Shown here: positions 1 through 64,000 of the stretch, piece by piece
How positions within the stretch are numbered: the first letter of the stretch is position 1
Layout of the letters: each line of letters begins with the position of its first letter
Assembly (NCBI RefSeq): GCF_000017545.1
Contig: NC_009718.1
Span: 1,178,001-1,242,000, forward strand
DNA length: 64,000 bases
From: Fervidobacterium nodosum Rt17-B1
GTDB lineage: Bacteria > Thermotogota > Thermotogae > Thermotogales > Fervidobacteriaceae
Direction of reading: 5' to 3'
The notes under the pieces: model-generated
What the model saw: only the letters and a program-made list of their open reading frames with translations
What the model was told of the DNA's origin: nothing
The model's database searches: none
Made by a program: the position numbers and the translations under genes

Positions 1-81
1 GGAAAATAGAGAGTTTTGCGATAGTAGTTGACATTTGGGGATGTTATTTACAATTAAAGTAAACAAACAATATCATCTCAA

Positions 82-108
82 GATAGTGTTAACTTGTAGT
101 GATGAAAG
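82..108. repeat. Left terminal inverted repeat of the IS element
   Basis: Reads GATAGTGTTAACT followed by TGTAGTGATGAAAG. About 20 of 27 positions match the reverse complement of 1114-1140. It contains the transposase stop codon at 89-91. Matching ends at base 82, which sets the element edge. Confidence 0.7.
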
Positions 109-1039
109 AGTGTAATTGTGAAAGAATGCGATTGATATTGCCATTGTGCGTTTTCCAAAGATTCTTCACTACACAAAATCCTTGAATATATTTCGCTAAG
201 TTCTTCGTATTCTTCAGCCCTCGCTTGAGTCGGAAAAAGTCTTTCAACAATGAAAACTTAGATTCACATTGATTGTTTTTACCGAGCGGTACCACTACGT
301 GATTGATATTTCTGAACAACAGCTTTACTGCACTTTCATATGCACCAAGTCCATCAGTAATAAGTTCAATGTTTCTAGGTTTTGAATTACCAAAGAACTT
401 CTCGAGCAATACTTTGACTTGTCCCATATCACGATACTTTGAGACATGCCAACAAAGAATTAAGTTAGTTTCGTGATCAACTAATAGCCAAACATAGTAC
501 TTTTGTTCTTTGAACACAAGAACAGTTTCATCAGCATGAACTGAGAAAACATTTTCGATGGTAAATGTTGGAAAAAGTACAGAGAATAAAGTACACAATT
601 TAATAACCCATTTGTATATGGTGACATGAGATACTTTGATATTAAGAGAATGAGCAAGAGAGCGATAAGACATATTGTGTTTCATATACAAAACAAAAGC
701 CTTTAAGACGAAAAAGATAGGGAAGCGGAAATATTTAAATTTCTCAGGAATAAGGGTGACTGGTTCGGGGAGGTTAAAAGGTACTCTATCTTTGGTACGA
801 CAAGCTCTACAACGGAAGACAACGAAAGAGCGACGGACTTTGTAAATTTGCATAGATTTACCACAAGAAGTGCATTTGGGATAAGGGAAAGGGAAGTTTT
901 TGCGTTTTTGAGAATGGGAGAGTTTGAAAGAATGATGGCAGAGTTTGCAAAGGAATTGTTGGTTACCGTATTTGTCATGACCGTTTTTGTATAAGCTGGT
1001 GGAACCGCATTTTGGACAAGAGAGCGTTGAGTTGTTCAT
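89..1039 (-). CDS. IS transposase with two N-terminal zinc ribbons and a DDE core
   Basis: A protein of 316 residues that would catalyse cut-and-paste or replicative movement of the element. Two CxxC pairs (Cys8/11 with Cys31/34, and Cys56/59 with Cys77/80) form zinc-ribbon-like modules. A helix-turn-helix-like stretch lies near residues 123-147. The catalytic triad is probably Asp170 (HADET), Asp229 (TDG) and Glu259 in an NNQCE motif, close to the NNxxE of the IS6/IS240 type. The start was set at the ATG at 1039 because GGAGGTA lies 8 bases upstream; an in-frame start at 1120 has no such site. The gene has no frameshift. Family assignment is by motif only. Confidence 0.82.
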   Translation of the reverse strand: MNNSTLSCPKCGSTSLYKNGHDKYGNQQFLCKLCHHSFKLSHSQKRKNFPFPYPKCTSCGKSMQIYKVRRSFVVFRCRACRTKDRVPFNLPEPVTLIPEKFKYFRFPIFFVLKAFVLYMKHNMSYRSLAHSLNIKVSHVTIYKWVIKLCTLFSVLFPTFTIENVFSVHADETVLVFKEQKYYVWLLVDHETNLILCWHVSKYRDMGQVKVLLEKFFGNSKPRNIELITDGLGAYESAVKLLFRNINHVVVPLGKNNQCESKFSLLKDFFRLKRGLKNTKNLAKYIQGFCVVKNLWKTHNGNINRILSQLHSFITTS

Positions 1040-1113
1040 ATCGGGATACCTCCTTTGTCGAGAGTTGGTTGGGGGGTGTCCCCTCTTTATAAGGATAATG
1101 CGGTTTTTGGAAA

Positions 1114-1140
1114 GTTTCAATACTTTTAGTTAACATTATC
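1114..1140. repeat. Right terminal inverted repeat of the IS element
   Basis: The reverse complement reads GATAATGTTAACT followed by AAAAGTATTGAAAC and pairs imperfectly with 82-108. It lies upstream of the transposase start, so it may hold part of its promoter. Confidence 0.7.
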
Positions 1141-1151
1141 AATCATTGTAA

Positions 1152-1189
1152 CGCCGGTTTTTTTGATTTTCGGCTATCTTTCACCGGCG
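1152..1189. repeat. Short inverted repeat between the IS and fhs
   Basis: CGCCGGT at 1152-1158 pairs with ACCGGCG at 1183-1189 across a 24-base spacer. It lies downstream of the fhs stop but has no T-run on the minus strand, so a terminator role is weak. The rest of 1141-1343 shows no gene. Confidence 0.3.
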
Positions 1190-1343
1190 AGTTTAATTAA
1201 GAGATGTTTCTAAATTTATTATCTTCCATATACTTAAAAGTATCAACCAGAATTTTTGTGAAGAGTATCACATTTTTATGGAAAATTATTGAAAATCTCT
1301 CTTTTTCTTTGAGATATTCAAAGATATTCAAGTATGCAATTTT

Positions 1344-3002
1344 TTAGAATAGTCCTGTAATTTCTCCATTTTCGTCAATATCTATGTTTACTGCAGCTGG
1401 TGCTTTTGGCAAACCTGGCATAAGCATTATTTCGCCTGCTAAAGCTACAACAAATCCTGCACCTGCGCTTATCTGGAAGTCTCTCACCGTAAATTCGTAT
1501 CCAGATGGAGCATTTATCTTTTTGGGATCATCTGAAATGCTATTTTGTGTCTTGGCTATAATTACCGGATAATTTCCAAATCCATTCTTTTTTAACATCG
1601 AAAGTTTTGATTTTGCTGTATCCGTGTAGATAACTTTTCCTGCCCTGTAAATTTCTTTTGCTATTAGTTCTATCTTTTGTTCAACGGGCAAATCACTTGG
1701 TACTAAAGGTTTATAATTACTCGGCACATTTTCAATAGTTTCAACTACTGCTTTTGCAAGTTCTATTGCGCCTTCAGAACCTTTCGCATAGGCTTCGTTA
1801 AGCACGCATTTAGCTGGACTGTTTTTCAAAACAGCTTCTATTTCTTTTTCTGTATCGGTCGAAAATCTGTTCAGCGCAACGACGACGGGCACACCATATT
1901 TTTTCATGTTTTCAATATGTACTTTCAAATTTTCCAAACCCTTAATTACAGCATCTACGTTTTCTTCGTTAAGGTTATCTTTCGAAACTCCGCCATGGTA
2001 TTTCATCGCGCGTATCGATGCAACTATAACAACAGCGTCTACAAATAATCCGCCAGTTGGGGCAACAAAGTCTAAGAATTTTTGAGCGCCAAGGTCAGCT
2101 GCAAATCCAGCTTCCGTAACGACATAATCTGAAAGTTTAAGAGCTAACTTGGTTGCAATTAGCGTATTTGTGCCATGTGCGATATTTGCGAATGGACCAC
2201 CATGTACAAATGCAGGGGTATTTTCAATTGTTTGAACAAGATTTGGGTTAATTGCGTCTTTCAAAAGTGCCGCTGCCGCGCCTTCGGCTTGTATGTCTTT
2301 CACTCTAACTAATCCATTCTTTCCTTGAGCAATTACAATTTCGCCGATTCTTCTTTTCAAATCAGTTAAGTCCTTTGCTAAACACAAAACTGCCATAATT
2401 TCAGAAGCAGCTGTGATTAAAAAACCATCTTCCCTTGGATAACCATTTGCACTACCACCAAGTGCAATTACAATTTCTCTCAAAGCTCTATCGTTCATAT
2501 CCATAGCACGTTTCCAATAAATCTTCCTCAAATCTATTCCTAATTCGTTTCCATGGTTAATATGCGCATCAATCATCGCGGCGATTAAGTTGTGTGCGGT
2601 CGTTACTGCATGTATATCACCGGTAAAATGTAAGTTAATATCTTCCATAGGGAGCACTTGGGAATATCCACCACCCGCCGCACCACCTTTGACACCAAAA
2701 ACAGGACCAAGCGATGGCTCTCTGAGGGTAACTATCGATTTTTTTCCAATTCTGTTCAGTGCCATGGAAAGACCTATACTGGTTGTTGTCTTACCTTCAC
2801 CAGCCGGTGTTGGAGTTATGGCCGTAACAAGTATAAGCTTTCCATTAGGCTTGGCATTGAGCGTGTTCAAATACCTATGGTCAACTTTAGCTATATACCT
2901 GCCGTAAGGTTTGAGCATATCTTCGGGAATATCTAAAAATTTTGCGATATCTCTTATATCTTTCAACCTCGCTTGTTTCGCAATCTCAATATCACTTAAC
3001 AT
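1344..3002 (-). CDS. fhs: Formate--tetrahydrofolate ligase
   Basis: ATP-dependent enzyme that joins formate to tetrahydrofolate to give 10-formyl-THF, the one-carbon donor for purine synthesis and initiator-tRNA formylation. The 552-residue length is normal for the family. The P-loop [10 protein letters not shown] sits near residues 65-74, followed by [20 protein letters not shown], a highly conserved family stretch. The start ATG at 3002 follows GGAGGTG at good spacing. It is divergent from the gene train that begins at 3226 and is monocistronic here. It fits functionally with the purine genes at 13.6-18.8 kb and purH near 59 kb. Confidence 0.96.
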
Positions 3003-3144
3003 CTTTCATCACCTCCAACTTTTATCTCATTGAATACCTTATCAATAGTTTATCACTGCAATCTCAATTTATCAAAAAGAGAATTTCAAGAAATCAGACT
3101 AATTTTGTACAATTTTCAATGTAATTTACAAAATGTTAATCCTA

Positions 3145-3173
3145 TTCAAAATTGTTGAAAATTATGGTAAAAT
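3145..3173 (+). promoter_or_regulatory. Candidate sigma-A promoter for the PP-loop/rnc gene train
   Basis: TTCAAA (3145-3150) and TAAAAT (3168-3173) are separated by 17 bases, about 50 bases upstream of the first start codon of the train at 3226. Both boxes differ from consensus, so this is a candidate only. Confidence 0.4.
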
Positions 3174-3225
3174 ATAGAAAATTAGGTTATAAAACTATAG
3201 AAATCAATTTGGGAGGAAACAACCA

Positions 3226-4302
3226 ATGGCTATAGTAACTATAGAAGATATATTGAAAGATATAAAAAATGTTGCAGAAGAATACGGTAAAGATTTTGTA
3301 GTAGCGTTTTCCGGTGGTATGGATAGCACCGCAAGTGCTCTTTTGTGCGCTGAAGCTATTGGAAAAGAAAATATTGAATTAGTGCACGTCGTATATGGAC
3401 CTTACACTTATTCTAATAGTCTCGAAATAGTTTCAGAATTCGCTGAAAAGTTTGGTTTCAAAATAACTTTTCTATACAATCGAGGTCAAGAGCAGATATG
3501 GAAATATGGCCCGTCTTGTAACATGTGTACAAAACAGATAAAGATGGGAACAGTCTTGAGCTATGCAAATGGCAGAATCGTCGTAACAGGCTCAAATTCA
3601 TCGGATACATGGGGACAAACTGGATTACGTGTATTTAATTCAATGTATGCACCATTAGGTGATATAGGTAAAGATGAAATTAGAAAAATATTAGATAAAT
3701 ACGGTGTGAAAATCAGACGAATAGGTGAACACGCCCTTAGAGAAGGATGTAAATTAAAGCATCTTTTAAAACCAATGACAAATCCGGCTTACCATGGAAA
3801 AGCAACAGCTATTGCAAATGAGATGGTTCTCGATTACTTCCCAAATGGCAATGAAATCGCCAATATAAAAATCGTTGGGCCACTATCAAAAAATATAGCG
3901 GTGATAAATGTTAAACCGTTTAGGGAAGAAGTGTACAAATTGGCTGAAGACCTTCGAAAGATAGATGTTATCGACGATGTAATTGTTGCAGACAAACCAT
4001 TGATTTTAAAAATAGTTGCAAATCCATCAATCTACAGGGTGGAAGAATCAAAGTTTTGGGTTGTAGAAGGTAAACTCAAGCCAGAATTTGCCGTACCGAT
4101 TAAGGTAGAATGGTACGAGTCAAAAAACAATAAATTAAGAACATTCCATGTTGTGGAGGTATGTGAATGGACGAATTACGAGACAGAGAAAGACGAGTAC
4201 TTGAAGAACTCCAACGTCGACTCGGATACACTTTTAAAAATCAAATGCTCTTGTTCAATGCCCTCTGCCATTCAAGTTACGCATACGAACTCAATCAAAT
4301 AG
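3226..4302 (+). CDS. PP-loop superfamily ATP-binding protein (ExsB/TtcA/GuaA-like)
   Basis: N-type ATP pyrophosphatase that probably adenylates its substrate before amide or sulfur transfer. The PP-loop SGGMDST is at residues 29-35, and a CNMC cysteine pair near residue 98 resembles thiolation enzymes. Residues of about 225-300 recall the C-terminal dimer domain of GMP synthase, which ends in an EWE-like motif; here IKVEWYE is near residue 300. As written the frame runs on to 358 residues and overlaps rnc by 136 bases. One more A in the run at 4122-4127 would give a stop at 4131-4133 and a protein of about 302 residues, which looks more natural. The ATG at 3226 follows GGGAGG. The exact substrate is unknown. 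Confidence 0.75.
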   Translation: MAIVTIEDILKDIKNVAEEYGKDFVVAFSGGMDSTASALLCAEAIGKENIELVHVVYGPYTYSNSLEIVSEFAEKFGFKITFLYNRGQEQIWKYGPSCNMCTKQIKMGTVLSYANGRIVVTGSNSSDTWGQTGLRVFNSMYAPLGDIGKDEIRKILDKYGVKIRRIGEHALREGCKLKHLLKPMTNPAYHGKATAIANEMVLDYFPNGNEIANIKIVGPLSKNIAVINVKPFREEVYKLAEDLRKIDVIDDVIVADKPLILKIVANPSIYRVEESKFWVVEGKLKPEFAVPIKVEWYESKNNKLRTFHVVEVCEWTNYETEKDEYLKNSNVDSDTLLKIKCSCSMPSAIQVTHTNSIK

Positions 4303-4886
4303 GTAGAGATGTCCAAGACAATGAAAGATTAGAATTCTTAGGTGATGCCGTTGTAGAACTCGTAGTATGTGATATACTCTATCGAAATTATCCAGACTCA
4401 AGTGAAGGCGATATGGCAAAGGTGAAAGGTGCCGTTGCTAGCGAAGAGGTACTTACTGAATTAGCAAACGAAATTGAGCTTGGTAAGTACATCTTCCTTG
4501 GCAAAGGCGAAGAAAAGACAGGTGGAAGGAAAAGAAGTAGTATATTAGCAGACGCATTTGAAGCGCTGTGTGCTGCTATCTATCTCGATGGAAATCTTGA
4601 GTCAGTGGTAAAAGTTTTTGGCGAAAAACTGAAGAGAGAGATTGAAATATTCTACACAGGCCAAAGGATATTCGATTACAAAACCGCTCTTCAAGAAATT
4701 ACGCAAGAGAGGTTCAAAGAACTGCCAGAGTACAAAACGGTTAAGAACGATGAAAACGGGAAGTTTTTAGTCGAATTATACATACAGGGAAAAAAGATAT
4801 CGATGGGAATAGGTAATTCAAAGAAAGACGCGGAAAAAGATGCCGCAAAAAAAGCTTACGAAATTCTAACAAGAGACGAAAATTAA
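4167..4886 (+). CDS. rnc: Ribonuclease III
   Basis: Double-strand-specific endoribonuclease used in rRNA and mRNA processing. It has 239 residues, like the Thermotoga enzyme. The signature NERLEFLGDAV with its catalytic acidic residues sits near residues 52-62, and the second catalytic cluster SILADAFEAL near 123-132. The C-terminal dsRNA-binding domain runs from about 163 (DYKTALQEI) to the end. The start ATG at 4167 follows GGAGGT and a TGA directly abuts it at 4164. Its first 136 bases are also read in another frame by the upstream gene as sequenced. Confidence 0.95.
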   Translation: MDELRDRERRVLEELQRRLGYTFKNQMLLFNALCHSSYAYELNQIGRDVQDNERLEFLGDAVVELVVCDILYRNYPDSSEGDMAKVKGAVASEEVLTELANEIELGKYIFLGKGEEKTGGRKRSSILADAFEALCAAIYLDGNLESVVKVFGEKLKREIEIFYTGQRIFDYKTALQEITQERFKELPEYKTVKNDENGKFLVELYIQGKKISMGIGNSKKDAEKDAAKKAYEILTRDEN

Positions 4887-4916
4887 ACAAAGAACAAATA
4901 GTGAAAATATTGAGGA

Positions 4917-5789
4917 GTGGATATTATCGATATAGAAGCGCTATTGAGAACGTACGAAGATTATCTTGTACATGTGAGAAGAAGTTCTGAAAATACAGTA
5001 AAGGCATATATAAAAGATATAAGGAGGTTTTTTGAATATATACAAAAACCTCCAAAGGATATTGTTAGAAGCGATGTTGAAAAGTTTGTCAAAGCACTTT
5101 CGAAAGGTGAAATTACCGGTGGAGAAGTTACTGAAACAACTATATCAAGATACATTTCCTCGCTTAAGACTATATTCGATTATCTCCAACTCATAGGAGT
5201 AGTAAATGAAAACCCAACCGAGCGTGTCAGACATCCAAGGCTTAGAAAGAAAATTCCAAGTTTTCTCACTATGAAAGAAGTCAAAGCGATGATAAATACT
5301 TTTGACGAAGAGAAAGAATTGAAGTACAAAACGATCATATCTGTTCTTTATTTTTGTGGGTTAAGGGTAAGTGAATTGTGTAATTTGAGAGTAGAAGATG
5401 TGTCTTTCTATCCACCATATATAAAGGTTGTTATGGGTAAGGGAAACAAAGATAGGCTCGTTCCAATCAGCGATAGCATAATTCCTTTACTTGAAAAGTA
5501 CGTGGAAAGGTATAAACCGAAAGTTTACTTTATCGAAAGTCGTGGAAAATCGATACATCCAGCAACTGTTTTTAGGATAGTAAAGCGTGCCGCACAAAGG
5601 GCTGGCATAAATAAGAAGATTCACCCACATACGCTAAGACACTCTTTTGCAACCCATCTTATAATGAACAACGTAAACGTAAAAATTGTACAAGAACTCT
5701 TGGGCCACGCAAATTTAAGCACGACAAGTATTTATCTACACGTAGCAGATAAAGAGAAATTCGATGCGGTTAAAAAGTTGGTTATTTGA
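4917..5789 (+). CDS. Xer-type tyrosine recombinase
   Basis: Site-specific recombinase of the XerC/XerD/XerH kind, which resolves chromosome dimers. It has 290 residues with an N-terminal SAM-like core-binding domain (about 5-100) and a catalytic domain. Active-site residues are visible: Arg150 (CGLRVSEL), Lys near 175-178 (GKGNKDR), His238 and Arg241 (HPHTLRHSFATHL), His264 (LLGHANL) and Tyr273 (SIYLHV). The GTG at 4917 is the only ordinary start near the SD, but GAGGAG (4912-4917) overlaps it. Initiation at ATT 4923, ATC 4926 or TTG 4944 deserves thought. It is the third gene of the train. Confidence 0.9.
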   Translation: MDIIDIEALLRTYEDYLVHVRRSSENTVKAYIKDIRRFFEYIQKPPKDIVRSDVEKFVKALSKGEITGGEVTETTISRYISSLKTIFDYLQLIGVVNENPTERVRHPRLRKKIPSFLTMKEVKAMINTFDEEKELKYKTIISVLYFCGLRVSELCNLRVEDVSFYPPYIKVVMGKGNKDRLVPISDSIIPLLEKYVERYKPKVYFIESRGKSIHPATVFRIVKRAAQRAGINKKIHPHTLRHSFATHLIMNNVNVKIVQELLGHANLSTTSIYLHVADKEKFDAVKKLVI

Positions 5790-5815
5790 AAACTAAAAAC
5801 ATCAGAGGTGTTTGA

Positions 5816-8002
5816 ATGTCAGAAAGTGAAAGTGAAAAGAAAGAGCTCACTATGGTTAAAGATAATAACAACGATGAAATGACCAAGAATTTCATAAATG
5901 AAATCGAAAAGTTACTTGAGAAAAAAATTACAAACGAAGACGAACAAAAAATAGCTCAAGCAATCGAACTTGCTAAGATAGCTTACGAGGGATTGTACAG
6001 AAAATCCGGCGAGCCGTTTATTTCGCATCCTTTGGAAGTGGCAAAAATTGTTGCTTCGTTGAAGCTTGATATTGAAAGTATTATAGCCGCCATCTTACAC
6101 GATGCTATAGAAGATAGTAATGGGAAAGTAACTTATGAGATGATAGAGAAACAATTTGGGCACGATATAGCACTCATCGTTGATGGTGTAACAAAGGTAA
6201 GTAGAATAAACGCGCCCGTTGGAAATATAGAACAGAGAAAAAAATTGGAAACGATTCAAAAGATGCTTTTTGCAATGGCAGAAGACATACGTGTCATATT
6301 TGTAAAATTAGCCGATAGGTTACACAATATGAGAACTATAGATTTCGTTGAGGATGTTGAAAAGAAAAAGTACAAAGCACTTGAAACTTTGGAAGTATAC
6401 GCACCTATCGCACATAAGCTTGGAATTAACGTTATAAAATCTGAACTTGAGGACCTTAGTTTTAAAGTTCTTCATTACGATGAGTACCAAAAAATCAAGC
6501 AGATGATCGCACAAAAGAAGGTTGAAAGGGAAGAACGCCTAAAAATATACATCCAACAATTGGAAACAGCTCTTCAAGAACATAATATCAAAGCGAAAGT
6601 CGAAGGTCGATACAAGCATTACTACAGTATATGGAAAAAGATGATTCAAAAAGGCAAAGATTTTAACGAATTGTACGATTTAATGGGTTTAAGAGCGATA
6701 GTAAATGATGTAACAAGCTGTTATACTACGATAGGCATTGTACACAACCTATGGGTACCATTGCCAGGAAGGTTCAAAGATTACATCGCCGCGCCAAAAT
6801 CAAATGGATACAGGTCCATCCACACAACTGTTATTACGCAATTTGGCGAACCACTTGAAGTGCAAATTAGAGATTATCAAATGCACGAAGAAGCTGAGTA
6901 TGGTTTGATAGCTCACTGGGCATATAAAGAAGGGGAACCAACTGTAGATATAAAACAAAAGTGGATTTTAAGGTTAGCCGAATGGAGGAAAGAACTTTCG
7001 CAAGGCTATGCGAGTCTTGATGATTTGAAAAAAGAACTACAAATGTCTGAAGTTTTTGTTCTGACACCAAAGGGTGAGATAATTCACCTTCCATACGGCG
7101 CGACACCAATCGATTTTGCTTACGCGGTACATACAGAAATTGGGCATCACTTTGCTGGTGCAAAGGTCAATGGAAAAATTGTACCAATAGATTATCAATT
7201 GAATAACGGTGACGTTGTAGAAATCATAGTAAATAAATCTTCACCTGGACCTAGCCTTGATTGGCTAAGATACGCCAAAAGTCCAAGAACAAAGGCAAAG
7301 ATAAAGAGATTTTTTAAAGAGAAAGAAAAAGAACAACTGATAGAAAGAGGTAAAGACGTACTTAGGCGAATCGCAAAGAAATTAAATATTTCAATTGAAG
7401 AATTATTGGAAAAACCAGAGATAAAAAAGTACCAAACAGCTCACCAAATAGATGAAGAAGAATTTATCATCAGACTCGGTGATAAAACGTTAACACAAGA
7501 TGATTTGCTTTCAATTCTTGGAATCAAAGAACAACAAAAGAAGAAAACTCAAACTAAGAAAAAGAAATCTACCGGTTCTTTAGTTATCGTCGATGGGCTT
7601 GAGGGTCTCGAAATTTTGTTTGCTAAATGCTGCAATCCTATCCCTGGTGACAAAATAGTTGGTGTTGCAAGTAAAAGAGGATTGGTTATACATAGGTCTA
7701 ATTGTGCTAACGTAGTAAACTTGGGAAATGACAGAAAGTTTTTGGCAGTTTGGAGAGCGGATATCAACGCTCAATTCAATGTTCTTGTTAAAATAGAATT
7801 AGATAGAAAAGAACGTGTACCTGATCTTTTGTCCAAAGCCATGAAAAAGAAAGTTGAAATAAGGAACTTTAAATTCGAAATAATTTCCGACGATTACGTT
7901 ATTATATCTCTAAACGTCAACGTCCAATCCCTTGAAGAGCTCGAAGAAATAATGAAATTTTTCAAGTCATTCCCTGGAATTAGAAAGGTGGTGCGTTCTT
8001 AA
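5816..8002 (+). CDS. rel: Bifunctional (p)ppGpp synthetase/hydrolase (RelA/SpoT family)
   Basis: Makes and degrades the stringent-response alarmone (p)ppGpp. It has 728 residues and the full long-RSH layout: hydrolase HD domain with His71 and HD at 95-96 (ILHDAIEDS), synthetase domain from about 250 (LYDLMGLRAIV, KSNGYRSIHTTV), TGS domain about 407-470 (EVFVLTPKGEIIHLP), a conserved Cys pair near 606 (KCCNPIPGD) and a C-terminal ACT domain. An intact HD motif and an intact synthetase domain suggest both activities. The ATG at 5816 follows GAGGTG. It is the only RSH in the window, and dtd follows after 3 bases. Confidence 0.95.
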   Translation: MSESESEKKELTMVKDNNNDEMTKNFINEIEKLLEKKITNEDEQKIAQAIELAKIAYEGLYRKSGEPFISHPLEVAKIVASLKLDIESIIAAILHDAIEDSNGKVTYEMIEKQFGHDIALIVDGVTKVSRINAPVGNIEQRKKLETIQKMLFAMAEDIRVIFVKLADRLHNMRTIDFVEDVEKKKYKALETLEVYAPIAHKLGINVIKSELEDLSFKVLHYDEYQKIKQMIAQKKVEREERLKIYIQQLETALQEHNIKAKVEGRYKHYYSIWKKMIQKGKDFNELYDLMGLRAIVNDVTSCYTTIGIVHNLWVPLPGRFKDYIAAPKSNGYRSIHTTVITQFGEPLEVQIRDYQMHEEAEYGLIAHWAYKEGEPTVDIKQKWILRLAEWRKELSQGYASLDDLKKELQMSEVFVLTPKGEIIHLPYGATPIDFAYAVHTEIGHHFAGAKVNGKIVPIDYQLNNGDVVEIIVNKSSPGPSLDWLRYAKSPRTKAKIKRFFKEKEKEQLIERGKDVLRRIAKKLNISIEELLEKPEIKKYQTAHQIDEEEFIIRLGDKTLTQDDLLSILGIKEQQKKKTQTKKKKSTGSLVIVDGLEGLEILFAKCCNPIPGDKIVGVASKRGLVIHRSNCANVVNLGNDRKFLAVWRADINAQFNVLVKIELDRKERVPDLLSKAMKKKVEIRNFKFEIISDDYVIISLNVNVQSLEELEEIMKFFKSFPGIRKVVRS

Positions 8003-8005
8003 AAA

Positions 8006-8455
8006 ATGCGCGCAGTTGTTCAAAGAGTTACAAAAGCAAGTGTCTCAGTCGATGGTAAAATTGTTGGACAAATAGAGAAAGGAATTGTTGTTTTACTTGG
8101 AGTTGGTAAAGATGATAACATCGATGATACAAAATACTTAGCTGAGAAAATTGTAAATTTGAGAATATTTGACGATAATGATGGGAAAATGAATCTTTCG
8201 CTATTAGATGTTCAAGGTTCGGCTTTGATTATCTCACAATTCACGTTGTACGGCGATTGCAGAAGAGGTAGAAGACCATCATACTCTGATAGCGCAAACC
8301 CAGAATTAGCAAAAGAGCTATACGAAAAATTCATAGAACTTGTGAGAGGATATGGTGTGCATGTTGAAACGGGAATATTCGCTGCGTACATGCAAGTTGA
8401 GATACACAACGACGGACCTGTAACTTTACTTTTGGATTCAAAGAAGGTGTTTTAA
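8006..8455 (+). CDS. dtd: D-aminoacyl-tRNA deacylase
   Basis: Removes D-amino acids mischarged onto tRNA (and glycine from tRNA-Ala in studied homologues). It has 149 residues, standard length, with the conserved N-terminus [17 protein letters not shown], the catalytic SQFTLYGD motif near 77-84 and the C-terminal NDGPVTL motif with its cross-subunit Gly-Pro pair. It starts 3 bases after rel, a neighbour pair common in bacteria. Confidence 0.96.
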
Positions 8456-8456
8456 T

Positions 8457-9008
8457 TTGAAATGCCATCTTTTACATGTCTGTTGCGCCCCAGATTTGGT
8501 TATCGCTTACCTTTCTGGCGCACGTGGTGATGTATTTTTCTACAATCCAAACATACATCCAAAAGCAGAATACGAGAAAAGATACAATGAAGTACTAAAG
8601 CTTGCAAATATGTGGAATTTAAATGTGATTGATGTGCCATACGACCCAGAAAATTTCTTTAAATTAACCAAAGGTTTTGAAAATGAACCAGAGAAAGGTA
8701 AAAGGTGCGAAATATGCATAAGAATGAGGCTTGAGATAACAGCAAAATTTGCAAAAGAGAACGGCTATCGTTCTTTCTCTACAACACTTACATCTTCACC
8801 ACGAAAATCTGTTGAAATGATAAATAAGATAGGGCTTGAAGTTATGAAAAATTTTGGGGTAGAATTCCTTCCAAATGTGTACCGTAAAAGCCCACTTTAT
8901 AACGATGCTCAGAGGCTAATCAAGCAACTTGGAATATACAGACAAAATTACTGCGGTTGCGTTTATTCAATGAGTTCAAAACAACCACAATTAATAACGA
9001 TGAGGTGA
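8457..9008 (+). CDS. queH: Epoxyqueuosine reductase QueH
   Basis: Carries out the last step of queuosine synthesis, reducing epoxyqueuosine in tRNA; it is the non-cobalamin alternative to QueG. It has 183 residues with the metal-binding cysteines typical of QueH (formerly DUF208): HVCCAP near residue 9, CEICIRMR near 83, and YCGCVYS near the C-terminus. The TTS-SPRK stretch is also conserved. It begins with TTG at 8457, two bases after the dtd stop, so it is likely translationally coupled. Confidence 0.92.
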   Translation: MKCHLLHVCCAPDLVIAYLSGARGDVFFYNPNIHPKAEYEKRYNEVLKLANMWNLNVIDVPYDPENFFKLTKGFENEPEKGKRCEICIRMRLEITAKFAKENGYRSFSTTLTSSPRKSVEMINKIGLEVMKNFGVEFLPNVYRKSPLYNDAQRLIKQLGIYRQNYCGCVYSMSSKQPQLITMR

Positions 9009-9014
9009 AAACAA

Positions 9015-9761
9015 ATGAAAATTTACCTATCAAAGGAAGAACTTGAACTCGAAAAACAAATGTACGCAGATATAGCTATTAATTCAAAAGTTAGGATTGA
9101 ATACACATACAAAGATGAGAAATACTTGCTCATACCTTATCAAATTGGTGACTTAATTGTTTTACTAGAAGTAAATGATGAAAAAGAGATTGTTGCTCAA
9201 CTTTTGGATAAATTTGTACGTCAGTGGGTTCTTGAAAATTACATTTATCCCGAAGAAATAAAAATCTTGGCGAAACATTTTAAGACAGAATTGAAAAAAT
9301 TTAAAATACTTGTGGTAAAATATAACAGTCCTGAAGAGAAAGAGTTCTCAAGATATTCTCTTTCAAATGTAACATTTGGCGTTGTAAGTCACGATAATTT
9401 AGATATCCATCTGCTCTCTGCAAATACTGAAATCAAAACCAAGTATGGTTACAGCATATCAGATATTGTAGAAACACCAGAAGAAGGTCTAAGACAAGCG
9501 CTACTCATTAACAAATGGTTCGGTGGAGGAAATTATACTGAATTACCAAATATTGCACTAGAAAAACAATTAGAAGAAAAATCTGATTTAGAAAAGTGGT
9601 TAGAACTGCTTAGTTATGTACTATTCAAAGACATCGATGAAAAATACTTTGGGCCAATAATCAACAAACTAAATGAATTTAAGCAGGAAACATACTTTAA
9701 TCCTTCGAAGAATATAGAGAAAATAACGTTGGGTATTTTGGTTAGTAAAATTCGTAAATAA
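9015..9761 (+). CDS. Conserved hypothetical protein, soluble
   Basis: I do not recognise this 248-residue protein. It is charged, has no signal peptide or membrane segment, and is rich in Glu, Lys and Leu. A GGGN motif lies near residue 171 (NKWFGGGNY), and the C-terminus is basic (SKIRK). The ATG at 9015 follows the queH stop by 6 bases with an AGGTGA upstream, so it is co-transcribed with queH and the anti-sigma-like kinase. A cytoplasmic accessory role is the only inference possible. Confidence 0.75.
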   Translation: MKIYLSKEELELEKQMYADIAINSKVRIEYTYKDEKYLLIPYQIGDLIVLLEVNDEKEIVAQLLDKFVRQWVLENYIYPEEIKILAKHFKTELKKFKILVVKYNSPEEKEFSRYSLSNVTFGVVSHDNLDIHLLSANTEIKTKYGYSISDIVETPEEGLRQALLINKWFGGGNYTELPNIALEKQLEEKSDLEKWLELLSYVLFKDIDEKYFGPIINKLNEFKQETYFNPSKNIEKITLGILVSKIRK

Positions 9762-9794
9762 GTTTTCTTTACATTTACGGAGGAGGTCGATTAC

Positions 9795-10220
9795 TTGAAT
9801 CAAACAATTGTTTTTTCGTTTCCTGGGTTGGTTGAAAATATAAAAATAACACGTGCTATTTTACATACATTTCTAACATTTAGAGGTGTCTTTGATAAAG
9901 ACATATTTGATACAGAGTTGGCTATAAACGAAGCTATAGCCAATATTATCCAACATACTTATAAAGGAGAACCAAAGTACATAACAATGACAGTAAATTG
10001 GCTAGAACCAGATACATTAGAAATTTTCTTGAGGGACTTTGGGCCAAAAGTTGATCCTTCCCAAATTAAGTCACGTGACCTTGACGACATAAGACCAGGT
10101 GGATTGGGAGTATATATAATTAAACGTATATTTGATGTCATGGAATTCAAGGACGTCTCTGAAGGCAATCTCCTCTATTTGAGGAAAAAATACCTACTCC
10201 CACCGAAAAAAGAAGATTAG
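9795..10220 (+). CDS. Anti-sigma factor-like serine kinase (RsbW/SpoIIAB HATPase)
   Basis: A 141-residue single-domain GHKL ATPase of the kind that binds sigma factors and phosphorylates anti-sigma-factor antagonists. The N-box is ELAINEAIANIIQHTY near residues 38-53, the G1 box DFGPKVDP near 77-84, and a glycine-rich G2-like loop PGGLGVYIIKRIFD near 97-110. It starts with TTG at 9795 after GGAGGAGG. No cognate sigma factor, STAS antagonist or phosphatase lies nearby, so the partner is unknown. Confidence 0.82.
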   Translation: MNQTIVFSFPGLVENIKITRAILHTFLTFRGVFDKDIFDTELAINEAIANIIQHTYKGEPKYITMTVNWLEPDTLEIFLRDFGPKVDPSQIKSRDLDDIRPGGLGVYIIKRIFDVMEFKDVSEGNLLYLRKKYLLPPKKED

Positions 10221-10259
10221 TAAGGATTAATTTAGAATAAATAACGGAGGAAGATTAGT

Positions 10260-10622
10260 GTGTTGTGGCTTAAAGAATTGTTTAAAAACACATGTTTTCT
10301 ATCTGCGCTATTTGGATTCCTTTCAGCACAATTTTTGAAAGTTATCATATATAAAGACATAAGAGTTTTCGGACGATACGGGGGTATGCCAAGCGCACAT
10401 GTGGCTACAACTTCCGCGTTAGCATGGTCAGTTGGATATACAACAGGCTTTTCTTCTTCACAAACCGCTATTGCCGCTATTTTTCTTTCAATAGTTACAG
10501 CTGATGCCGTTGGCTTAAGAAGAAACGTTGACCCAAACAAAGGTCATACCCTTATGGAAGTTATATACGGTTTCTTCTTGGGATGGGTCGTTGCTTTGAT
10601 AACTGTAAAAGTTATGCGCTGA
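10260..10622 (+). CDS. Divergent PAP2 family (DUF212) membrane protein, short
   Basis: A small integral membrane protein of 120 residues with the DivPAP2 signature: GGMPSAHVAT near 41-50 replaces the usual GGMPSSHSA, and GHTLMEVIYGFFLGW near the end replaces GHTPLEV. These histidines correspond to the PAP2 phosphatase centre. It is shorter than the roughly 150-residue norm, as if a loop between helices were missing. The GTG at 10260 lies 9 bases after GGAGG; TTG at 10263 is an alternative. The substrate is probably a lipid phosphate, but that is inference. Confidence 0.85.
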   Translation: MLWLKELFKNTCFLSALFGFLSAQFLKVIIYKDIRVFGRYGGMPSAHVATTSALAWSVGYTTGFSSSQTAIAAIFLSIVTADAVGLRRNVDPNKGHTLMEVIYGFFLGWVVALITVKVMR

Positions 10623-10655
10623 TAGAAATTATTTTTATATTCCGGGGGTGACTTT

Positions 10656-11372
10656 TTGCTTAATAATGCCAAAAAGCTTAGCAAATTAATCTTAGTTCTG
10701 TCTTTTATTTTAATACTAAGCTCTATAGCGCTTTGTGAAACACCTAAATGGTTTTTGGAAGTGGTTACTAAAAGAAGAGCAAACGTGAAGGAAAAAACAA
10801 CAGAAGAATTCATTAACGATTTATGGAATACTATTTCAGATATAAGTGAAAAATACAACATTGATCCTGTATTTATAAGCACTGTAATAGCCATAGAAAG
10901 TAACTTTACAAATGCTAAAGGTCCCGGTGGGGTACTTGGGATGATGCAGATTTTGCCGTCAACTGCACAAGGTATAGCTAGATTACTTAAACTGGAAGTT
11001 CCAAAAGATGGTTGGAATGCTTTGCTCACTGATTATAAATTGAATATAACTTACGGAACAGCATATTTGTCTTACCTTTATAAAAAAACAGGCTCGCTCT
11101 CAAAAGCCCTTGAAGAATATAACAATGGTAAAAATAAGCAAAAATATGCTGCCACAATAATGCAACAGTACGAATATTATAAAAGTTTACACGAAAAAGA
11201 GCTTAAAGAAAAAGCTCAAATAAACATAAATACATTCATCGAAACTTCGGAAAGTTCATCAACACAACAAGCAACTCAAGAAACACAAGAAACAACTCAA
11301 GAAACTCAAACAACAAATTCAACTATAACTGAAAACTCAACCGATACATCAGCAACAAAAAGTGAAAATTGA
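10656..11372 (+). CDS. Secreted lytic transglycosylase (SLT domain)
   Basis: Peptidoglycan-cleaving enzyme of the lysozyme-like SLT family. A signal peptide occupies residues 1-27 (hydrophobic LILVLSFILILSSIAL). The catalytic Glu lies in VIAIESNF near residue 75, followed by GVLGMMQILPSTAQG, and later NITYGTAYLSYL and EEYNNG complete the fold. The last 40 residues are a low-complexity Gln/Thr/Ser tail of unknown role. It starts with TTG at 10656 after GGGGGTG. It is followed by the ABC ATPase with almost no gap. Confidence 0.9.
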   Translation: MLNNAKKLSKLILVLSFILILSSIALCETPKWFLEVVTKRRANVKEKTTEEFINDLWNTISDISEKYNIDPVFISTVIAIESNFTNAKGPGGVLGMMQILPSTAQGIARLLKLEVPKDGWNALLTDYKLNITYGTAYLSYLYKKTGSLSKALEEYNNGKNKQKYAATIMQQYEYYKSLHEKELKEKAQININTFIETSESSSTQQATQETQETTQETQTTNSTITENSTDTSATKSEN

Positions 11373-11386
11373 AGGGACTGAAAGCA

Positions 11387-12166
11387 ATGTCAAACACGAA
11401 AAAAATTGTAATTTCCTTGGAGAATATATCATTCTCTTACGGTGAAAATTTTGAGTTAAAGGATATTAGCCTATACGTAGAAGAGGGAACGTTCTTCGGT
11501 ATAATAGGTCCAAACGGCTCGGGTAAAACAACACTTTTATCACTAATAATGAAATTTCTAAAACCCGCTTCGGGAAAAATTATGATAAACGGAAATGATA
11601 TTAAGCATATGTCACACAAAAAGATAGCACAAAACATTGCGTACATAGCCCAAGATTTCAACCCATCTTACGATTATACAGTTGAAGAAATAGTGGAAAT
11701 GGGAGGCATAGCTCACTCAAAAAATTTCTTTGATACAGAAGTTGATGAATCGAAACTTATAAATGCTCTTAACACTGTTAATTTAGTAGAGTACAGAAAA
11801 AGACCATTTTCAACACTCAGTGGTGGTCAACAAAGACGCGTCCTTATTGCAAGAGCGATTTACCAAAATACACCAATAATAATCGCAGATGAGTTGATAA
11901 ATCATCTTGACATAGGTCAGTCTGTAAAAGTGATGGATTACTTAAAATCGTTAACAAAAATGGGAAAGACTGTATTAGGAACTTTCCACGATATAACCAT
12001 CGCTGCGAAATACTGTGACATAATAGCACTTATGAAAGATGGCGAAATAACCAAAGTAGGTACACCAAAAGAAATCATAAATAAAGATATTCTCGAAAAA
12101 ATATACGATATAAACTTAAAGATTATACACTCTCCAGATGTAGAATACCCAATTATAGTTATTTGA
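11387..12166 (+). CDS. ABC transporter ATP-binding protein (FecE/BtuD-like), orphan
   Basis: ATPase subunit of a metal-chelate type importer, 259 residues. Walker A GPNGSGKTT is near residue 42, Q-loop YIAQDF near 86, signature LSGGQQRRVLIARA near 140 and the switch His in GTFHDIT near 193. Walker B and D-loop read IIADELINHLD where DEPTNHLD is usual. ATG 11387 was chosen over TTG 11369 because AAGGGA precedes it. No permease or binding protein gene lies beside it, so the partner must be elsewhere. It is the last gene of the train that begins at 3226. Confidence 0.88.
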   Translation: MSNTKKIVISLENISFSYGENFELKDISLYVEEGTFFGIIGPNGSGKTTLLSLIMKFLKPASGKIMINGNDIKHMSHKKIAQNIAYIAQDFNPSYDYTVEEIVEMGGIAHSKNFFDTEVDESKLINALNTVNLVEYRKRPFSTLSGGQQRRVLIARAIYQNTPIIIADELINHLDIGQSVKVMDYLKSLTKMGKTVLGTFHDITIAAKYCDIIALMKDGEITKVGTPKEIINKDILEKIYDINLKIIHSPDVEYPIIVI

Positions 12167-12218
12167 CATCTTGCAACCTTATTATTATAAATGTAACTTA
12201 ATTTACTTACTATTAACG

Positions 12219-12248
12219 TTGACATTGTGTACTTTTTTGTGTTAGGAT
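12219..12248 (+). promoter_or_regulatory. Promoter for the uracil permease gene
   Basis: TTGACA at 12219-12224 is a perfect -35 box. TAGGAT at 12243-12248 is a fair -10 box, with an 18-base spacer. Transcription would start near 12255 and give a leader of about 60 bases before the ATG at 12317. Confidence 0.7.
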
Positions 12249-12276
12249 AGCTTTGTAAGAGAAAAAAAGTCAAATA

Positions 12277-12310
12277 CCTTTAATTTCGCCCAGTGAGGCG
12301 AGAAAGGAGG
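12277..12310 (+). promoter_or_regulatory. PyrR-like RNA hairpin covering the permease ribosome-binding site
   Basis: In the leader, CGCC (12287-12290) pairs with GGCG (12297-12300) around a CAGTGA loop, and CCTTT below pairs with AAAGG of the Shine-Dalgarno. CCCAGTGAGGCGAGAAAGG resembles, from memory, the PyrR-binding loop (CCAGNGAGG then GAGA and AAGG) of pyrimidine leaders. The SD AAAGGAGG lies in the 3' strand, so protein binding could block translation when uridine nucleotides are plentiful. No terminator hairpin is seen, which points to translational control. Confidence 0.5.
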
Positions 12311-12316
12311 AAAAGT

Positions 12317-13564
12317 ATGGAAAAAACAGATATTATTGGCATTTCTCAGGAAAATCCCGCTAAAATCACCGAGTTTACATCAAACTTGCCTACCTCAAAG
12401 AAACTTATTCTATCACTTCAGCATTTCGTAGCCATGTTCGGAGCAACAGTATTAGTACCTCTTCTCACTGGATTAGATCCTCTCGTTGCACTCTTCACGG
12501 CAGGTCTTGGAACGTTACTTTTCCATTTTATCACCGGCGGAATTGTCCCAGTCTTCTTAGGTTCAAGCTTTGCTTTCATTGCCCCAATTATAATGGTTAA
12601 AGAAAAATACGGAGATATCAGATACTCGCTTGGTGGAATAGTAATAGCTGGAACAGTTTATCTAATCTTCTCCTTGATTGTCAAGCTGGTTGGTACGAAT
12701 GTGATTAAGAAACTATTCCCTCCTGTGGTTACCGGTCCGATGATAATGGTGATAGGTTTAGGTCTCTCCCCTGTTGCGGTAAACATGGCATCGTCAAATT
12801 GGCCCATAGCGTTGGTAGTTATAATCACAGTTATAGCCTCTGCAACAATCTTCAAAGGATTTTTCTCACTCATTCCAGTCTTAACAGGTGTCTTCGTCGG
12901 TTACATCACATCGATACTCGCGGGAATAATTGATTACTCTCCTATCGTAAATTCAGCGTGGATTTCAGTTCCAAAGTTCATACTTCCAAAATTCGACTGG
13001 GCTGCGATAAGTTTAATTGCACCGGTGGCGTTTGTCACAGTTATGGAGCATATAGGTGATATAACAACAAACGGTGCAGTTGTTGGAAAGAATTTCTTCG
13101 AAAAGCCCGGTGTTCACAGAACGCTGCTTGGTGACGGATTGGCAACAATGGTGGCAGCTATGATAGGTGGTCCTGCAAATACAACGTACAGTGAAAACAC
13201 AGGAGTACTTGCGATAACTAAAGTATATGATCCGTCTATTCTCAGAGGAGCAGCAATACTGGCTATGTTGGTAGCCTTCTTCTCAAAATTCGGGTCAGTG
13301 TTGCAAACTATTCCAACCGCCGTTATCGGTGGAGTTAGTTTAATCCTCTTTGGTATGATAGCCTCTATCGGTGTTAGAACACTTGTGGAAGCCAAAGTCG
13401 ATTTCTCAAAATCAAGGAACTTAATAATAGCTGCACTTATCTTAACACTCGGTATAGGTGGAGCGAGTATAAAGATAGGTGGTATAGAACTAAAAGGCAT
13501 GGCACTTGCCGCAATCTTTGGTATTATAGCGAATTTAGTGATACCAGAAAGCTTGGAAAAATAA
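12317..13564 (+). CDS. Uracil permease (NCS2 uracil/xanthine family)
   Basis: Membrane proton symporter importing uracil (or xanthine), 415 residues with about 14 membrane spans. Conserved family features include QHFVAMFGATVLVP near residue 32, the central MEHIGDITTNG stretch carrying a substrate-binding Glu near 240, and GGPANTTYSENTG near 280. ATG 12317 was chosen because AAAGGAGG lies 6 bases upstream. An in-frame GTG at 12293 would fall within the leader hairpin. Substrate choice (uracil) is supported by the family and by the PyrR-like leader. purK follows after 34 bases. Confidence 0.9.
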   Translation: MEKTDIIGISQENPAKITEFTSNLPTSKKLILSLQHFVAMFGATVLVPLLTGLDPLVALFTAGLGTLLFHFITGGIVPVFLGSSFAFIAPIIMVKEKYGDIRYSLGGIVIAGTVYLIFSLIVKLVGTNVIKKLFPPVVTGPMIMVIGLGLSPVAVNMASSNWPIALVVIITVIASATIFKGFFSLIPVLTGVFVGYITSILAGIIDYSPIVNSAWISVPKFILPKFDWAAISLIAPVAFVTVMEHIGDITTNGAVVGKNFFEKPGVHRTLLGDGLATMVAAMIGGPANTTYSENTGVLAITKVYDPSILRGAAILAMLVAFFSKFGSVLQTIPTAVIGGVSLILFGMIASIGVRTLVEAKVDFSKSRNLIIAALILTLGIGGASIKIGGIELKGMALAAIFGIIANLVIPESLEK

Positions 13565-13598
13565 CAAAGTGAAACGCATAAAGCCGTGGGGGTTTTTG

Positions 13599-14777
13599 AT
13601 GAATAGCTCAAAGCATCTTTATCCGTTTAAAACCTTAGGTTTTATCGGTGGCGGACAATTGGGGAAGATGATGGCAATCGAAGCTAAACGTATGGGTTTT
13701 CGAGTAATAGCTTTAGACCCGAATCCCAATTGTCCCATCTCAAATCTTTGCGATGAATTGATAGTAGGAAGTCTGTACGATGAAGATTCACTCATGAAGT
13801 TAGTTGAGAAATCGGATGTTGTGACATACGAAATAGAACATACAAATACCAATTTCCTGAAAGAATTGTACGATAAAGGTTACAATATCCAACCATCACC
13901 ATATATCCTTGAGATAATCAACGATAAGCTTATCCAGAAGAAATACCTCATATCAAACGGTTTTCCAACTTCTAAGATATATGAATTAGATTTATCGAAA
14001 TATTCTCAAGCATCAGAAAGAAAACATATCATTGAAGATTACAATATTACTTATCCATTTGTTCAAAAAGCCAGAAGAGGGGGGTACGACGGTAGGGGGG
14101 TTTTTGTTTTAAAAACGCAACAAGATTTAGATAAAATTATCCCCTCAGAGTCGTACATCGAAGAGTATGTTGATATAAAGAAAGAAATTTCCGTTCTTCT
14201 TGCAAGGGATAGAAATGGTAACATAAAGGTTTATGAACCGGTTGAAATGATATTTGCTGAGTTCGGGAATATTCTTGATATGTTGATTAGCCCTGCCAGA
14301 ATAGGCGAAGAGATAAAAGAAAGAGCAAAGGATATTGCTATTAAATTGGTTGAAAAGCTCAATGGTATAGGAGTCTTTGCTATAGAAATGTTTGTAACAT
14401 CTCAAGATGAAGTTTTAATTAACGAAATTGCTCCTCGTGTTCACAATTCCGGTCATCACACTATCGAATCTTGCTTTACAAGCCAATTTGAACAGCATAT
14501 AAGAGCTATCTGCGACTTCCCACTTGGTAGTACTCATCAACACACACCAGCAGTCATGATTAATCTTCTTGGTGAAGACGGATACAACGGCAGACCTGTT
14601 GTTGAGAATCTCGAAGATGTATTCTCAACAGAGGGTGCATATTTTCATTTTTACGGAAAGACAAACACAGCACCACGAAGAAAGATGGGACATATAACTA
14701 TTCTGGATGAAGATATTGAAAGAGCGATACAAAAAGCAATTTATTTAAAATCGAAAGTGAAGATTATAGCGAAATAA
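13599..14777 (+). CDS. purK: 5-(carboxyamino)imidazole ribonucleotide synthase
   Basis: ATP-grasp enzyme that carboxylates AIR to N5-CAIR in purine synthesis. It has 392 residues. The N-terminal GFIGGGQLGKMMA motif is near residue 16, the ATP-grasp lid RRGGYDGRG near 157 and the metal-binding NEIAPRVHNSGHHT near 275. ATG 13599 follows GTGGGGGT, while GTG 13569 upstream has no SD. It heads the purKECSQL block, and purE, the mutase acting on its product, is next. Confidence 0.95.
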   Translation: MNSSKHLYPFKTLGFIGGGQLGKMMAIEAKRMGFRVIALDPNPNCPISNLCDELIVGSLYDEDSLMKLVEKSDVVTYEIEHTNTNFLKELYDKGYNIQPSPYILEIINDKLIQKKYLISNGFPTSKIYELDLSKYSQASERKHIIEDYNITYPFVQKARRGGYDGRGVFVLKTQQDLDKIIPSESYIEEYVDIKKEISVLLARDRNGNIKVYEPVEMIFAEFGNILDMLISPARIGEEIKERAKDIAIKLVEKLNGIGVFAIEMFVTSQDEVLINEIAPRVHNSGHHTIESCFTSQFEQHIRAICDFPLGSTHQHTPAVMINLLGEDGYNGRPVVENLEDVFSTEGAYFHFYGKTNTAPRRKMGHITILDEDIERAIQKAIYLKSKVKIIAK

Positions 14778-14813
14778 ACTAAGTAAATCAAAAACCAGCT
14801 GGGGGCATTGAAA

Positions 14814-15350
14814 ATGGAGAAAATGGAAAAAGTATCTCATCCTTTGGTGGGAATAATAATGGGTAGTGATTCTGATTTGAAAGTGATGAAAGACGCTGCA
14901 AGGGTTTTGGATGATTTTGGCATCCCGTACGAACTTACAATAGTCTCTGCACATAGAACTCCTGAGAGAATGTACAATTACGCAAAAAATGCTGAAGAAA
15001 GAGGCATAGAAGTGATTATCGCAGGAGCTGGTGGTGCTGCACACCTTCCCGGAATGGTCGCCTCCATCTCAACGCTTCCTGTTATAGGTGTTCCAGTGAA
15101 AGGATCGTCTCTTGATGGGCTCGATTCACTTTTGTCGATAGTCCAAATGCCAAAAGGTGTACCCGTGGCAACAGTTGCGATAAACAACGCGCAGAATGCT
15201 GGATTACTCGCTGTGCAGATACTTTCTGTAAAATACAAAGAATTAAGAGATAAACTGAGAGAATACAAAGAAAAATTGCAAACAGAAGTCGAAAGTAAGG
15301 CTAAGAAGCTTGAAGAGATAGGCTATGAGAAATACGGTGAGAATTTATAA
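14814..15350 (+). CDS. purE: N5-carboxyaminoimidazole ribonucleotide mutase (class I)
   Basis: Converts N5-CAIR, made by PurK, to CAIR. It has 178 residues, close to the family norm with a slightly long, Lys/Glu-rich C-terminal tail. Visible motifs are [18 protein letters not shown] with the catalytic His, and [15 protein letters not shown] 14814 follows GGGGGC; an in-frame TTG at 14808 is a weaker alternative. The pairing with purK shows this is the bacterial two-step carboxylation route. Confidence 0.95.
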
Positions 15351-15372
15351 TACATTCCAGAGGTGAGAGAAT

Positions 15373-16068
15373 ATGAATATCGTTTCCGAAGGGAAAACAA
15401 AGAAAGTTGAAGACCTCGGTACAGAAGTGATGTTGCATTTTAAAGATGATATAACCGCAGGAGATGGAGCAAAACACGATGTGCTTCAGAATAAAGGTGC
15501 AATCTGTTCTGAAATCACCGCAAGATTGATGAAATATTTGAACGAAAAAGGCATTTACACAATGTATCTTGAATATTTGCCACCAAACAAGATAAGAGCA
15601 AGAAAATTGAAGATGATACCTCTTGAAGTAATCGTCAGATTCAAAAAAGCCGGTTCTTTTGTGAGAAGATACGGTGGAAACGAAGGAGAAGATTTACCAT
15701 CACCACTTGTTGAATTCACTTACAAAAGTGATACGTTGCACGACCCACTTATGTGTGTTGAACACCTCGAAGTACTGGGCATTACAACAAAAGAGATTGC
15801 GCAAAGTATAATTCAACAAGCAAAGGAAGCGGGAAATTATTTAAAAGAATTTTTTGAAAGTCATTCAATCGAACTCTGGGATATGAAATTCGAATTCGGT
15901 CTGGACTTAGATGGAAAGGTCTGCTTGGGTGATGAAATCTCGCCAGATACAATGAGACTAAGAAAATCGGGCGAAATATTCGACAAAGATATATACAGAA
16001 GAGATTTAGGTAATCCATTAGAAAAATACGAGGTGGTGTTGAAATTATGCCAATCTATCGATTTATGA
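15373..16068 (+). CDS. purC: SAICAR synthase
   Basis: Phosphoribosylaminoimidazole-succinocarboxamide synthase, which ligates aspartate to CAIR. It has 231 residues. It begins EGKTKKV, followed by the ATP-binding DDITAGDGAKHD near residue 30. Further on come VRFKKAGSFVRRYGG near 93 and the active-site stretch LGDEISPDTMRL near 183. The ATG at 15373 follows AGAGGTGAG. Its 3' end overlaps purS by 22 bases, consistent with coupled translation. Confidence 0.95.
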   Translation: MNIVSEGKTKKVEDLGTEVMLHFKDDITAGDGAKHDVLQNKGAICSEITARLMKYLNEKGIYTMYLEYLPPNKIRARKLKMIPLEVIVRFKKAGSFVRRYGGNEGEDLPSPLVEFTYKSDTLHDPLMCVEHLEVLGITTKEIAQSIIQQAKEAGNYLKEFFESHSIELWDMKFEFGLDLDGKVCLGDEISPDTMRLRKSGEIFDKDIYRRDLGNPLEKYEVVLKLCQSIDL

Positions 16069-16295
16069 TCGACATCCAGTACAAAAGCCACGTTAGAGAC
16101 CCACGTGGAGAGACTATAAAAAGAGTCTTAAACGAAGAATACGCAATCCCCGTAACAAATCTTCGTCTTGGTAAATCTATACACCTTGAAGTGGAGGCTG
16201 AAACGAAAGAAGATGCACTAAAGCAAGTTGAAAAAGCTTGCGAAAAGTTACTTGTTAACACCGTAACAGAGACTTTTGAGGTGAAAGAAATATGA
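16047..16295 (+). CDS. purS: FGAM synthase subunit PurS
   Basis: Small 82-residue subunit of the three-part formylglycinamidine synthase (PurS, PurQ, PurL), which helps pass ammonia from PurQ to PurL. Typical features are DPRGETIKRVLN near residues 16-27 and a basic, acidic-rich ferredoxin-like fold. It overlaps purC at the front and purQ by 4 bases at the end (ATGA). Confidence 0.93.
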   Translation: MPIYRFMIDIQYKSHVRDPRGETIKRVLNEEYAIPVTNLRLGKSIHLEVEAETKEDALKQVEKACEKLLVNTVTETFEVKEI

Positions 16296-16963
16296 GCATT
16301 CCCATACCAAAAGCACAAGTTGTAGTTTACCCGGGAAGTAACTGTGATAGGGATGCTCTGTGGGCGCTAAAATATGTTGGATTCGATGCCGATTTTGTTG
16401 ATATACACGGAAATATCGACGCAGACCTTGTGATCTTACCTGGAGGATTTTCTTACGGAGACTATTTAAGAGTCGGTGCAGTTGCTGCCAGAGAACCAAT
16501 TGCCTATAAACTTAGAGAGTTTGTGAGCCGTGGGGGGCTTGTTATAGGTATCTGTAACGGTTTTCAGATACTCGTTGAGATGGGGTTGTTACCAGGGGCT
16601 TTGCTCCAAAATTCCTGTGGGCATTTCTTGTGTAATATCGTCGAACTTGAAGTTGTCGATAACACAACACCGTTCACAAGCTATTTCCAACAAGGTGAGG
16701 TAATTAAATTACCAATAGCACACGGATTTGGAAGGTACGTTAAAGTCGATGGCGCACAGACTGTCTTTAGATACACAAAAGATGTCAACGGTTCAGATGA
16801 ATTAATCGCTGGGATAACAAATAGTTCAAAAAATATCTTGGGATTGATGCCACATCCAGAGCGGGCCATCGAAAAAATTCTCGGTTCAGATGATGGCTTA
16901 AGAGTATTTCTGAGTGTGTTCAATTACATAAAAGACCAGAAAAAAGAAGGTGTTGTGATATGA
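16292..16963 (+). CDS. purQ: FGAM synthase subunit PurQ (glutaminase)
   Basis: Class I glutamine amidotransferase that releases ammonia for PurL. It has 223 residues. The oxyanion and nucleophile motifs are LPGGFSYGDYLR near 49 and GICNGFQIL with the catalytic Cys near 87, and the His-Glu pair lies in MPHPERA near 192. It overlaps purS and purL by 4 bases at each end, so the three subunits are translationally coupled. Confidence 0.95.
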   Translation: MSIPIPKAQVVVYPGSNCDRDALWALKYVGFDADFVDIHGNIDADLVILPGGFSYGDYLRVGAVAAREPIAYKLREFVSRGGLVIGICNGFQILVEMGLLPGALLQNSCGHFLCNIVELEVVDNTTPFTSYFQQGEVIKLPIAHGFGRYVKVDGAQTVFRYTKDVNGSDELIAGITNSSKNILGLMPHPERAIEKILGSDDGLRVFLSVFNYIKDQKKEGVVI

Positions 16964-18759
16964 AATACCTTCATATCTTAGAATCGAAACTTGGCAGAAA
17001 AGCAACACGTGCTGAGATAGAAGCGTTCACAGTGATGTGGAGTGAACACTGTGGGTACTCTCACACAAAAGGATACATAAGACAACTTCCAAAGGTTGGT
17101 GTTGGTGGTAACGCAGGTATTGTACCACTCGATGATTACCATTTCTTAGCATTTAAAGTCGAAAGTCACAACCATCCGAGTGCAATTGAGCCATTCAACG
17201 GTGCTGCTACAGGTGTTGGAGGTATCATCAGAGACGTTCTTGCGATGGGAGCACGTCCTACTGCAATCCTTGATTCACTTCATATGGATAGAATTATCGA
17301 AGGCATAGTTGAAGGTATAGCCGATTATGGTAATTCCATAGGCGTTCCAACCGTTGGTGGAGAATTGAGAATATCTAATTACTATAAGCACAACCCACTT
17401 GTGAATGTAATGGCGGTTGGTGTTGGCAAAAATGAACATTTAATCCCATCGAAAGCATCTCATCCCGGACAAGTTATCGTAATATTCGGTGGTGCAACGG
17501 GACGTGATGGCATACACGGTGCATCGTTTGCATCGGAAGATTTAACTGGCGAGAAGGCAACGAAACTCTCTATACAAGTTGGTGATCCATTCGCTGAAAA
17601 GAATTTAATAGAAGCTTTCCTTGAAATGGTTGAAAAAGGTTTAGTCGAGGGCGCACAAGACCTCGGTGCTGGTGGCGTGTTATCAGCAACGAGTGAACTT
17701 GTCGCGCGTGGTGGACTTGGTGCTATTGTACATCTTGATAGGGTACCACTCAGAGAACCAGATATGCATCCGGTTGAGATACTGATAAGCGAAAGTCAAG
17801 AGAGAATGGCGGTTGTAACATCTCCCGAAAAGGCTCAAGAAATATTGAAAATTGTTAAAAAGCATCTGTTGTATGGAAACATCGTTGCCGAGGTTACAGA
17901 CAGCGGAAGGTACGTTGCTGTTTATGGTGATGAAGTTGTGCTTGATGTCCCGGCAAGATTTCTTGAAGAATCACCAGAAGAAGCGATATACGAATACACA
18001 CCAACGGAAATGCCAAAATTCAAGTGGATAAAATTCAGCGATGTCGATGCGAGCCAAGTTTTTGAAAGATACGATTACATGGTAGGTACAGATACTATCT
18101 TACCACCCGGTTTTGGACCAGCCGTTATGAGAGTCAAAAACTCAGTTGGTTACTCTTTATCCATCCACAGCCGAGCTGACATCGGTTTACAAAGTCCGTA
18201 TTGGGGTGCTTATTTGACAGTGCTTGAAAGTGTTAGAAAAACTCTAAGTGTTGGTGCAAAACCGATCGCCATAACAGACGGTATAAATTATGCTGATCCA
18301 GACGTGGAACCAATGGGACTTGCCGCGCAGATGAGAGGGCTAAAAGATGCTTGTGAATTTTCAAATATCCCAGTTGCTTCTGGAAATGCATCACTCTACA
18401 ACACATACAAAGGTAAAGGAATTCCACCAACACTTGTCATAGGAATGGTGGGAAAAACTGACAGTCATCTTGTGAATAGACCGAAAAAGGGACCTGTATA
18501 CGCAGTTGGATTTAAGGACTTCAAACTTGAAAGAGAAAAGAAATTATGGAGTGAGATAGAGAAAATAGTCAATCAAAAATGTTTCGTTGTCAGTATGCAC
18601 GATTACTCCAGAAGGTCAACCTTGGAAAATGCACTGAAAAACATCGGATACAATCCGAAATTAAACAGTCTAAGACATGAACCGGTTCACCAGTTGATCC
18701 TTGTCTTTGGAGAGCCAAAAACGGATTTACCGAAGGAAAGAACTGGATTCATATATTGA
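16960..18759 (+). CDS. purL: FGAM synthase subunit PurL
   Basis: ATP-dependent catalytic subunit that makes formylglycinamidine ribonucleotide. It has 599 residues, the small PurL type that needs PurS and PurQ. Motifs include SEHCGYSHT near residue 28, ESHNHPSAIEPFNGAATGVGG near 67, GGATGRDGIHGASFAS near 177 and GAQDLGAGG near 232, plus the second AIRS-like half. It is the last purine gene of this block and is followed by a strong terminator. purF, purM, purD and purN are not in the window. Confidence 0.95.
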   Translation: MKYLHILESKLGRKATRAEIEAFTVMWSEHCGYSHTKGYIRQLPKVGVGGNAGIVPLDDYHFLAFKVESHNHPSAIEPFNGAATGVGGIIRDVLAMGARPTAILDSLHMDRIIEGIVEGIADYGNSIGVPTVGGELRISNYYKHNPLVNVMAVGVGKNEHLIPSKASHPGQVIVIFGGATGRDGIHGASFASEDLTGEKATKLSIQVGDPFAEKNLIEAFLEMVEKGLVEGAQDLGAGGVLSATSELVARGGLGAIVHLDRVPLREPDMHPVEILISESQERMAVVTSPEKAQEILKIVKKHLLYGNIVAEVTDSGRYVAVYGDEVVLDVPARFLEESPEEAIYEYTPTEMPKFKWIKFSDVDASQVFERYDYMVGTDTILPPGFGPAVMRVKNSVGYSLSIHSRADIGLQSPYWGAYLTVLESVRKTLSVGAKPIAITDGINYADPDVEPMGLAAQMRGLKDACEFSNIPVASGNASLYNTYKGKGIPPTLVIGMVGKTDSHLVNRPKKGPVYAVGFKDFKLEREKKLWSEIEKIVNQKCFVVSMHDYSRRSTLENALKNIGYNPKLNSLRHEPVHQLILVFGEPKTDLPKERTGFIY

Positions 18760-18780
18760 CAATGTAAAGCCAAAAAATAA

Positions 18781-18812
18781 AAAATCCCGACCTAACAGTC
18801 GGGATTTTTTTA
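18781..18812 (+). terminator. Rho-independent terminator after purL
   Basis: AAAATCCCGAC (18781-18791) pairs with GTCGGGATTTT (18798-18808) around a CTAACA loop, and the T-run continues to 18811. It ends the pur transcript 20 bases after the purL stop. Confidence 0.93.
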
Positions 18813-18818
18813 ATATCG

Positions 18819-18849
18819 TTGTAAGTTTTTACATTTTTTGGTGTATAAT
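18819..18849 (+). promoter_or_regulatory. Candidate promoter for the coiled-coil envelope protein
   Basis: A perfect TATAAT at 18844-18849, preceded by TG, lies 54 bases before the start codon at 18903. The best -35 is TTGTAA at 18819-18824 with a long 19-base spacer. The preceding terminator means this gene needs its own promoter. Confidence 0.55.
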
Positions 18850-18902
18850 CAAAATTAGAACTTGTCCCAAAATGTCCACAACCTTGAAAGGGGGAGTAGA
18901 GC

Positions 18903-19886
18903 ATGAAAAGCTTAAAGAAGTTCTTAACGGTATTTTTGATTTTAGTAGGACTTGTGGTAATGTTCGCAGAAGGTGAACATGTGCATGACGAAGAATGTGG
19001 ATGCGAAATTGCAGATGCACGTGACTTAGCTGTTGACACTTCGCTTCAGTTACCTGCTAATCTGTTGGATTCGGAGTTTTACGAGAAACTGATGGAATTA
19101 GAAGAAAACTTAAACCTTCTGTACGAGATAACGGAGGGCAAAGTTACTTACGAGGAATTTGATGAACTTGTTAATACAGTTATGAGTCTTGCCGATCAAA
19201 TACTTTCATTTGAGGAACGAACAAATTCGTACATTGATTTATCAATCGAGGTATTAAGAGAAGAATTTCTAACAAATTTGTCTGATTCATTTGGTGAACT
19301 TATGAAGCTCATAGAGGATCTGAAGATAACTGTGGATATCCACGATGGTGACATATTGAAACTATACGAAACACTTGGATCATTGTCGGAAGAAATTAGT
19401 TTGTTATCCGAAAGAACTGCAGACTATGATGATTTAAAGGCTCAATTGGAAGAACTTTCGTTGAAGTTGGACTTACATGATCAAGACATAGTAAATATAT
19501 ACGACGTACTTGCCTACAAAGCTGATCTTTCACTTGTAGAACAGCTTGAAAATAAATTGAATGAACTTACAATTAGCTTGAAATCTGAAATAAACAATGG
19601 ACTTGATGCAAGGATTGGACTTCTTGAGGAATACACCAACATGATATATGAAGTTGCAAATACGAAAGTTTCTGCTGAAGAGGTTGAGGAAATGATTTCT
19701 CCATTAAAAGATGAGGTCAACGATATTTCGAAAAAACTTACCGAAGTTGTTGAGAAGACTAGGAATCAAGACGTAGATATAATAAAACTTTACGACGCAA
19801 TAGCAAAATTAGCAGAAGAGTTAAGACGCATTGGAGGTAGGCTTTCAACACTTGAAAGCTTGGTTAATGAATTAAGAAACAAATAA
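18903..19886 (+). CDS. Secreted coiled-coil protein, Omp-alpha-like periplasmic spacer
   Basis: A 327-residue protein with a signal peptide (residues 1-22, FLTVFLILVGLVVMFAEG). The mature N-terminus begins with a short His/Cys-rich motif, HVHDEECGCE, that could bind metal. The rest is nearly all heptad coiled coil with three copies of a module like HDxDIxxLYDxLxxLxxE (near 142, 192 and 294). This pattern recalls Thermotoga Omp-alpha, a rod that links cell body and outer toga. No C-terminal membrane anchor is seen, unlike Omp-alpha. The start ATG follows AAGGGGGAG. The function is inferred from this likeness only. Confidence 0.7.
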   Translation: MKSLKKFLTVFLILVGLVVMFAEGEHVHDEECGCEIADARDLAVDTSLQLPANLLDSEFYEKLMELEENLNLLYEITEGKVTYEEFDELVNTVMSLADQILSFEERTNSYIDLSIEVLREEFLTNLSDSFGELMKLIEDLKITVDIHDGDILKLYETLGSLSEEISLLSERTADYDDLKAQLEELSLKLDLHDQDIVNIYDVLAYKADLSLVEQLENKLNELTISLKSEINNGLDARIGLLEEYTNMIYEVANTKVSAEEVEEMISPLKDEVNDISKKLTEVVEKTRNQDVDIIKLYDAIAKLAEELRRIGGRLSTLESLVNELRNK

Positions 19887-19887
19887 C

Positions 19888-21606
19888 TCACGATGCTCTC
19901 ATATTGTAAGTATTTAATTCATCCCACAAGCTTTTAATATATTCACTATTTTCAACAAAAATTCTTAATAGTACGGGGTCGAAATGTTCGGGACGGGTTC
20001 TATCGTCCCCTTTTGTTATTACTTCGAGAGTTTCTTCGTGACTCAACGCCCTCTTGTATGGTCTTTGTGAACGTAACGCATCGTAAACATCCACAAGCGC
20101 AACAATTCGTGCTTCGATAGGGATTTCCTCACCTTTCAAACCAAACGGATAACCAGAACCATCGTATTTCTCATGATGATACAAAGCTATCTTCCTTGCC
20201 ACATCGAAATAATCTTTATCACCGAGTATCTTCGCACCGTAAAGTGTATGATTTTTCATCAGCGCAAATTCCTCATCGGAAAGTCTTGCAGGTTTATTTA
20301 ACAATTCCTTCGGTACGAGTATCTTCCCTATATCGTGCAAGGGTGCGAAGGTTTTTATTTTATAAACTAATTCAGTTGGCAAACCTAATTTTTCTGCAAG
20401 AAAACCAGATAGCTCTCCAACACGTTCTATATGATTACCAGTCTCCTCATCGTAACTTTCAGCTATAACTGCAAGTTGCCGTGCAAAAGAAAGATACGCA
20501 TCCTCAAGCTTTTCGGAAAGTTCCTCAAGAGCTCGGTAAGACTCCTCTAAATCTTCATTCGATGCTCTTAGTTCTTCCATTGTTGCTGATAGTTCATCTC
20601 TTAAGAATTCGTATTCCGATATAAGATTATTTACCTCATCGATTTTCGAATTAGGTAACGTATCTTCAACAAACTCCCTCTTTTCGGAAGATTTCTTCAT
20701 GCTCTCTACAAGAGCGTTAAATGGTTCTGATAATTCATGTGAAAACTTTTTTGAGATAATTGAAACTACAGCAAATATGAGGAGCGTTAGAACAGTCATT
20801 AAAACAAAACCACTAAAAACTGGATAAATAACTTTGCCAAGATTGAACTGAACAAATACCACAGTTGGTGCTATAGCAGTCTTTTCATTTTCAAATAATA
20901 TCAAATCAATATAGTAAACATTCAATCCACTTCGCACAACTTGTGGTTTTTTCTCTTCCGTTGATTTATGTACGAGCTCTCTTAGAACATCTTTATCTAT
21001 TGATGTACCATTGTTTTCAATTAAAGAGAACACTTCGTTCAAATTCATTGTATACAATTTCAAATTGTGAATATCAAGAGTACTGACAAAGCCCTTTATA
21101 TTCTGAAACATCTGAAAGTCATTCGAAATTTGCTCTTTAAAATGAATAGCGTAAAAATCATTTTTTACCTTTATATATATTTCCTGAGCAAAACCACTTT
21201 TTGTTAACCGCTTTTCGATGAAGTAATCAACGTCATCTATCAATTTATCTTTGACCCAGTCTGGAACATCGGCTTTTGTTATACCCTCTAACTCACATTG
21301 ATTTAAACCTTGAATGAAATACTCTTTTCTAAAATCTTCAATTAGACTGCGTGCATTTTTCGTATCGTGAGAAATTCTGTGAACCAAATCGTCCAAAGCT
21401 TTTATTAGGGGCTCGTCTAATTTCAGGATGAATTCTGCTGCTGCATTTCTAATTTCCCTAACGGAATAGTCGAAATTCTTTCTGACCTGATTACTGTAAT
21501 ATTTGAACATATATAAAGAAATAGTTAGATAAACTACGGCTAATGCAATGACCGTTATTAAAACAACAAGTATAAATTTTTCCATGAGAAGCTTTCTTAA
21601 CGTCAT
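19888..21606 (-). CDS. Membrane HD-GYP domain phosphodiesterase with extracytoplasmic sensor
   Basis: Probable cyclic-di-GMP phosphodiesterase, about 572 residues. A membrane span lies near residues 11-35 and another near 255-280, bracketing an extracytoplasmic sensor region of about 220 residues. A HAMP-like and coiled-coil linker follows, then the HD-GYP domain near 390-560 with HDIGK, KNHTLYGAKIL, HHEKYDGSGYP and DVYDALRSQRPYK all intact. ATG 21606 was chosen over TTG 21648 because a purine-rich GAGAGTGAGAG site like that of the neighbouring chemoreceptor precedes it. It lies downstream of the chemoreceptor and may share its promoter. Confidence 0.88.
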   Translation of the reverse strand: MTLRKLLMEKFILVVLITVIALAVVYLTISLYMFKYYSNQVRKNFDYSVREIRNAAAEFILKLDEPLIKALDDLVHRISHDTKNARSLIEDFRKEYFIQGLNQCELEGITKADVPDWVKDKLIDDVDYFIEKRLTKSGFAQEIYIKVKNDFYAIHFKEQISNDFQMFQNIKGFVSTLDIHNLKLYTMNLNEVFSLIENNGTSIDKDVLRELVHKSTEEKKPQVVRSGLNVYYIDLILFENEKTAIAPTVVFVQFNLGKVIYPVFSGFVLMTVLTLLIFAVVSIISKKFSHELSEPFNALVESMKKSSEKREFVEDTLPNSKIDEVNNLISEYEFLRDELSATMEELRASNEDLEESYRALEELSEKLEDAYLSFARQLAVIAESYDEETGNHIERVGELSGFLAEKLGLPTELVYKIKTFAPLHDIGKILVPKELLNKPARLSDEEFALMKNHTLYGAKILGDKDYFDVARKIALYHHEKYDGSGYPFGLKGEEIPIEARIVALVDVYDALRSQRPYKRALSHEETLEVITKGDDRTRPEHFDPVLLRIFVENSEYIKSLWDELNTYNMRAS

Positions 21607-21686
21607 GCTCTCACTCTCTTTCGTGTATATTTCATGTGTCGTTGCCAAATCATTTTTTATTATATCATTAGTTCCTTAGAAGAATC

Positions 21687-23084
21687 TTAAATTTTATACC
21701 TTGCAACTATATCTTTTAGCATCTGAGCGTTTGCGGTTATCGTTTGAACATTTGCAGTAATTTCTTCAACGTTACTTGTGACCTCCTCGATATTCTCATG
21801 AACTATTTTAACATTGTCATTTATTTCCTCAACGTTCTTAGCATTTTCCGCCATCGCCTGCGCTATCTCGTCTGCTGCTGCCGTTTGCTCCTCAACAGCC
21901 GCTGCAATATCTTGCATCATGTGGTTGATTTTTTCGATTGCTCCAATGATTTCGTCTATCATCGTATCAGCCTTATCCACAAGCTTGTTACCTTCCTCAA
22001 CACGGGAGACAATTTCACCAGAAACTTTATTAGCGTTCTCAGCGATTCCTTTAATCTCTTCAACAACCCTTCTTACATTGTCAGACGCTCTTTTACTTTC
22101 TTCCGCCAATTTCCTAATCTCATCGGCAACAACAGCAAAACCTCTTCCAGCTTCTCCAGCTCTTGCTGCTTCGATAGCTGCATTCAAAGCAAGTAAATTG
22201 GTTTGTTCGGCTATGGCATTGATAGTTTCAACAAAACCAGATATTTCTTCTGCACCTCTGTTGAAGCTCTCAACAACATTCTCAACATCTTTGGCTGAGC
22301 TGGAGATACCTTTCGTTGTCAGTATAACTTGTTTTAAAACACTACCAGCATCTTTTGCAAGTTTAACACTATCTTCAGCGAACATAACTGCCTGTTGAGT
22401 ATTGTGAGCTATATTCTTCGTCGCACTACTGATTTCCTCAACTCCGGCTGTCGTTTCTTCAATAGCTGCCGATATACTCTCCACCCTCGAAGTAATTTCG
22501 TTCATCTGATTAACAATATTGATCATGTACTTTGCGATTGAATCATTTTCTAAGCTTAATTCGTTTATATTATCCGCCACACTTATAGCCTCATCACGAA
22601 CTTGTCTCAAATTATCTCTCAAATAATCTATGGAAGCTTTAAATTCATTCAAAAGCGTACCAATCTCATCTTTACTATTCACCTGTTTAATTTCAATTGT
22701 TAAGTTGTTGTTTCTTAAAGATCTGGATGCACCTATAACAGGCTGTAAGTATCTCAATAAATAGTTCACTACAAAAAGTATAGTGGGAAAACTTGCTATT
22801 AAAACGGTGATTGGAACAACATACGCTATGAAGACTATCCTCGATTTAAAGAGTGATAACTTCCCTTCAAAATTTTTCTTCTCAGATTCGAATTTTAGAA
22901 AAGTCTCTTGCGAAACATTCGACGTTTCAGTATTAATATATTTCACAATAGACTCATAGTTATCCAGAATTTGCTTGAAATCGTTCAAAGAAGAATTAAA
23001 CAGAATACCACCATAGATAGCCGCTAAGAACAAAACCACCACAGGCAATATACTTACCAGAAGAAGTTTGACACGCAAGCTCAT
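21687..23084 (-). CDS. Methyl-accepting chemotaxis protein
   Basis: Chemoreceptor of 465 residues. The first membrane span is at 5-27 and the second near 79-109, so the periplasmic loop is only about 50 residues, too small for a standard ligand-binding domain. A HAMP region follows, then the cytoplasmic coiled coil with the signalling hairpin tip near 300-325 ([27 protein letters not shown]). ATG 23084 follows AAGGAGTGAGAG. It may sense an internal state or a partner protein rather than a bound ligand. cheR lies at 26.3 kb, but no cheA or cheY is in the window. Confidence 0.93.
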
Positions 23085-23124
23085 ACACTCTCACTCCTTC
23101 CGATAAATTTTTACCCCCCTACAT

Positions 23125-23152
23125 ATTATATCTATTATCACTTTTATGTCAA
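23125..23152 (-). promoter_or_regulatory. Strong sigma-A promoter for the chemoreceptor operon
   Basis: On the minus strand TTGACA (23152-23147) and TATAAT (23130-23125) are both perfect, with a 16-base spacer. It lies 40 bases upstream of the chemoreceptor start at 23084 and probably also drives the HD-GYP gene. Confidence 0.85.
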
Positions 23153-23173
23153 GAGCGATAATAAAAGAACGAT

Positions 23174-23196
23174 AAAAAATCGGGGAAAACCCCCGA
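23174..23196 (-). terminator. Terminator after tRNA-Pro
   Basis: On the minus strand TCGGGG pairs with CCCCGA around a short loop and is followed by TTTTTT at 23179-23174. It separates tRNA-Pro from the chemoreceptor promoter. Confidence 0.8.
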
Positions 23197-23211
23197 CTGG
23201 ATATTTTTTAC

Positions 23212-23288
23212 TGGTCTGGGCGGTGGGACTTGAACCCACGACCACCAGATCCCGATTCTGGCGTTCTAGCCAACTGAACTACGCCCAG
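23212..23288 (-). tRNA. tRNA-Pro (anticodon CGG)
   Basis: Cloverleaf of 77 nt including an encoded CCA. The acceptor CTGGGCG pairs with CGCCCAG, and the anticodon stem CCAGA/TCTGG encloses the loop ATCGGGA with anticodon CGG, reading codon CCG. G37 next to the anticodon is usual for tRNA-Pro. The T arm GTGGG-TTCAAGT-CCCAC is present. Confidence 0.95.
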
Positions 23289-23317
23289 AAAAGTGTGATT
23301 TTAAAATTGCATATATT

Positions 23318-23345
23318 ATTTTACCACAATCATTTCACTTTTCAA
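23318..23345 (-). promoter_or_regulatory. Promoter for tRNA-Pro
   Basis: On the minus strand TTGAAA (23345-23340) and TAAAAT (23323-23318) have a 16-base spacer, about 30 bases upstream of the tRNA 5' end. Confidence 0.65.
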
Positions 23346-23382
23346 GTTATACAATTTAAAGCTTAATAAATGTATTTTTTGA

Positions 23383-23388
23383 TATAAT
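23383..23388 (+). promoter_or_regulatory. -10 box candidate for the HD-GYP response regulator
   Basis: A perfect TATAAT, 34 bases before the start codon at 23422. No good -35 box is visible at 16-18 bases upstream, so the promoter may be weak or need an activator. Confidence 0.4.
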
Positions 23389-23421
23389 ATTTTTAGACGA
23401 TTTATTATAGGAGGCGACTAC

Positions 23422-24774
23422 ATGGATAAATTCAAAGTCTTAATAGTAGACGACTCAAAAACAATACACTATGAAATCGAAAATACAATAAAAAATATAA
23501 CTGTTGAAAATATCCCCATTGAAATTTACCATTCTTACAGCTATTCAGATTCCACAAAGATTTACAATCCTGGAAAATACGCACTTGTTCTAACAGATTT
23601 GGTTATGGAAGAAGATAATTCTGGAATAAAAGTGATAAATTATATCCGAAATGAATTATCTGATGAGATAACACGCGTAGCATTGATGACAGCCAACCCT
23701 GAAAAAGTTCCACAAGACATTTTGATAAAAGATTATCAAATAAACGCTTACATTGAGAAAAAAACAATGAACGATTTTAGCTTAAAACTGACCGTTCTTT
23801 CGCTTTTAAGAGCATATAAAGATATGATTGCGTTTGAAAAGGCTATAAAATCAATAGATCACGTTATTCAAAACTCCAATCGAATGGATTTGGAGGAACT
23901 TTTGATAGAAACATTTTTCCAACTCCGCTCGTTTTTGAGTTTGAAAATGCCAAATATCGAAATTCAAGGGAAAATATATGTCGATAAACAACAAATTTTC
24001 CCCCCAAAGTCTGTTAAACATATAAGAACTTCACTTTCCCTAAAATACACCTTCGAGGAAGAAATTTCGGGAAAGAATGTGAAGTTAATTCTTGAGAGTT
24101 CAAAACAGCTTAACGATATAGATAAAGACTACATACGCGCGCTTTTATCTAATTTAAAGCAATCTTACTTTTATTCCACTTTATCAAGTGTTGAAAATGA
24201 ACTTGTTTATAGATTAGCTAATCTAATAGAAACAAGATCTGAGGAAACAGGAAAGCACGTGGAGAGAGTTTCAGAAATATCGTACATTCTTGCATGCGAG
24301 TATGGTTTTGCGGAAAAAGAAGCTCAATTAATTAAGAATGCATCGGGATTGCACGATGTAGGAAAAGTAGGTATACCCGACCATATTTTGAATAAACCAG
24401 CAAAATTAACAGATGAAGAGTTTTCAATAATGAAAGAGCACACGCTTATCGGATTTGAACTATTGAGAAATTCCCATTTAAAAGTCTTTGAGTTAGGTGC
24501 TGTTATTTCTTTACAGCATCACGAACGATGGGACGGAAATGGATATCCTTATGGATTAACAAAAGAAGAAATTACTCCAGAAGCTCGTATAGTCCAAGTT
24601 GCAGATGTCTTTGAGGCACTAACACACGATAGATGTTACCGCCCAGCTTGGCCTGTTGAAAAGGCGATTGAATATATGCGTGATATGAAAGGTAAGCAAT
24701 TTGACCCAAATCTAATAGAAATTTTTGATAGAAAATTACCAGATATCTTAGATTTGTTTGAAACATTAAAATAG
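23422..24774 (+). CDS. Response regulator with HD-GYP output domain
   Basis: A 450-residue RpfG-like regulator. The receiver domain spans 1-125 with Asp10/Asp11, phosphoacceptor Asp59 (VLTDLVM), a Thr/Ala switch near 96 and Lys near 120. A middle region (130-265) of unknown fold follows, then a C-terminal HD-GYP domain with HDVGK, HTLIGFELL, HHERWDGNGYP and DVFEALTHDRCYR. It probably hydrolyses cyclic-di-GMP when phosphorylated. The start ATG follows TAGGAGG. No sensor kinase is adjacent, so the partner is unknown. It is convergent with rluD. Confidence 0.92.
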   Translation: MDKFKVLIVDDSKTIHYEIENTIKNITVENIPIEIYHSYSYSDSTKIYNPGKYALVLTDLVMEEDNSGIKVINYIRNELSDEITRVALMTANPEKVPQDILIKDYQINAYIEKKTMNDFSLKLTVLSLLRAYKDMIAFEKAIKSIDHVIQNSNRMDLEELLIETFFQLRSFLSLKMPNIEIQGKIYVDKQQIFPPKSVKHIRTSLSLKYTFEEEISGKNVKLILESSKQLNDIDKDYIRALLSNLKQSYFYSTLSSVENELVYRLANLIETRSEETGKHVERVSEISYILACEYGFAEKEAQLIKNASGLHDVGKVGIPDHILNKPAKLTDEEFSIMKEHTLIGFELLRNSHLKVFELGAVISLQHHERWDGNGYPYGLTKEEITPEARIVQVADVFEALTHDRCYRPAWPVEKAIEYMRDMKGKQFDPNLIEIFDRKLPDILDLFETLK

Positions 24775-24785
24775 TAAAAGCATTA

Positions 24786-25730
24786 TTAAAGATTTTTATT
24801 TTTTCTAATGAAATCATCGAGCTTTTGTATGGCCTCTTTGAAATCTTGAGGAATTTTAGCTATGAATTTAACTTTTTCGCCTGTTCTCGGATGATAAAAC
24901 GATAAGCTCAGTGCGTGAAGCATCTGTCTTTTGATACCGAATATTTCATCTTCTTTTGCCCTTCCGTAAACTTCATCTCCCATAAGCGGATGACCTATGT
25001 ATTTCATATGGACTCTTATTTGATGAGTCCTACCTGTTTTTGGATATGCAAAGACTAATGCGGCGATATCACCAAATTCTCTTACAACTTTGTAATGAGT
25101 CAATGCGGGTTTGCCGTATTCTGAATTTGTTACTGTCATTTTTACTCTAAGAACAGGATTTCTCGCTATATTTATTTCTATATCGCCTTCTTTTCTCTTT
25201 GGTACACCTTTTACAAGGCAAATGTACAATTTTTCTGTTAACCTATCTTTGAATTGTTTTGTGAGTGACTGATGCGCAAGGTCGTTCTTAGCGATAACCA
25301 TAACACCACTTGTATCTTTATCGAGCCTGTGGACTATCCCTGGTCTTAGAACTCCGCCTATCCCCTGTAAGTCTTTACAGTGGTACAGTACACCATTTAC
25401 AATTGTTCCAGATGTGTGAGATGGAATTGGATGCGTTATTATACCTGGCTGTTTATTTATGACAAGAATATCTCTATCCTCATATATTATATCAAGTGGT
25501 ATATCTTCAGGTAGGATTTCCGGTATCTCGGGGGCCTCTGGAGCATTCAAGGTAATTATATCCCCAGACTTCACCTTGTAACTCGGCTTCTTTGAAGTCC
25601 CATTGACCAATACTTCCCCGTTCTTTATCGCTCTTTGTATGAAGGTCCTCGATATCCATTCTGGTGTTTTCTCCATAACGAATTTGTCCAATCTCCATCC
25701 GTTTTCCCTTGATGTAACTTGTATATCCAC
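24786..25730 (-). CDS. rluD: RluA/RluD-family 23S rRNA pseudouridine synthase
   Basis: Converts uridines of 23S rRNA helix 69 to pseudouridine, judging by the RluD type. It has 314 residues, with an N-terminal S4 RNA-binding domain (residues 10-75) and a catalytic domain with the signature HRLDKDTSGVMV near 136 holding the catalytic Asp. GRTHQIRVH is near 227. It starts with GTG at 25730 after GGAGGG. Its first 224 bases are overlapped in another frame by the lspA gene as sequenced. The choice between RluD and a close paralogue is by family only. Confidence 0.9.
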   Translation of the reverse strand: MDIQVTSRENGWRLDKFVMEKTPEWISRTFIQRAIKNGEVLVNGTSKKPSYKVKSGDIITLNAPEAPEIPEILPEDIPLDIIYEDRDILVINKQPGIITHPIPSHTSGTIVNGVLYHCKDLQGIGGVLRPGIVHRLDKDTSGVMVIAKNDLAHQSLTKQFKDRLTEKLYICLVKGVPKRKEGDIEINIARNPVLRVKMTVTNSEYGKPALTHYKVVREFGDIAALVFAYPKTGRTHQIRVHMKYIGHPLMGDEVYGRAKEDEIFGIKRQMLHALSLSFYHPRTGEKVKFIAKIPQDFKEAIQKLDDFIRKNKNL

Positions 25731-26196
25731 TAAATTTTTCCCTCCTATTATCTGTGGTGTGTTTACTGTTTTTTTCCTTTATTTCTTGCTTTATAAATAT
25801 TAAAATTAGTCCTAAGCTTCCGAAAAAAATAAACATATCTGCAACGTTAAAAACGGTTGGCCAGTATTTCATCGTTAGAAAATCTATCACATAGCCAAAC
25901 CTTATCCTGTCAATCAAATTTCCGAGCGCTCCACCAACGATAAAAGCTAAGTATTTTTCTGTGCTTTGGCTGATTTTTACGTATCTAGGTATTAAAGAAA
26001 TTGCGACGATTATCGCGAGCGATAGATATATTACTATTTCCTTTACACCTGCAAATAGTCCAAATGCAATGCCACGATTTGTCGCAAATGTTAGATAAAA
26101 GAAATTAAATATCGGTATATATTTTACTTGAAGAAATAAACTTGCTAAGTGTTTTGTAATTTGGTCAAGCGTAACAGCAAGGACAACCCAAAACAC
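25507..26196 (-). CDS. lspA: Lipoprotein signal peptidase (apparent C-terminal run-on)
   Basis: Aspartyl membrane protease that cleaves prolipoproteins. Motifs are TNRGIAFG, then GGALGNLIDRI and VFNVADMFIFFG with the two catalytic Asp, and four membrane spans. GTG 26196 was chosen because GAAGGGA lies 8 bases upstream; the longer frame from 26280 would cross a terminator. As written the frame continues to 25507, deep into rluD, giving about 229 residues. The family norm is about 150. Adding one A to the A7 run (plus-strand T7 at 25769-25775) gives a stop at 25763-25765 and a normal 144-residue protein, which is probably the real product. Confidence 0.8.
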   Translation of the reverse strand: MFWVVLAVTLDQITKHLASLFLQVKYIPIFNFFYLTFATNRGIAFGLFAGVKEIVIYLSLAIIVAISLIPRYVKISQSTEKYLAFIVGGALGNLIDRIRFGYVIDFLTMKYWPTVFNVADMFIFFGSLGLILIFIKQEIKEKNSKHTTDNRREKFSGYTSYIKGKRMEIGQIRYGENTRMDIEDLHTKSDKERGSIGQWDFKEAELQGEVWGYNYLECSRGPRDTGNPT

Positions 26197-26241
26197 AAAA
26201 TCAGTCCCTTCACTTATATTAAAAAGATAAGAAGATAATAA

Positions 26242-26266
26242 ATCGGCAGACTCTCTGCCGATTTTA
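26242..26266 (-). terminator. Terminator after cheR
   Basis: AAATCGGCAGA pairs perfectly with TCTGCCGATTT around a 3-base loop, an 11-bp stem. On the minus strand it is followed by ATTATCTTCTTATCTTTTT. It lies 11 bases after the cheR stop. It falls inside the longest possible lspA frame, which argues that lspA starts downstream of it. Confidence 0.8.
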
Positions 26267-26276
26267 AATTGTTTTT

Positions 26277-27128
26277 TCAAATCTTTCTATAAATAAACGG
26301 AGAAGCTACTTCGAGATTGAGTGCTTTGTAATTGAATATTCTCTCGGTATTTCCAACAAAGAGTATTCCGCCATGTTTTAAACTTTCAGAAAATTTACGA
26401 TATAACATATCTTTCGCTTCCATCTCAAAGTATATAACAACGTTTCGACATGTTATAAGGTCAAAGTCTTTTTCGAATGGATCTTGAAGAAGATTATGCT
26501 TTCTAAATTGAACGCGCGCCTTTACGTTTGGTTTGACTATGTACCTTCCATCTTTAACTATGAAGTATTTTTGAATGTATTCCGGAGGAGTGCTAACCAT
26601 TGAGCGCTCGTCGTACTCACCAATTTGTGCTTTTGTCAAAACTCCCATATCTATATCAGTGGCTAATACTTTCACACTCGAGGGCGCTTTTAATTCTTCT
26701 AGAAGTATGGCTATGGTATAAGGTTCTTCACCAGAAGAACAACCAGCGCTCCAGGCTTTAAACCTCGAACCGCTCTTTGCCAAAAGTTCAGGTAAAAATT
26801 TATCCCTTAGTTCGAACCACTTCTCAGGATTTCTGAAGAATTCTGTAACATTTATCGTTAACTTATCAAGGAATTCATCTTTTTTCTTGTTATCTTTCAG
26901 TATCATATCAAGATACTCTTTATACGATTTGCAATTGTACTTCCTAATAAGCATTTCTATTCTTCTTTTGACTCTTTCCGGCTTGTATCCAGAAAGATCT
27001 AAATTCATTATATCTTTTATTCTTTTAACAAACCACTCGAATTCTTCCCATGGCAATTCATGAACTTCACCAGATTGGAAACTCGACAGCCAAGCGAACT
27101 TTTTCTCCTTGTTGTCGTCCAACGACAT
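26277..27128 (-). CDS. cheR: Chemotaxis methyltransferase CheR
   Basis: SAM-dependent enzyme that methylates glutamates on chemoreceptors for adaptation, about 283 residues. An N-terminal helical domain ([10 protein letters not shown] near 48) precedes the SAM-binding domain, with the motif [21 protein letters not shown] near 130 and [10 protein letters not shown] near 228. ATG 27128 follows GGTAGGTGAG and overlaps the upstream gene by 62 bases; TTG 27056, just past that gene's stop, is a shorter alternative. A chemoreceptor lies 3 kb away on the same strand. A clear terminator follows. Confidence 0.93.
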
Positions 27129-27846
27129 ATATCTCACCTACCTTCCATACAATACTCCCATTTATCCCAGGTGAATTTATATTATTAACAATATTAAATT
27201 CAAAGTTATCTCCTTTTAAGGAAAAGCCAAATTCAGAATTAATCTTTCCATCAGCTAAGTACAACAAATAGTAAATTAGTAGACTTTCTTTCACATAATT
27301 TATTCCCATTCCGGATTTATTTCCAAAAAATGCGTAAATACCCTTACCTGCTCCAAATATATAATTATTATCAATCTTCTCAACAAATAATGTGTATCCA
27401 AGTATGTTTAACGAAACATTTAGATTTTTCGAATCTCCTATAATCGAAAAATTATCGTCGATGTAAAAAAGTTTGTCGCCATAATAACCAGCTTTGAGCC
27501 AAGTCGAATACCAAACTTTTTGTGCGGGGTTTATGAATGTCGTGAAAGGTATTTGATTGATAAAATCATATGTAACTTTGTACGGATAATCTTCAAAATG
27601 AAATTTGTCTATGATATCTGAAAACTTGGCGTCTATTTGTGGAAAACCCATTTTGATTTTTACATCAACGGGCAGGTAAAACCTTACATCAAACTTCCAA
27701 AAGTTAAAATTGTATCTTAGTGTAAAGCCATAAACATTATCAAATGGAGAGACGTTAAAAAATAACGTCTCTCCAAACATAAAACTAGTATTCAATAAAG
27801 ATAAAATTACTATTAAAAATAAAGATGCATATTTAACTTTTTTCAT
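27067..27846 (-). CDS. Probable outer-membrane beta-barrel protein
   Basis: An unrecognised 259-residue protein with a clear signal peptide (residues 1-25, [19 protein letters not shown]). The mature part is rich in Phe, Tyr, Asn and Gly with alternating hydrophobic strands. It ends in a strand, [10 protein letters not shown], whose terminal aromatic is typical of outer-membrane barrels. It fits the outer toga membrane. The last 62 bases also encode the N-terminus of cheR if cheR starts at 27128. The function is unknown; the barrel call is by composition and C-terminus. Confidence 0.65.
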
Positions 27847-27881
27847 CTACTTGCACCTTATTAAAAAGTAGAAATTTGGTA

Positions 27882-28640
27882 TCAACCTTCAAGTTTTGCC
27901 ATTATTGCTTCAAGTTCTGCATCGTCTATGTCAAAGTTTCCAAATACTTCTTGTACATCATCGTTATCTTCAAGTGCATCGATGAGCTTAAGTACTTTTT
28001 CCGCGTCTGAACCTGTCACTTTAACTGTGTTCTTTGGCTTGTATGTTATCTTTGATTCTCCTTCAAATCCATTCTTTGCGAGTGCTTCTTTTACTGCTGT
28101 TAACGATTCTGGAGCTACGTAGACAATTACTGGATCTCCTTCTTCTATATCTTCCGCGCCAGCATCGATTGCCAATAATGTAAATTCATCCATATCGGAA
28201 ATCTTCGAAGCAGAAATTTCGATAGCACCTTTTCTTTCAAATATCCAAGCAACTGAACCACTTTCCGCAAGTGAGCCACCATTTTTGCTGAGTATGTGTC
28301 TTAACTCTTGGGCTGTTCTGTTTTTGTTATCTGTCAACGCAAGTATGTAAAGTGCAACTCCACCTGGTGCGTAAGCTTCGTATATAATCTCCTCATATTT
28401 TTCGCCTTCCAATTCTCCTGTACCTTTTTTAATTGACCTTTCAACTGTATCTTTTGGCATATTAGCTTCTCTTGCTTTTTCAAGAACTGCCCTTAACCTT
28501 GGGTTTGTGTCTGGGTTTCCGCCACCTTCTCTTGCCGCAACAATAATTTCCCTAATCAATTTTGTGAATATCTTTGACCTTTTAGCGTCTTGTGCGGCTT
28601 TCCTATGCTTAATATTTGCCCACTTATTGTGACCTGACAT
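27882..28640 (-). CDS. YebC/PmpR family protein
   Basis: A 252-residue protein of the TACO1/YebC family. Members have been described as DNA-binding transcription regulators and, more recently, as helpers of translation through proline stretches. It begins with the canonical [30 protein letters not shown] is near residue 46, and the C-terminal [15 protein letters not shown] is typical. ATG 28640 follows AAAGGAGGAGAG; an upstream TTG at 28670 is rejected. It sits next to clpP and tig in a protein-quality cluster. Confidence 0.93.
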
Positions 28641-28693
28641 AATCTCTCCTCCTTTAAAATACCTCTCCAATTGATTCTAATTATTAAAATATT

Positions 28694-29314
28694 TTATCTC
28701 TCGCCTGGTTTAATCACCTTATCAATTATACCATATTCCATAGCCTCTTGTGCACTCATAAAGAAATCTCTGTCAGTATCTTTTTCTATTCTTTCTATAT
28801 CTTGCCCAGTATGTTTACTGAGAATCTCGTTTATTATCCTTTTTATTCTTAGTAATTCTTTCGTTAGTATTTCAACATCTTTGGCACTGCCTTCCGCTCC
28901 ACCTAATGGTTGGTGAATCATTATCCTACTGTTGGGAAGTGCAAACCTTTTACCTTTTGCACCAGCTGCAAGTAATACAGCTCCCATTGACGCAGCCTGA
29001 CCAACGCATATCGTCGCAACATCACATTTTACGTATTGCATTGTATCGTATATAGCCAATCCAGCCGTTACAAGACCACCGGGTGAATTTATGTAAAGCT
29101 GGATATCTTTATCTGGATTTTCTGCTTCAAGGAAAAGAAGCTGTGCAACAACAAGGTTAGCAACATGGTCATCTATTGCACTGCCAAGGAAGATAATCCT
29201 ATCTTTGAGGAGTCTTGAGTAAATATCGTAAGCTCTTTCATAGCGACCTGTGCTTTCGATAACTATTGGGACGTATTGATCGAGTATTTTTTTAAGTTCT
29301 CTATCCATTTCCAT
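28694..29314 (-). CDS. clpP: ATP-dependent Clp protease proteolytic subunit
   Basis: Serine protease that forms the tetradecameric Clp barrel with ClpX or ClpA/C ATPases. It has 206 residues, normal length. The nucleophile Ser is in [11 protein letters not shown] near residue 100, the catalytic His in [10 protein letters not shown] near 125 and the Asp in the [11 protein letters not shown] segment near 174. It lies directly downstream of tig, the classic tig-clpP order. clpX is not adjacent. Confidence 0.96.
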
Positions 29315-29359
29315 GCTTTATCACCACTTTTCATCTTTTTCAAACTTCAAATTCAAAAA

Positions 29360-30661
29360 TTATTCTGACTTTTCTTCTTCATTTTTCTCATCTTTGTTGA
29401 AAGAAACTTCTTCAACCTGGACTTTGTCTATAAGTAAGTTTGCGACTTTTGATTCGACTATATCCATTATAACTTCGTTTCTGAGATCTATTCTTGATTT
29501 AATCAAAGCTTCTGCTCTATCTGGGCTTACTCCCCATTCAACTGAAACTATTTCCGCATATGCTTTTATATCCTCATCGTTAACTTTTACATCGTTTTCC
29601 TCGGCTAATTTTTTAACTACAAGGTCTTTCTTGATAAGGTTGATGTAATAGTTTTTAAACTCCTCAACGAGTTTTTCTTCACTACCGTAGCTTTTGATAT
29701 AATCGTCGTATTTTCCTTCTTCTTTTAAATTATCTATTATATTTTCAACAGCTCTTTGAATTGTTTTTTCACTAATATCAATTTCTGTTGCTGATGGTAT
29801 TTGGTCAATTATCTGCATTCTATAAGAATCGCCTAATTCTCTATCGTATATTTCCTTACCCTCGTTTCTGAACTTTTCCTTTAAACCTTCCAATGTTTCA
29901 ACATTTTCTATAGCAAGGCTTTTGACAAATTCATCGTTCAAAACGGGGAGTATTCTATTATATATTTCTTCGACTTCTAGTATATATTTATAGGTAATTT
30001 TCTCATTTTCGCTTTTTTCAAATGTCTTCTCAAATTCAACAGTATCACCTTTTTTCTTACCATAAAGCTGTTTGACAGCATCTCTTTCATCGTCTTTTAA
30101 AAGTAAGTATTCTCTTTCTTCATGGTCTCTAATTGCTTTTTCGTTCAGTAAAACAGTTTCCTTAACCTTGACAACATCACCCTCTTGTGCTTCTCCCTCT
30201 TTTGGTTCAAGAACAGCATGTTCATCTAACATATATTTTACTCTCATTTCGACATAACTTTCAAGCACTTCATCCTCTTTTGCTTTTCTAACTTTAATTT
30301 TAGACGGGTCGAACGTTACTTCTGGTTCGAGGTGAAGCTCAACAACAACTTTTCCACCATTAGCATCAAATCTTGCATCAACGATAACTGGAGGAATAAC
30401 AACACTTATATTTTCTTTGTCGAGTTCATCTTCGACTTCTATTATCGCTTCATCTGCTACATAAATATTATAGAATGCATCTTTAAGTCTAAGTTTGTAT
30501 ATCTCCTTTGGAACTCTTCCTACTCTGAATCCTTCTATTTGATATCCTTTGCTGTTAAGTGAATTTACGGCTTTATCTTCTAATCTTTTAACATCGTTGG
30601 CATCAAAAATATATTCTTTTACAATGACATTTTTATCTTTTTCTAATTCATTAATTTGCAT
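29360..30661 (-). CDS. tig: Trigger factor
   Basis: Ribosome-associated chaperone with peptidyl-prolyl isomerase activity. It has 433 residues. The ribosome-binding N-terminal domain contains GFRVGRVPKEIY near 43-54, the usual GFRxGKxP signature. The FKBP-like domain is near 155-240 and the helical chaperone domain follows, ending in an acidic, Lys/Glu-rich tail. ATG 30661 follows TAGGAGGTG. A terminator lies between it and rplQ, so it needs read-through or its own promoter. Confidence 0.94.
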   Translation of the reverse strand: MQINELEKDKNVIVKEYIFDANDVKRLEDKAVNSLNSKGYQIEGFRVGRVPKEIYKLRLKDAFYNIYVADEAIIEVEDELDKENISVVIPPVIVDARFDANGGKVVVELHLEPEVTFDPSKIKVRKAKEDEVLESYVEMRVKYMLDEHAVLEPKEGEAQEGDVVKVKETVLLNEKAIRDHEEREYLLLKDDERDAVKQLYGKKKGDTVEFEKTFEKSENEKITYKYILEVEEIYNRILPVLNDEFVKSLAIENVETLEGLKEKFRNEGKEIYDRELGDSYRMQIIDQIPSATEIDISEKTIQRAVENIIDNLKEEGKYDDYIKSYGSEEKLVEEFKNYYINLIKKDLVVKKLAEENDVKVNDEDIKAYAEIVSVEWGVSPDRAEALIKSRIDLRNEVIMDIVESKVANLLIDKVQVEEVSFNKDEKNEEEKSE

Positions 30662-30687
30662 TACTACACCTCCTAATTTTTCACTTT

Positions 30688-30713
30688 AAAAAGGGGCAAT
30701 TTCGCCCCTTTTT
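30688..30713 (-). terminator. Terminator at the end of the ribosomal superoperon
   Basis: AAAAAGGGGC (30688-30697) pairs with GCCCCTTTTT (30704-30713) around a 6-base loop, giving a 10-bp stem with its own T5 tail on the minus strand. It lies 20 bases after the rplQ stop. Confidence 0.9.
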
Positions 30714-30732
30714 ATAGGTTAATTACAGAAAA

Positions 30733-31116
30733 TTACTCTACTATTTGCAATACTGAAACTTCTGCACCGTCGCCCCTTCTTTGACCAACTTTTATTACTC
30801 TTGTGTATCCACCGTTTCTGCCTGTGTATTTTGGTGCAATCTCGTCGACAAGTTTGTTAACAAGTTTTCTATCTCCAAGTTCTGCAAAAAGTTGTCTTCT
30901 TAACGCTATACTTTCTTCTTTATTCTCATCTTTTATTTTGTAAGCTTTTACTGCTTTTGTTATAAGTTTTTCAATATATTCTTTTCCTACCTTTGCCTTT
31001 ACCGTTGTTGTCATTATTGTGCCGTGTTCTATGATTTCTTTTGCAAGGTTTCTCATGAGTGACCTTCTGTGTGAACCGTATCTATTTAGTTTATTTCTCT
31101 TCATCCTGTGTCTCAT
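30733..31116 (-). CDS. rplQ: 50S ribosomal protein L17
   Basis: Large-subunit protein near the exit tunnel. It has 127 residues and starts [12 protein letters not shown], the family N-terminus, with RRSLMRNLA near 18-26 and the C-terminal [15 protein letters not shown] typical of L17. It is the last gene of the superoperon, one base after the rpoA stop, and is followed by a strong terminator. Confidence 0.97.
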
Positions 31117-31117
31117 T

Positions 31118-32104
31118 TCATTTGTCCCCCTTTCTTAGTGACAGACCAAATTTGTCACGGAGTTTTTCTCTTACTTCCTCGAGAGATTTGAGGCCAAAAT
31201 TCTTTATTTTCATCAACTCTTCTTCTGTTCTTGATAACAGATCACCTATTGTCTCTATCTTGTCTCTCTTCAAACAATTAAGTGATCTTGCAGATAGTTC
31301 TAGTTCTTCAACTTTTTTGCTCATTACATCTTCTGGCGAACCTATTTCTTCTGTTACTACTGCAGTTTCTTGTATTATTGGTATTGGTAATTCCTCAACA
31401 TCACTAAGACTTTGTTCGATAAACATAAAGTGGTCAAGAATTATTTTTAGTGAATGCTTCAAAGCTTCAGATGGTTTTATGCTCTTCTTTGTCCAAATTT
31501 CAAGAATGAGTTTTTCATAGTCCGTTCTTTTATCAACACGAACATTTTCAACAAGCCAATTGACTTTTATAACTGGGCTGTAGACTCCATCTAAAACAAT
31601 CCAACCTATTTCTGGTCTTTCATTTCTATCTGCTGCCGGGACAAAGCCTTTTCCAAATGTTGCATAGAGTTCTATTTCTAAATCAGCGTCTTCGTTCAGC
31701 GTTGCAAGGTAATGACCTGGATTGACCACAACTACTCCCGCTGGGCATTCAATATCCCCTGCCGTAAGTACTCCAGGTCCTTTTTTATTTATCGTTAATT
31801 TCACAGGCGATTCAACGTAGGTATCAACGCGTAATTGCACTTTCTTAAGATTCAAGAGTATATCCATTATGTCTTCTTTTGCGCCTTCGATTGTATCAAA
31901 CTCATGGTATTTTTCTGGTTTTACGAATCTTACATCAGTTATTGCAAAACTTGGAATAGAAGAGAGGAGAACTCTTCTAAGTGTATTCCCAACTGTTACG
32001 GCGTAACCTTTTTCAAGCGGTGAGAGGGAATACCTTGCATAATAATGGTCCTCGTGTTCTACCTGCTCTTCTAATTTGAATTTCCTTCCTGTAATTTGAA
32101 TCAT
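31118..32104 (-). CDS. rpoA: RNA polymerase alpha subunit
   Basis: Assembles the polymerase core and contacts activators and UP elements. It has 328 residues. The N-terminal dimerisation domain contains [21 protein letters not shown] near 28-48. The C-terminal domain, from about 245, has [13 protein letters not shown] and [15 protein letters not shown] 32104 was chosen: GAGG lies 8 bases upstream, and the GTG at 32113 is part of that Shine-Dalgarno. It follows rpsD closely. Confidence 0.97.
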
Positions 32105-32109
32105 TAAGA

Positions 32110-32739
32110 TCACCTCGAGTAGAATTCGACAATAGCCTGTACGTTAACTGGGAGATCAATAATTTCTTCTAATTTTGGATTTCTTACGTATACTCCTTTA
32201 AATTGATCGTAATCAACTTCAAGCCAATTTGAAATTGCTCTACCTTTATTTAGCTCTATTGCTTGTTTGATTGGTTCTATTGTTCTGCTTCCTTCTTTTA
32301 TAGAAATAACATCACCTGGTCTGACTTGGTATGATGGGATGTCAACTTTCTTCCCGTTTACAAGTACATGTCCGTGAGAGACAAGTTGTCTTGCTGCTCT
32401 TCTGTTAATTGCGAATCCAAGTCTGTAAACAACATTATCAAGTCTTCTCTCAACTTGTGCTACCAGGTTTTCACGGGTATCGCCAGATTGTTTGACAGCT
32501 CTTTCGTAGTATATTCTAAATTGTTTCTCAAGTACTCCGTAAATTCTCTTCATTGTTTGTTTAGCTCTGAGTTGGAGAGCATATTGTGTTAGTTTTTTCT
32601 TTTCTCTACCGTGTTGTCCAGGTGCGAATGGTCTCTTGTCAAATGGACATTTCTCGCTGAAGCATCTTTCACCCTTAAGGTACAATTTCATTCCTTCTCT
32701 TCTACACAATTTGCACAAAGGCCCTGTGTTTCGTGCCAT
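32110..32739 (-). CDS. rpsD: 30S ribosomal protein S4
   Basis: Primary 16S rRNA binder, 209 residues. It carries four cysteines in the N-terminal part (CKLC at 9-12, then Cys26 and Cys31), the zinc-finger-bearing form. The S4 domain near residues 98-160 includes [12 protein letters not shown] and the [14 protein letters not shown] motif. In many bacteria S4 represses its own operon. A 101-base spacer separates it from rpsK, longer than most gaps here. Confidence 0.97.
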
Positions 32740-32840
32740 TATTTTCCCTCCTTTGGTTTCAAAAATCAGATGTAACTTTTCTTAGCCCTCTCTTACAAAG
32801 TTTACTAAGTTTATCTATATCGATTCAATTATTTCACGTA

Positions 32841-33233
32841 TTATACTCTTCTTCTTTTTGGAGGTCTACAACCGTTAAATGGGATTGGTGTAGCATCTCT
32901 TATATTGTCAATTTCTAGTCCAGCTGCTTGAAGAGTTCTTATAGCTGTTTCTCTTCCAGCACCAGGTCCTTTGACAATAACGTCAACTCTTTTAATTCCC
33001 ATTTTGACAGCATCTTTCGCTACTTTATCGGCTGCAAGTTGTGCTGCGTACGGTGTACCTTTCCTTGTACCTTCAAAACCTGTCGTTCCACCGCTTGCCC
33101 AGCTTAAAACGTGTCCTGTTGGATCTGTCAAGCTGATTATTGTATTATTGTATGTTGACTTTATGTGGACTACACCATGATCAACCGCTACTCTTTTCTT
33201 TTGTTTTGTTCTTGTTGTTCGGCCTTTTGCCAT
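32841..33233 (-). CDS. rpsK: 30S ribosomal protein S11
   Basis: Small-subunit platform protein of 130 residues. Family stretches include [24 protein letters not shown] near 27-50 and the C-terminal [20 protein letters not shown]. The ATG at 33233 follows AGGAGGG. It lies between rpsM and rpsD in the alpha-operon order. Confidence 0.97.
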
Positions 33234-33326
33234 TATTTTCCCTCCTTTTACATTTCTTCCATACTTTTACATGCACTCGCTAGTTACAAGTTAAACATCT
33301 TTTCGGGTCCGATTTTAAAGAAAAAC

Positions 33327-33698
33327 TTATTTACCCTTTTTCTTAATTCTGCTTGGTCTTGGACCTTTTCTTGTACGGGCATTTGATCTTGTTCTTTGAC
33401 CTCTAACTGGAAGCCCTAACTTGTGCCTTAAGCCGCGGTAACATCCTATATCCATTAATCTCTTTATATTTCTCATCACTTCTGTTCTGAGTTCACCTTC
33501 TACTTTGTAATTCTGTTGAATGAAAGAAGCTATTTTGCTTATTTCATCCTCAGTAAGTTCTTTAACTCTCTTGTCAGGGTCTACACCTGTATTCTTACAT
33601 ATTTCCATTGCGCGTGTTGGTCCTATACCGTAGAGATATCTCAATGCAATATGTACTTTTTTATTACTTGGTATTTCAACACCAACGATACGAGCCAT
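33327..33698 (-). CDS. rpsM: 30S ribosomal protein S13
   Basis: Head protein at the subunit interface, 123 residues. It begins [15 protein letters not shown] and has [11 protein letters not shown] near 23-33 and the C-terminal [19 protein letters not shown]. The ATG at 33698 follows GGAGGGAG. It follows rpmJ, the conserved order. Confidence 0.97.
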
Positions 33699-33744
33699 TA
33701 ATCTCCCTCCTTAATTCTATCTCTCAACTATTAATACTTAGTAC

Positions 33745-33861
33745 TTAACCTTGTCTCTGATTATGTTTTGGGTTTACTTTACATACAACGTAAACTTTTC
33801 CTCTTCTACGGATAACCTTACAATATTCGCATCTTTTTCCAACTGATGCCTTTACTTTCAT
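33745..33861 (-). CDS. rpmJ: 50S ribosomal protein L36
   Basis: A 38-residue protein, the smallest of the large subunit. It begins [15 protein letters not shown] and continues with [13 protein letters not shown] and [10 protein letters not shown]. Three cysteines and one histidine (Cys11, Cys14, Cys27, His33) form the zinc site, so this is the zinc-containing C+ form. The start ATG at 33861 follows AAGGAGAG. It lies between infA and rpsM, as in most bacteria. Confidence 0.96.
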
Positions 33862-33902
33862 ACTTAATCTCTCCTTTCGGATATATTCATTTTATTTTTC
33901 AA

Positions 33903-34166
33903 TTATTCGTCGTCATCTAGTATCTCTTCTTCGCCCTTTGAGTCAAGTTTCTTTCTGTAAACTATTCTTCCACGAGTGAGGTCGTAGATTGTAAGTTCAA
34001 CGACTACCCTATCACCTGGTACAAGCCTTATAAAGTTTTTGCGCATTTTACCAGAAACATGAGCGAGCACTTTAAAACCGTTGTCGAGTTGTACTCTGAA
34101 CATAGCATTTGGTAGTGCTTCAACTATTGTTCCTTCCATTCGTATGACGTCTTCCTTGTTTTTCAG
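33903..34166 (-). CDS. infA: Translation initiation factor IF-1 (probable CTG start)
   Basis: OB-fold initiation factor that blocks the ribosomal A site. The core matches Thermotoga IF-1 ([44 protein letters not shown]). About 87 residues with an unusual acidic C-terminal tail ending EEEILDDDE. The start was set at CTG 34166: GAGG lies 8 bases upstream, exactly as at rpoA and rpsC, and the protein then begins [11 protein letters not shown] like its homologues. The only ordinary start, GTG at 34175, lies inside the Shine-Dalgarno. Function is certain; the start codon is inferred. Confidence 0.9.
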
Positions 34167-34213
34167 ATAAATCACCTCGCGAATACGAAAGTTTCTCTCA
34201 GTTTAAGCTTGTA

Positions 34214-34966
34214 TTATTCGGCAAGAGTTAAAATTTCATAACCGTCTTCTGTCACTGCTATCGTGTGTTCAAAGTGTGCCGCTCTCTTGCCATCCCTCGT
34301 TACAACCGTCCAACCATCATCTAATATAACCACGTGCCAGCCGCCTTCAGTAACCATTGGTTCTATCGCAATTGTCATTCCCGCTTTAAGTGTTATACCT
34401 GTACCTGGCTTTCCATAATTCGGTACTTGTGGGTCTTCATGCAAAGACTTTCCTACTCCATGCCCTACAAAATCTCTTACAACACCAAAACCATGACTTT
34501 CAACGTAATTTTGGACTGTAAAAGAAACATCTCCTAATTTTATGCCAGGTCTTATTATTTTTATAGCCTCAAAGAGAGATTCCTGAGTAACTTTTACAAG
34601 TTTTTCACCAACTTCATCTGTTTGACCAACTATGTAGCTTATCGCTCCATCTCCATAGTAACCATCATAAATTGCTCCAACATCTATTGAAACTATATCA
34701 CCTTTTTTTAAAACTTTCTTCTTCAGCGGAAAACCATGTATAACTTCGTCATTTACTGAGACAGTTGTTATATATGGATATCCACCATACCCTTTAAACG
34801 CAGGTTTACATTTAAGCTCTTTCAAAATCTTTTCAGCTAAGATTTCTATATCATGGGCGGTTGCACCCTCTACCACTAATTTTTTTGATTCCATAAGTAT
34901 AGTACCAACCGCCCGACCAGCTATTTTCATTTTCTCAATTTCTTCTCTCGTCTTAAGTCTTATCAT
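34214..34966 (-). CDS. map: Methionine aminopeptidase, type I
   Basis: Removes the initiator methionine from new proteins. It has 250 residues with the five metal ligands of the pita-bread fold: Asp in SIDVGAIYDGYYGDGA near 95-106, His in GHGVGKSLHEDP near 171, Glu in AIEPMV near 205 and Glu in HFEHTIAV near 235. The ATG at 34966 overlaps the adk stop by 4 bases. Confidence 0.96.
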   Translation of the reverse strand: MIRLKTREEIEKMKIAGRAVGTILMESKKLVVEGATAHDIEILAEKILKELKCKPAFKGYGGYPYITTVSVNDEVIHGFPLKKKVLKKGDIVSIDVGAIYDGYYGDGAISYIVGQTDEVGEKLVKVTQESLFEAIKIIRPGIKLGDVSFTVQNYVESHGFGVVRDFVGHGVGKSLHEDPQVPNYGKPGTGITLKAGMTIAIEPMVTEGGWHVVILDDGWTVVTRDGKRAAHFEHTIAVTEDGYEILTLAE

Positions 34967-35619
34967 TTCTTTTCAAAGCCACCTAATATATTAAACAATA
35001 TTTTCATTACTTCTTCTACACTTTTTCTGCCATCTAATGTAAAAAGTTTGTTTTGATTTTTATAATATTCGATTAACGGCGATGTTTTTTCGATATAGAC
35101 TCTGTATCTGCTCCTTACGATATCTTCTTTGTCGTCATCTCTTTGTATTAATGTTCCACCACAATCATCACAAATGCCTTCAACTTTAGATGGAAGAGTA
35201 ATTACGTTATAAACCTTACCACATTTGGAACAAACACGTCTTGTGGATATTCTCTGAACTACCGTTTCTTCGTCTACTTCAAAGTAAATAGCACCATCTA
35301 ATTCCTTACCCATTTTTTTGAGCATTTCATTTAAAGCTTGGGCTTGATTTAATGTCCTTGGATAACCATCGAGTATAAAGCCTTTTTTACAATCGTCTTG
35401 TTTCAAGCGTTCTTCGACAAGTGCATTTGTTAGTTCATCCGGAACGAGATTTCCTGAATTCACTATATCCTGGACTTTTCTACCAAGTTCGGTACCTTTT
35501 GCTATCGCTTCTCTGAAGATATCTCCGGTTGATATATGAGGTATAATGTATTTTTCCACAACTCTTTTAGCATATGTACCTTTACCTGCACCCGGAGGTC
35601 CGAGGAATATAAGGTTCAT
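34963..35619 (-). CDS. adk: Adenylate kinase
   Basis: Balances ATP, ADP and AMP. It has 218 residues, the long-lid type. The P-loop GPPGAGKGT is near residue 7 and DGYPRTLNQA near 84. The lid carries four cysteines (CSKCGK and CDDCGG), a zinc site common in thermophiles. ATG 35619 follows GAGGGTGAAAATT; GTG 35628 lies inside the Shine-Dalgarno. It sits between secY and map as in many bacteria. Confidence 0.96.
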   Translation of the reverse strand: MNLIFLGPPGAGKGTYAKRVVEKYIIPHISTGDIFREAIAKGTELGRKVQDIVNSGNLVPDELTNALVEERLKQDDCKKGFILDGYPRTLNQAQALNEMLKKMGKELDGAIYFEVDEETVVQRISTRRVCSKCGKVYNVITLPSKVEGICDDCGGTLIQRDDDKEDIVRSRYRVYIEKTSPLIEYYKNQNKLFTLDGRKSVEEVMKILFNILGGFEKK

Positions 35620-35638
35620 AATTTTCACCCTCTTGAAT

Positions 35639-36925
35639 TTATCTTCTACCAGCTATCTTTCCTTTTTTAACAAAGCCTTCGTAATTTCTCATAATCAAGT
35701 GTGCTTCGATTTGTTGAGCAATATCTAAAGCAACTCCAACCGCGATAAGCGCACTTGTACCACCAAGCCAAATATTTACACGTGTAATTCCTTCAACTAA
35801 GTAAGGTAACAGTGAAATACCAACAAGGAAGATCGCTCCGAGGAATGTAACTCTGTTGAGAACGAACGTAATGTATTCCTCTGTTGGTTTTCCTGCCCTT
35901 ATTCCTGGTATAAATCCTCCATATCTCTTAATATTTTCGGATATATCCTTTGGATCAATAACAACAACACTGTAGAAGTATGTGAAGAAGAATATCAAGA
36001 GCGCGTAAATTATCATCATGAGAGGACTTTGCATGCTGAATAGTTTAATTGCCCACTGAGCACCTGTGATTTGCGCAATTGCTTCTGGAATACTAATTAT
36101 TGCCCATGCAAATATGATAGGAATAACACCTGAGTGATTAACTTTTATAGGCAAGTATGTGCTTGTTCCACCGTATATCCTTCTTCCAACCATTCTTGTT
36201 GCATATTCAATTTTGATTCTTCTTTCCGCTTGTTGAACGTATATAATTGCAACAACCATAAATATTGCAACTGCGATAAGGAATATCCAACCGAATATAT
36301 TAAGATTACCAAGAACCGCACTTCTGAAATATGCTGGGTATCTTGAAACAATACCTGCGAATATCATTATACTAACACCATTTCCAATACCTTTTTCTGT
36401 AATTCTATCGCCAATCCAAAGAAGGAACATTGTACCAGCAACCAAGGAAACTGTTGAAACAAATGAGAATAACCACGTATTGATTGCGATGATTCCTTGG
36501 TAACTTCTTGCAAGACCAAAAGAAACTACGAATGATTGTAATGCTGCCAATCCAAGTGTAAGATTCTTTGTGTAGTGTTGGAATTTCTTCCTACCTTCTT
36601 CACCTTCTTTTAAGAGCTCTTTCAAAGAAGGAATGATGGAAGCAAGAAGCTGCATGATAATAGATGCGTTAATGTATGGAGTAACGCTCATTGAGAATAC
36701 GGAAAATCTGCTGAAAGCACCTCCGGTGAAAACATCATAAAAGCTGAGAACGCCTCCAGCAAGACCTGTACCTTGTTTGGAAAGCGCTTCCCCCCAAGCT
36801 TTGATATTTATTCCTGGAACCGGGACATAAATACCCAATCTGAAAACAAGCAACATTAAGAATGTAAAGATAACCCTATCCCTTACCTCTGGAATTTTCA
36901 TCGCATTTCGCAGCGCTTTCCACAT
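35639..36925 (-). CDS. secY: Preprotein translocase subunit SecY
   Basis: Channel subunit of the Sec translocon, 428 residues with ten membrane spans. Motifs include RLGIYVPVPGI near 29, the plug-adjacent GGAFSRFSVFSMSVTPYI near 68, GNGVSIMIFAGI near 176 and GFIPGIRAGKPT near 341. It starts at ATG 36925, two bases after the rplO stop, so the two are probably translationally coupled. Confidence 0.97.
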   Translation of the reverse strand: MWKALRNAMKIPEVRDRVIFTFLMLLVFRLGIYVPVPGINIKAWGEALSKQGTGLAGGVLSFYDVFTGGAFSRFSVFSMSVTPYINASIIMQLLASIIPSLKELLKEGEEGRKKFQHYTKNLTLGLAALQSFVVSFGLARSYQGIIAINTWLFSFVSTVSLVAGTMFLLWIGDRITEKGIGNGVSIMIFAGIVSRYPAYFRSAVLGNLNIFGWIFLIAVAIFMVVAIIYVQQAERRIKIEYATRMVGRRIYGGTSTYLPIKVNHSGVIPIIFAWAIISIPEAIAQITGAQWAIKLFSMQSPLMMIIYALLIFFFTYFYSVVVIDPKDISENIKRYGGFIPGIRAGKPTEEYITFVLNRVTFLGAIFLVGISLLPYLVEGITRVNIWLGGTSALIAVGVALDIAQQIEAHLIMRNYEGFVKKGKIAGRR

Positions 36926-36927
36926 TA

Positions 36928-37374
36928 TTAAATCACCTCTATTTTTCCGCCAACTTTTTCAATCTTCTCCTTCGCCTTTTCACTGAATTTATGTGCTTTA
37001 ACTGTGAGTGGCTTTGTTATTTCACCTCTTGCAAGTATCTTTACACCATCGTAAATCTTATCGATAATTCCTTTTTCAATAAGAACTTCTGGTGTAACTA
37101 CTGCGTTACTATCAAATTTCTCCTCGAGGGTCTCAAGGTTAACAACAGCGTAAAACTTCTTTGTGAAGTTTTTGAACCCAAATTTTGGAAGTCTTCTATG
37201 AAGTGGTGTTTGACCACCTTCCATCCAAGCTCTAACTTTTCCTGTACCTCTTGATTTTTGACCTTTGTGACCCTTTCCTGCGGTCTTTCCTTTACCTGAA
37301 CCTTGTCCTCTTCCAAGTCTTTTGTATTTTTTGTTCGACCCTGGGGTAGGTTTTAGGTCCTCTATAGTAATCAT
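36928..37374 (-). CDS. rplO: 50S ribosomal protein L15
   Basis: Late-assembly 23S rRNA binder, 148 residues. The Gly/Lys-rich N-terminus ([22 protein letters not shown] near 22-43) and the [14 protein letters not shown]-like stretch ([17 protein letters not shown] near 51-67) are family hallmarks. It lies between rpmD and secY. Confidence 0.97.
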
Positions 37375-37388
37375 GCAAATTCCCCTCC

Positions 37389-37574
37389 TTATTCTTCGAC
37401 TTCTTCAACTTTGACAAGATGTTTTACTTTCTCAACCATTCCACGAATCTGAGGTGTATCTTCTTTAATTACTGTATAATGCATTCTTCTTAATCCAAGT
37501 CTTTTAACTGTATCTTTCTGATCGTATTTATATCCAATCGGACTTCTTACAAGTGTTATTTTCAGCTTCTTCAT
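37389..37574 (-). CDS. rpmD: 50S ribosomal protein L30
   Basis: A 61-residue L30 with [21 protein letters not shown] and the [20 protein letters not shown] core. It starts 3 bases after the rpsE stop. L30 is absent in some bacteria but is intact here. Confidence 0.96.
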
Positions 37575-37577
37575 ACA

Positions 37578-38117
37578 TTAGCCCTCCTTTTTAACACCGC
37601 GTACTACTTGAGCTGGGGTAATATCTCTAAGAGCTGCTATTTTGTCTATACTGTAAAGGTTCTTTACGCCATTTACTGTTGCTTGAGCCATTATTACTGG
37701 ATTTGTTGACCCCATTGCTTTTGTAAGAACGTTTTGAACGCCCGCAAGCTCAAGGATAGCACGTACTGTACCGTTGGCAATTATACCGGTACCTGGTGCA
37801 GCAGGCTTCATAAGTATCTTAGCTGCGTCTTGTCTGCCAACTACTTCGTGAGGGATTGTACCCTTAACTACAGGAATTTCTATTATATTCCTTCTTGCAC
37901 TAACAAGCGCTTTTCTAATTGCATCAGGAACTTCTCTTGCTTTTCCAACACCGACACCGACTTTACCATTTCTATTTCCGACAACTGCAAGAACTCTGAA
38001 AGAAAGATTTTTACCACCTTTTGTAACTTTAGTCGTTCTTCTAATTTCAATAATCCTTTCTTCAAATGTTTCACCTGCTTGTTTTATCTTTTCGGCAATT
38101 TCTGACACTGTGAGCAC
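37578..38117 (-). CDS. rpsE: 30S ribosomal protein S5
   Basis: Accuracy-related protein of the small subunit, 179 residues. The dsRNA-binding-like N-terminal half has [21 protein letters not shown] near 19-39 and [14 protein letters not shown] near 47. The C-terminal half has the [19 protein letters not shown] stretch near 108. It lies in spc-operon order between rplR and rpmD. Confidence 0.97.
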
Positions 38118-38130
38118 CTCCTACCAAACC

Positions 38131-38499
38131 TTAGAATTTCAATCCAGCTTCCCTTGCCGCATCTGCAAGGGCTTTTACTCTACCATGGTACTTAAATCCA
38201 CCGCGGTCAAAAACTACTTCCTTTATACCTTTTGCAAGTGCTCTTTCTGCTATAAGTTTTCCTACTTCTTTTGCCGCTGTGATGTTCCATGTCTTTTGAA
38301 GTTTTTCCTTCATAGCCTTTTCTACGGTTGACGCTGCAACCAAAGTAATACCTTTCGTATCATCGATTATTTGAGCGTACATGTGTTTTTCGCTTCTGAA
38401 TACAGCAAGTCTTGGCCTTTCAGGAGTTCCAAAAATCTTTTTTCTTAACCTTTTATGTCTGACAAGTCTCAATTGCCTTCGGTCTTCACGTTTAATCAC
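38131..38499 (-). CDS. rplR: 50S ribosomal protein L18
   Basis: 5S rRNA-binding protein of 122 residues with a basic N-terminus ([25 protein letters not shown]) and the C-terminal [24 protein letters not shown] motif. It lies between rplF and rpsE. Confidence 0.97.
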
Positions 38500-38512
38500 G
38501 TTTTATACCCCC

Positions 38513-39067
38513 TTATGCTTTCTTTCCTTCTTTAAGTTTGAGAACCTCGTCTACATACTTTATACCTTTACCACTGTATGGATTTGGTTCTCTCCACTTG
38601 CGTATATCTGCTGCAACTTGTCCAACTCTCTGTTTATCGATTCCACTAACAATTATCTTATTTGGTGCGGGGACTTCTACTTTTACATCAGCTGGTACAT
38701 CGAATTCTACTTGGTGAGCATAACCGAGGTTCATGATTAACTTATTTCCTTGAAGTTGTGCCCTGTAACCGACGCCAACAATTTCAAGTTCTTTCTTAAA
38801 TCCTTCCGTAACACCTAAAACCATGTTTCTGATAAGTCTCCAGTAAGTACCGACCATTGCTTTGAATTTTCTCTCATCTGCTTTTCTCTTTGCTACTTCA
38901 AGATTTGGTGTAACCCAAACTTCATTACCTTCGACTTTTATAGAAACAAATGGATGATTATTTAATTTCAATTCACCCTTTGGGCCTTTAACTTTTATCT
39001 CAGAGTCGGTGATTGATAACTGAACATTTGTTGGTAAAACAATTGGTTTCTTCGCAATACGTGACAT
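38513..39067 (-). CDS. rplF: 50S ribosomal protein L6
   Basis: Two-domain protein near the factor-binding site, 184 residues. It starts MSRIAKKPIVLP, and the C-terminal signature PNPYSGKGIKYVDEVLKLKEGKKA is intact. The ATG at 39067 follows AGGAGGTG. It lies between rpsH and rplR. Confidence 0.97.
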   Translation of the reverse strand: MSRIAKKPIVLPTNVQLSITDSEIKVKGPKGELKLNNHPFVSIKVEGNEVWVTPNLEVAKRKADERKFKAMVGTYWRLIRNMVLGVTEGFKKELEIVGVGYRAQLQGNKLIMNLGYAHQVEFDVPADVKVEVPAPNKIIVSGIDKQRVGQVAADIRKWREPNPYSGKGIKYVDEVLKLKEGKKA

Positions 39068-39080
39068 GTACTACACCTCC

Positions 39081-39485
39081 TTACCAGATGTAGGCAATAA
39101 CTTCTCCACCGACTCCATGTTCCGCTGCTTCTTTGTCGGTGAGTACGCCTTTTGATGTGGATATTATGGCAATACCGAGTCCATTTTTAACTCTTGGGAT
39201 ATTGTTTTTACCAACATAAATCCTTCTCCCAGGTTTCGAAACACGAACAATTCCATGAATTACTCTTTCTCTGTTCTTTCTTGTACCTTTGTATTTCATT
39301 TGAATTCTCAAAATTCCTTGTTTTCCATCTTCAATGTATGTGTATCCCTTAATAAATCCTTCCCTAACAAGAATATCAGCTATTGCTTTTTTTAAGTTTG
39401 ATGCAGGAACATCTACTTGTTCTTTAAAAACTTGGTTTGCATTTCTTATTCTTGTAAGCATGTCAGCTATTGGATCGCTCCACAC
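39081..39485 (-). CDS. rpsH: 30S ribosomal protein S8
   Basis: Central-domain 16S rRNA binder of 134 residues, a known repressor of spc operons in other bacteria. It begins with the family motif [16 protein letters not shown], and the C-terminus [26 protein letters not shown] is typical. GTG 39485 was chosen because it lies 8 bases after GGAGG and gives the standard N-terminus. The ATG at 39500 lies inside the Shine-Dalgarno. Confidence 0.96.
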
Positions 39486-39502
39486 GGTTAACACCTCCAT
39501 AA

Positions 39503-39688
39503 TTACCAGCTTGCCTTCCTAACGCCCGGGAGTTTTCCCTCGTTAGCCATTTTTCTAAAACACACTCTGCAGATTCCAAATTCTCTGTATACTGAATGGA
39601 CTCTTCCGCAAATGCTGCATCTTGTGTATTCTCTAACTTTAAACTTTTTCGGCTTCTTCCATCTTTCGACCATTGATTTCTTTGCCAT
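39503..39688 (-). CDS. rpsN: 30S ribosomal protein S14, zinc-binding type
   Basis: A 61-residue type Z S14. Four cysteines in two CxxC pairs (CSICGR near 21 and CRVCFRK near 37) bind zinc. The C-terminal [10 protein letters not shown] is typical. It replaces the longer cysteine-free S14 of many mesophiles. Confidence 0.97.
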
Positions 39689-39706
39689 TTATTTTTCCCT
39701 CCTTAA

Positions 39707-40261
39707 TTACTGCTTTTTGAATGGGAAACCAAGTAACTCAAGTAATCTTCTTGCTTCTTCGTCTCTTTTTGCTGTTGTAACCACTACAATATCCATACCT
39801 TGGATCCTCTTGATCTGGTCTGGTGAAATTTCTGGGAATACCAATTGTTCTGTTAAACCGAAACTGTAATTACCTTTTCCATCAAATGAATTTGGATTTA
39901 AACCTCTGAAGTCTCTAACTTTAGGTAAAACAAGATTAACAAGTTTGTAGACAAAATTGTACATTCTTGGCCCTCTGAGCGTTACTTTTACACCAACGCT
40001 CATACCTTTTCTTATCTTAAAGTTAGAGATACTCTTTTTTGCTTTTGTGATTATTGCCTTTTGACCAGCTATTGTTGTTAATTCTCTTGCGTGCGCTTCT
40101 ATAACATCTTTATTTCTTGAACCTTCACCAACACCCATATTTATAACTACTTTAACAAGTCTTGGAACTTCATGAATATTTTTATATCCAAATTCTTTCA
40201 TTAAAACCGGCACCACTTCTTTTTGATACTTTTCCTTCAAAGGAACAAATTCGTAGGCCAT
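39707..40261 (-). CDS. rplE: 50S ribosomal protein L5
   Basis: 5S rRNA-binding protein of the central protuberance, 184 residues. Motifs include [24 protein letters not shown] near 46 and [16 protein letters not shown] near 133. It lies between rplX and rpsN. Confidence 0.97.
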
Positions 40262-40274
40262 TTTTTACTCCTCC

Positions 40275-40598
40275 TTACTTCTTATCTATGATTTCTCCAC
40301 ATTTCTTACAGTATCTAACTTTTGATCCATCTTCGAGTACTCTAAATCCTACTCTTGTAGCCTTATCACAGCTTGGACAGACTAACATAACCTTTGACCA
40401 GTAAAGTGGTGCTTCTTTTTCAATTATACCGCCTTGTCTCATTTGTCCAGTTGGTCTTTGATGTCTTTTTACGATGTTTACGCCTCTGACTATTAATTTT
40501 TCTTCTTTTGGAAGTACTTGTATAACTTCTCCTCTTTTACCTTTATCTTTTCCGGAAATTACTTGTACTGTGTCACCCTTTTTTATCTTCTGTGCCAT
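40275..40598 (-). CDS. rplX: 50S ribosomal protein L24
   Basis: Assembly-initiating protein with a KOW motif ([23 protein letters not shown] near 6-28), 107 residues. The C-terminal part holds two CxxC pairs (CPSCDK and CKKCGE), a likely zinc-binding site seen in many bacterial L24 proteins. The ATG at 40598 lies 14 bases after the rplN stop. Confidence 0.97.
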
Positions 40599-40611
40599 CG
40601 ATTACCACCCC

Positions 40612-40980
40612 TTACCATACTTCTGGTGCGAGAGATACTATTTTCATGAAACCTTTTTCTCTGAGCTCTCTTGCAACAGGTCCAAACACACGTGTTCCTT
40701 TTGGCTGGTTGAATTTATCAAGAACAACAGCTGCATTATCATCGAATCTTATATAGCTACCATCTGGTCTTCTAATTTCTTTCTTTGTCCTTACAACAAC
40801 TGCTTTAACAACATCACCTTTTTTGATATCTGTATTTGGTACAGCTTCTCTTACACTGCAAACTACTATATCGCCAATTGTTCCAAATTGTTTGTGTGAA
40901 CCACCGAGTACTCTTATTACTCTTAATACTTTTGCACCTGAATTATCAGCCGCTACGAGGTAGCTTTCGTTTTGTATCAT
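40612..40980 (-). CDS. rplN: 50S ribosomal protein L14
   Basis: Highly conserved 122-residue protein at the subunit interface. It begins [20 protein letters not shown] and ends [12 protein letters not shown]. The ATG at 40980 overlaps the rpsQ stop by 4 bases. Confidence 0.97.
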
Positions 40981-41279
40981 TGTTCACTACCCCCTTCAAT
41001 ATCAATTGTTTCCTCTATCTCTGGCGTTTCTGAAAGTTTTGAACGTTCAAGAATATTAACAACTACCCATCTTTTGAGCTTGCTTAATGGTCTTGATTCT
41101 TCAATTTCAACAACATCTCCAACTCTGCATGCGTTATTTTCATCGTGTGCATAAAATTTCTTCGTTCTTTTAACGTATTTTCCAAATTTTGCATGTTTAA
41201 CGAGTCTTTCAACTTTAACCGTTACAGTTTTATCCATTTTGTCGCTTACAACAACGCCAACTAATCTTTTCTTAGGCAT
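40977..41279 (-). CDS. rpsQ: 30S ribosomal protein S17
   Basis: OB-fold 16S rRNA binder of 100 residues with [21 protein letters not shown] at the start and [20 protein letters not shown] near 53. The last 20 residues form a Glu/Ile-rich tail that is longer than in E. coli. It starts 5 bases after rpmC ends. Confidence 0.96.
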
Positions 41280-41284
41280 GTGTA

Positions 41285-41485
41285 TTACCTCCTTATACCG
41301 AGTTCGCGTTCACGTAGAATAGTTTTGATTCTTGCGATATCTTTTTTCGTTTTTTGAATAAGGCTTGGGTCCCTCAATTCGCCTAGTGCATTTTGGAATC
41401 TCAAATTCATAAGTGTTCTTTTCTTTTCTTCAAGTAACTTCAACAATTCTTCATTATTCATATTTCTGATTTCCACTGGTGTCAT
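41285..41485 (-). CDS. rpmC: 50S ribosomal protein L29
   Basis: A 66-residue helical protein near the exit tunnel. It has [22 protein letters not shown] and the C-terminal [17 protein letters not shown]. The ATG at 41485 overlaps the rplP stop by 4 bases. Confidence 0.96.
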
Positions 41486-41910
41486 ACTGCTTCACCACCT
41501 ATGTGATGTCTTGTCACTATTTTTGTTTTTATTGGTAATTTTGTGGCTGCATATTCCAAGGCTTTGATTGCTAATTCTTCCTCAACACCACCAATTTCGA
41601 ACATGACTTTTCCAGGTTTTACCACTGCTACCCATCCTTCAACGTTACCTTTACCTTTACCAAGTTTTGTTTCAGGTGGATGTTTTGTGTAGGATTTATC
41701 AGGGAATATTTTTATCCAAAGCTTACCTTCTTTTTTCAATGTCCTTGTTATAGCAAGCCTGCAAGCTTCGATCTGTTGAGCTGTGATCCATGCTGGTTCT
41801 AAAGCTTTTAATCCGTATTCGCCAAACATTACAAGTGCTCCACCTTTTGCATCGCCTTTTGTTCTACCTCGGTGTTGTTTTCTGTATTTAACCCTTTTTG
41901 GCATTAACAT
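41482..41910 (-). CDS. rplP: 50S ribosomal protein L16
   Basis: Peptidyl-transferase-proximal protein of 142 residues. Motifs are [34 protein letters not shown] near 27 and the C-terminal [13 protein letters not shown] 41910 lies 9 bases after GGAGG; a second in-frame ATG at 41904 is possible. A 103-base spacer separates it from rpsC. Confidence 0.96.
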
Positions 41911-42013
41911 GGCTGTTTACCTCCCTTATCTCGCCTTTATCCTGCCTTCTTTTGCCTTAGCTTTTCAGGTCCTATCTGTGCTTTTTTCTGAACTTTTCAA
42001 CACTTTATATCAT

Positions 42014-42643
42014 TTATATGTTTTGATCGCCTTTATATATCCAAACTTTTATTCCGATTGTACCGTACTTTGTTTCTGCACGTGCTGTCGAGTAATCTAT
42101 GACAGATCTAAGTGTTTGAAGTGGAAGTCTTCCCTTAAGATACCATTCTGTTCTCGCAATTTCCGCACCAGCAAGTCTTCCAGAAACCATTATCTTTATA
42201 CCTCTTGCCCCTCTCCTGAGCGCGGCAGTAATTGCTCTCTTCATGACTATCTTGTAAGATGCACGTTTTTCTATCTTTTGAGCAATAGATTCTGCCACAA
42301 GAGATGCCTCTGTTTCGGGCGTTTTTAATTCGATTATATCAATTCCAAATTTTCTGTTGAAGTTTGCTTCTAATGCTTGTCTCAATTCTGTTATACCTGC
42401 GCCTTTTTTACCTATTAATATACCAGGTCTTGCTGCATAGATTGAAACTAAAACTCTTTCAGCATCTGGTCTTTGAACAAATACTCTTGCAATTCCAGCT
42501 TGGTTGTAATTTTTCTTAATGAAGTTTCTTATTGCCTCGTCTTCAAGTAAATATTCACTGTATTTTTTCTCATTAAACCACTGCGCATCCCATTCAGAAG
42601 TTAAACCGAGCCTAAATCCTTTTGGATGTACTTTTTGACCCAC
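42014..42643 (-). CDS. rpsC: 30S ribosomal protein S3
   Basis: mRNA-entry protein of 209 residues. It starts [13 protein letters not shown], the KH domain has [20 protein letters not shown] near 73, and it ends [18 protein letters not shown], nearly as in Thermotoga. GTG 42643 lies 8 bases after GAGG and gives the normal N-terminus. The GTG at 42652 is part of the Shine-Dalgarno. Confidence 0.97.
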
Positions 42644-42667
42644 CTGTATCACCTCGCAAAGTATTTA

Positions 42668-43111
42668 TTATTTTGCTTTTGTCTCATTTTCTTTTTCTCT
42701 ATCCCTAACAATAACAGTTATATGGGACATTCTCTTTTGAATAATATCCGCTCTTCCTCTACCGCGCGGCCATACTCTCTTCATTCTTGGGCCATCGTTT
42801 ACATAACATGCTGCAACATAAAGGTTTTCCTCAGAAAGTCCGAGGTTATTTGTTGCATTCGCTACTGCAGATTTTAACACATTATATACGATTCGTGCAG
42901 CCTTTTTCGATGAAAATTCAAGAAGATTAAACGCTTCTGAAACATTTTTACCCCTAATGGAATTGATTACTGACCTTGCTTTCCTTGGAGATATGCGGAC
43001 AAATCTTGCAACTGCCCTTGCTTCATATTTTGGTAACGTTGCAAGTGTCTCTTTTCTCTTTGCATGGAACTTGGACCTTTTGAGTCCTTCTCTTTTAATG
43101 ATAGTTTGCAT
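42668..43111 (-). CDS. rplV: 50S ribosomal protein L22
   Basis: Tunnel-wall protein of 147 residues with [25 protein letters not shown] near 31 and the C-terminal [25 protein letters not shown], which includes the loop bordering the exit tunnel. It is longer than E. coli L22 at both ends. ATG 43111 follows AGGAGGG; TTG 43117 is not needed. Confidence 0.96.
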
Positions 43112-43125
43112 TATCAATTCCCTCC

Positions 43126-43413
43126 TTATTTCTTGACCTCACCTTTTTTGGCTGACTTGTTCGTATGTCCACCAAATCTTCTTGTGAATGAGAATTCACC
43201 AAGTTTGTGTCCAACCATATTTTCTGTTATATATACTGGTATGTGTTTCATTCCGTTGTAAACAGCTATTGTATGACCGACCATTTCTGGAACGATTGTA
43301 CTTGCTCTGCTCCATGTTTTTATTATTTTCTTTTCACCAGTCTCATTGAGCATTCTTATTTTTTTGATAAGTTTGGGGTCTACGAATGGTCCTTTTTTGC
43401 TTGAACGGCTCAT
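43126..43413 (-). CDS. rpsS: 30S ribosomal protein S19
   Basis: Head protein of 95 residues. It begins [19 protein letters not shown] and has the signature [22 protein letters not shown] near 34 and [11 protein letters not shown] near 68. The ATG at 43413 follows AGGAGGTG. Confidence 0.97.
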
Positions 43414-43429
43414 TTATTACACCTCCTGA

Positions 43430-44257
43430 TTAACCGTTTCGTCTTCTAACGATGAATTTATCGCTTGCTCTCTTACCTCTCCTCGTCTTGTAACCTTTCG
43501 CTGGGACACCCCATGGACTCTGTGGATGGTGACCTTTACCTCTACCTTCTCCACCACCGTGTGGGTGATCAACTGGGTTCATGACAACACCACGTACATG
43601 TGGCTTTCTACCTTTCCATCTTTCTCTACCGGCTTTACCAGATACTTCGTTTTTGTGGTCTTCGTTTCCTACCACGCCAACCGTTGCGTAACATTTTATA
43701 TGTACTTTTCTCAATTCGCCAGATGGCATCTTCAAGAGTGCATAGTTACCTTCTTTTGCCATAAGTTGACATGCTACACCAGCACTTCTTGCTATCTTCG
43801 CCCCACCACGTGGTAAAAATTCTATACTGTGAACGATTGTACCAACTGGTATATTTTCAAGCGGAAGAGCATTACCTGGCTTAATTTCTGCTTCAGGTCC
43901 TGACATTACTGTATCTCCAACGTTAAGTCCATTTGGTGCAAGAATGTACCTTTTTTCACCGTCAGCGTAAATTAGCAAAGCAATTCTTGCGGTTCTATTT
44001 GGATCATATTCAATTGATGCAACTTTTGCGGGGATATTTTCCTTTTCCCATCTTCTGAAATCAACAATTCTGTAAAGTCTCTTGTGACCGCCACCTCTGA
44101 ATCTAACTGTTACTCTACCATGGTGGTTTCTTCCTGCGCTTTTCTTAAGAGGAACAACAAGTGACTTTTCTGGTTTTGTCTTTGTAATTTCCGAAAAGTC
44201 TGGAATTATCATGAATCTTCTACCTGGTGTTGTTGGTTTAAATCTTTTAAGACCCAT
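43430..44257 (-). CDS. rplB: 50S ribosomal protein L2
   Basis: Core protein required for peptidyl transfer, 275 residues. It begins [14 protein letters not shown]. The C-terminal [25 protein letters not shown] holds the conserved His of the active-site region. The ATG at 44257 follows AAGGGGTG. Confidence 0.98.
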
Positions 44258-44270
44258 TGTTTTTCACCCC

Positions 44271-44573
44271 TTATGCCTGGAGTTCTTTAATTGCATAGCC
44301 TTCTGCTAATTTGACTATGGCTTTTTTCCATTCTTTCGTGTAACCTTCTCTTGCCATGTAACCTCTTCTGAGGTCTCTCTTTGGTTTTGGTTTGACTATA
44401 ACTGTATTTACCCTTTCAACTTTAACATTGAAAAGTTTCTCAACAGCTTCCTTTATTTGGGACTTATTTGCATTTTTGTCAACTTCAAAAACATACTCTC
44501 TATTGGCTCTGAGCATCATCGATTTTTCACTTATTACTGGTCTGATGATGATATCTGAATATTCTTTTCTCAT
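44271..44573 (-). CDS. rplW: 50S ribosomal protein L23
   Basis: Exit-tunnel docking protein for trigger factor and SRP, 100 residues. It has [14 protein letters not shown] near 8 and [24 protein letters not shown] near 29. The ATG at 44573 overlaps the rplD stop by 4 bases. Confidence 0.97.
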
Positions 44574-45241
44574 TTGCTGAGCACCTCCTCAATTTTGCGA
44601 ACGGTGCCCTCTGTAAGGACAACCTTTGAAGAGTTGATTATATCGTAAACGTTCAAACCATCGATGTTTACCGGATTCCCGTTGTTTGGATTATCGGCAA
44701 TTATTACTTTTACTCCAGGAATGTTTCTTCCAGAAAGTTTTACATTTTCGTATACTTCTTCTTTTCTTGGAAGAACAAACAATACTTTCTCGTCAGCGAT
44801 TCCAAGATTCTTAAGAACTTCTCTCATTTGTTTTGTTTGAGCCTTTTCAAATCGTATGTCGCTCACAACAATAAGGTTTCCTTCCTGGAAGCGAGCAGAA
44901 AGTGCTGATTTAAGTGCTAATTTTTTCATCTTTTTGTTCAATCTCTTAAGGTAATTCCTTGGTTTTGGACCGTGTGCAACACCACCGTGTCTCCAGTGAA
45001 TTGCTCTTATGGAACCTTGTCTTGCTCTACCTGTATGCTTTTGTGGCCATGGTTTTCTTCCGCCACCAGCTACTTCTCCTCTTGTCTTTGTGGATGCTGT
45101 CCCTGCTCTCGAGTTTGTAAGTTGCATATCGATATAGCGCCACATGACATCAAGGTTTGGTTCAACGTTAAAAACTTCATCAGCAATTTCGATGTTACCG
45201 ATCTTTTCACCTTTAATGTTATACAATGTTACCTGTGCCAT
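44570..45241 (-). CDS. rplD: 50S ribosomal protein L4
   Basis: Tunnel protein of 223 residues, known in E. coli to repress its own S10 operon. The conserved loop has [23 protein letters not shown] near 55-77 and [14 protein letters not shown] near 93. The ATG at 45241 follows GAGGAGG. Unlike other gaps in the operon, the 107 bases to rplC contain a long hairpin. Confidence 0.97.
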
Positions 45242-45296
45242 ACTCTTCGTCCTCCTCTACTTCATTTTCGGAGCACGTCCTTGTTGTGTTTTTTAC

Positions 45297-45363
45297 GCTG
45301 TCAAAAAAATAAATAAGCAATAATTCAAAAATATTGAATTGTTTTGAATTATTGCTTGACAGC
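45297..45363 (-). repeat. Long perfect hairpin across the rplC stop codon
   Basis: A 16-base arm (45315-45330, AAGCAATAATTCAAAA) pairs perfectly with 45342-45357 around an 11-base loop. An outer GCTGTCA (45297-45303) pairs with TGACAGC (45357-45363). The rplC stop codon is inside the structure. On the minus strand the stem is followed by ATTTATTTTTTT, so it could act as an AT-rich terminator or attenuator ahead of rplD. Its nested palindromes also recall a small mobile repeat. Confidence 0.75.
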
Positions 45364-45972
45364 GCTCCTTATAATAACAAGGCTGCCCCTCGCTCCTGGC
45401 ACTCCACCTTTAACTGCTAAAAGGTTGTTCTGCGCATCAATTGTGACTACTTCAGAGTTAAGAATTGTTACTCTTTCATTACCATATCTTCCAGGCATTC
45501 TTTTACCTTTGAATATTCTTGCTGGTTCAGTGTGTTGACCAACAGAGCCAAGCTCTCTGTGGAATTTTGCACCGTGTGCTTTTGGTCCACCTTGGAAGTT
45601 CCATCTTTTCATTGCACCAGAGTAACCTCTACCTTTTGTCCATCCTGTAATGTCTATTTTATCGCCTTCTTGGAAAATTGCAACTGTTATTTCTTGACCA
45701 ACTGAATATTGGTCAACATTTTCTACTCTGAACTCTTTTAAAACTCTCATTGGTTTAACATTTGCTTTTTTAAAAACACCAAGCATTGGTTTTGTGAGTT
45801 TCTTTTCATTAACTTCTTCAAAACCAAGTTGTATTGCGTTGTATCCATCTTTTTCAACAGTCTTCTTTTGGACAACAACACATGGACCCGCTTTAAGAAC
45901 TGTTACTGGAACAACCTTTTCATCTTTCCATAATCTGGTCATTCCAACTTTTCTTGCAATTATAAATTTCAT
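45349..45972 (-). CDS. rplC: 50S ribosomal protein L3
   Basis: Early-assembly protein of 207 residues reaching the peptidyl-transferase centre. It begins MKFIIARKVGMTRLW. The conserved loop WTKGRGYSGAMKRWNFQGGPKAHG is near 118-141. It ends GSLVIIRSAVKQ, a normal C-terminus. ATG 45972 follows GGAGGTG; an upstream start at 45996 overlaps rpsJ and is rejected. The stop codon lies within the hairpin at 45297-45363. Confidence 0.97.
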   Translation of the reverse strand: MKFIIARKVGMTRLWKDEKVVPVTVLKAGPCVVVQKKTVEKDGYNAIQLGFEEVNEKKLTKPMLGVFKKANVKPMRVLKEFRVENVDQYSVGQEITVAIFQEGDKIDITGWTKGRGYSGAMKRWNFQGGPKAHGAKFHRELGSVGQHTEPARIFKGKRMPGRYGNERVTILNSEVVTIDAQNNLLAVKGGVPGARGSLVIIRSAVKQ

Positions 45973-45992
45973 CTCAAAACACCTCCGAGGAC

Positions 45993-46301
45993 TCACAGAT
46001 TGATTTCAACGTCGACACCTGCTGGAAGATTAATCTTCATCAGAGCGTCAATCGTCTTTGAGTTCGGTTCAATTATATCAATCAGTCTCTTGTGTACCTT
46101 TTTCTCAAATTGCTCACGTGAGTCTTTGTGCTTGAGTGGTGACCTAAGCACTACGTAAAGCGACCTTTCTGTTGGCAATGGTATTGGTCCCGATACCTTT
46201 GCATTTGTTTGCTTTGCAACTTCAACTATTTTCTTGGCTGATTCGTCAAGTAATCTATGATCATAAGCCCTCAACCTTATTCTAATTTTCTGACCTGGCA
46301 T
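45993..46301 (-). CDS. rpsJ: 30S ribosomal protein S10
   Basis: Head protein that also acts in antitermination complexes as NusE, 102 residues. It has [23 protein letters not shown] near 5 and [29 protein letters not shown] near 38. The ATG at 46301 follows AGGAGGG, shortly after the hairpin at 46325-46341. Confidence 0.97.
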
Positions 46302-46320
46302 GTCTTACCCTCCTTCTTAG

Positions 46321-46341
46321 AAAAGGGGGGGAATCCCCCCG
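46321..46341 (-). terminator. GC-rich hairpin between tuf and rpsJ
   Basis: On the minus strand GGGGGG pairs with CCCCCC around an ATT loop, then comes CTTTT at 46325-46321. The T-run is short, so it may be a partial terminator or a processing and stability stem that separates abundant tuf mRNA from the S10 genes. Confidence 0.6.
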
Positions 46342-46400
46342 ATTACAAGTATATGCGCTATTTCTGTGTTTTCTTTGCAATCTTTATAGCATGTTTCGAA

Positions 46401-47603
46401 TTACTCAATTATTTCGGAAACGACTCCAGCTCCGACTGTTCTTCCACCTTCACGAACTGCGAATCTCATACCTTTTTCGATTGCTACCGGGTAGATGAGT
46501 TCAATTGTCATTTCAACGTTGTCACCAGGCATAACCATTTCTACACCTGCTGGAAGGTCAACGATTTCTCCTGTTACGTCAGCTGTTCTGATGTAGAATT
46601 GTGGTTTGTAACCTTTTGTGAATGGTGTGTGTCTTCCGCCTTCTTCTTTCTTCAAAACGTAAATGTTTGCCTTGAATTTCTTGTGTGGTGTTATGGAACC
46701 TGGTTTTGCAATAACTTGTCCTCTTTCAACTTCGTCTTTGTCAACACCTCTTAAGAGACATCCAACGTTGTCACCAGCCATTGCTTCATCAAGTTCTTTT
46801 CTGAACATTTCAACGCTTGTGATAACTGTCTTCTTTGTTTCGTAGCTCATACCGATGATTTCTGCTTCAACACCTGGTTTGATTACGCCACGTTCGATTC
46901 TTCCTGTAACAACTGTACCTCTACCTGTGATTGTGAATACGTCTTCGACAGGCATAAGGAATGGTTTATCAACTTCACGAACCGGATCTGGGAAGTAGCT
47001 GTCCATCGCATCAAGAAGTTCTTTTATTGCCTTAAGATCTGGGTGGTTTGGATCATTTGGTGCTTCAACTGCTTTAAGAGCAGAACCTCTGATAACTGGA
47101 AGTTCATCGCCAGGGAATTCGTATTTGCTGAGAAGGTCTCTAACTTCCATTTCAACAAGGTCAACAAGTTCTGGGTCGTCAACCATATCAACTTTGTTTA
47201 TGAAGACAATCATCGCTGGAACGTTAACTTGTCTAGCAAGGAGAACGTGTTCTCTTGTTTGTGGCATTGGACCATCTGTTGCCGCAACGACAAGTATTGC
47301 ACCGTCCATTTGAGCTGCACCTGTAATCATGTTCTTAATGTAGTCAGCGTGACCTGGACAGTCAATGTGTGCGTAGTGTCTCTTTTCTGTTTGGTATTCA
47401 ACATGTGTAATGTTGATGGTAATACCTCTTGCTCTTTCCTCTGGTGCCTTATCAATCATTTCGTATGGTGTGTAATCTGCCCATCCAAATAGAGAACAGT
47501 ACTTTGTTATAGCTGCCGTAAGTGTTGTCTTTCCGTGGTCAATATGTCCAATCGTACCAACGTTCATGTGAGGTTTGGTTCTTACAAATTTTTCCTTTGC
47601 CAT
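46401..47603 (-). CDS. tuf: Elongation factor Tu
   Basis: GTPase that delivers aminoacyl-tRNA, 400 residues. G-motifs are GHIDHGKTT near 19, DCPGHADY near 81 and NKVD near 137. RGITI in the effector loop and the kirromycin/antibiotic-site region GRTVGAGVV at the C-terminus are intact. The ATG at 47603 follows AGGAGGGG. It is the only tuf in the window. Confidence 0.98.
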
Positions 47604-47672
47604 ACTTTTGCCCCTCCTTCTTCACCTATGGTGGAGTTTAATTTTGGTTTGGTTATTTCCTGTTAACTATTA

Positions 47673-49748
47673 TTAGCCCTTAAGTATCTTTTCAGCTACT
47701 TTTTCAGGTACTTTCTCGTAGTGTGAAAGCACCATCGTGTAATTTGCTCTACCTTGAGATAATGACCTAAGTGTTGTCGCGTAACCAAACATTTCACTCA
47801 ATGGAACGAGAGCCTTTACTACTCTCAAGTGACCCCTGTTTTCAAGGGCATCTATGTGTGCCCTTCTAGAATTAAGATCCGCAATGATGTTACCCATGTA
47901 GTCTTCCGGTGTTGTTACCTCAACTTTCATTATAGGTTCGAGTAATACCGGATTTCCTTTCTCCATGGCTTCCTTGAAAGCCATGCTTGCTGCTATCTTA
48001 AATGCCATTTCTGATGAGTCAACTTCATGGTATGAACCATCGAGTAACGTCGCTTTGATTCCAACAACTGGATATCCAGCCAGTACTCCAACTTGCATTG
48101 CTTCTCTGATTCCTTCCTCGATAGCGGGAATGTATTGTTTTGGTATCACACCACCAACTGTCTTATCAACAAATTCGAATGTCTTGTCAAGCCCAAGAGG
48201 CTCAAATTGAACAACTACATGACCATACTGACCTCTGCCACCGCTCTGTCTTATGTACTTACCTTCGATTTTGACATCTTTCGTTATTGTTTCTCTATAA
48301 GCGACTTGTGGTTTACCAACTCTGACATTGACGTTGAATTCTCTCTTAAGTCTGTCAACTATAATCTCTAAATGCAATTCTCCCATACCGGAGAGAATTG
48401 TTTCGCCAGTTTCTTGGTCAACGTACGCCCTAAGTGACGGGTCTTCATCAAGTAATGATTGCAATGCTTTTGAGAGTTTTGTTTCATCATCTTTTGTTTC
48501 AGGCTCTATAGCTATCGAGATAACTGGTTCTGGAAATTCCATCTTCTCTAATATAACATATGTATTTTCTTCACAGACCGTATCACCAGTTATCGTGCTC
48601 TTCATTCCTATAACGCCGACTATATCTCCAGCCCTTACATACTCAACATCTTCACGCTTATCAGCATGTAAGAATATGAGCCTCGAAACTCTTTCTTTAA
48701 CGCCTTTTGTTGTATTTATAACGTAACTTCCTTTTTCAAGCTTTCCACTGTAAACTCTTAAGAATGTGAGCTTACCAACGTATGGGTCTGTCTGAATTTT
48801 AAACGCATACGCAACAAAAGGAGCATTCTCTGTAGGTTGAACTTGTATCTCGTTACCTGCTTTGTCAAATCCTTTAACTGGCGGAAGATCCAATGGTGAT
48901 GGCAAGTACCTTACAATTCCATCTAAAAGAGGTTGAATACCAAGATTCATTTTTGCTGAACCACAAAATACTGGTGTCCCTAATCCTGCTATTGTTATCC
49001 TTCTGAGTGCTGCATGAATTTGCTCAATAGATGGTTCTTCCCCTTCAAGGTACATCTCCATTATTTCGTCGTCAACTTCTGCGATTTTTTCTATCATGTC
49101 TTCTCTTGCTTCATCTGCTTTGTCTTTCCATTGCGTTGGAATTTCTTCAACTACCATTTCAGTACCTTCAGGATTAAGCCATCTGATAGCTTTCATCTCG
49201 ATTAAATCGATAACACCCGCAAAATCACTTTCAGCACCCATTGGTAACTGAACGGGAATTGGATGTGCACCAAGCCTTTCGACCATTGTTTGGACAGCCA
49301 TTTCGAAATCTGCACCGGTTTTATCCATCTTATTCATAAACGCAATTCTTGGTACGTTGTATTTATCAGCCTGGCGCCAAACTGTTTCAGACTGTGGTTC
49401 AACACCTGCCGTTGCGTCAAACACAGCGACTGCTCCGTCAAGAACTCTTAAAGATCTCTCAACTTCAATAGTAAAGTCAACGTGTCCCGGTGTGTCGATG
49501 ATATTAATACGATGTTCTTTCCAGAGACACGTTGTAGCAGCCGATGTAATGGTTATACCTCTTTCCTTTTCTTGGACCATCCAGTCCATCGTTGCTGTAC
49601 CATCATCGACACTACCTATCTGATGCTTCCTACCTGTGAAATAGAGAATACGCTCGGTAGTGGTCGTCTTACCGGCGTCTATATGAGCCATTATTCCTAT
49701 ATTCCTTAACTTATTCAGGTCGACATATAATGCCTTTATCTCTTCCAT
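47673..49748 (-). CDS. fusA: Elongation factor G
   Basis: Translocation GTPase of 691 residues. G-motifs are [15 protein letters not shown] near 21, DTPGHVDFT near 85 and [10 protein letters not shown] near 139. Domain IV and V stretches such as GGRGQYGHV near 509 and the C-terminal [21 protein letters not shown] are intact. It is a standard translocase, not a tetracycline-protection variant. It lies between rpsG and tuf. Confidence 0.98.
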
Positions 49749-49801
49749 ACTTTCCTCCTCGAAGACATATAACTTTGAATCTTATAGAAATATTAATAAT
49801 A

Positions 49802-50269
49802 TTACCATCTGAAGTGGGCAAATGCTCTGTTAGCTTCTGCCATTTTGTGTACGTCTTCTCTCTTCTTAATAGCCGCACCTGTGTTATTGTACGCATTCAA
49901 AAGCTCTTCTGCTAATTTTTCTTGCATTGGTTTTCCTTTTTTGGATCTTGCAATATCAACTATCCATCTAATAGCAAGTGTTGTCTTTCTGGGTTCTTGA
50001 ACTTCAACTGGAACTTGGTAAGTTGCACCACCAATTCTCCTTGGCCTTACTTCTACAATAGGTTTAACGTTTTCTATCGCCTGTTTAAAAACTTCTATTC
50101 CGTCCTTACCCGTCTTTTGACTGAGTATATCAATTGCACCGTAAACTATCTTTTGAGCTATTGATTTCTTTCCATCCCACATAATTTTATTAACCATCCT
50201 TGTTACAAGGACTTCGCCGTAAACTGGATCTGGTGAAACTACTCTCGGTTCGGCTCTTCTTCGCCTCAT
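49802..50269 (-). CDS. rpsG: 30S ribosomal protein S7
   Basis: Head-assembly protein of 155 residues, a known repressor of str operons. It begins [19 protein letters not shown], with [19 protein letters not shown] near 27 and the C-terminal [20 protein letters not shown]. It starts 15 bases after rpsL ends. Confidence 0.97.
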
Positions 50270-50284
50270 TCAATTCCCTCCTTA

Positions 50285-50689
50285 TTACTTCTTACCTTTT
50301 GCGCCTGCTGCAGCTCCGGCTTTTGGTCTCTTTGCACCGTATTTACTTCTGCTCTGGCGTCTGTTTTCAACACCCGCTGCGTCTAACGCACCTCTTATAA
50401 TCTTGTACCTAACACCTGGGAGGTCCTTAACCCTTCCACCTCTTACAAGAACAATCGAGTGTTCTTGAAGATTATGACCTATACCAGGAATATATGCAGT
50501 CACTTCAATACCGTTGCTTAATCTAACTTTAGCTATTTTACGAAGAGCAGAGTTCGGTTTTTTTGGTGTCATTGTTGAAACCCTAACGCAAACTCCTCTC
50601 TTCTGTGGATGACCTTGCAATGCCGGTGACTTAGATTTTTCCTTAACTTTTTCCCTTCCGTGTTTTACTAACTGATTAATCGTTGGCAT
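50285..50689 (-). CDS. rpsL: 30S ribosomal protein S12
   Basis: Decoding-centre protein, 134 residues, first gene of the superoperon. The loops [14 protein letters not shown] near 42-55 and [11 protein letters not shown] near 86 carry the Lys residues linked with streptomycin sensitivity, in wild-type form. The C-terminus has an Ala/Gly/Lys-rich tail. The ATG at 50689 follows AAGGGAGGG. Confidence 0.97.
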
Positions 50690-50724
50690 CTTAACCCTCC
50701 CTTCAAACTATACATTCGTGTGAT

Positions 50725-50753
50725 ATTATAAACTCTGTTTTAATAAAAAACAA
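50725..50753 (-). promoter_or_regulatory. Promoter of the ribosomal superoperon
   Basis: On the minus strand TTGTTT (50753-50748) and a perfect TATAAT (50730-50725) have a 17-base spacer, giving a leader of about 30 bases before rpsL at 50689. Imperfect inverted repeats lie just upstream near 50785-50800 and 50843-50864. Confidence 0.7.
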
Positions 50754-50894
50754 TAAAAGCCGTGTGAATTTTTTGTTGCGTACACGACCTCGTGCGTTTT
50801 TGCGACATAAGCATAATAATTTACAAACAAAAGATTATTTACATTAACCGAATCGTTTCGTTAACATTCTAACTTCTGGTAATACCAAAATAAT

Positions 50895-50910
50895 GGGCGC
50901 ATATGCGCCC
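50895..50910 (-). terminator. Palindromic terminator after tRNA-Gln
   Basis: GGGCGCATATGCGCCC is a perfect 16-base palindrome. On the minus strand it is followed by ATTATTTTGG, a modest T-rich tail. It ends the tRNA-Val/tRNA-Gln transcript ahead of the ribosomal promoter. Confidence 0.7.
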
Positions 50911-50971
50911 GTTGATTTTCTACATCTTATCGTTATTTGCATTAATGAGTGCAGATAATGAGAATTAAAAT

Positions 50972-51046
50972 TGGCTGGGGCGGTAGGACTCGAACCTACA
51001 CAACTGGAGCCAAAGTCCAGGGTCCTGCCAATTAGACGACGCCCCA
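50972..51046 (-). tRNA. tRNA-Gln (anticodon TTG)
   Basis: 75 nt with an encoded CCA. The acceptor TGGGGCG pairs with CGCCCCA, and the anticodon stem CTGGA/TCCAG encloses CTTTGGC with anticodon TTG. U1-A72 is typical of tRNA-Gln. It follows tRNA-Val on the same transcript. Confidence 0.95.
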
Positions 51047-51096
51047 GCGTTAACGCCGTATCGCCTAAATTTGACCCTCATTTTATTAACTAAAAT

Positions 51097-51171
51097 TGGT
51101 GGGTGCGGCAGGGATTGAACCTACGACCTCTTCCGCGTCAAGGAAGCGCTCTCCCACTGAGCTACGCACCC
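51097..51171 (-). tRNA. tRNA-Val (anticodon GAC)
   Basis: 75 nt with an encoded CCA. The acceptor GGGTGCG pairs with CGCACCC, and the anticodon stem CTTCC/GGAAG encloses TTGACGC with anticodon GAC. A strong promoter lies just upstream, and a perfect 12-bp inverted repeat sits 8 bases before its 5' end. Confidence 0.95.
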
Positions 51172-51179
51172 ACTTTTAG

Positions 51180-51208
51180 GTATCGCTGACCTCATTGGTC
51201 AGCGATAC
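51180..51208. repeat. Perfect 12-bp inverted repeat in the tRNA-Val leader
   Basis: GTATCGCTGACC pairs with GGTCAGCGATAC around a 5-base loop. It overlaps the expected transcription start of the tRNA operon. It could be an operator, a 5' leader hairpin for RNase P processing, or a terminator of the amylase-family gene, though the minus strand has no T-run after it. Confidence 0.8.
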
Positions 51209-51210
51209 TG

Positions 51211-51239
51211 ATTTTACTATGTATCTTTAAATCTGTCAA
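51211..51239 (-). promoter_or_regulatory. Strong promoter of the tRNA-Val/tRNA-Gln operon
   Basis: On the minus strand a perfect TTGACA (51239-51234) and TAAAAT (51216-51211) have a 17-base spacer, placing the start of transcription near 51204. Confidence 0.82.
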
Positions 51240-51259
51240 GAGGTATTTTATTTAAAAAT

Positions 51260-53269
51260 TTATAATTCTCTATTTATTAACATTATAACAAAATCACCCG
51301 ATTGAAGTTCATATGGAATAATATTACTATTTGATATTGGTAAATTCTTTGCTCCAAATTTAGTTATAACTTTTACACTTTTTACTTCAATCTCTCTTCC
51401 AGCGGTTTCATTAACAAAAACTTCAATATACCTTCCCTGAGCAAGATTTAGATTCCCAAGTACAATTAATCCCTGATTATCTTTCCAGAAGCTGTAATTT
51501 GCTGTTAAACCATCTTGGTAGTTTAAATATACATATCGGAATTCACCATCATAGAATTCAGAAACCTTTTCCCTTATAGATAACAATCTCCTCAAGTAAT
51601 TATAAATTTCATCGTTTGCTTTGTCCCAGTGTAATGCGTAATAATCAAAAAAAGCAAGCTTTCCATAAAATTGGTCATTTGGTGGCAATACAGTTTTCCC
51701 GAATATGTTGTTATCCAAACCAAGGTTCATTGGTTGAACTTCCTCTATTTCCTGTCCACTGTTTATATATGGTATCGCGTTCGGAGCAAAATACAATAAT
51801 GCAGGTGCAAGGTATTTGAGCTTATCACCATTTTCTCTTACAACTATCCTTGGAGTATCTGGTGTTTCGCAAGAAGCAATAAAAGGTACTTTAAGATAAG
51901 GTACTGTCTCTTCAATGAATTTGTAAAATTCTCTTGGTCTTGCAGCTGCATACCAGCTGTTACCTAATATACAATCGTAACCTTCTCTCTTTGCTTTTTC
52001 ATCGTTTTTCATTTCAAGTTCTTCGGCAATAAACACGAATGCTGGGTCTATTTCCCTGGCTTTTGAAATAATCATATCCTGAAGACTTGCGGGCAATGCA
52101 TGTCCCATATCAATCCTTGCTCCATCTATTCCAAATCTTTTTTGGTAAGACGGAATTATATCTGAAAGATATTCCCATAACTCCATATTTGGTTCATTAC
52201 CTGGGAATTTACTCGACTTAACAACATCAAATAAAACATAAGGTGGTTGGTTTTCCGGTAAGTATTTCTGACTTTCCGCTGGATGATCCAAATACAATCT
52301 CAAAAATGTAACATCGTCCCAAGTTGGTTGAGGATCATTTACCCAGTCGGAAAAGCCTGGAGGTGTAATAATTCCAAACTCACGAGCGATATTTGAAAGG
52401 ATATCGCCTTCCATCTTCTTAACTCTCTGCCATTTCTTTGGATCTAACTTGTTTGGTGGAAGCGTGAATTTTGCAAGATGTTGTTTAACTTCTTCATTTG
52501 AATATATTACAGATAAATCTGCTGGATCTGGTATTTTAAAAGGTAATTCAGGTATGTGTGGTGGTTTGTAACTTGCCACTTCTTCTATCCTTATCCAATA
52601 GAACCAATCTGGGTGTTCTTTTATTAAATCACTATCCCTTGCGGCAGTTCTTGGTATAAAATCAAGCACAACACGTATACCAAGCATATGCGCCGCTTGA
52701 ACAAGTGCTTTAAATTGCTCATCAATAGATATTCCTTCAAGAAGTGGGTCATGGTAGCTTTCATCAAGCTCAACAGGATTTTTAACCGCGTACGGTGAAC
52801 CAACCTCACCTTTTTTGAAAATGTTGCTCATTTTCGAAATAGGGAGCATATACAAAATATTGATTCCCATGTTTTTCAAATATGGTAACAACGCTATCAT
52901 CTTTAAAAACGTTCCAGATTCTTTGTAACCGAAAATATCTTCTGGTTCAAAAGCACCAAATCCTTTGTGGTTGTAAGCCGCTGTAGCTCTTGGAAGGGCG
53001 CCGTATATCTTACCTTTACCAATCCAAATAGGTTTTACCTCACCATTTAACATTGCTAAAGATTTTGAATAATCGAATCCTTTATCATTTTCAAGGATAT
53101 AATCGATTAAGAAGGCAAAATATTCGTATGGATCAACGAAATAGCGCCCATCTTTAATGGAAACCTTTCCAGCATAATGAGAAATAAACCATTGCTTAGG
53201 TAAAGCGTAAAGTGTTTTTCCGGTAATTTTTGTTTTCAAATAATCTCTCAAGTCTCTAAGTTCATTCAT
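51260..53269 (-). CDS. Maltosyltransferase (GH13), Thermotoga MTase type
   Basis: Cytoplasmic GH13 enzyme that moves maltosyl units between alpha-1,4-glucans, 669 residues with no signal peptide. It resembles the T. maritima maltosyltransferase along its length from memory. The barrel motifs are VVLDFIPRTAARD near 203 (region I), GARIDMGHALP near 378 with the Asp nucleophile (region II), FIAEELEM near 408 with the acid/base Glu (region III) and CETPDTPR near 460 (region IV, where NHD is usual). The ATG at 53269 follows AGGAGGTATC. A palindrome AAATCTT-AA-AAGATTT (53290-53305) lies just upstream. It stands alone between tRNA genes. Confidence 0.88.
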   Translation of the reverse strand: MNELRDLRDYLKTKITGKTLYALPKQWFISHYAGKVSIKDGRYFVDPYEYFAFLIDYILENDKGFDYSKSLAMLNGEVKPIWIGKGKIYGALPRATAAYNHKGFGAFEPEDIFGYKESGTFLKMIALLPYLKNMGINILYMLPISKMSNIFKKGEVGSPYAVKNPVELDESYHDPLLEGISIDEQFKALVQAAHMLGIRVVLDFIPRTAARDSDLIKEHPDWFYWIRIEEVASYKPPHIPELPFKIPDPADLSVIYSNEEVKQHLAKFTLPPNKLDPKKWQRVKKMEGDILSNIAREFGIITPPGFSDWVNDPQPTWDDVTFLRLYLDHPAESQKYLPENQPPYVLFDVVKSSKFPGNEPNMELWEYLSDIIPSYQKRFGIDGARIDMGHALPASLQDMIISKAREIDPAFVFIAEELEMKNDEKAKREGYDCILGNSWYAAARPREFYKFIEETVPYLKVPFIASCETPDTPRIVVRENGDKLKYLAPALLYFAPNAIPYINSGQEIEEVQPMNLGLDNNIFGKTVLPPNDQFYGKLAFFDYYALHWDKANDEIYNYLRRLLSIREKVSEFYDGEFRYVYLNYQDGLTANYSFWKDNQGLIVLGNLNLAQGRYIEVFVNETAGREIEVKSVKVITKFGAKNLPISNSNIIPYELQSGDFVIMLINREL

Positions 53270-53327
53270 ACTTGATACCTCCTATTTAAAAATCTTAAAA
53301 GATTTAACATTGCTTATTTTTCACCAC

Positions 53328-53356
53328 TTGACGAACTCTAATAATCATTGTATAAT
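53328..53356 (+). promoter_or_regulatory. Promoter for tRNA-Ser
   Basis: TTGACG (53328-53333) and a perfect TATAAT (53351-53356) have a 17-base spacer, ending 13 bases before the tRNA. Confidence 0.82.
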
Positions 53357-53369
53357 CTTACCGCTGGAC

Positions 53370-53459
53370 GGAGGCGTGTCCGAACTGGCTAAGGAGCCGG
53401 TCTTGAAAATCGGTGGTGGTCAAACCACCGTGTGGGTTCGAGTCCCACCGCCTCCGCCA
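53370..53459 (+). tRNA. tRNA-Ser (anticodon TGA)
   Basis: 90 nt with a long variable arm (GGTGGT-CAAA-CCACC) and an encoded CCA. The acceptor GGAGGCG pairs with CGCCTCC, and the anticodon loop CTTGAAA carries anticodon TGA, reading UCN codons. The T arm GTGGG-TTCGAGT-CCCAC is present. Confidence 0.96.
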
Positions 53460-53468
53460 TTTTTTATT

Positions 53469-54779
53469 TTATACCTCTATACCTTCTCCAATTTCTCTAT
53501 TTTTTAAAGCTAACTCTCTCATTTTTTTATTTAATGCTTCAACTTCTGTATCAAAATACCATGCTGTTAACATTAGGAAAAAGCCACATATAAACCAAAA
53601 ATACGCACTTAATTCAAGAGCGGCGGCCATACTTCCAAGACTCACCGAAAGCGCCCCACCAACAAAACGACCAATTCCAGTACCTACAGAATCAGTTAAA
53701 TTAAATATGGAAAATATTCTTCCTCTGTTCTTCGGTTCATTCACATTTAAAAGCATCATCTTAACATTTGGCCCTGTGTAAGAGTCCATCATCGCCGCTA
53801 CAAATCCTAACAAACCAAAAATCAAAAAGGTACCCGGCATATAGTTAAATTTAAACACCCAAACAGTGAAAAATACACCTAAGATTGTTGTAACAGCAGA
53901 TACAAGTGGAACTAGTCTACGAGAAATCGAATAAAGTTTTTCTCCAACAATACCACCTATAACATTCCCCGCAATGCTTCCTAAGGCAAAAATCAGAAAC
54001 ATCGTTGTGGCTTGATTTAAATCCATGCCTTTCTCTCTTCTAAAGAACTCTATCATAAAATATGGTATAGCGCCCCAAGGAACTGTACCTGCAATCCCTT
54101 GAAAGAATAAAAGCAAATTTGTTTTTATTTTTACAAGATTTGCGTAATCTGAAAGCTTAATACTATACTTATATTCAACCTCCGTACTTTCAAAGCCTTC
54201 CTCGTGAGCTGCTCTTTTTGGTTCATCAAGATAATACCAAATAAGTGGAATAAGAATTATATTAGGAGCGGAAACAAGGATAAATGGTATCCTCCAACCA
54301 AGAATATTAGCTGTATATCCAGCCACTAACATTCCCAATATACTTCCCACAGTAGAAGCAAGTCCAAGTATTGAAACTACCTTTCCCCTCTCTTTATGCC
54401 CAAATAAGTCACCAACAATTGAATATGAAATTGGAAAAGAAGCACCAACACCGATACCAGTCAAAACTCGCCAGAAAAAAAGCTGGCCAAACGAACCTGA
54501 AATGGCCGTTAAAAGGCATGGAATTTCCCCAACTAATATAGAACCAACCAACAACTTCTTTCTGTTGTACTTATCACTTAAAAATCCCCAAAAAAGGCTG
54601 ATAATGGCCCCTACAATACTGAAAACTCCCCCAACAAGTCCAATATGCGAATCGGTAACATTAAATTCTTTTTCAATCATACCAATAACAGGACTCATCA
54701 CCATCTGATCGGCGTTGAGTATAACAAGTAATATAAAGAGAAAAATTACAGTCCTTTTTCTATTAATATCTTTACTCAA
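53469..54779 (-). CDS. Major facilitator superfamily transporter
   Basis: A 12-span secondary transporter of about 436 residues. The MFS signature appears as GFLSDKYNRKKLLVG near residue 62, and a weaker copy in the second half. The middle loop (VEYKYSIKLSDYANLVK) is cytoplasmic. The layout recalls sugar-phosphate or Spinster-like antiporters, but the substrate cannot be told. TTG 54779 was chosen since GGGGGG lies 6-8 bases upstream; the TTG at 54803 is less likely. It is convergent with tRNA-Ser. Confidence 0.85.
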   Translation of the reverse strand: MSKDINRKRTVIFLFILLVILNADQMVMSPVIGMIEKEFNVTDSHIGLVGGVFSIVGAIISLFWGFLSDKYNRKKLLVGSILVGEIPCLLTAISGSFGQLFFWRVLTGIGVGASFPISYSIVGDLFGHKERGKVVSILGLASTVGSILGMLVAGYTANILGWRIPFILVSAPNIILIPLIWYYLDEPKRAAHEEGFESTEVEYKYSIKLSDYANLVKIKTNLLLFFQGIAGTVPWGAIPYFMIEFFRREKGMDLNQATTMFLIFALGSIAGNVIGGIVGEKLYSISRRLVPLVSAVTTILGVFFTVWVFKFNYMPGTFLIFGLLGFVAAMMDSYTGPNVKMMLLNVNEPKNRGRIFSIFNLTDSVGTGIGRFVGGALSVSLGSMAAALELSAYFWFICGFFLMLTAWYFDTEVEALNKKMRELALKNREIGEGIEV

Positions 54780-54816
54780 AAGAACCCCCCCATTCGATAC
54801 CAAGAAATTAAAAATT

Positions 54817-55539
54817 CTACTTTAGTAAAGACAAAATATCATACTTCAAAAACTTTTCAATAACATTCCATGGTATAACAAACTCTGGCATACCTGAAGC
54901 ATAAGGTGCCAAATCGTAATGCGGGTACATAATAATCAAACCGTCTTTAGAAATAGTAAATTCTCTTGAGAAAATATCATCTTTTAAAATATTCATAGGA
55001 GCATCCGGAAAGAAATCTGTGTTATTTTGCTCTATTTGTTTCAAAATATTTGACTTTATTGTATCTTCTGCCTCTTCTTTAATTATATCATAAAGCTTTA
55101 AGACTTTGGAATTTTTAAGATCTATATTGTAAGTCTCAAAAAAAGTTATACCATGAGCTCCTCCAGTAAATTGATAATAATAAACTACAAATGAAAGAAA
55201 ATCCTTTCCTTCATATCTAACGTCTACACTAACATAAGCTTCGTAAGGAGTATGTTGAACGTCTTTATCATGATCTTCTTGTGCTATCCCTTTTACCTCG
55301 TTCACAAATTTTTTTATTTTTTCTTCAACTTCAGAATTGAATTTTTCTTCAAAATTAGAATCTTTAAGGTATTTTAAACGAGGTAATTCAACATGTATCC
55401 GTACAATTTCGTTTTCAGTAGAACTTTTTACAATTTCAAAAACTTTCATTCTTGATATATAGAATACCACAAGCAAACTAATAAGCATAAGAACACCTAT
55501 CATGAAAATTCTTGAACGCGTTTCTGAAAATTTTTCCAT
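54817..55539 (-). CDS. Membrane-anchored DUF4163/DUF3298 (RsiV-like) protein
   Basis: About 240 residues with one N-terminal membrane span (residues 13-32) and an extracytoplasmic domain. The domain has IHVELPRL-type strands and the hallmark YYYQFTGGAHGI near 125, followed by FFPDAPMNILKDDIF. It ends MYPHYDLAPYASGMPEFVIPW, typical of the DUF3298 domain found in RsiV anti-sigma factors that bind lysozyme. There is no sigma factor gene next to it and the cytoplasmic part is very short, so an anti-sigma role is doubtful. ATG 55539 has AAAGG upstream; TTG 55560 is an alternative. Confidence 0.75.
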   Translation of the reverse strand: MEKFSETRSRIFMIGVLMLISLLVVFYISRMKVFEIVKSSTENEIVRIHVELPRLKYLKDSNFEEKFNSEVEEKIKKFVNEVKGIAQEDHDKDVQHTPYEAYVSVDVRYEGKDFLSFVVYYYQFTGGAHGITFFETYNIDLKNSKVLKLYDIIKEEAEDTIKSNILKQIEQNNTDFFPDAPMNILKDDIFSREFTISKDGLIIMYPHYDLAPYASGMPEFVIPWNVIEKFLKYDILSLLK

Positions 55540-55569
55540 AAAATCATCTACCTTTCTCAATTTTTCAGA

Positions 55570-56523
55570 TCACCAAACGCAATTTGATGGTCTTTTTCCA
55601 TCAAGAGCTTCCATTACATTTATCGCAACTATCTCTGACATTTTGTCACGAGTTTCGTAAGTAGCAGAACCTATATGTGGCAATAGCACAACATTATCAA
55701 GTTTCTCGAGCCCTGGAGTTAAAACTGGCTCATTTTCGTAAACATCAAAACCCGCACCTGCAATTCTTCTCTCTTTCAAAGCCTCATACAATGCCTGCTC
55801 GTCAACAACAGGTCCTCGCGCAGTATTTACCAATATAGCATTTGGTTTCATCTTAGCAATTCTTTCTTTATTTATGAGGTGATACGTCTCCTTTGTGAGA
55901 GGCGTGTGTAGCGAAATATAATCTGAAATTTCAACCAACTCATCAATATTTACATATTTCGCGTTGTATTGTTTTTCAATTTCCTCTGGTAATCTATTAC
56001 GGTTGTAATAAACAATATTCATACCAAAACCGAGGGCTCTCCGTGCAACCGCCTGTCCAATCCTTCCCATCCCAATAACTCCAAGAGTTTTTCCATATAA
56101 ATCGTAACCTAAAAATAGCTTCGGTTTCCAACCAACAAACTTACCTTCACGAACAAACTTATCAGACTCTACAATTCTCCTCGCAACTGCGAGAATCAAA
56201 GCAAAAGCAATATCAGCCGTTGCCTCAGTTAAAACTCCCGGAGTATTGGTAACGTATATTCCCCTCTCCTTAGCAGCCTCAATATCTATATTATTATATC
56301 CAACAGCATAATTTGCTATAATCTTAGCTTTCTTCAGAGAATAAATAAATTCTTTATCAATAGGATCCCTTAACTGAGTTACTATTGCGTCGGCATATTC
56401 TGCACGTTTTATCATCTCTTCTTTTGATAAAAACTCTTCGCCTGTATAAACATCTACTTCAAACCTTTCTTTAAGCATATTTATGCCTTTCTCAGGAATA
56501 GCGTAAGTTACAAAAACTCTCAC
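55570..56523 (-). CDS. D-2-hydroxyacid dehydrogenase (glyoxylate/hydroxypyruvate reductase type)
   Basis: NAD(P)-dependent reductase of 317 residues. The dinucleotide motif GVIGMGRIGQAVARRA is near 149. Catalytic Arg is in NTARGPVVDEQAL near 234, Glu near 263 (YENEP) and His in LLPHIGSATYETRDKM near 281. The HIGSATxETR form is typical of archaeal-type glyoxylate reductases. GTG 56523 lies 9 bases after GGAGG. The physiological substrate (glyoxylate, hydroxypyruvate or other) is inferred. Confidence 0.9.
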   Translation of the reverse strand: MRVFVTYAIPEKGINMLKERFEVDVYTGEEFLSKEEMIKRAEYADAIVTQLRDPIDKEFIYSLKKAKIIANYAVGYNNIDIEAAKERGIYVTNTPGVLTEATADIAFALILAVARRIVESDKFVREGKFVGWKPKLFLGYDLYGKTLGVIGMGRIGQAVARRALGFGMNIVYYNRNRLPEEIEKQYNAKYVNIDELVEISDYISLHTPLTKETYHLINKERIAKMKPNAILVNTARGPVVDEQALYEALKERRIAGAGFDVYENEPVLTPGLEKLDNVVLLPHIGSATYETRDKMSEIVAINVMEALDGKRPSNCVW

Positions 56524-56625
56524 TTCACTACACCTCCAATCATGCGTAAAATATCTGATTATATTCTATTCCAAAAACCAATTAATTCAACTTTATATTT
56601 TTATTTCCCAAAAATTTATAAGAAA

Positions 56626-56648
56626 AAACCAGAGGGGACCTCTGGTTT
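56626..56648 (-). terminator. Terminator after the M48 protease gene
   Basis: AAACCAGAGG pairs with CCTCTGGTTT around a 3-base loop. On the minus strand it is followed by TTTCTTATAAATTTTT. It lies 54 bases after the protease stop. Confidence 0.85.
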
Positions 56649-56702
56649 ATTTGAGAAATATATATCCTTTCACATTGTTCATTAATTTTGATTTTTTCAA
56701 TA

Positions 56703-57923
56703 TTATTTTAAATTCAAAAGGTGTTTTATCCTTTCCTCTGGAGCGGGATGATTGTAGTACCAGATTTTATAGAGTGGCAAAGGATTTGGATTTGATAAAT
56801 TTTCTTTTACCAACTTTTTGAGTGCTGAAATAATATAGTCTGGGTTTTCTGTGATTTTTGCGGAATATCCGTCTGCTTCGTATTCCATTTTTCTTTGTAA
56901 ATAATTAAGCAATGGCTCAACAAAATAAATCAAAGCACTTATAAATGTAAATGTGTAAAAAATAACAGTGTAAGGTTTTGAAATGCCAAATGGTTGTATT
57001 TGGAAAAGATACAGATAAACAAAATTGCTAAATAGTAATACTAATGTTGTAGAAATTGATGATATGGCTATGAGTTTAGCTATATGTCTATGCGCATGAT
57101 GACCAAGTTCATGAGCAACAACTGCTAATATCTCATCATCCGTTTGCTTAAGTATGTTATCATACAAGACTAATCTTCTTGCCTTACCAATTCCAGTAAG
57201 GTATGCGTTTTGTTTTTTTGTTCTTTTTGAAGCGTTCATAACGTAGATGTTTGGAACTTTTACGCCAGACTTAGTCAAAAGTTTTTTTAGTTTTTCTTTT
57301 AATTCTCCATCTTTAAGTTCTGTGAATTTATAAAATAGTGGTGCGATGAGAATTGGTTGAATGTATGAGAAAAATAATAAAAATAAAAATACAAGGATTG
57401 ATAATTGCCACCACCAAATTGTGAAATGTGTTAAAAACCACATTGAGCCAATCAAAATTGGAGTGGCTATAGTTACAATTAAGACTATGGATAATAAGCT
57501 GTCAAATATAAAAGTTTTAAGTGTAGTTGTGTTGAAACCATATTTTTGCTCTATAACGAATGTAGAAAATAATTTGAATGGCAAATCGATTAGAAAATCT
57601 ATTAAACCATATATACCAGCAAAGAGTAATGCTTGTAGATATACGTTTGCAGTTAAATTACTAACTATTTTTTCAAGAAATGGATAACCTTTTAGCAAGA
57701 AAACCAAGGTAACAATAAGATTTACTAAAGTTGAAACAGCAGAAAACATGGTTCTGTCTTTGAGGTATCTTTTTGCTTTTTCGAAATTTTCCGCAGACAT
57801 AATGTCCGATAAAATATCAGGTACATTTTTGGTGTTTAAAGAATATTTCAAATTTGCCAAGCTTAGTACTACTTCCCAAATTTCTTTGAAAATAACTAGC
57901 AGTATTAAAACTTTAATAAACAA
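56703..57923 (-). CDS. M48-family zinc metallopeptidase (Ste24/CAAX protease-like)
   Basis: Multi-span membrane protease of 406 residues. The zinc motif HELGHHAHRHI is near residue 272, with the third ligand Glu in YEADGYSAK near 352. About seven membrane spans, with YGLIDFLIDLPFKLFSTFVIEQKYGFN near 105-131 and MNASKRTKKQNAYLTGIG near 231, match the Ste24 layout rather than HtpX, which is shorter. TTG 57923 follows GGAGGG. Bacterial members probably take part in membrane-protein quality control. Confidence 0.9.
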   Translation of the reverse strand: MFIKVLILLVIFKEIWEVVLSLANLKYSLNTKNVPDILSDIMSAENFEKAKRYLKDRTMFSAVSTLVNLIVTLVFLLKGYPFLEKIVSNLTANVYLQALLFAGIYGLIDFLIDLPFKLFSTFVIEQKYGFNTTTLKTFIFDSLLSIVLIVTIATPILIGSMWFLTHFTIWWWQLSILVFLFLLFFSYIQPILIAPLFYKFTELKDGELKEKLKKLLTKSGVKVPNIYVMNASKRTKKQNAYLTGIGKARRLVLYDNILKQTDDEILAVVAHELGHHAHRHIAKLIAISSISTTLVLLFSNFVYLYLFQIQPFGISKPYTVIFYTFTFISALIYFVEPLLNYLQRKMEYEADGYSAKITENPDYIISALKKLVKENLSNPNPLPLYKIWYYNHPAPEERIKHLLNLK

Positions 57924-57956
57924 TCCCCATCCCTCCTAATGTTTCCCTAAATTTCT

Positions 57957-58694
57957 TTAATATTTCTCATGATTTTTCATTACAAAAAGCAAGTGCTCAG
58001 CTTCTTTGGTAAGGTATTTACCATATTTAAAATTAAGTGTTTCATCACTGAAAATCCCAAGAGCTGATACTTCAACCAATTCTAAAGAAAAATTTTTAGA
58101 GATTTCTATTAAATCCTCTTCGGAAAAAGCGCGAGCTATGAAGGTACCGTATTCAGAACCTATCGGCAATTTTTTGTACTTTTTGAGGTATTCATAATCA
58201 CTTTTTTCACCGTAAATTATAACATCTCGAAGGTATGAATAAAAATTATCGACGGTACCGAAAATATAGGTACCGTCTTTCGATAATTTCTTTATATTGT
58301 TAAGAACTTTCTCTATGTTCTCAACGTAACTTAGAACATCTCCAAAAAGGAAGATTACATCAAATTTCTCATCTAATTGTATATTCTCAGCTTTTTCACA
58401 TATAAAAGTGCATTTTTCACTGTAATTTTTCAATTTTTCTTTTGCTATCTCTAACATATTCCATGCAGGTTCAACCAACACAACTTGTGCCCCATTTTGC
58501 ACAAACCACTGAGACCACTGTCCTGTCCCTGCGCCTATATCTATGACTTTTTTGTCTGAGAAATCGCTAATATAACTTTTTAAAACGTATTTTATTTGTT
58601 TTTTCGCATTTTCCCAATATTTGTCTAAGTACATTTCATCGTAAATGTGTGCAATTGAGTTATAGTATTCGTAAGATTTTTCTATGTGTCTCAA
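57957..58694 (-). CDS. Class I SAM-dependent methyltransferase
   Basis: A 245-residue methyltransferase with the SAM motif VIDIGAGTGQWSQWF near 49, the acidic VVLVEPAWNMLEIA near 72 and FDVIFLFGDVLSYVENI near 111. It resembles small-molecule or ubiquinone/menaquinone-type (UbiE-like) enzymes but lacks a specific signature, so the substrate is unknown. TTG 58694 follows GAGGTGT. It lies between purH and the M48 protease on the same strand. Confidence 0.87.
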   Translation of the reverse strand: MRHIEKSYEYYNSIAHIYDEMYLDKYWENAKKQIKYVLKSYISDFSDKKVIDIGAGTGQWSQWFVQNGAQVVLVEPAWNMLEIAKEKLKNYSEKCTFICEKAENIQLDEKFDVIFLFGDVLSYVENIEKVLNNIKKLSKDGTYIFGTVDNFYSYLRDVIIYGEKSDYEYLKKYKKLPIGSEYGTFIARAFSEEDLIEISKNFSLELVEVSALGIFSDETLNFKYGKYLTKEAEHLLFVMKNHEKY

Positions 58695-58721
58695 AAATCT
58701 TACACCTCTTTTTTGAATTTC

Positions 58722-60011
58722 TCAAAAGCCAATTATTTCAATGCCTCTTTCCTGACATAATTTTTTAAATACATTGTCTATGATTCCGTTAGTTGCAACC
58801 GATATTGGTTTTGTGGCTGTATTTTCCAAAACCTTTTCAAGTGCTTTTACTGGACTATTTAAATCAATTTCAATATGATAATAGCCATCTTCAGTAATTA
58901 GTACGATTGCATACTTTGGTAACAATTTTAGCAAAAGATTTATTTCTGAATTACTTTGAATGTGTTCTTTAATCATTATGTTTTCTATCATATATCCAAT
59001 AGAATATTTCCTGTTTTTGTTCGAATCACTTACGTATTCGTATTGTATAATTTCCTTTCCTTTAAGTGTTTCTTGTACAAATTCTTTGTCCTCGATTTTT
59101 TCGCATGCTATAGTTGAAAATGTGCTTTCTTTAAGTTTTCTAGCCATGTCATTTGTAAGTTCTCTTAAAACAACTGTTTCACCTTTAATATCGCAAATTC
59201 TCTTTCCAGATTTTTTAAGATCCACCAAAGTTGATGGTATGTTCCCAACAAGCCCTATAACCAAATCTGGGTTAATGTAAGATAAAATAGCTCCGGCAAC
59301 TATTGAAGAAGCATTTTTGGTATATTTTGAAAGTCTGATAAATTTATCTTCAACTTTATCTAAAATCTCGTAGTCAAATTGTGGATTAATGAATCTTTCG
59401 AATGTCATATGTTCAAATTTTTCTGAAGCAAATAGTTCAGATAATACTCTATGTATCGTCGCATCGTATTTCATTGTATGATAAAAGGCTTTTAAAGCAA
59501 ACATCCTTCTGTCGTGCAGTTGAACATCTCCACACAAATCAATGGATTTTATTACTTTATCATAATCTGCAGGATCACAAACAACAACAACGTTTCTGTG
59601 GTTTTTCGCCGCGGCTCTCAGTAAAGCAACACCACCTATATCTATATTTTCAATAAGTACATCTTCATCTCTCGTTTTTTTCTGCACTTCGTCAAATGGA
59701 TAAAGGTTAACCACAACCAAGTCTATGGGCTCAATAAAATTATCCCGCAAATCTTTTACATGACTTTTGTCACCGAGATCTGCAAGTATTCCACCGAATA
59801 TTTTTGGATGGAGTGTCTTAACTCTTCCACCAAGAATTTCTGGAAAACCGGTAACATCAGAAACTTGTTTTACAGGTATTCCTGCGTCAGAAAGTAATTT
59901 GGCAGTCCCACCGGTGCTTATTATTTCAACACCACGATCTACTAAATTCTTTGCAAACTCAACAAGTCCTGCTTTATCAGAAACACTTATCAGAGCCCTC
60001 TTAATATTCAT
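58722..60011 (-). CDS. purH: PurH: intact IMP cyclohydrolase domain with an atypical C-terminal half
   Basis: The N-terminal 200 residues are a clear IMP cyclohydrolase: ISVSDKAG near 8, STGGTAKLL near 32, [14 protein letters not shown] near 60, NLYPF near 101 and [16 protein letters not shown] near 122, including the catalytic Lys, Tyr, Asp and Lys. The C-terminal 230 residues lack the transformylase hallmarks: no LRYGENPHQ, no KHxxPxG with the catalytic Lys-His, no SDAFFPF. The total of 429 residues is shorter than the usual 450-530. It therefore probably makes IMP from FAICAR but may not formylate AICAR. ATG 60011 follows GGGGGG. It is far from the purKECSQL block. Confidence 0.85.
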
Positions 60012-60028
60012 CACTCAGCCCCCCACTT

Positions 60029-60673
60029 TTACCATTCTATCAATTTTCCTGTGTAGTCTAAGAATATACCTGATTTATCAAGATTTCTAATTACATTAAT
60101 TATACCAGCGGCTGATTCTTCAGGTAACACTGGAGCATTGCTACCACCCATGTCAGTTTTAACCCATCCAGGATGAATAGAAATAACTTTCATATTTTTA
60201 AGTTTGTGTGATAAAAGTTTCGTTGCCATATTTAGAGCTGCTTTTGAAATAGAATACGGTATGGAAGACGTTCCACCTGTATTAGTTATACTTCCAAGGA
60301 TACTGGATATGTTAATTATCTTCGCACTTTCTCTTAATTTCCCTGCTTTGTATAACTCTTGAACAAGCATATACGGTCCTAATGTGTTCACTTTAAACGA
60401 AAGAAGCATACCTTCTTCGGTAACTTCGGGAAAACGTTCTTCAATAAGCACACCTGCGTTATTTATAAGCACATCAATTGGCTTGTCAATTTTAACCACG
60501 AATTCTTCTATTGATACAGGGTCAGAAACTTCAAGTTTTAACGCTCTTAAATTTTGGTGTTCTATAGGCATGGAAGTTCTGATGCCCACGGTGACTTCTT
60601 CGTTCTCTTGAAGAAGTTTTTTGGTAATAGCCAAGCCAATGCCTCTATTTGCACCTGTGATTACCCAGTGCAT
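60029..60673 (-). CDS. Short-chain dehydrogenase/reductase
   Basis: NAD(P)-dependent oxidoreductase of the classical SDR family, 214 residues. The cofactor motif ITGANRGIGLAI is at residues 4-14, NNAG near 72, the catalytic Ser in INISSILGSI near 122 and the Tyr-Lys pair in PYSISKAALN near 137. It is shorter than the 250-residue norm, ending soon after the PG motif (IHPGWVKTDMGG). Substrate unknown. ATG 60673 follows AGGTGAG, and it ends 15 bases before purH. Confidence 0.9.
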   Translation of the reverse strand: MHWVITGANRGIGLAITKKLLQENEEVTVGIRTSMPIEHQNLRALKLEVSDPVSIEEFVVKIDKPIDVLINNAGVLIEERFPEVTEEGMLLSFKVNTLGPYMLVQELYKAGKLRESAKIINISSILGSITNTGGTSSIPYSISKAALNMATKLLSHKLKNMKVISIHPGWVKTDMGGSNAPVLPEESAAGIINVIRNLDKSGIFLDYTGKLIEW

Positions 60674-60717
60674 CGACTCACCTCCATATAATAATATATA
60701 GTAATATAAGTTCTTAC

Positions 60718-62040
60718 TTATTGCCCTAATTCAAACTTATATTCTGGATTGGCTTGGAGTAATTTATCACGATAACCTTGGGCTGTTTCTTCATCGCCAA
60801 GGCTTTTGTACATGTAGTACAAATATTCCATTGCTTTTTGACTAATTTGCGGGTTTTCGGAATTCACAAGTTCGTCAAGTTCTGCCAAATTATTATAAAT
60901 ATACTGAAGGACAGAATTTATATCTCCATTTTTGATGTAGTAAAGCAATATCTTAGATAATTCAATATTGTATTCAAGAACAATTTCTTCAGAATTATCA
61001 AATTGTCTTAATCTTGAAAGTATTGAGAATGTCTTATAACCATTTTCATAGAGTTTTAATATTGCCGCTTTGTATTCCTGTTGATATTTTTCTGTCAATT
61101 TCGCATCTTCCATAGTTGATATAATACCTGCTAACAACCAAATATCATCAGTTTTAAGTGTTTTATCTTCGTTAAACATTCTTGAATAATAGTCGGAAGT
61201 AATTAATTCAGGGTTTTTCCCTTGTACATAATCTACCCATATTGAATAGCTTACTGGAACAACGATCTTTAGTTTTTCAGTTGCGATTTTCGAATTGAGG
61301 TAATCTTCAAATTTTTTGTTCCCTAAATCTTGCTGAACTTCCGCATACTTAGATGATTCTTTGAATTTATCAAATGTGGAAAAGTCATTGTGATTCCTAA
61401 TTAAGAATACAAAATTACCGTTATCTGTAATTTGAATTCTTATTTTACTATCGTATTTTCCAAAGAGTGTATCAACAAATATTTCGGAGGTTTCTGATTT
61501 CTTCAATCCATCATACGATTCGCTTTGCACATTTGTCGCTTCTTTGATTCCTTCAAGTGCTTTTTGGAACCCTTCTTTTAACGCTGTATCAAAAAATTTC
61601 TGTGCTTCCTCCTGGGTTTCGAATATTACATAATCGATGTCAACATATTCTTCATCTTTCATTAGTTGTTCTCTATTTTCATTGTAATATTTCATCATTT
61701 CTTCTTCAGAAATTGTGGAATGTTGTTTAGAAAACTCATCCAAAGAAAGATTTTCAAGTTTAGCAAAGTATTCTTTAACTTTATCTTGTAAAAGACTATT
61801 TAATATATATGCTTTTACATATGGTTCCTCAAAAAGTGGATCAAAACTGCCGTAATAAGATAGATAGATATCGTATGTTTCTTCAACTTCTTTTTCTGAA
61901 ACTTCTGTGCCTGGTACTACTTTTCCGTTTAGTTCAAAAAATCCAAACACCTTGTTATCTGTGCCTGTTTGAGCAAAAGAACTTGAAATCACTACAAAAC
62001 CGATTAAAAAGACCAAAAAAATAAGTTTTGAATTTCTCAT
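60718..62040 (-). CDS. Secreted SurA/PrsA-like envelope protein, paralogue 2
   Basis: A 440-residue exported protein with a signal peptide (1-24, LIFLVFLIGFVVISSSFA). The N-terminal region (about 40-130) has the SurA-like helical chaperone pattern, with EEPYVKAYILNSLLQDKV and later EEEMMKYYNENREQL. No parvulin isomerase motif is visible. The C-terminal third looks helical and TPR-like, ending LLQANPEYKFELGQ. It is clearly related to the next gene at 62108-63790, a tandem duplication. ATG 62040 lies 6 bases after GAGGGGTG; GTG 62049 is inside that site. Confidence 0.75.
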   Translation of the reverse strand: MRNSKLIFLVFLIGFVVISSSFAQTGTDNKVFGFFELNGKVVPGTEVSEKEVEETYDIYLSYYGSFDPLFEEPYVKAYILNSLLQDKVKEYFAKLENLSLDEFSKQHSTISEEEMMKYYNENREQLMKDEEYVDIDYVIFETQEEAQKFFDTALKEGFQKALEGIKEATNVQSESYDGLKKSETSEIFVDTLFGKYDSKIRIQITDNGNFVFLIRNHNDFSTFDKFKESSKYAEVQQDLGNKKFEDYLNSKIATEKLKIVVPVSYSIWVDYVQGKNPELITSDYYSRMFNEDKTLKTDDIWLLAGIISTMEDAKLTEKYQQEYKAAILKLYENGYKTFSILSRLRQFDNSEEIVLEYNIELSKILLYYIKNGDINSVLQYIYNNLAELDELVNSENPQISQKAMEYLYYMYKSLGDEETAQGYRDKLLQANPEYKFELGQ

Positions 62041-62070
62041 ATTAAACACCCCTCATTCTCCTATGAAATT

Positions 62071-62095
62071 ATCCCCCGCACTATTCGCGGGGGAT
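62071..62095. terminator. Hairpin between the two SurA-like genes
   Basis: ATCCCCCGC (62071-62079) pairs with GCGGGGGAT (62087-62095) around ACTATTC. The good T-run (TATTTTTT) is on the plus strand, opposite to the flanking genes; the minus side has only AATTTCA. It could be an attenuator between the paralogues or end an antisense transcript. Confidence 0.6.
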
Positions 62096-62107
62096 TATTT
62101 TTTGCCC

Positions 62108-64000
<1,893 letters not shown>

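Follow-up and report, generated by a model that had tools for sequence, protein, structure and literature searches.

The window, i.e., the whole stretch of 64,000 nucleotides of the Fervidobacterium nodosum Rt17-B1 genome analyzed here, carries on its plus strand the gene uraA (12317..13564), which encodes an NCS2-family permease. The best model for this product is that of uracil permease, NF007995, with 394.9 bits, under its cut-off of 477, and the product also scores above the cut-off of TIGR00801. A run of purine genes follows on the same strand, and the spacing of 34 bases originally claimed between permease and purine block was found again as the 34 nt that lie between the uraA stop and the ATG of purK (13599..14777). 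Behind purK come purE (14814..15350, searched from 14808), purC (15373..16068; 171.6 bits, slightly below the TIGR00081 cut-off of 189.9), purS (16047..16295, assigned from gene order only), purQ (16292..16963) and purL (16960..18759), with family matches for purK, purE, purQ and purL. No terminator was found between uraA and purK. At the other end of the run, a strong hairpin with flanking A and T runs lies 3' of purL, at 18779-18810; it was scored as a minus-strand terminator, and may close the pur run in both directions.

The hairpin at the uraA ribosome-binding site

In the uraA leader, a predicted PyrR binding loop was located at 12277..12307 of the plus strand, on the evidence of its fold, a match to RF00515 (the Rfam PyrR model), covariation and a hold-out model. 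Its lower stem pairs CCUUU (12277-12281) with AAAGG (12303-12307), its upper stem pairs UUCGCC (12285-12290) with GGCGAG (12297-12302), the bulge is AAU (12282-12284) and the hairpin loop is CAGUGA (12291-12296). The element thereby has the two-part stem, the 5' bulge, and the loop CNGNGA followed by GG that are the structural marks of RF00515. Moreover, AAAGG continues into AGG, so that AAGGAGG (12304..12310, plus strand) is both part of the stem and the Shine-Dalgarno sequence of uraA, 6 bases before the ATG at 12317-12319. In the minimum-energy fold at 37 °C the lower stem is slid, with CCUUU pairing with GGAGG; the Shine-Dalgarno sequence is therefore involved whichever register the lower stem adopts. 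The hairpin has a folding z of -3.28, and 2 of 200 shuffles were equally good.

The original prediction had described this stem-loop, with the Shine-Dalgarno sequence as its 3' strand and no terminator behind it, and these points were borne out: coordinates and sequence are as described, the RF00515 model is matched over its whole length, and no terminator-like site was found in 12150-12420. The good promoter that it had placed upstream held up in part, as a plus-strand promoter-like site, TTGACA-18-TAGGAT, is indeed present at 12219..12248 with 10/12 matches; its role upstream of the hairpin is no more than plausible, the number of such sites in the uraA leader region (2 found vs. 1.0 expected) being near chance.

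Fervidobacterium grows near 65-70 °C. The predicted energy of the bare hairpin is -14.9 kcal/mol at 37 °C, -5.0 at 65 °C and -3.3 at 70 °C, and the GGAGG bases are predicted to be 24-50% unpaired at 65-70 °C. As the bare hairpin would be only marginally stable at growth temperature, uraA translation should proceed without PyrR, and according to these folding predictions it is probably on by default, with PyrR needed to close the switch.

Model searches and the PyrR protein

RF00515, a test that is independent of the models built in this analysis, matched 12277-12307 with 35.8 bits (E 0.0076 when 1.5 kb were searched with 4227 families). When the genome (1,948,941 bases) was searched, the window site was its best RF00515 match (E 0.0023), and was not reported in the scan of this genome at E ≤ 0.001. 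The comparison with the Rfam model proposed in the original prediction was thus favorable as to rank and fell short as to score, the gathering score of 54 not being reached. We also built a hold-out model, R2, on 15 uraA boxes, all taken from outside the window's own genus and genus g2. Across the whole genome R2 ranked the window site first, with 53.8 bits (E 2.4e-12), followed by a site before pyrC, presented below (E 2.7e-5), and then by noise at 0.78. The pattern CCNGNGAGGY has 17 matches in the genome (12 for the reversed pattern), among which the window site alone folds as a full box; another of the 17, L009, is the pyrC leader, which was recovered by the model R1 described in the next section. 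Three weak RF00515 matches of the window's own genome (G000), at G000:C1:468528, 246359 and 321033, were rejected, being absent from the R2 matches; on inspection, no box was seen at the first of them (locus L130).

The presence of a pyrR gene in the genome, on which the original prediction had been made to depend beforehand, was ascertained at G000:C1:974209-974730, where the product scores 232.8 bits with NF003549 (cut-off of 138). The gene is not linked to uraA. The solved structures matched by the protein are PyrR proteins, including 1a3c (E 1.3e-56), which we take to be PyrR from B. subtilis. In the structure-match alignments shown, RGHRE-PIR-DYVGKN-P-SK is conserved. The PyrR tree follows the genera, and does not give the order in which boxes were gained (uraA or purE first).

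Conservation of the box and its co-occurrence with pyrR

The relatives compared at the permease, of whose 63 loci 31 were read, include Thermosipho and Pseudothermotoga. Hairpin and loop are kept in relatives, with covariation, in agreement with the conservation expected originally. A survey yielded 38 distinct boxes, from which 8 of Firmicutes and 3 with identical cores were removed to give an alignment of 27 boxes (A1). Across these 27 boxes the loop and the Shine-Dalgarno core (AAGGAG) are invariant, all pair cells are kept (297/297), and two pairs show a two-sided change, which affects 18 cells. None of 500 shuffles reached this changed-cell count or the covariation score, and 490 of the 500 reached the number of pairs with two-sided change; RNAalifold predicted the same fold from the box alignment. 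In a second alignment (A2), consisting of the 27 distinct ones of 39 upper hairpins and including pyrC and other-family sites, three upper-stem pairs are changed on both sides, in 17 cells. Its covariation score of 0.561 was not attained by any of 500 shuffles, slid pairings scoring 0.115 or less, and the number of pairs with two-sided change was reached by 21 of the 500.

The model R1 was then built from the 27 boxes of A1, and 51 bits or more were taken as a strong match. It gave 32 strong matches in 28 of the 45 genomes of the order, 26 before uraA (counting the site of G001, whose contig ends after the first uraA codons) and 6 before purE. The PyrR family scores above its cut-off in the same 28 of 45 genomes, a correspondence in which the presence of boxes is partly by construction, since many of the genomes scanned had contributed to the training of R1. 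The 17 genomes with neither strong box nor pyrR are clustered, as 14 of them belong to one family (G031-G044), the others being G018, G029 and G030; in G018, which is 60% complete, a pyrC-type site of 22 bits was detected and pyrR was not found. Eight members of that family (G034-G041) have a permease 68-70% identical, together with neither pyrR nor a strong box, and none of the five uraA leaders read among these genomes has the loop. Box, pyrR and a permease at 71-74% are found in G026-G028. A further genome of the same genus, G029, has no box, no pyrR and no close uraA, only a 51% permease relative, as if the three had been lost together. R1 matches of 20-24 bits occur in G001, G027, G028, G031 and G040. 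When the phylum was scanned, 31 of 103 genomes had a match at E ≤ 0.001, namely the 28 and three of another family in the class, whose boxes (33-37 bits) again lie on the uraA Shine-Dalgarno sequence.

A second site before the pyrimidine operon

Near G000:C1:500983, on the minus strand of the same genome, a variant of the box (GGUU-AAU-UUGGUC-CAGCGA-GGCCAA-GACC) with an exchanged lower stem (GGUU/GACC) precedes pyrC-pyrK-pyrD-pyrF-pyrE. Pfam supports pyrK, pyrD and pyrF; pyrE has a general phosphoribosyltransferase domain, and pyrC an amidohydrolase match below threshold only. The box is formed by the first codons of a leader ORF (MVNLVQRGQ..., L191:7267-7488, minus strand, outside the window), with the hairpin starting on the third base of its start codon. 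The site is also present in eight relatives (G012-G018 and G021), the leaders of G019 and G020 lying beyond contig ends, and GGAGGTG stands just 5' in 6 of the 9 genomes. In all nine, the leader frame runs without a stop through an intrinsic terminator that precedes pyrC, and the remaining two frames have stops at base 5 and at bases 16-76. The same frame is open in 0.25-3.25% of dinucleotide shuffles for eight of the genomes, and in 23% for G021. Past the box, the leaders are 34-51% identical, bar two close pairs at 92 and 96%. Judging from these alignments, it is the openness of the leader that is kept, not its sequence, as would be expected if a translating ribosome prevents the terminator, in the manner described below for Thermus. 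A leader ORF that has diverged and is always open makes a clean comparative case for control by leader translation.

No box was found before pyrC in the pyr operons of g3 and f2 genomes (13 loci with a pyrC start, L241-L253; L254 and L255 are cut), and these genomes, which have pyrR, carry R1 boxes at uraA alone or at uraA together with purE. Given the lack of a box before pyrC, the pyr operon of the g3 and f2 genomes may be outside PyrR control.

Boxes at purine genes in relatives

The order box-uraA-purK-purECSQL is found in the window and in G012-G015, G019 and G020, and G021 has box, uraA and purE in the same order; uraA and purE are close and on one strand in all 8 genomes of g1 and g2 that have uraA. 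In G016 and G017 (the latter 81% complete) uraA and purK were not found; the upstream neighbor of the box is unchanged there, and what follows the box is a leader ORF, then a terminator and purE. Moreover, each of the four g3 genomes carries a box on uraA and, in addition, a second one that is followed by a leader ORF, a terminator and purECSQL. These four purE-leader boxes exceed the RF00515 gathering score, with 61.3-64.2 bits. Purine leaders of this kind are thus present in six genomes (loci L114, L115, L116, L117, L118 and L119), and in each the box covers the Shine-Dalgarno sequence of a short leader ORF preceding an intrinsic terminator. The stop codon lies within or beyond the terminator in five of these six ORFs, and 4 nt short of it in one; taken individually the cases are weak, as shuffled pur leaders reach as far as the real ones in 22-44% of trials. 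With both hairpins forbidden, no pairing between box and terminator that could serve as antiterminator was found in any of the six leaders. The suggestion that pyrimidine state could also affect the purine genes gained support from these relatives, in which the element stands directly before purE.

A model for PyrR action and its alternatives

Overall, we consider the uraA leader element to be a PyrR-controlled translational switch, with a probability of roughly 0.86. The model is built on the anatomy of the element, its conservation and covariation, the presence of pyrR, the co-occurrence of box and gene, and the open leader frame, from which we infer the binding, the ligand, the direction of the response and the co-transcription of uraA with the pur genes. 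With the Shine-Dalgarno sequence inside the element and no terminator 3' of it, the sequence argues for the translational, rather than transcriptional, control originally put forward. When UMP/UTP are plentiful, PyrR would bind the loop and stabilize the hairpin whose 3' strand is the Shine-Dalgarno sequence, ribosome loading would be blocked, and the permease would not be made; when pyrimidines are scarce, PyrR would release the uraA leader and translation would go ahead. The same PyrR would act at its second site, the start codon of the leader ORF that precedes pyrCKDFE; with translation of that leader blocked, the terminator would be able to form. The purine genes behind uraA would probably be lowered along with uraA.

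In this scheme, PyrR probably gates ribosome access for the genes of pyrimidine uptake and pyrimidine synthesis, and it is quite likely that the gating extends to purine synthesis. That the element lowers the purine genes in this very genome is a reading that we favor to a modest degree, given their adjacency, the lack of a terminator and the arrangement in relatives. The broader proposal, of a Fervidobacteriaceae PyrR that works as a cross-pathway regulator of pyrimidine uptake and of pyrimidine and purine synthesis, by ribosome gating and with no antiterminator, has in our estimate only slightly better than even odds. As the element is placed before uraA in some genomes and before a purE leader ORF in others, with the pur genes staying behind it, selection may be acting to keep purine synthesis under PyrR.

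The alternative that survives best is that PyrR acts on uraA alone and leaves the pur genes unaffected, either through an internal promoter or because the transcript is unaffected by blocked translation. A promoter-like site within uraA (13499-13527, 9/12 matches; 1 found vs. 0.5 expected) would suit this possibility, and downstream genes need not stop when translation is blocked; however, the terminator-free gap before purK, the closeness of uraA and purE on one strand in 8 of 8 genomes, and a box that, in the two genomes in which neither uraA nor purK was found (G016 and G017), keeps its place before a leader ORF, terminator and purE make it the weaker, if serious, contender. Far less probable is that the hairpin alone hides the ribosome-binding site, as an RNA thermometer or a fixed damper without PyrR: its Shine-Dalgarno sequence is paired in a fold that holds at 37 °C and comes apart as 65-75 °C is approached, but mere damping requires neither an invariant loop, nor a conserved bulge, nor covariation in the stem, and it leaves unexplained both the match to the PyrR model and the shared distribution with pyrR. 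Transcription attenuation of the Bacillus type, with an antiterminator, to which the binding loop of the same kind and the Firmicutes permease relatives (loop, then terminator-like sequence, read by eye) could point, was rejected as highly improbable, for uraA because the window leader has no terminator and for the purE leaders because none of the six shows a box-terminator pairing when both hairpins are forbidden.

Relation to known systems

Transcription attenuation in pyrimidine operons is the textbook role of PyrR. With the Bacillus pyr attenuators (RF00515), the uraA site has in common the loop, the bulge, the two-part stem and the predicted target protein; it differs from them in having neither terminator nor antiterminator 3' of the loop, and in that its 3' strand is the Shine-Dalgarno sequence. 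In Mycobacterium smegmatis, PyrR-dependent translational repression of pyr genes was reportedly described by Fields and Switzer in 2007. The uraA site, whose predicted binding loop overlaps the ribosome-binding site, is similar in that PyrR, as proposed here, would block translation initiation rather than favor a terminator, but it belongs to another phylum, and what would be controlled is a permease gene with purine genes behind it. For the Thermus pyr leader, Van de Casteele is said to have presented in 1997 an attenuation scheme with no antiterminator, in which a translating ribosome would prevent the terminator, and to have proposed that PyrR blocks leader translation. Outside the window, the pyrC and purE leaders agree with this scheme, the box lying over the start region of a leader ORF that reaches the terminator or, in one case, ends just short of it; unlike them, the uraA site of the window has neither leader ORF nor terminator, and, in contrast to Thermus, the leader scheme here also reaches purine genes. 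Neither mode of control is therefore new in kind, the translational one having reportedly been described in M. smegmatis and the leader one in Thermus. We propose that the PyrR loop traps the Shine-Dalgarno sequence here, and that in relatives it gates an attenuator of purine genes that works through a leader ORF. If true, this would constitute a simple RNA-level link balancing purine and pyrimidine pools in thermophiles.

Within the texts available from the open-licence literature searched, we found no work on PyrR acting on purine genes, and no PyrR site of Fervidobacterium or Thermosipho. As described in PMC3766115, RF00515 was scanned in 255 genomes, including 11 Thermotogales, with the sites deposited in RegPrecise; some of the present sites may already be listed there. 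Within these bounds of literature and database, the Thermotogota sites seem to be new, as do the purine target and the presence of both modes in a single genome.

Finally, in two f2 genomes tested for domain content, uraA is followed by a gene of ~200 amino acids (L133:3336-3962 and L201:3355-4035) with MGS and partial IMPCHase domains. Its product resembles the N-terminal part of PurH, and would represent a further purine gene behind a predicted PyrR box.
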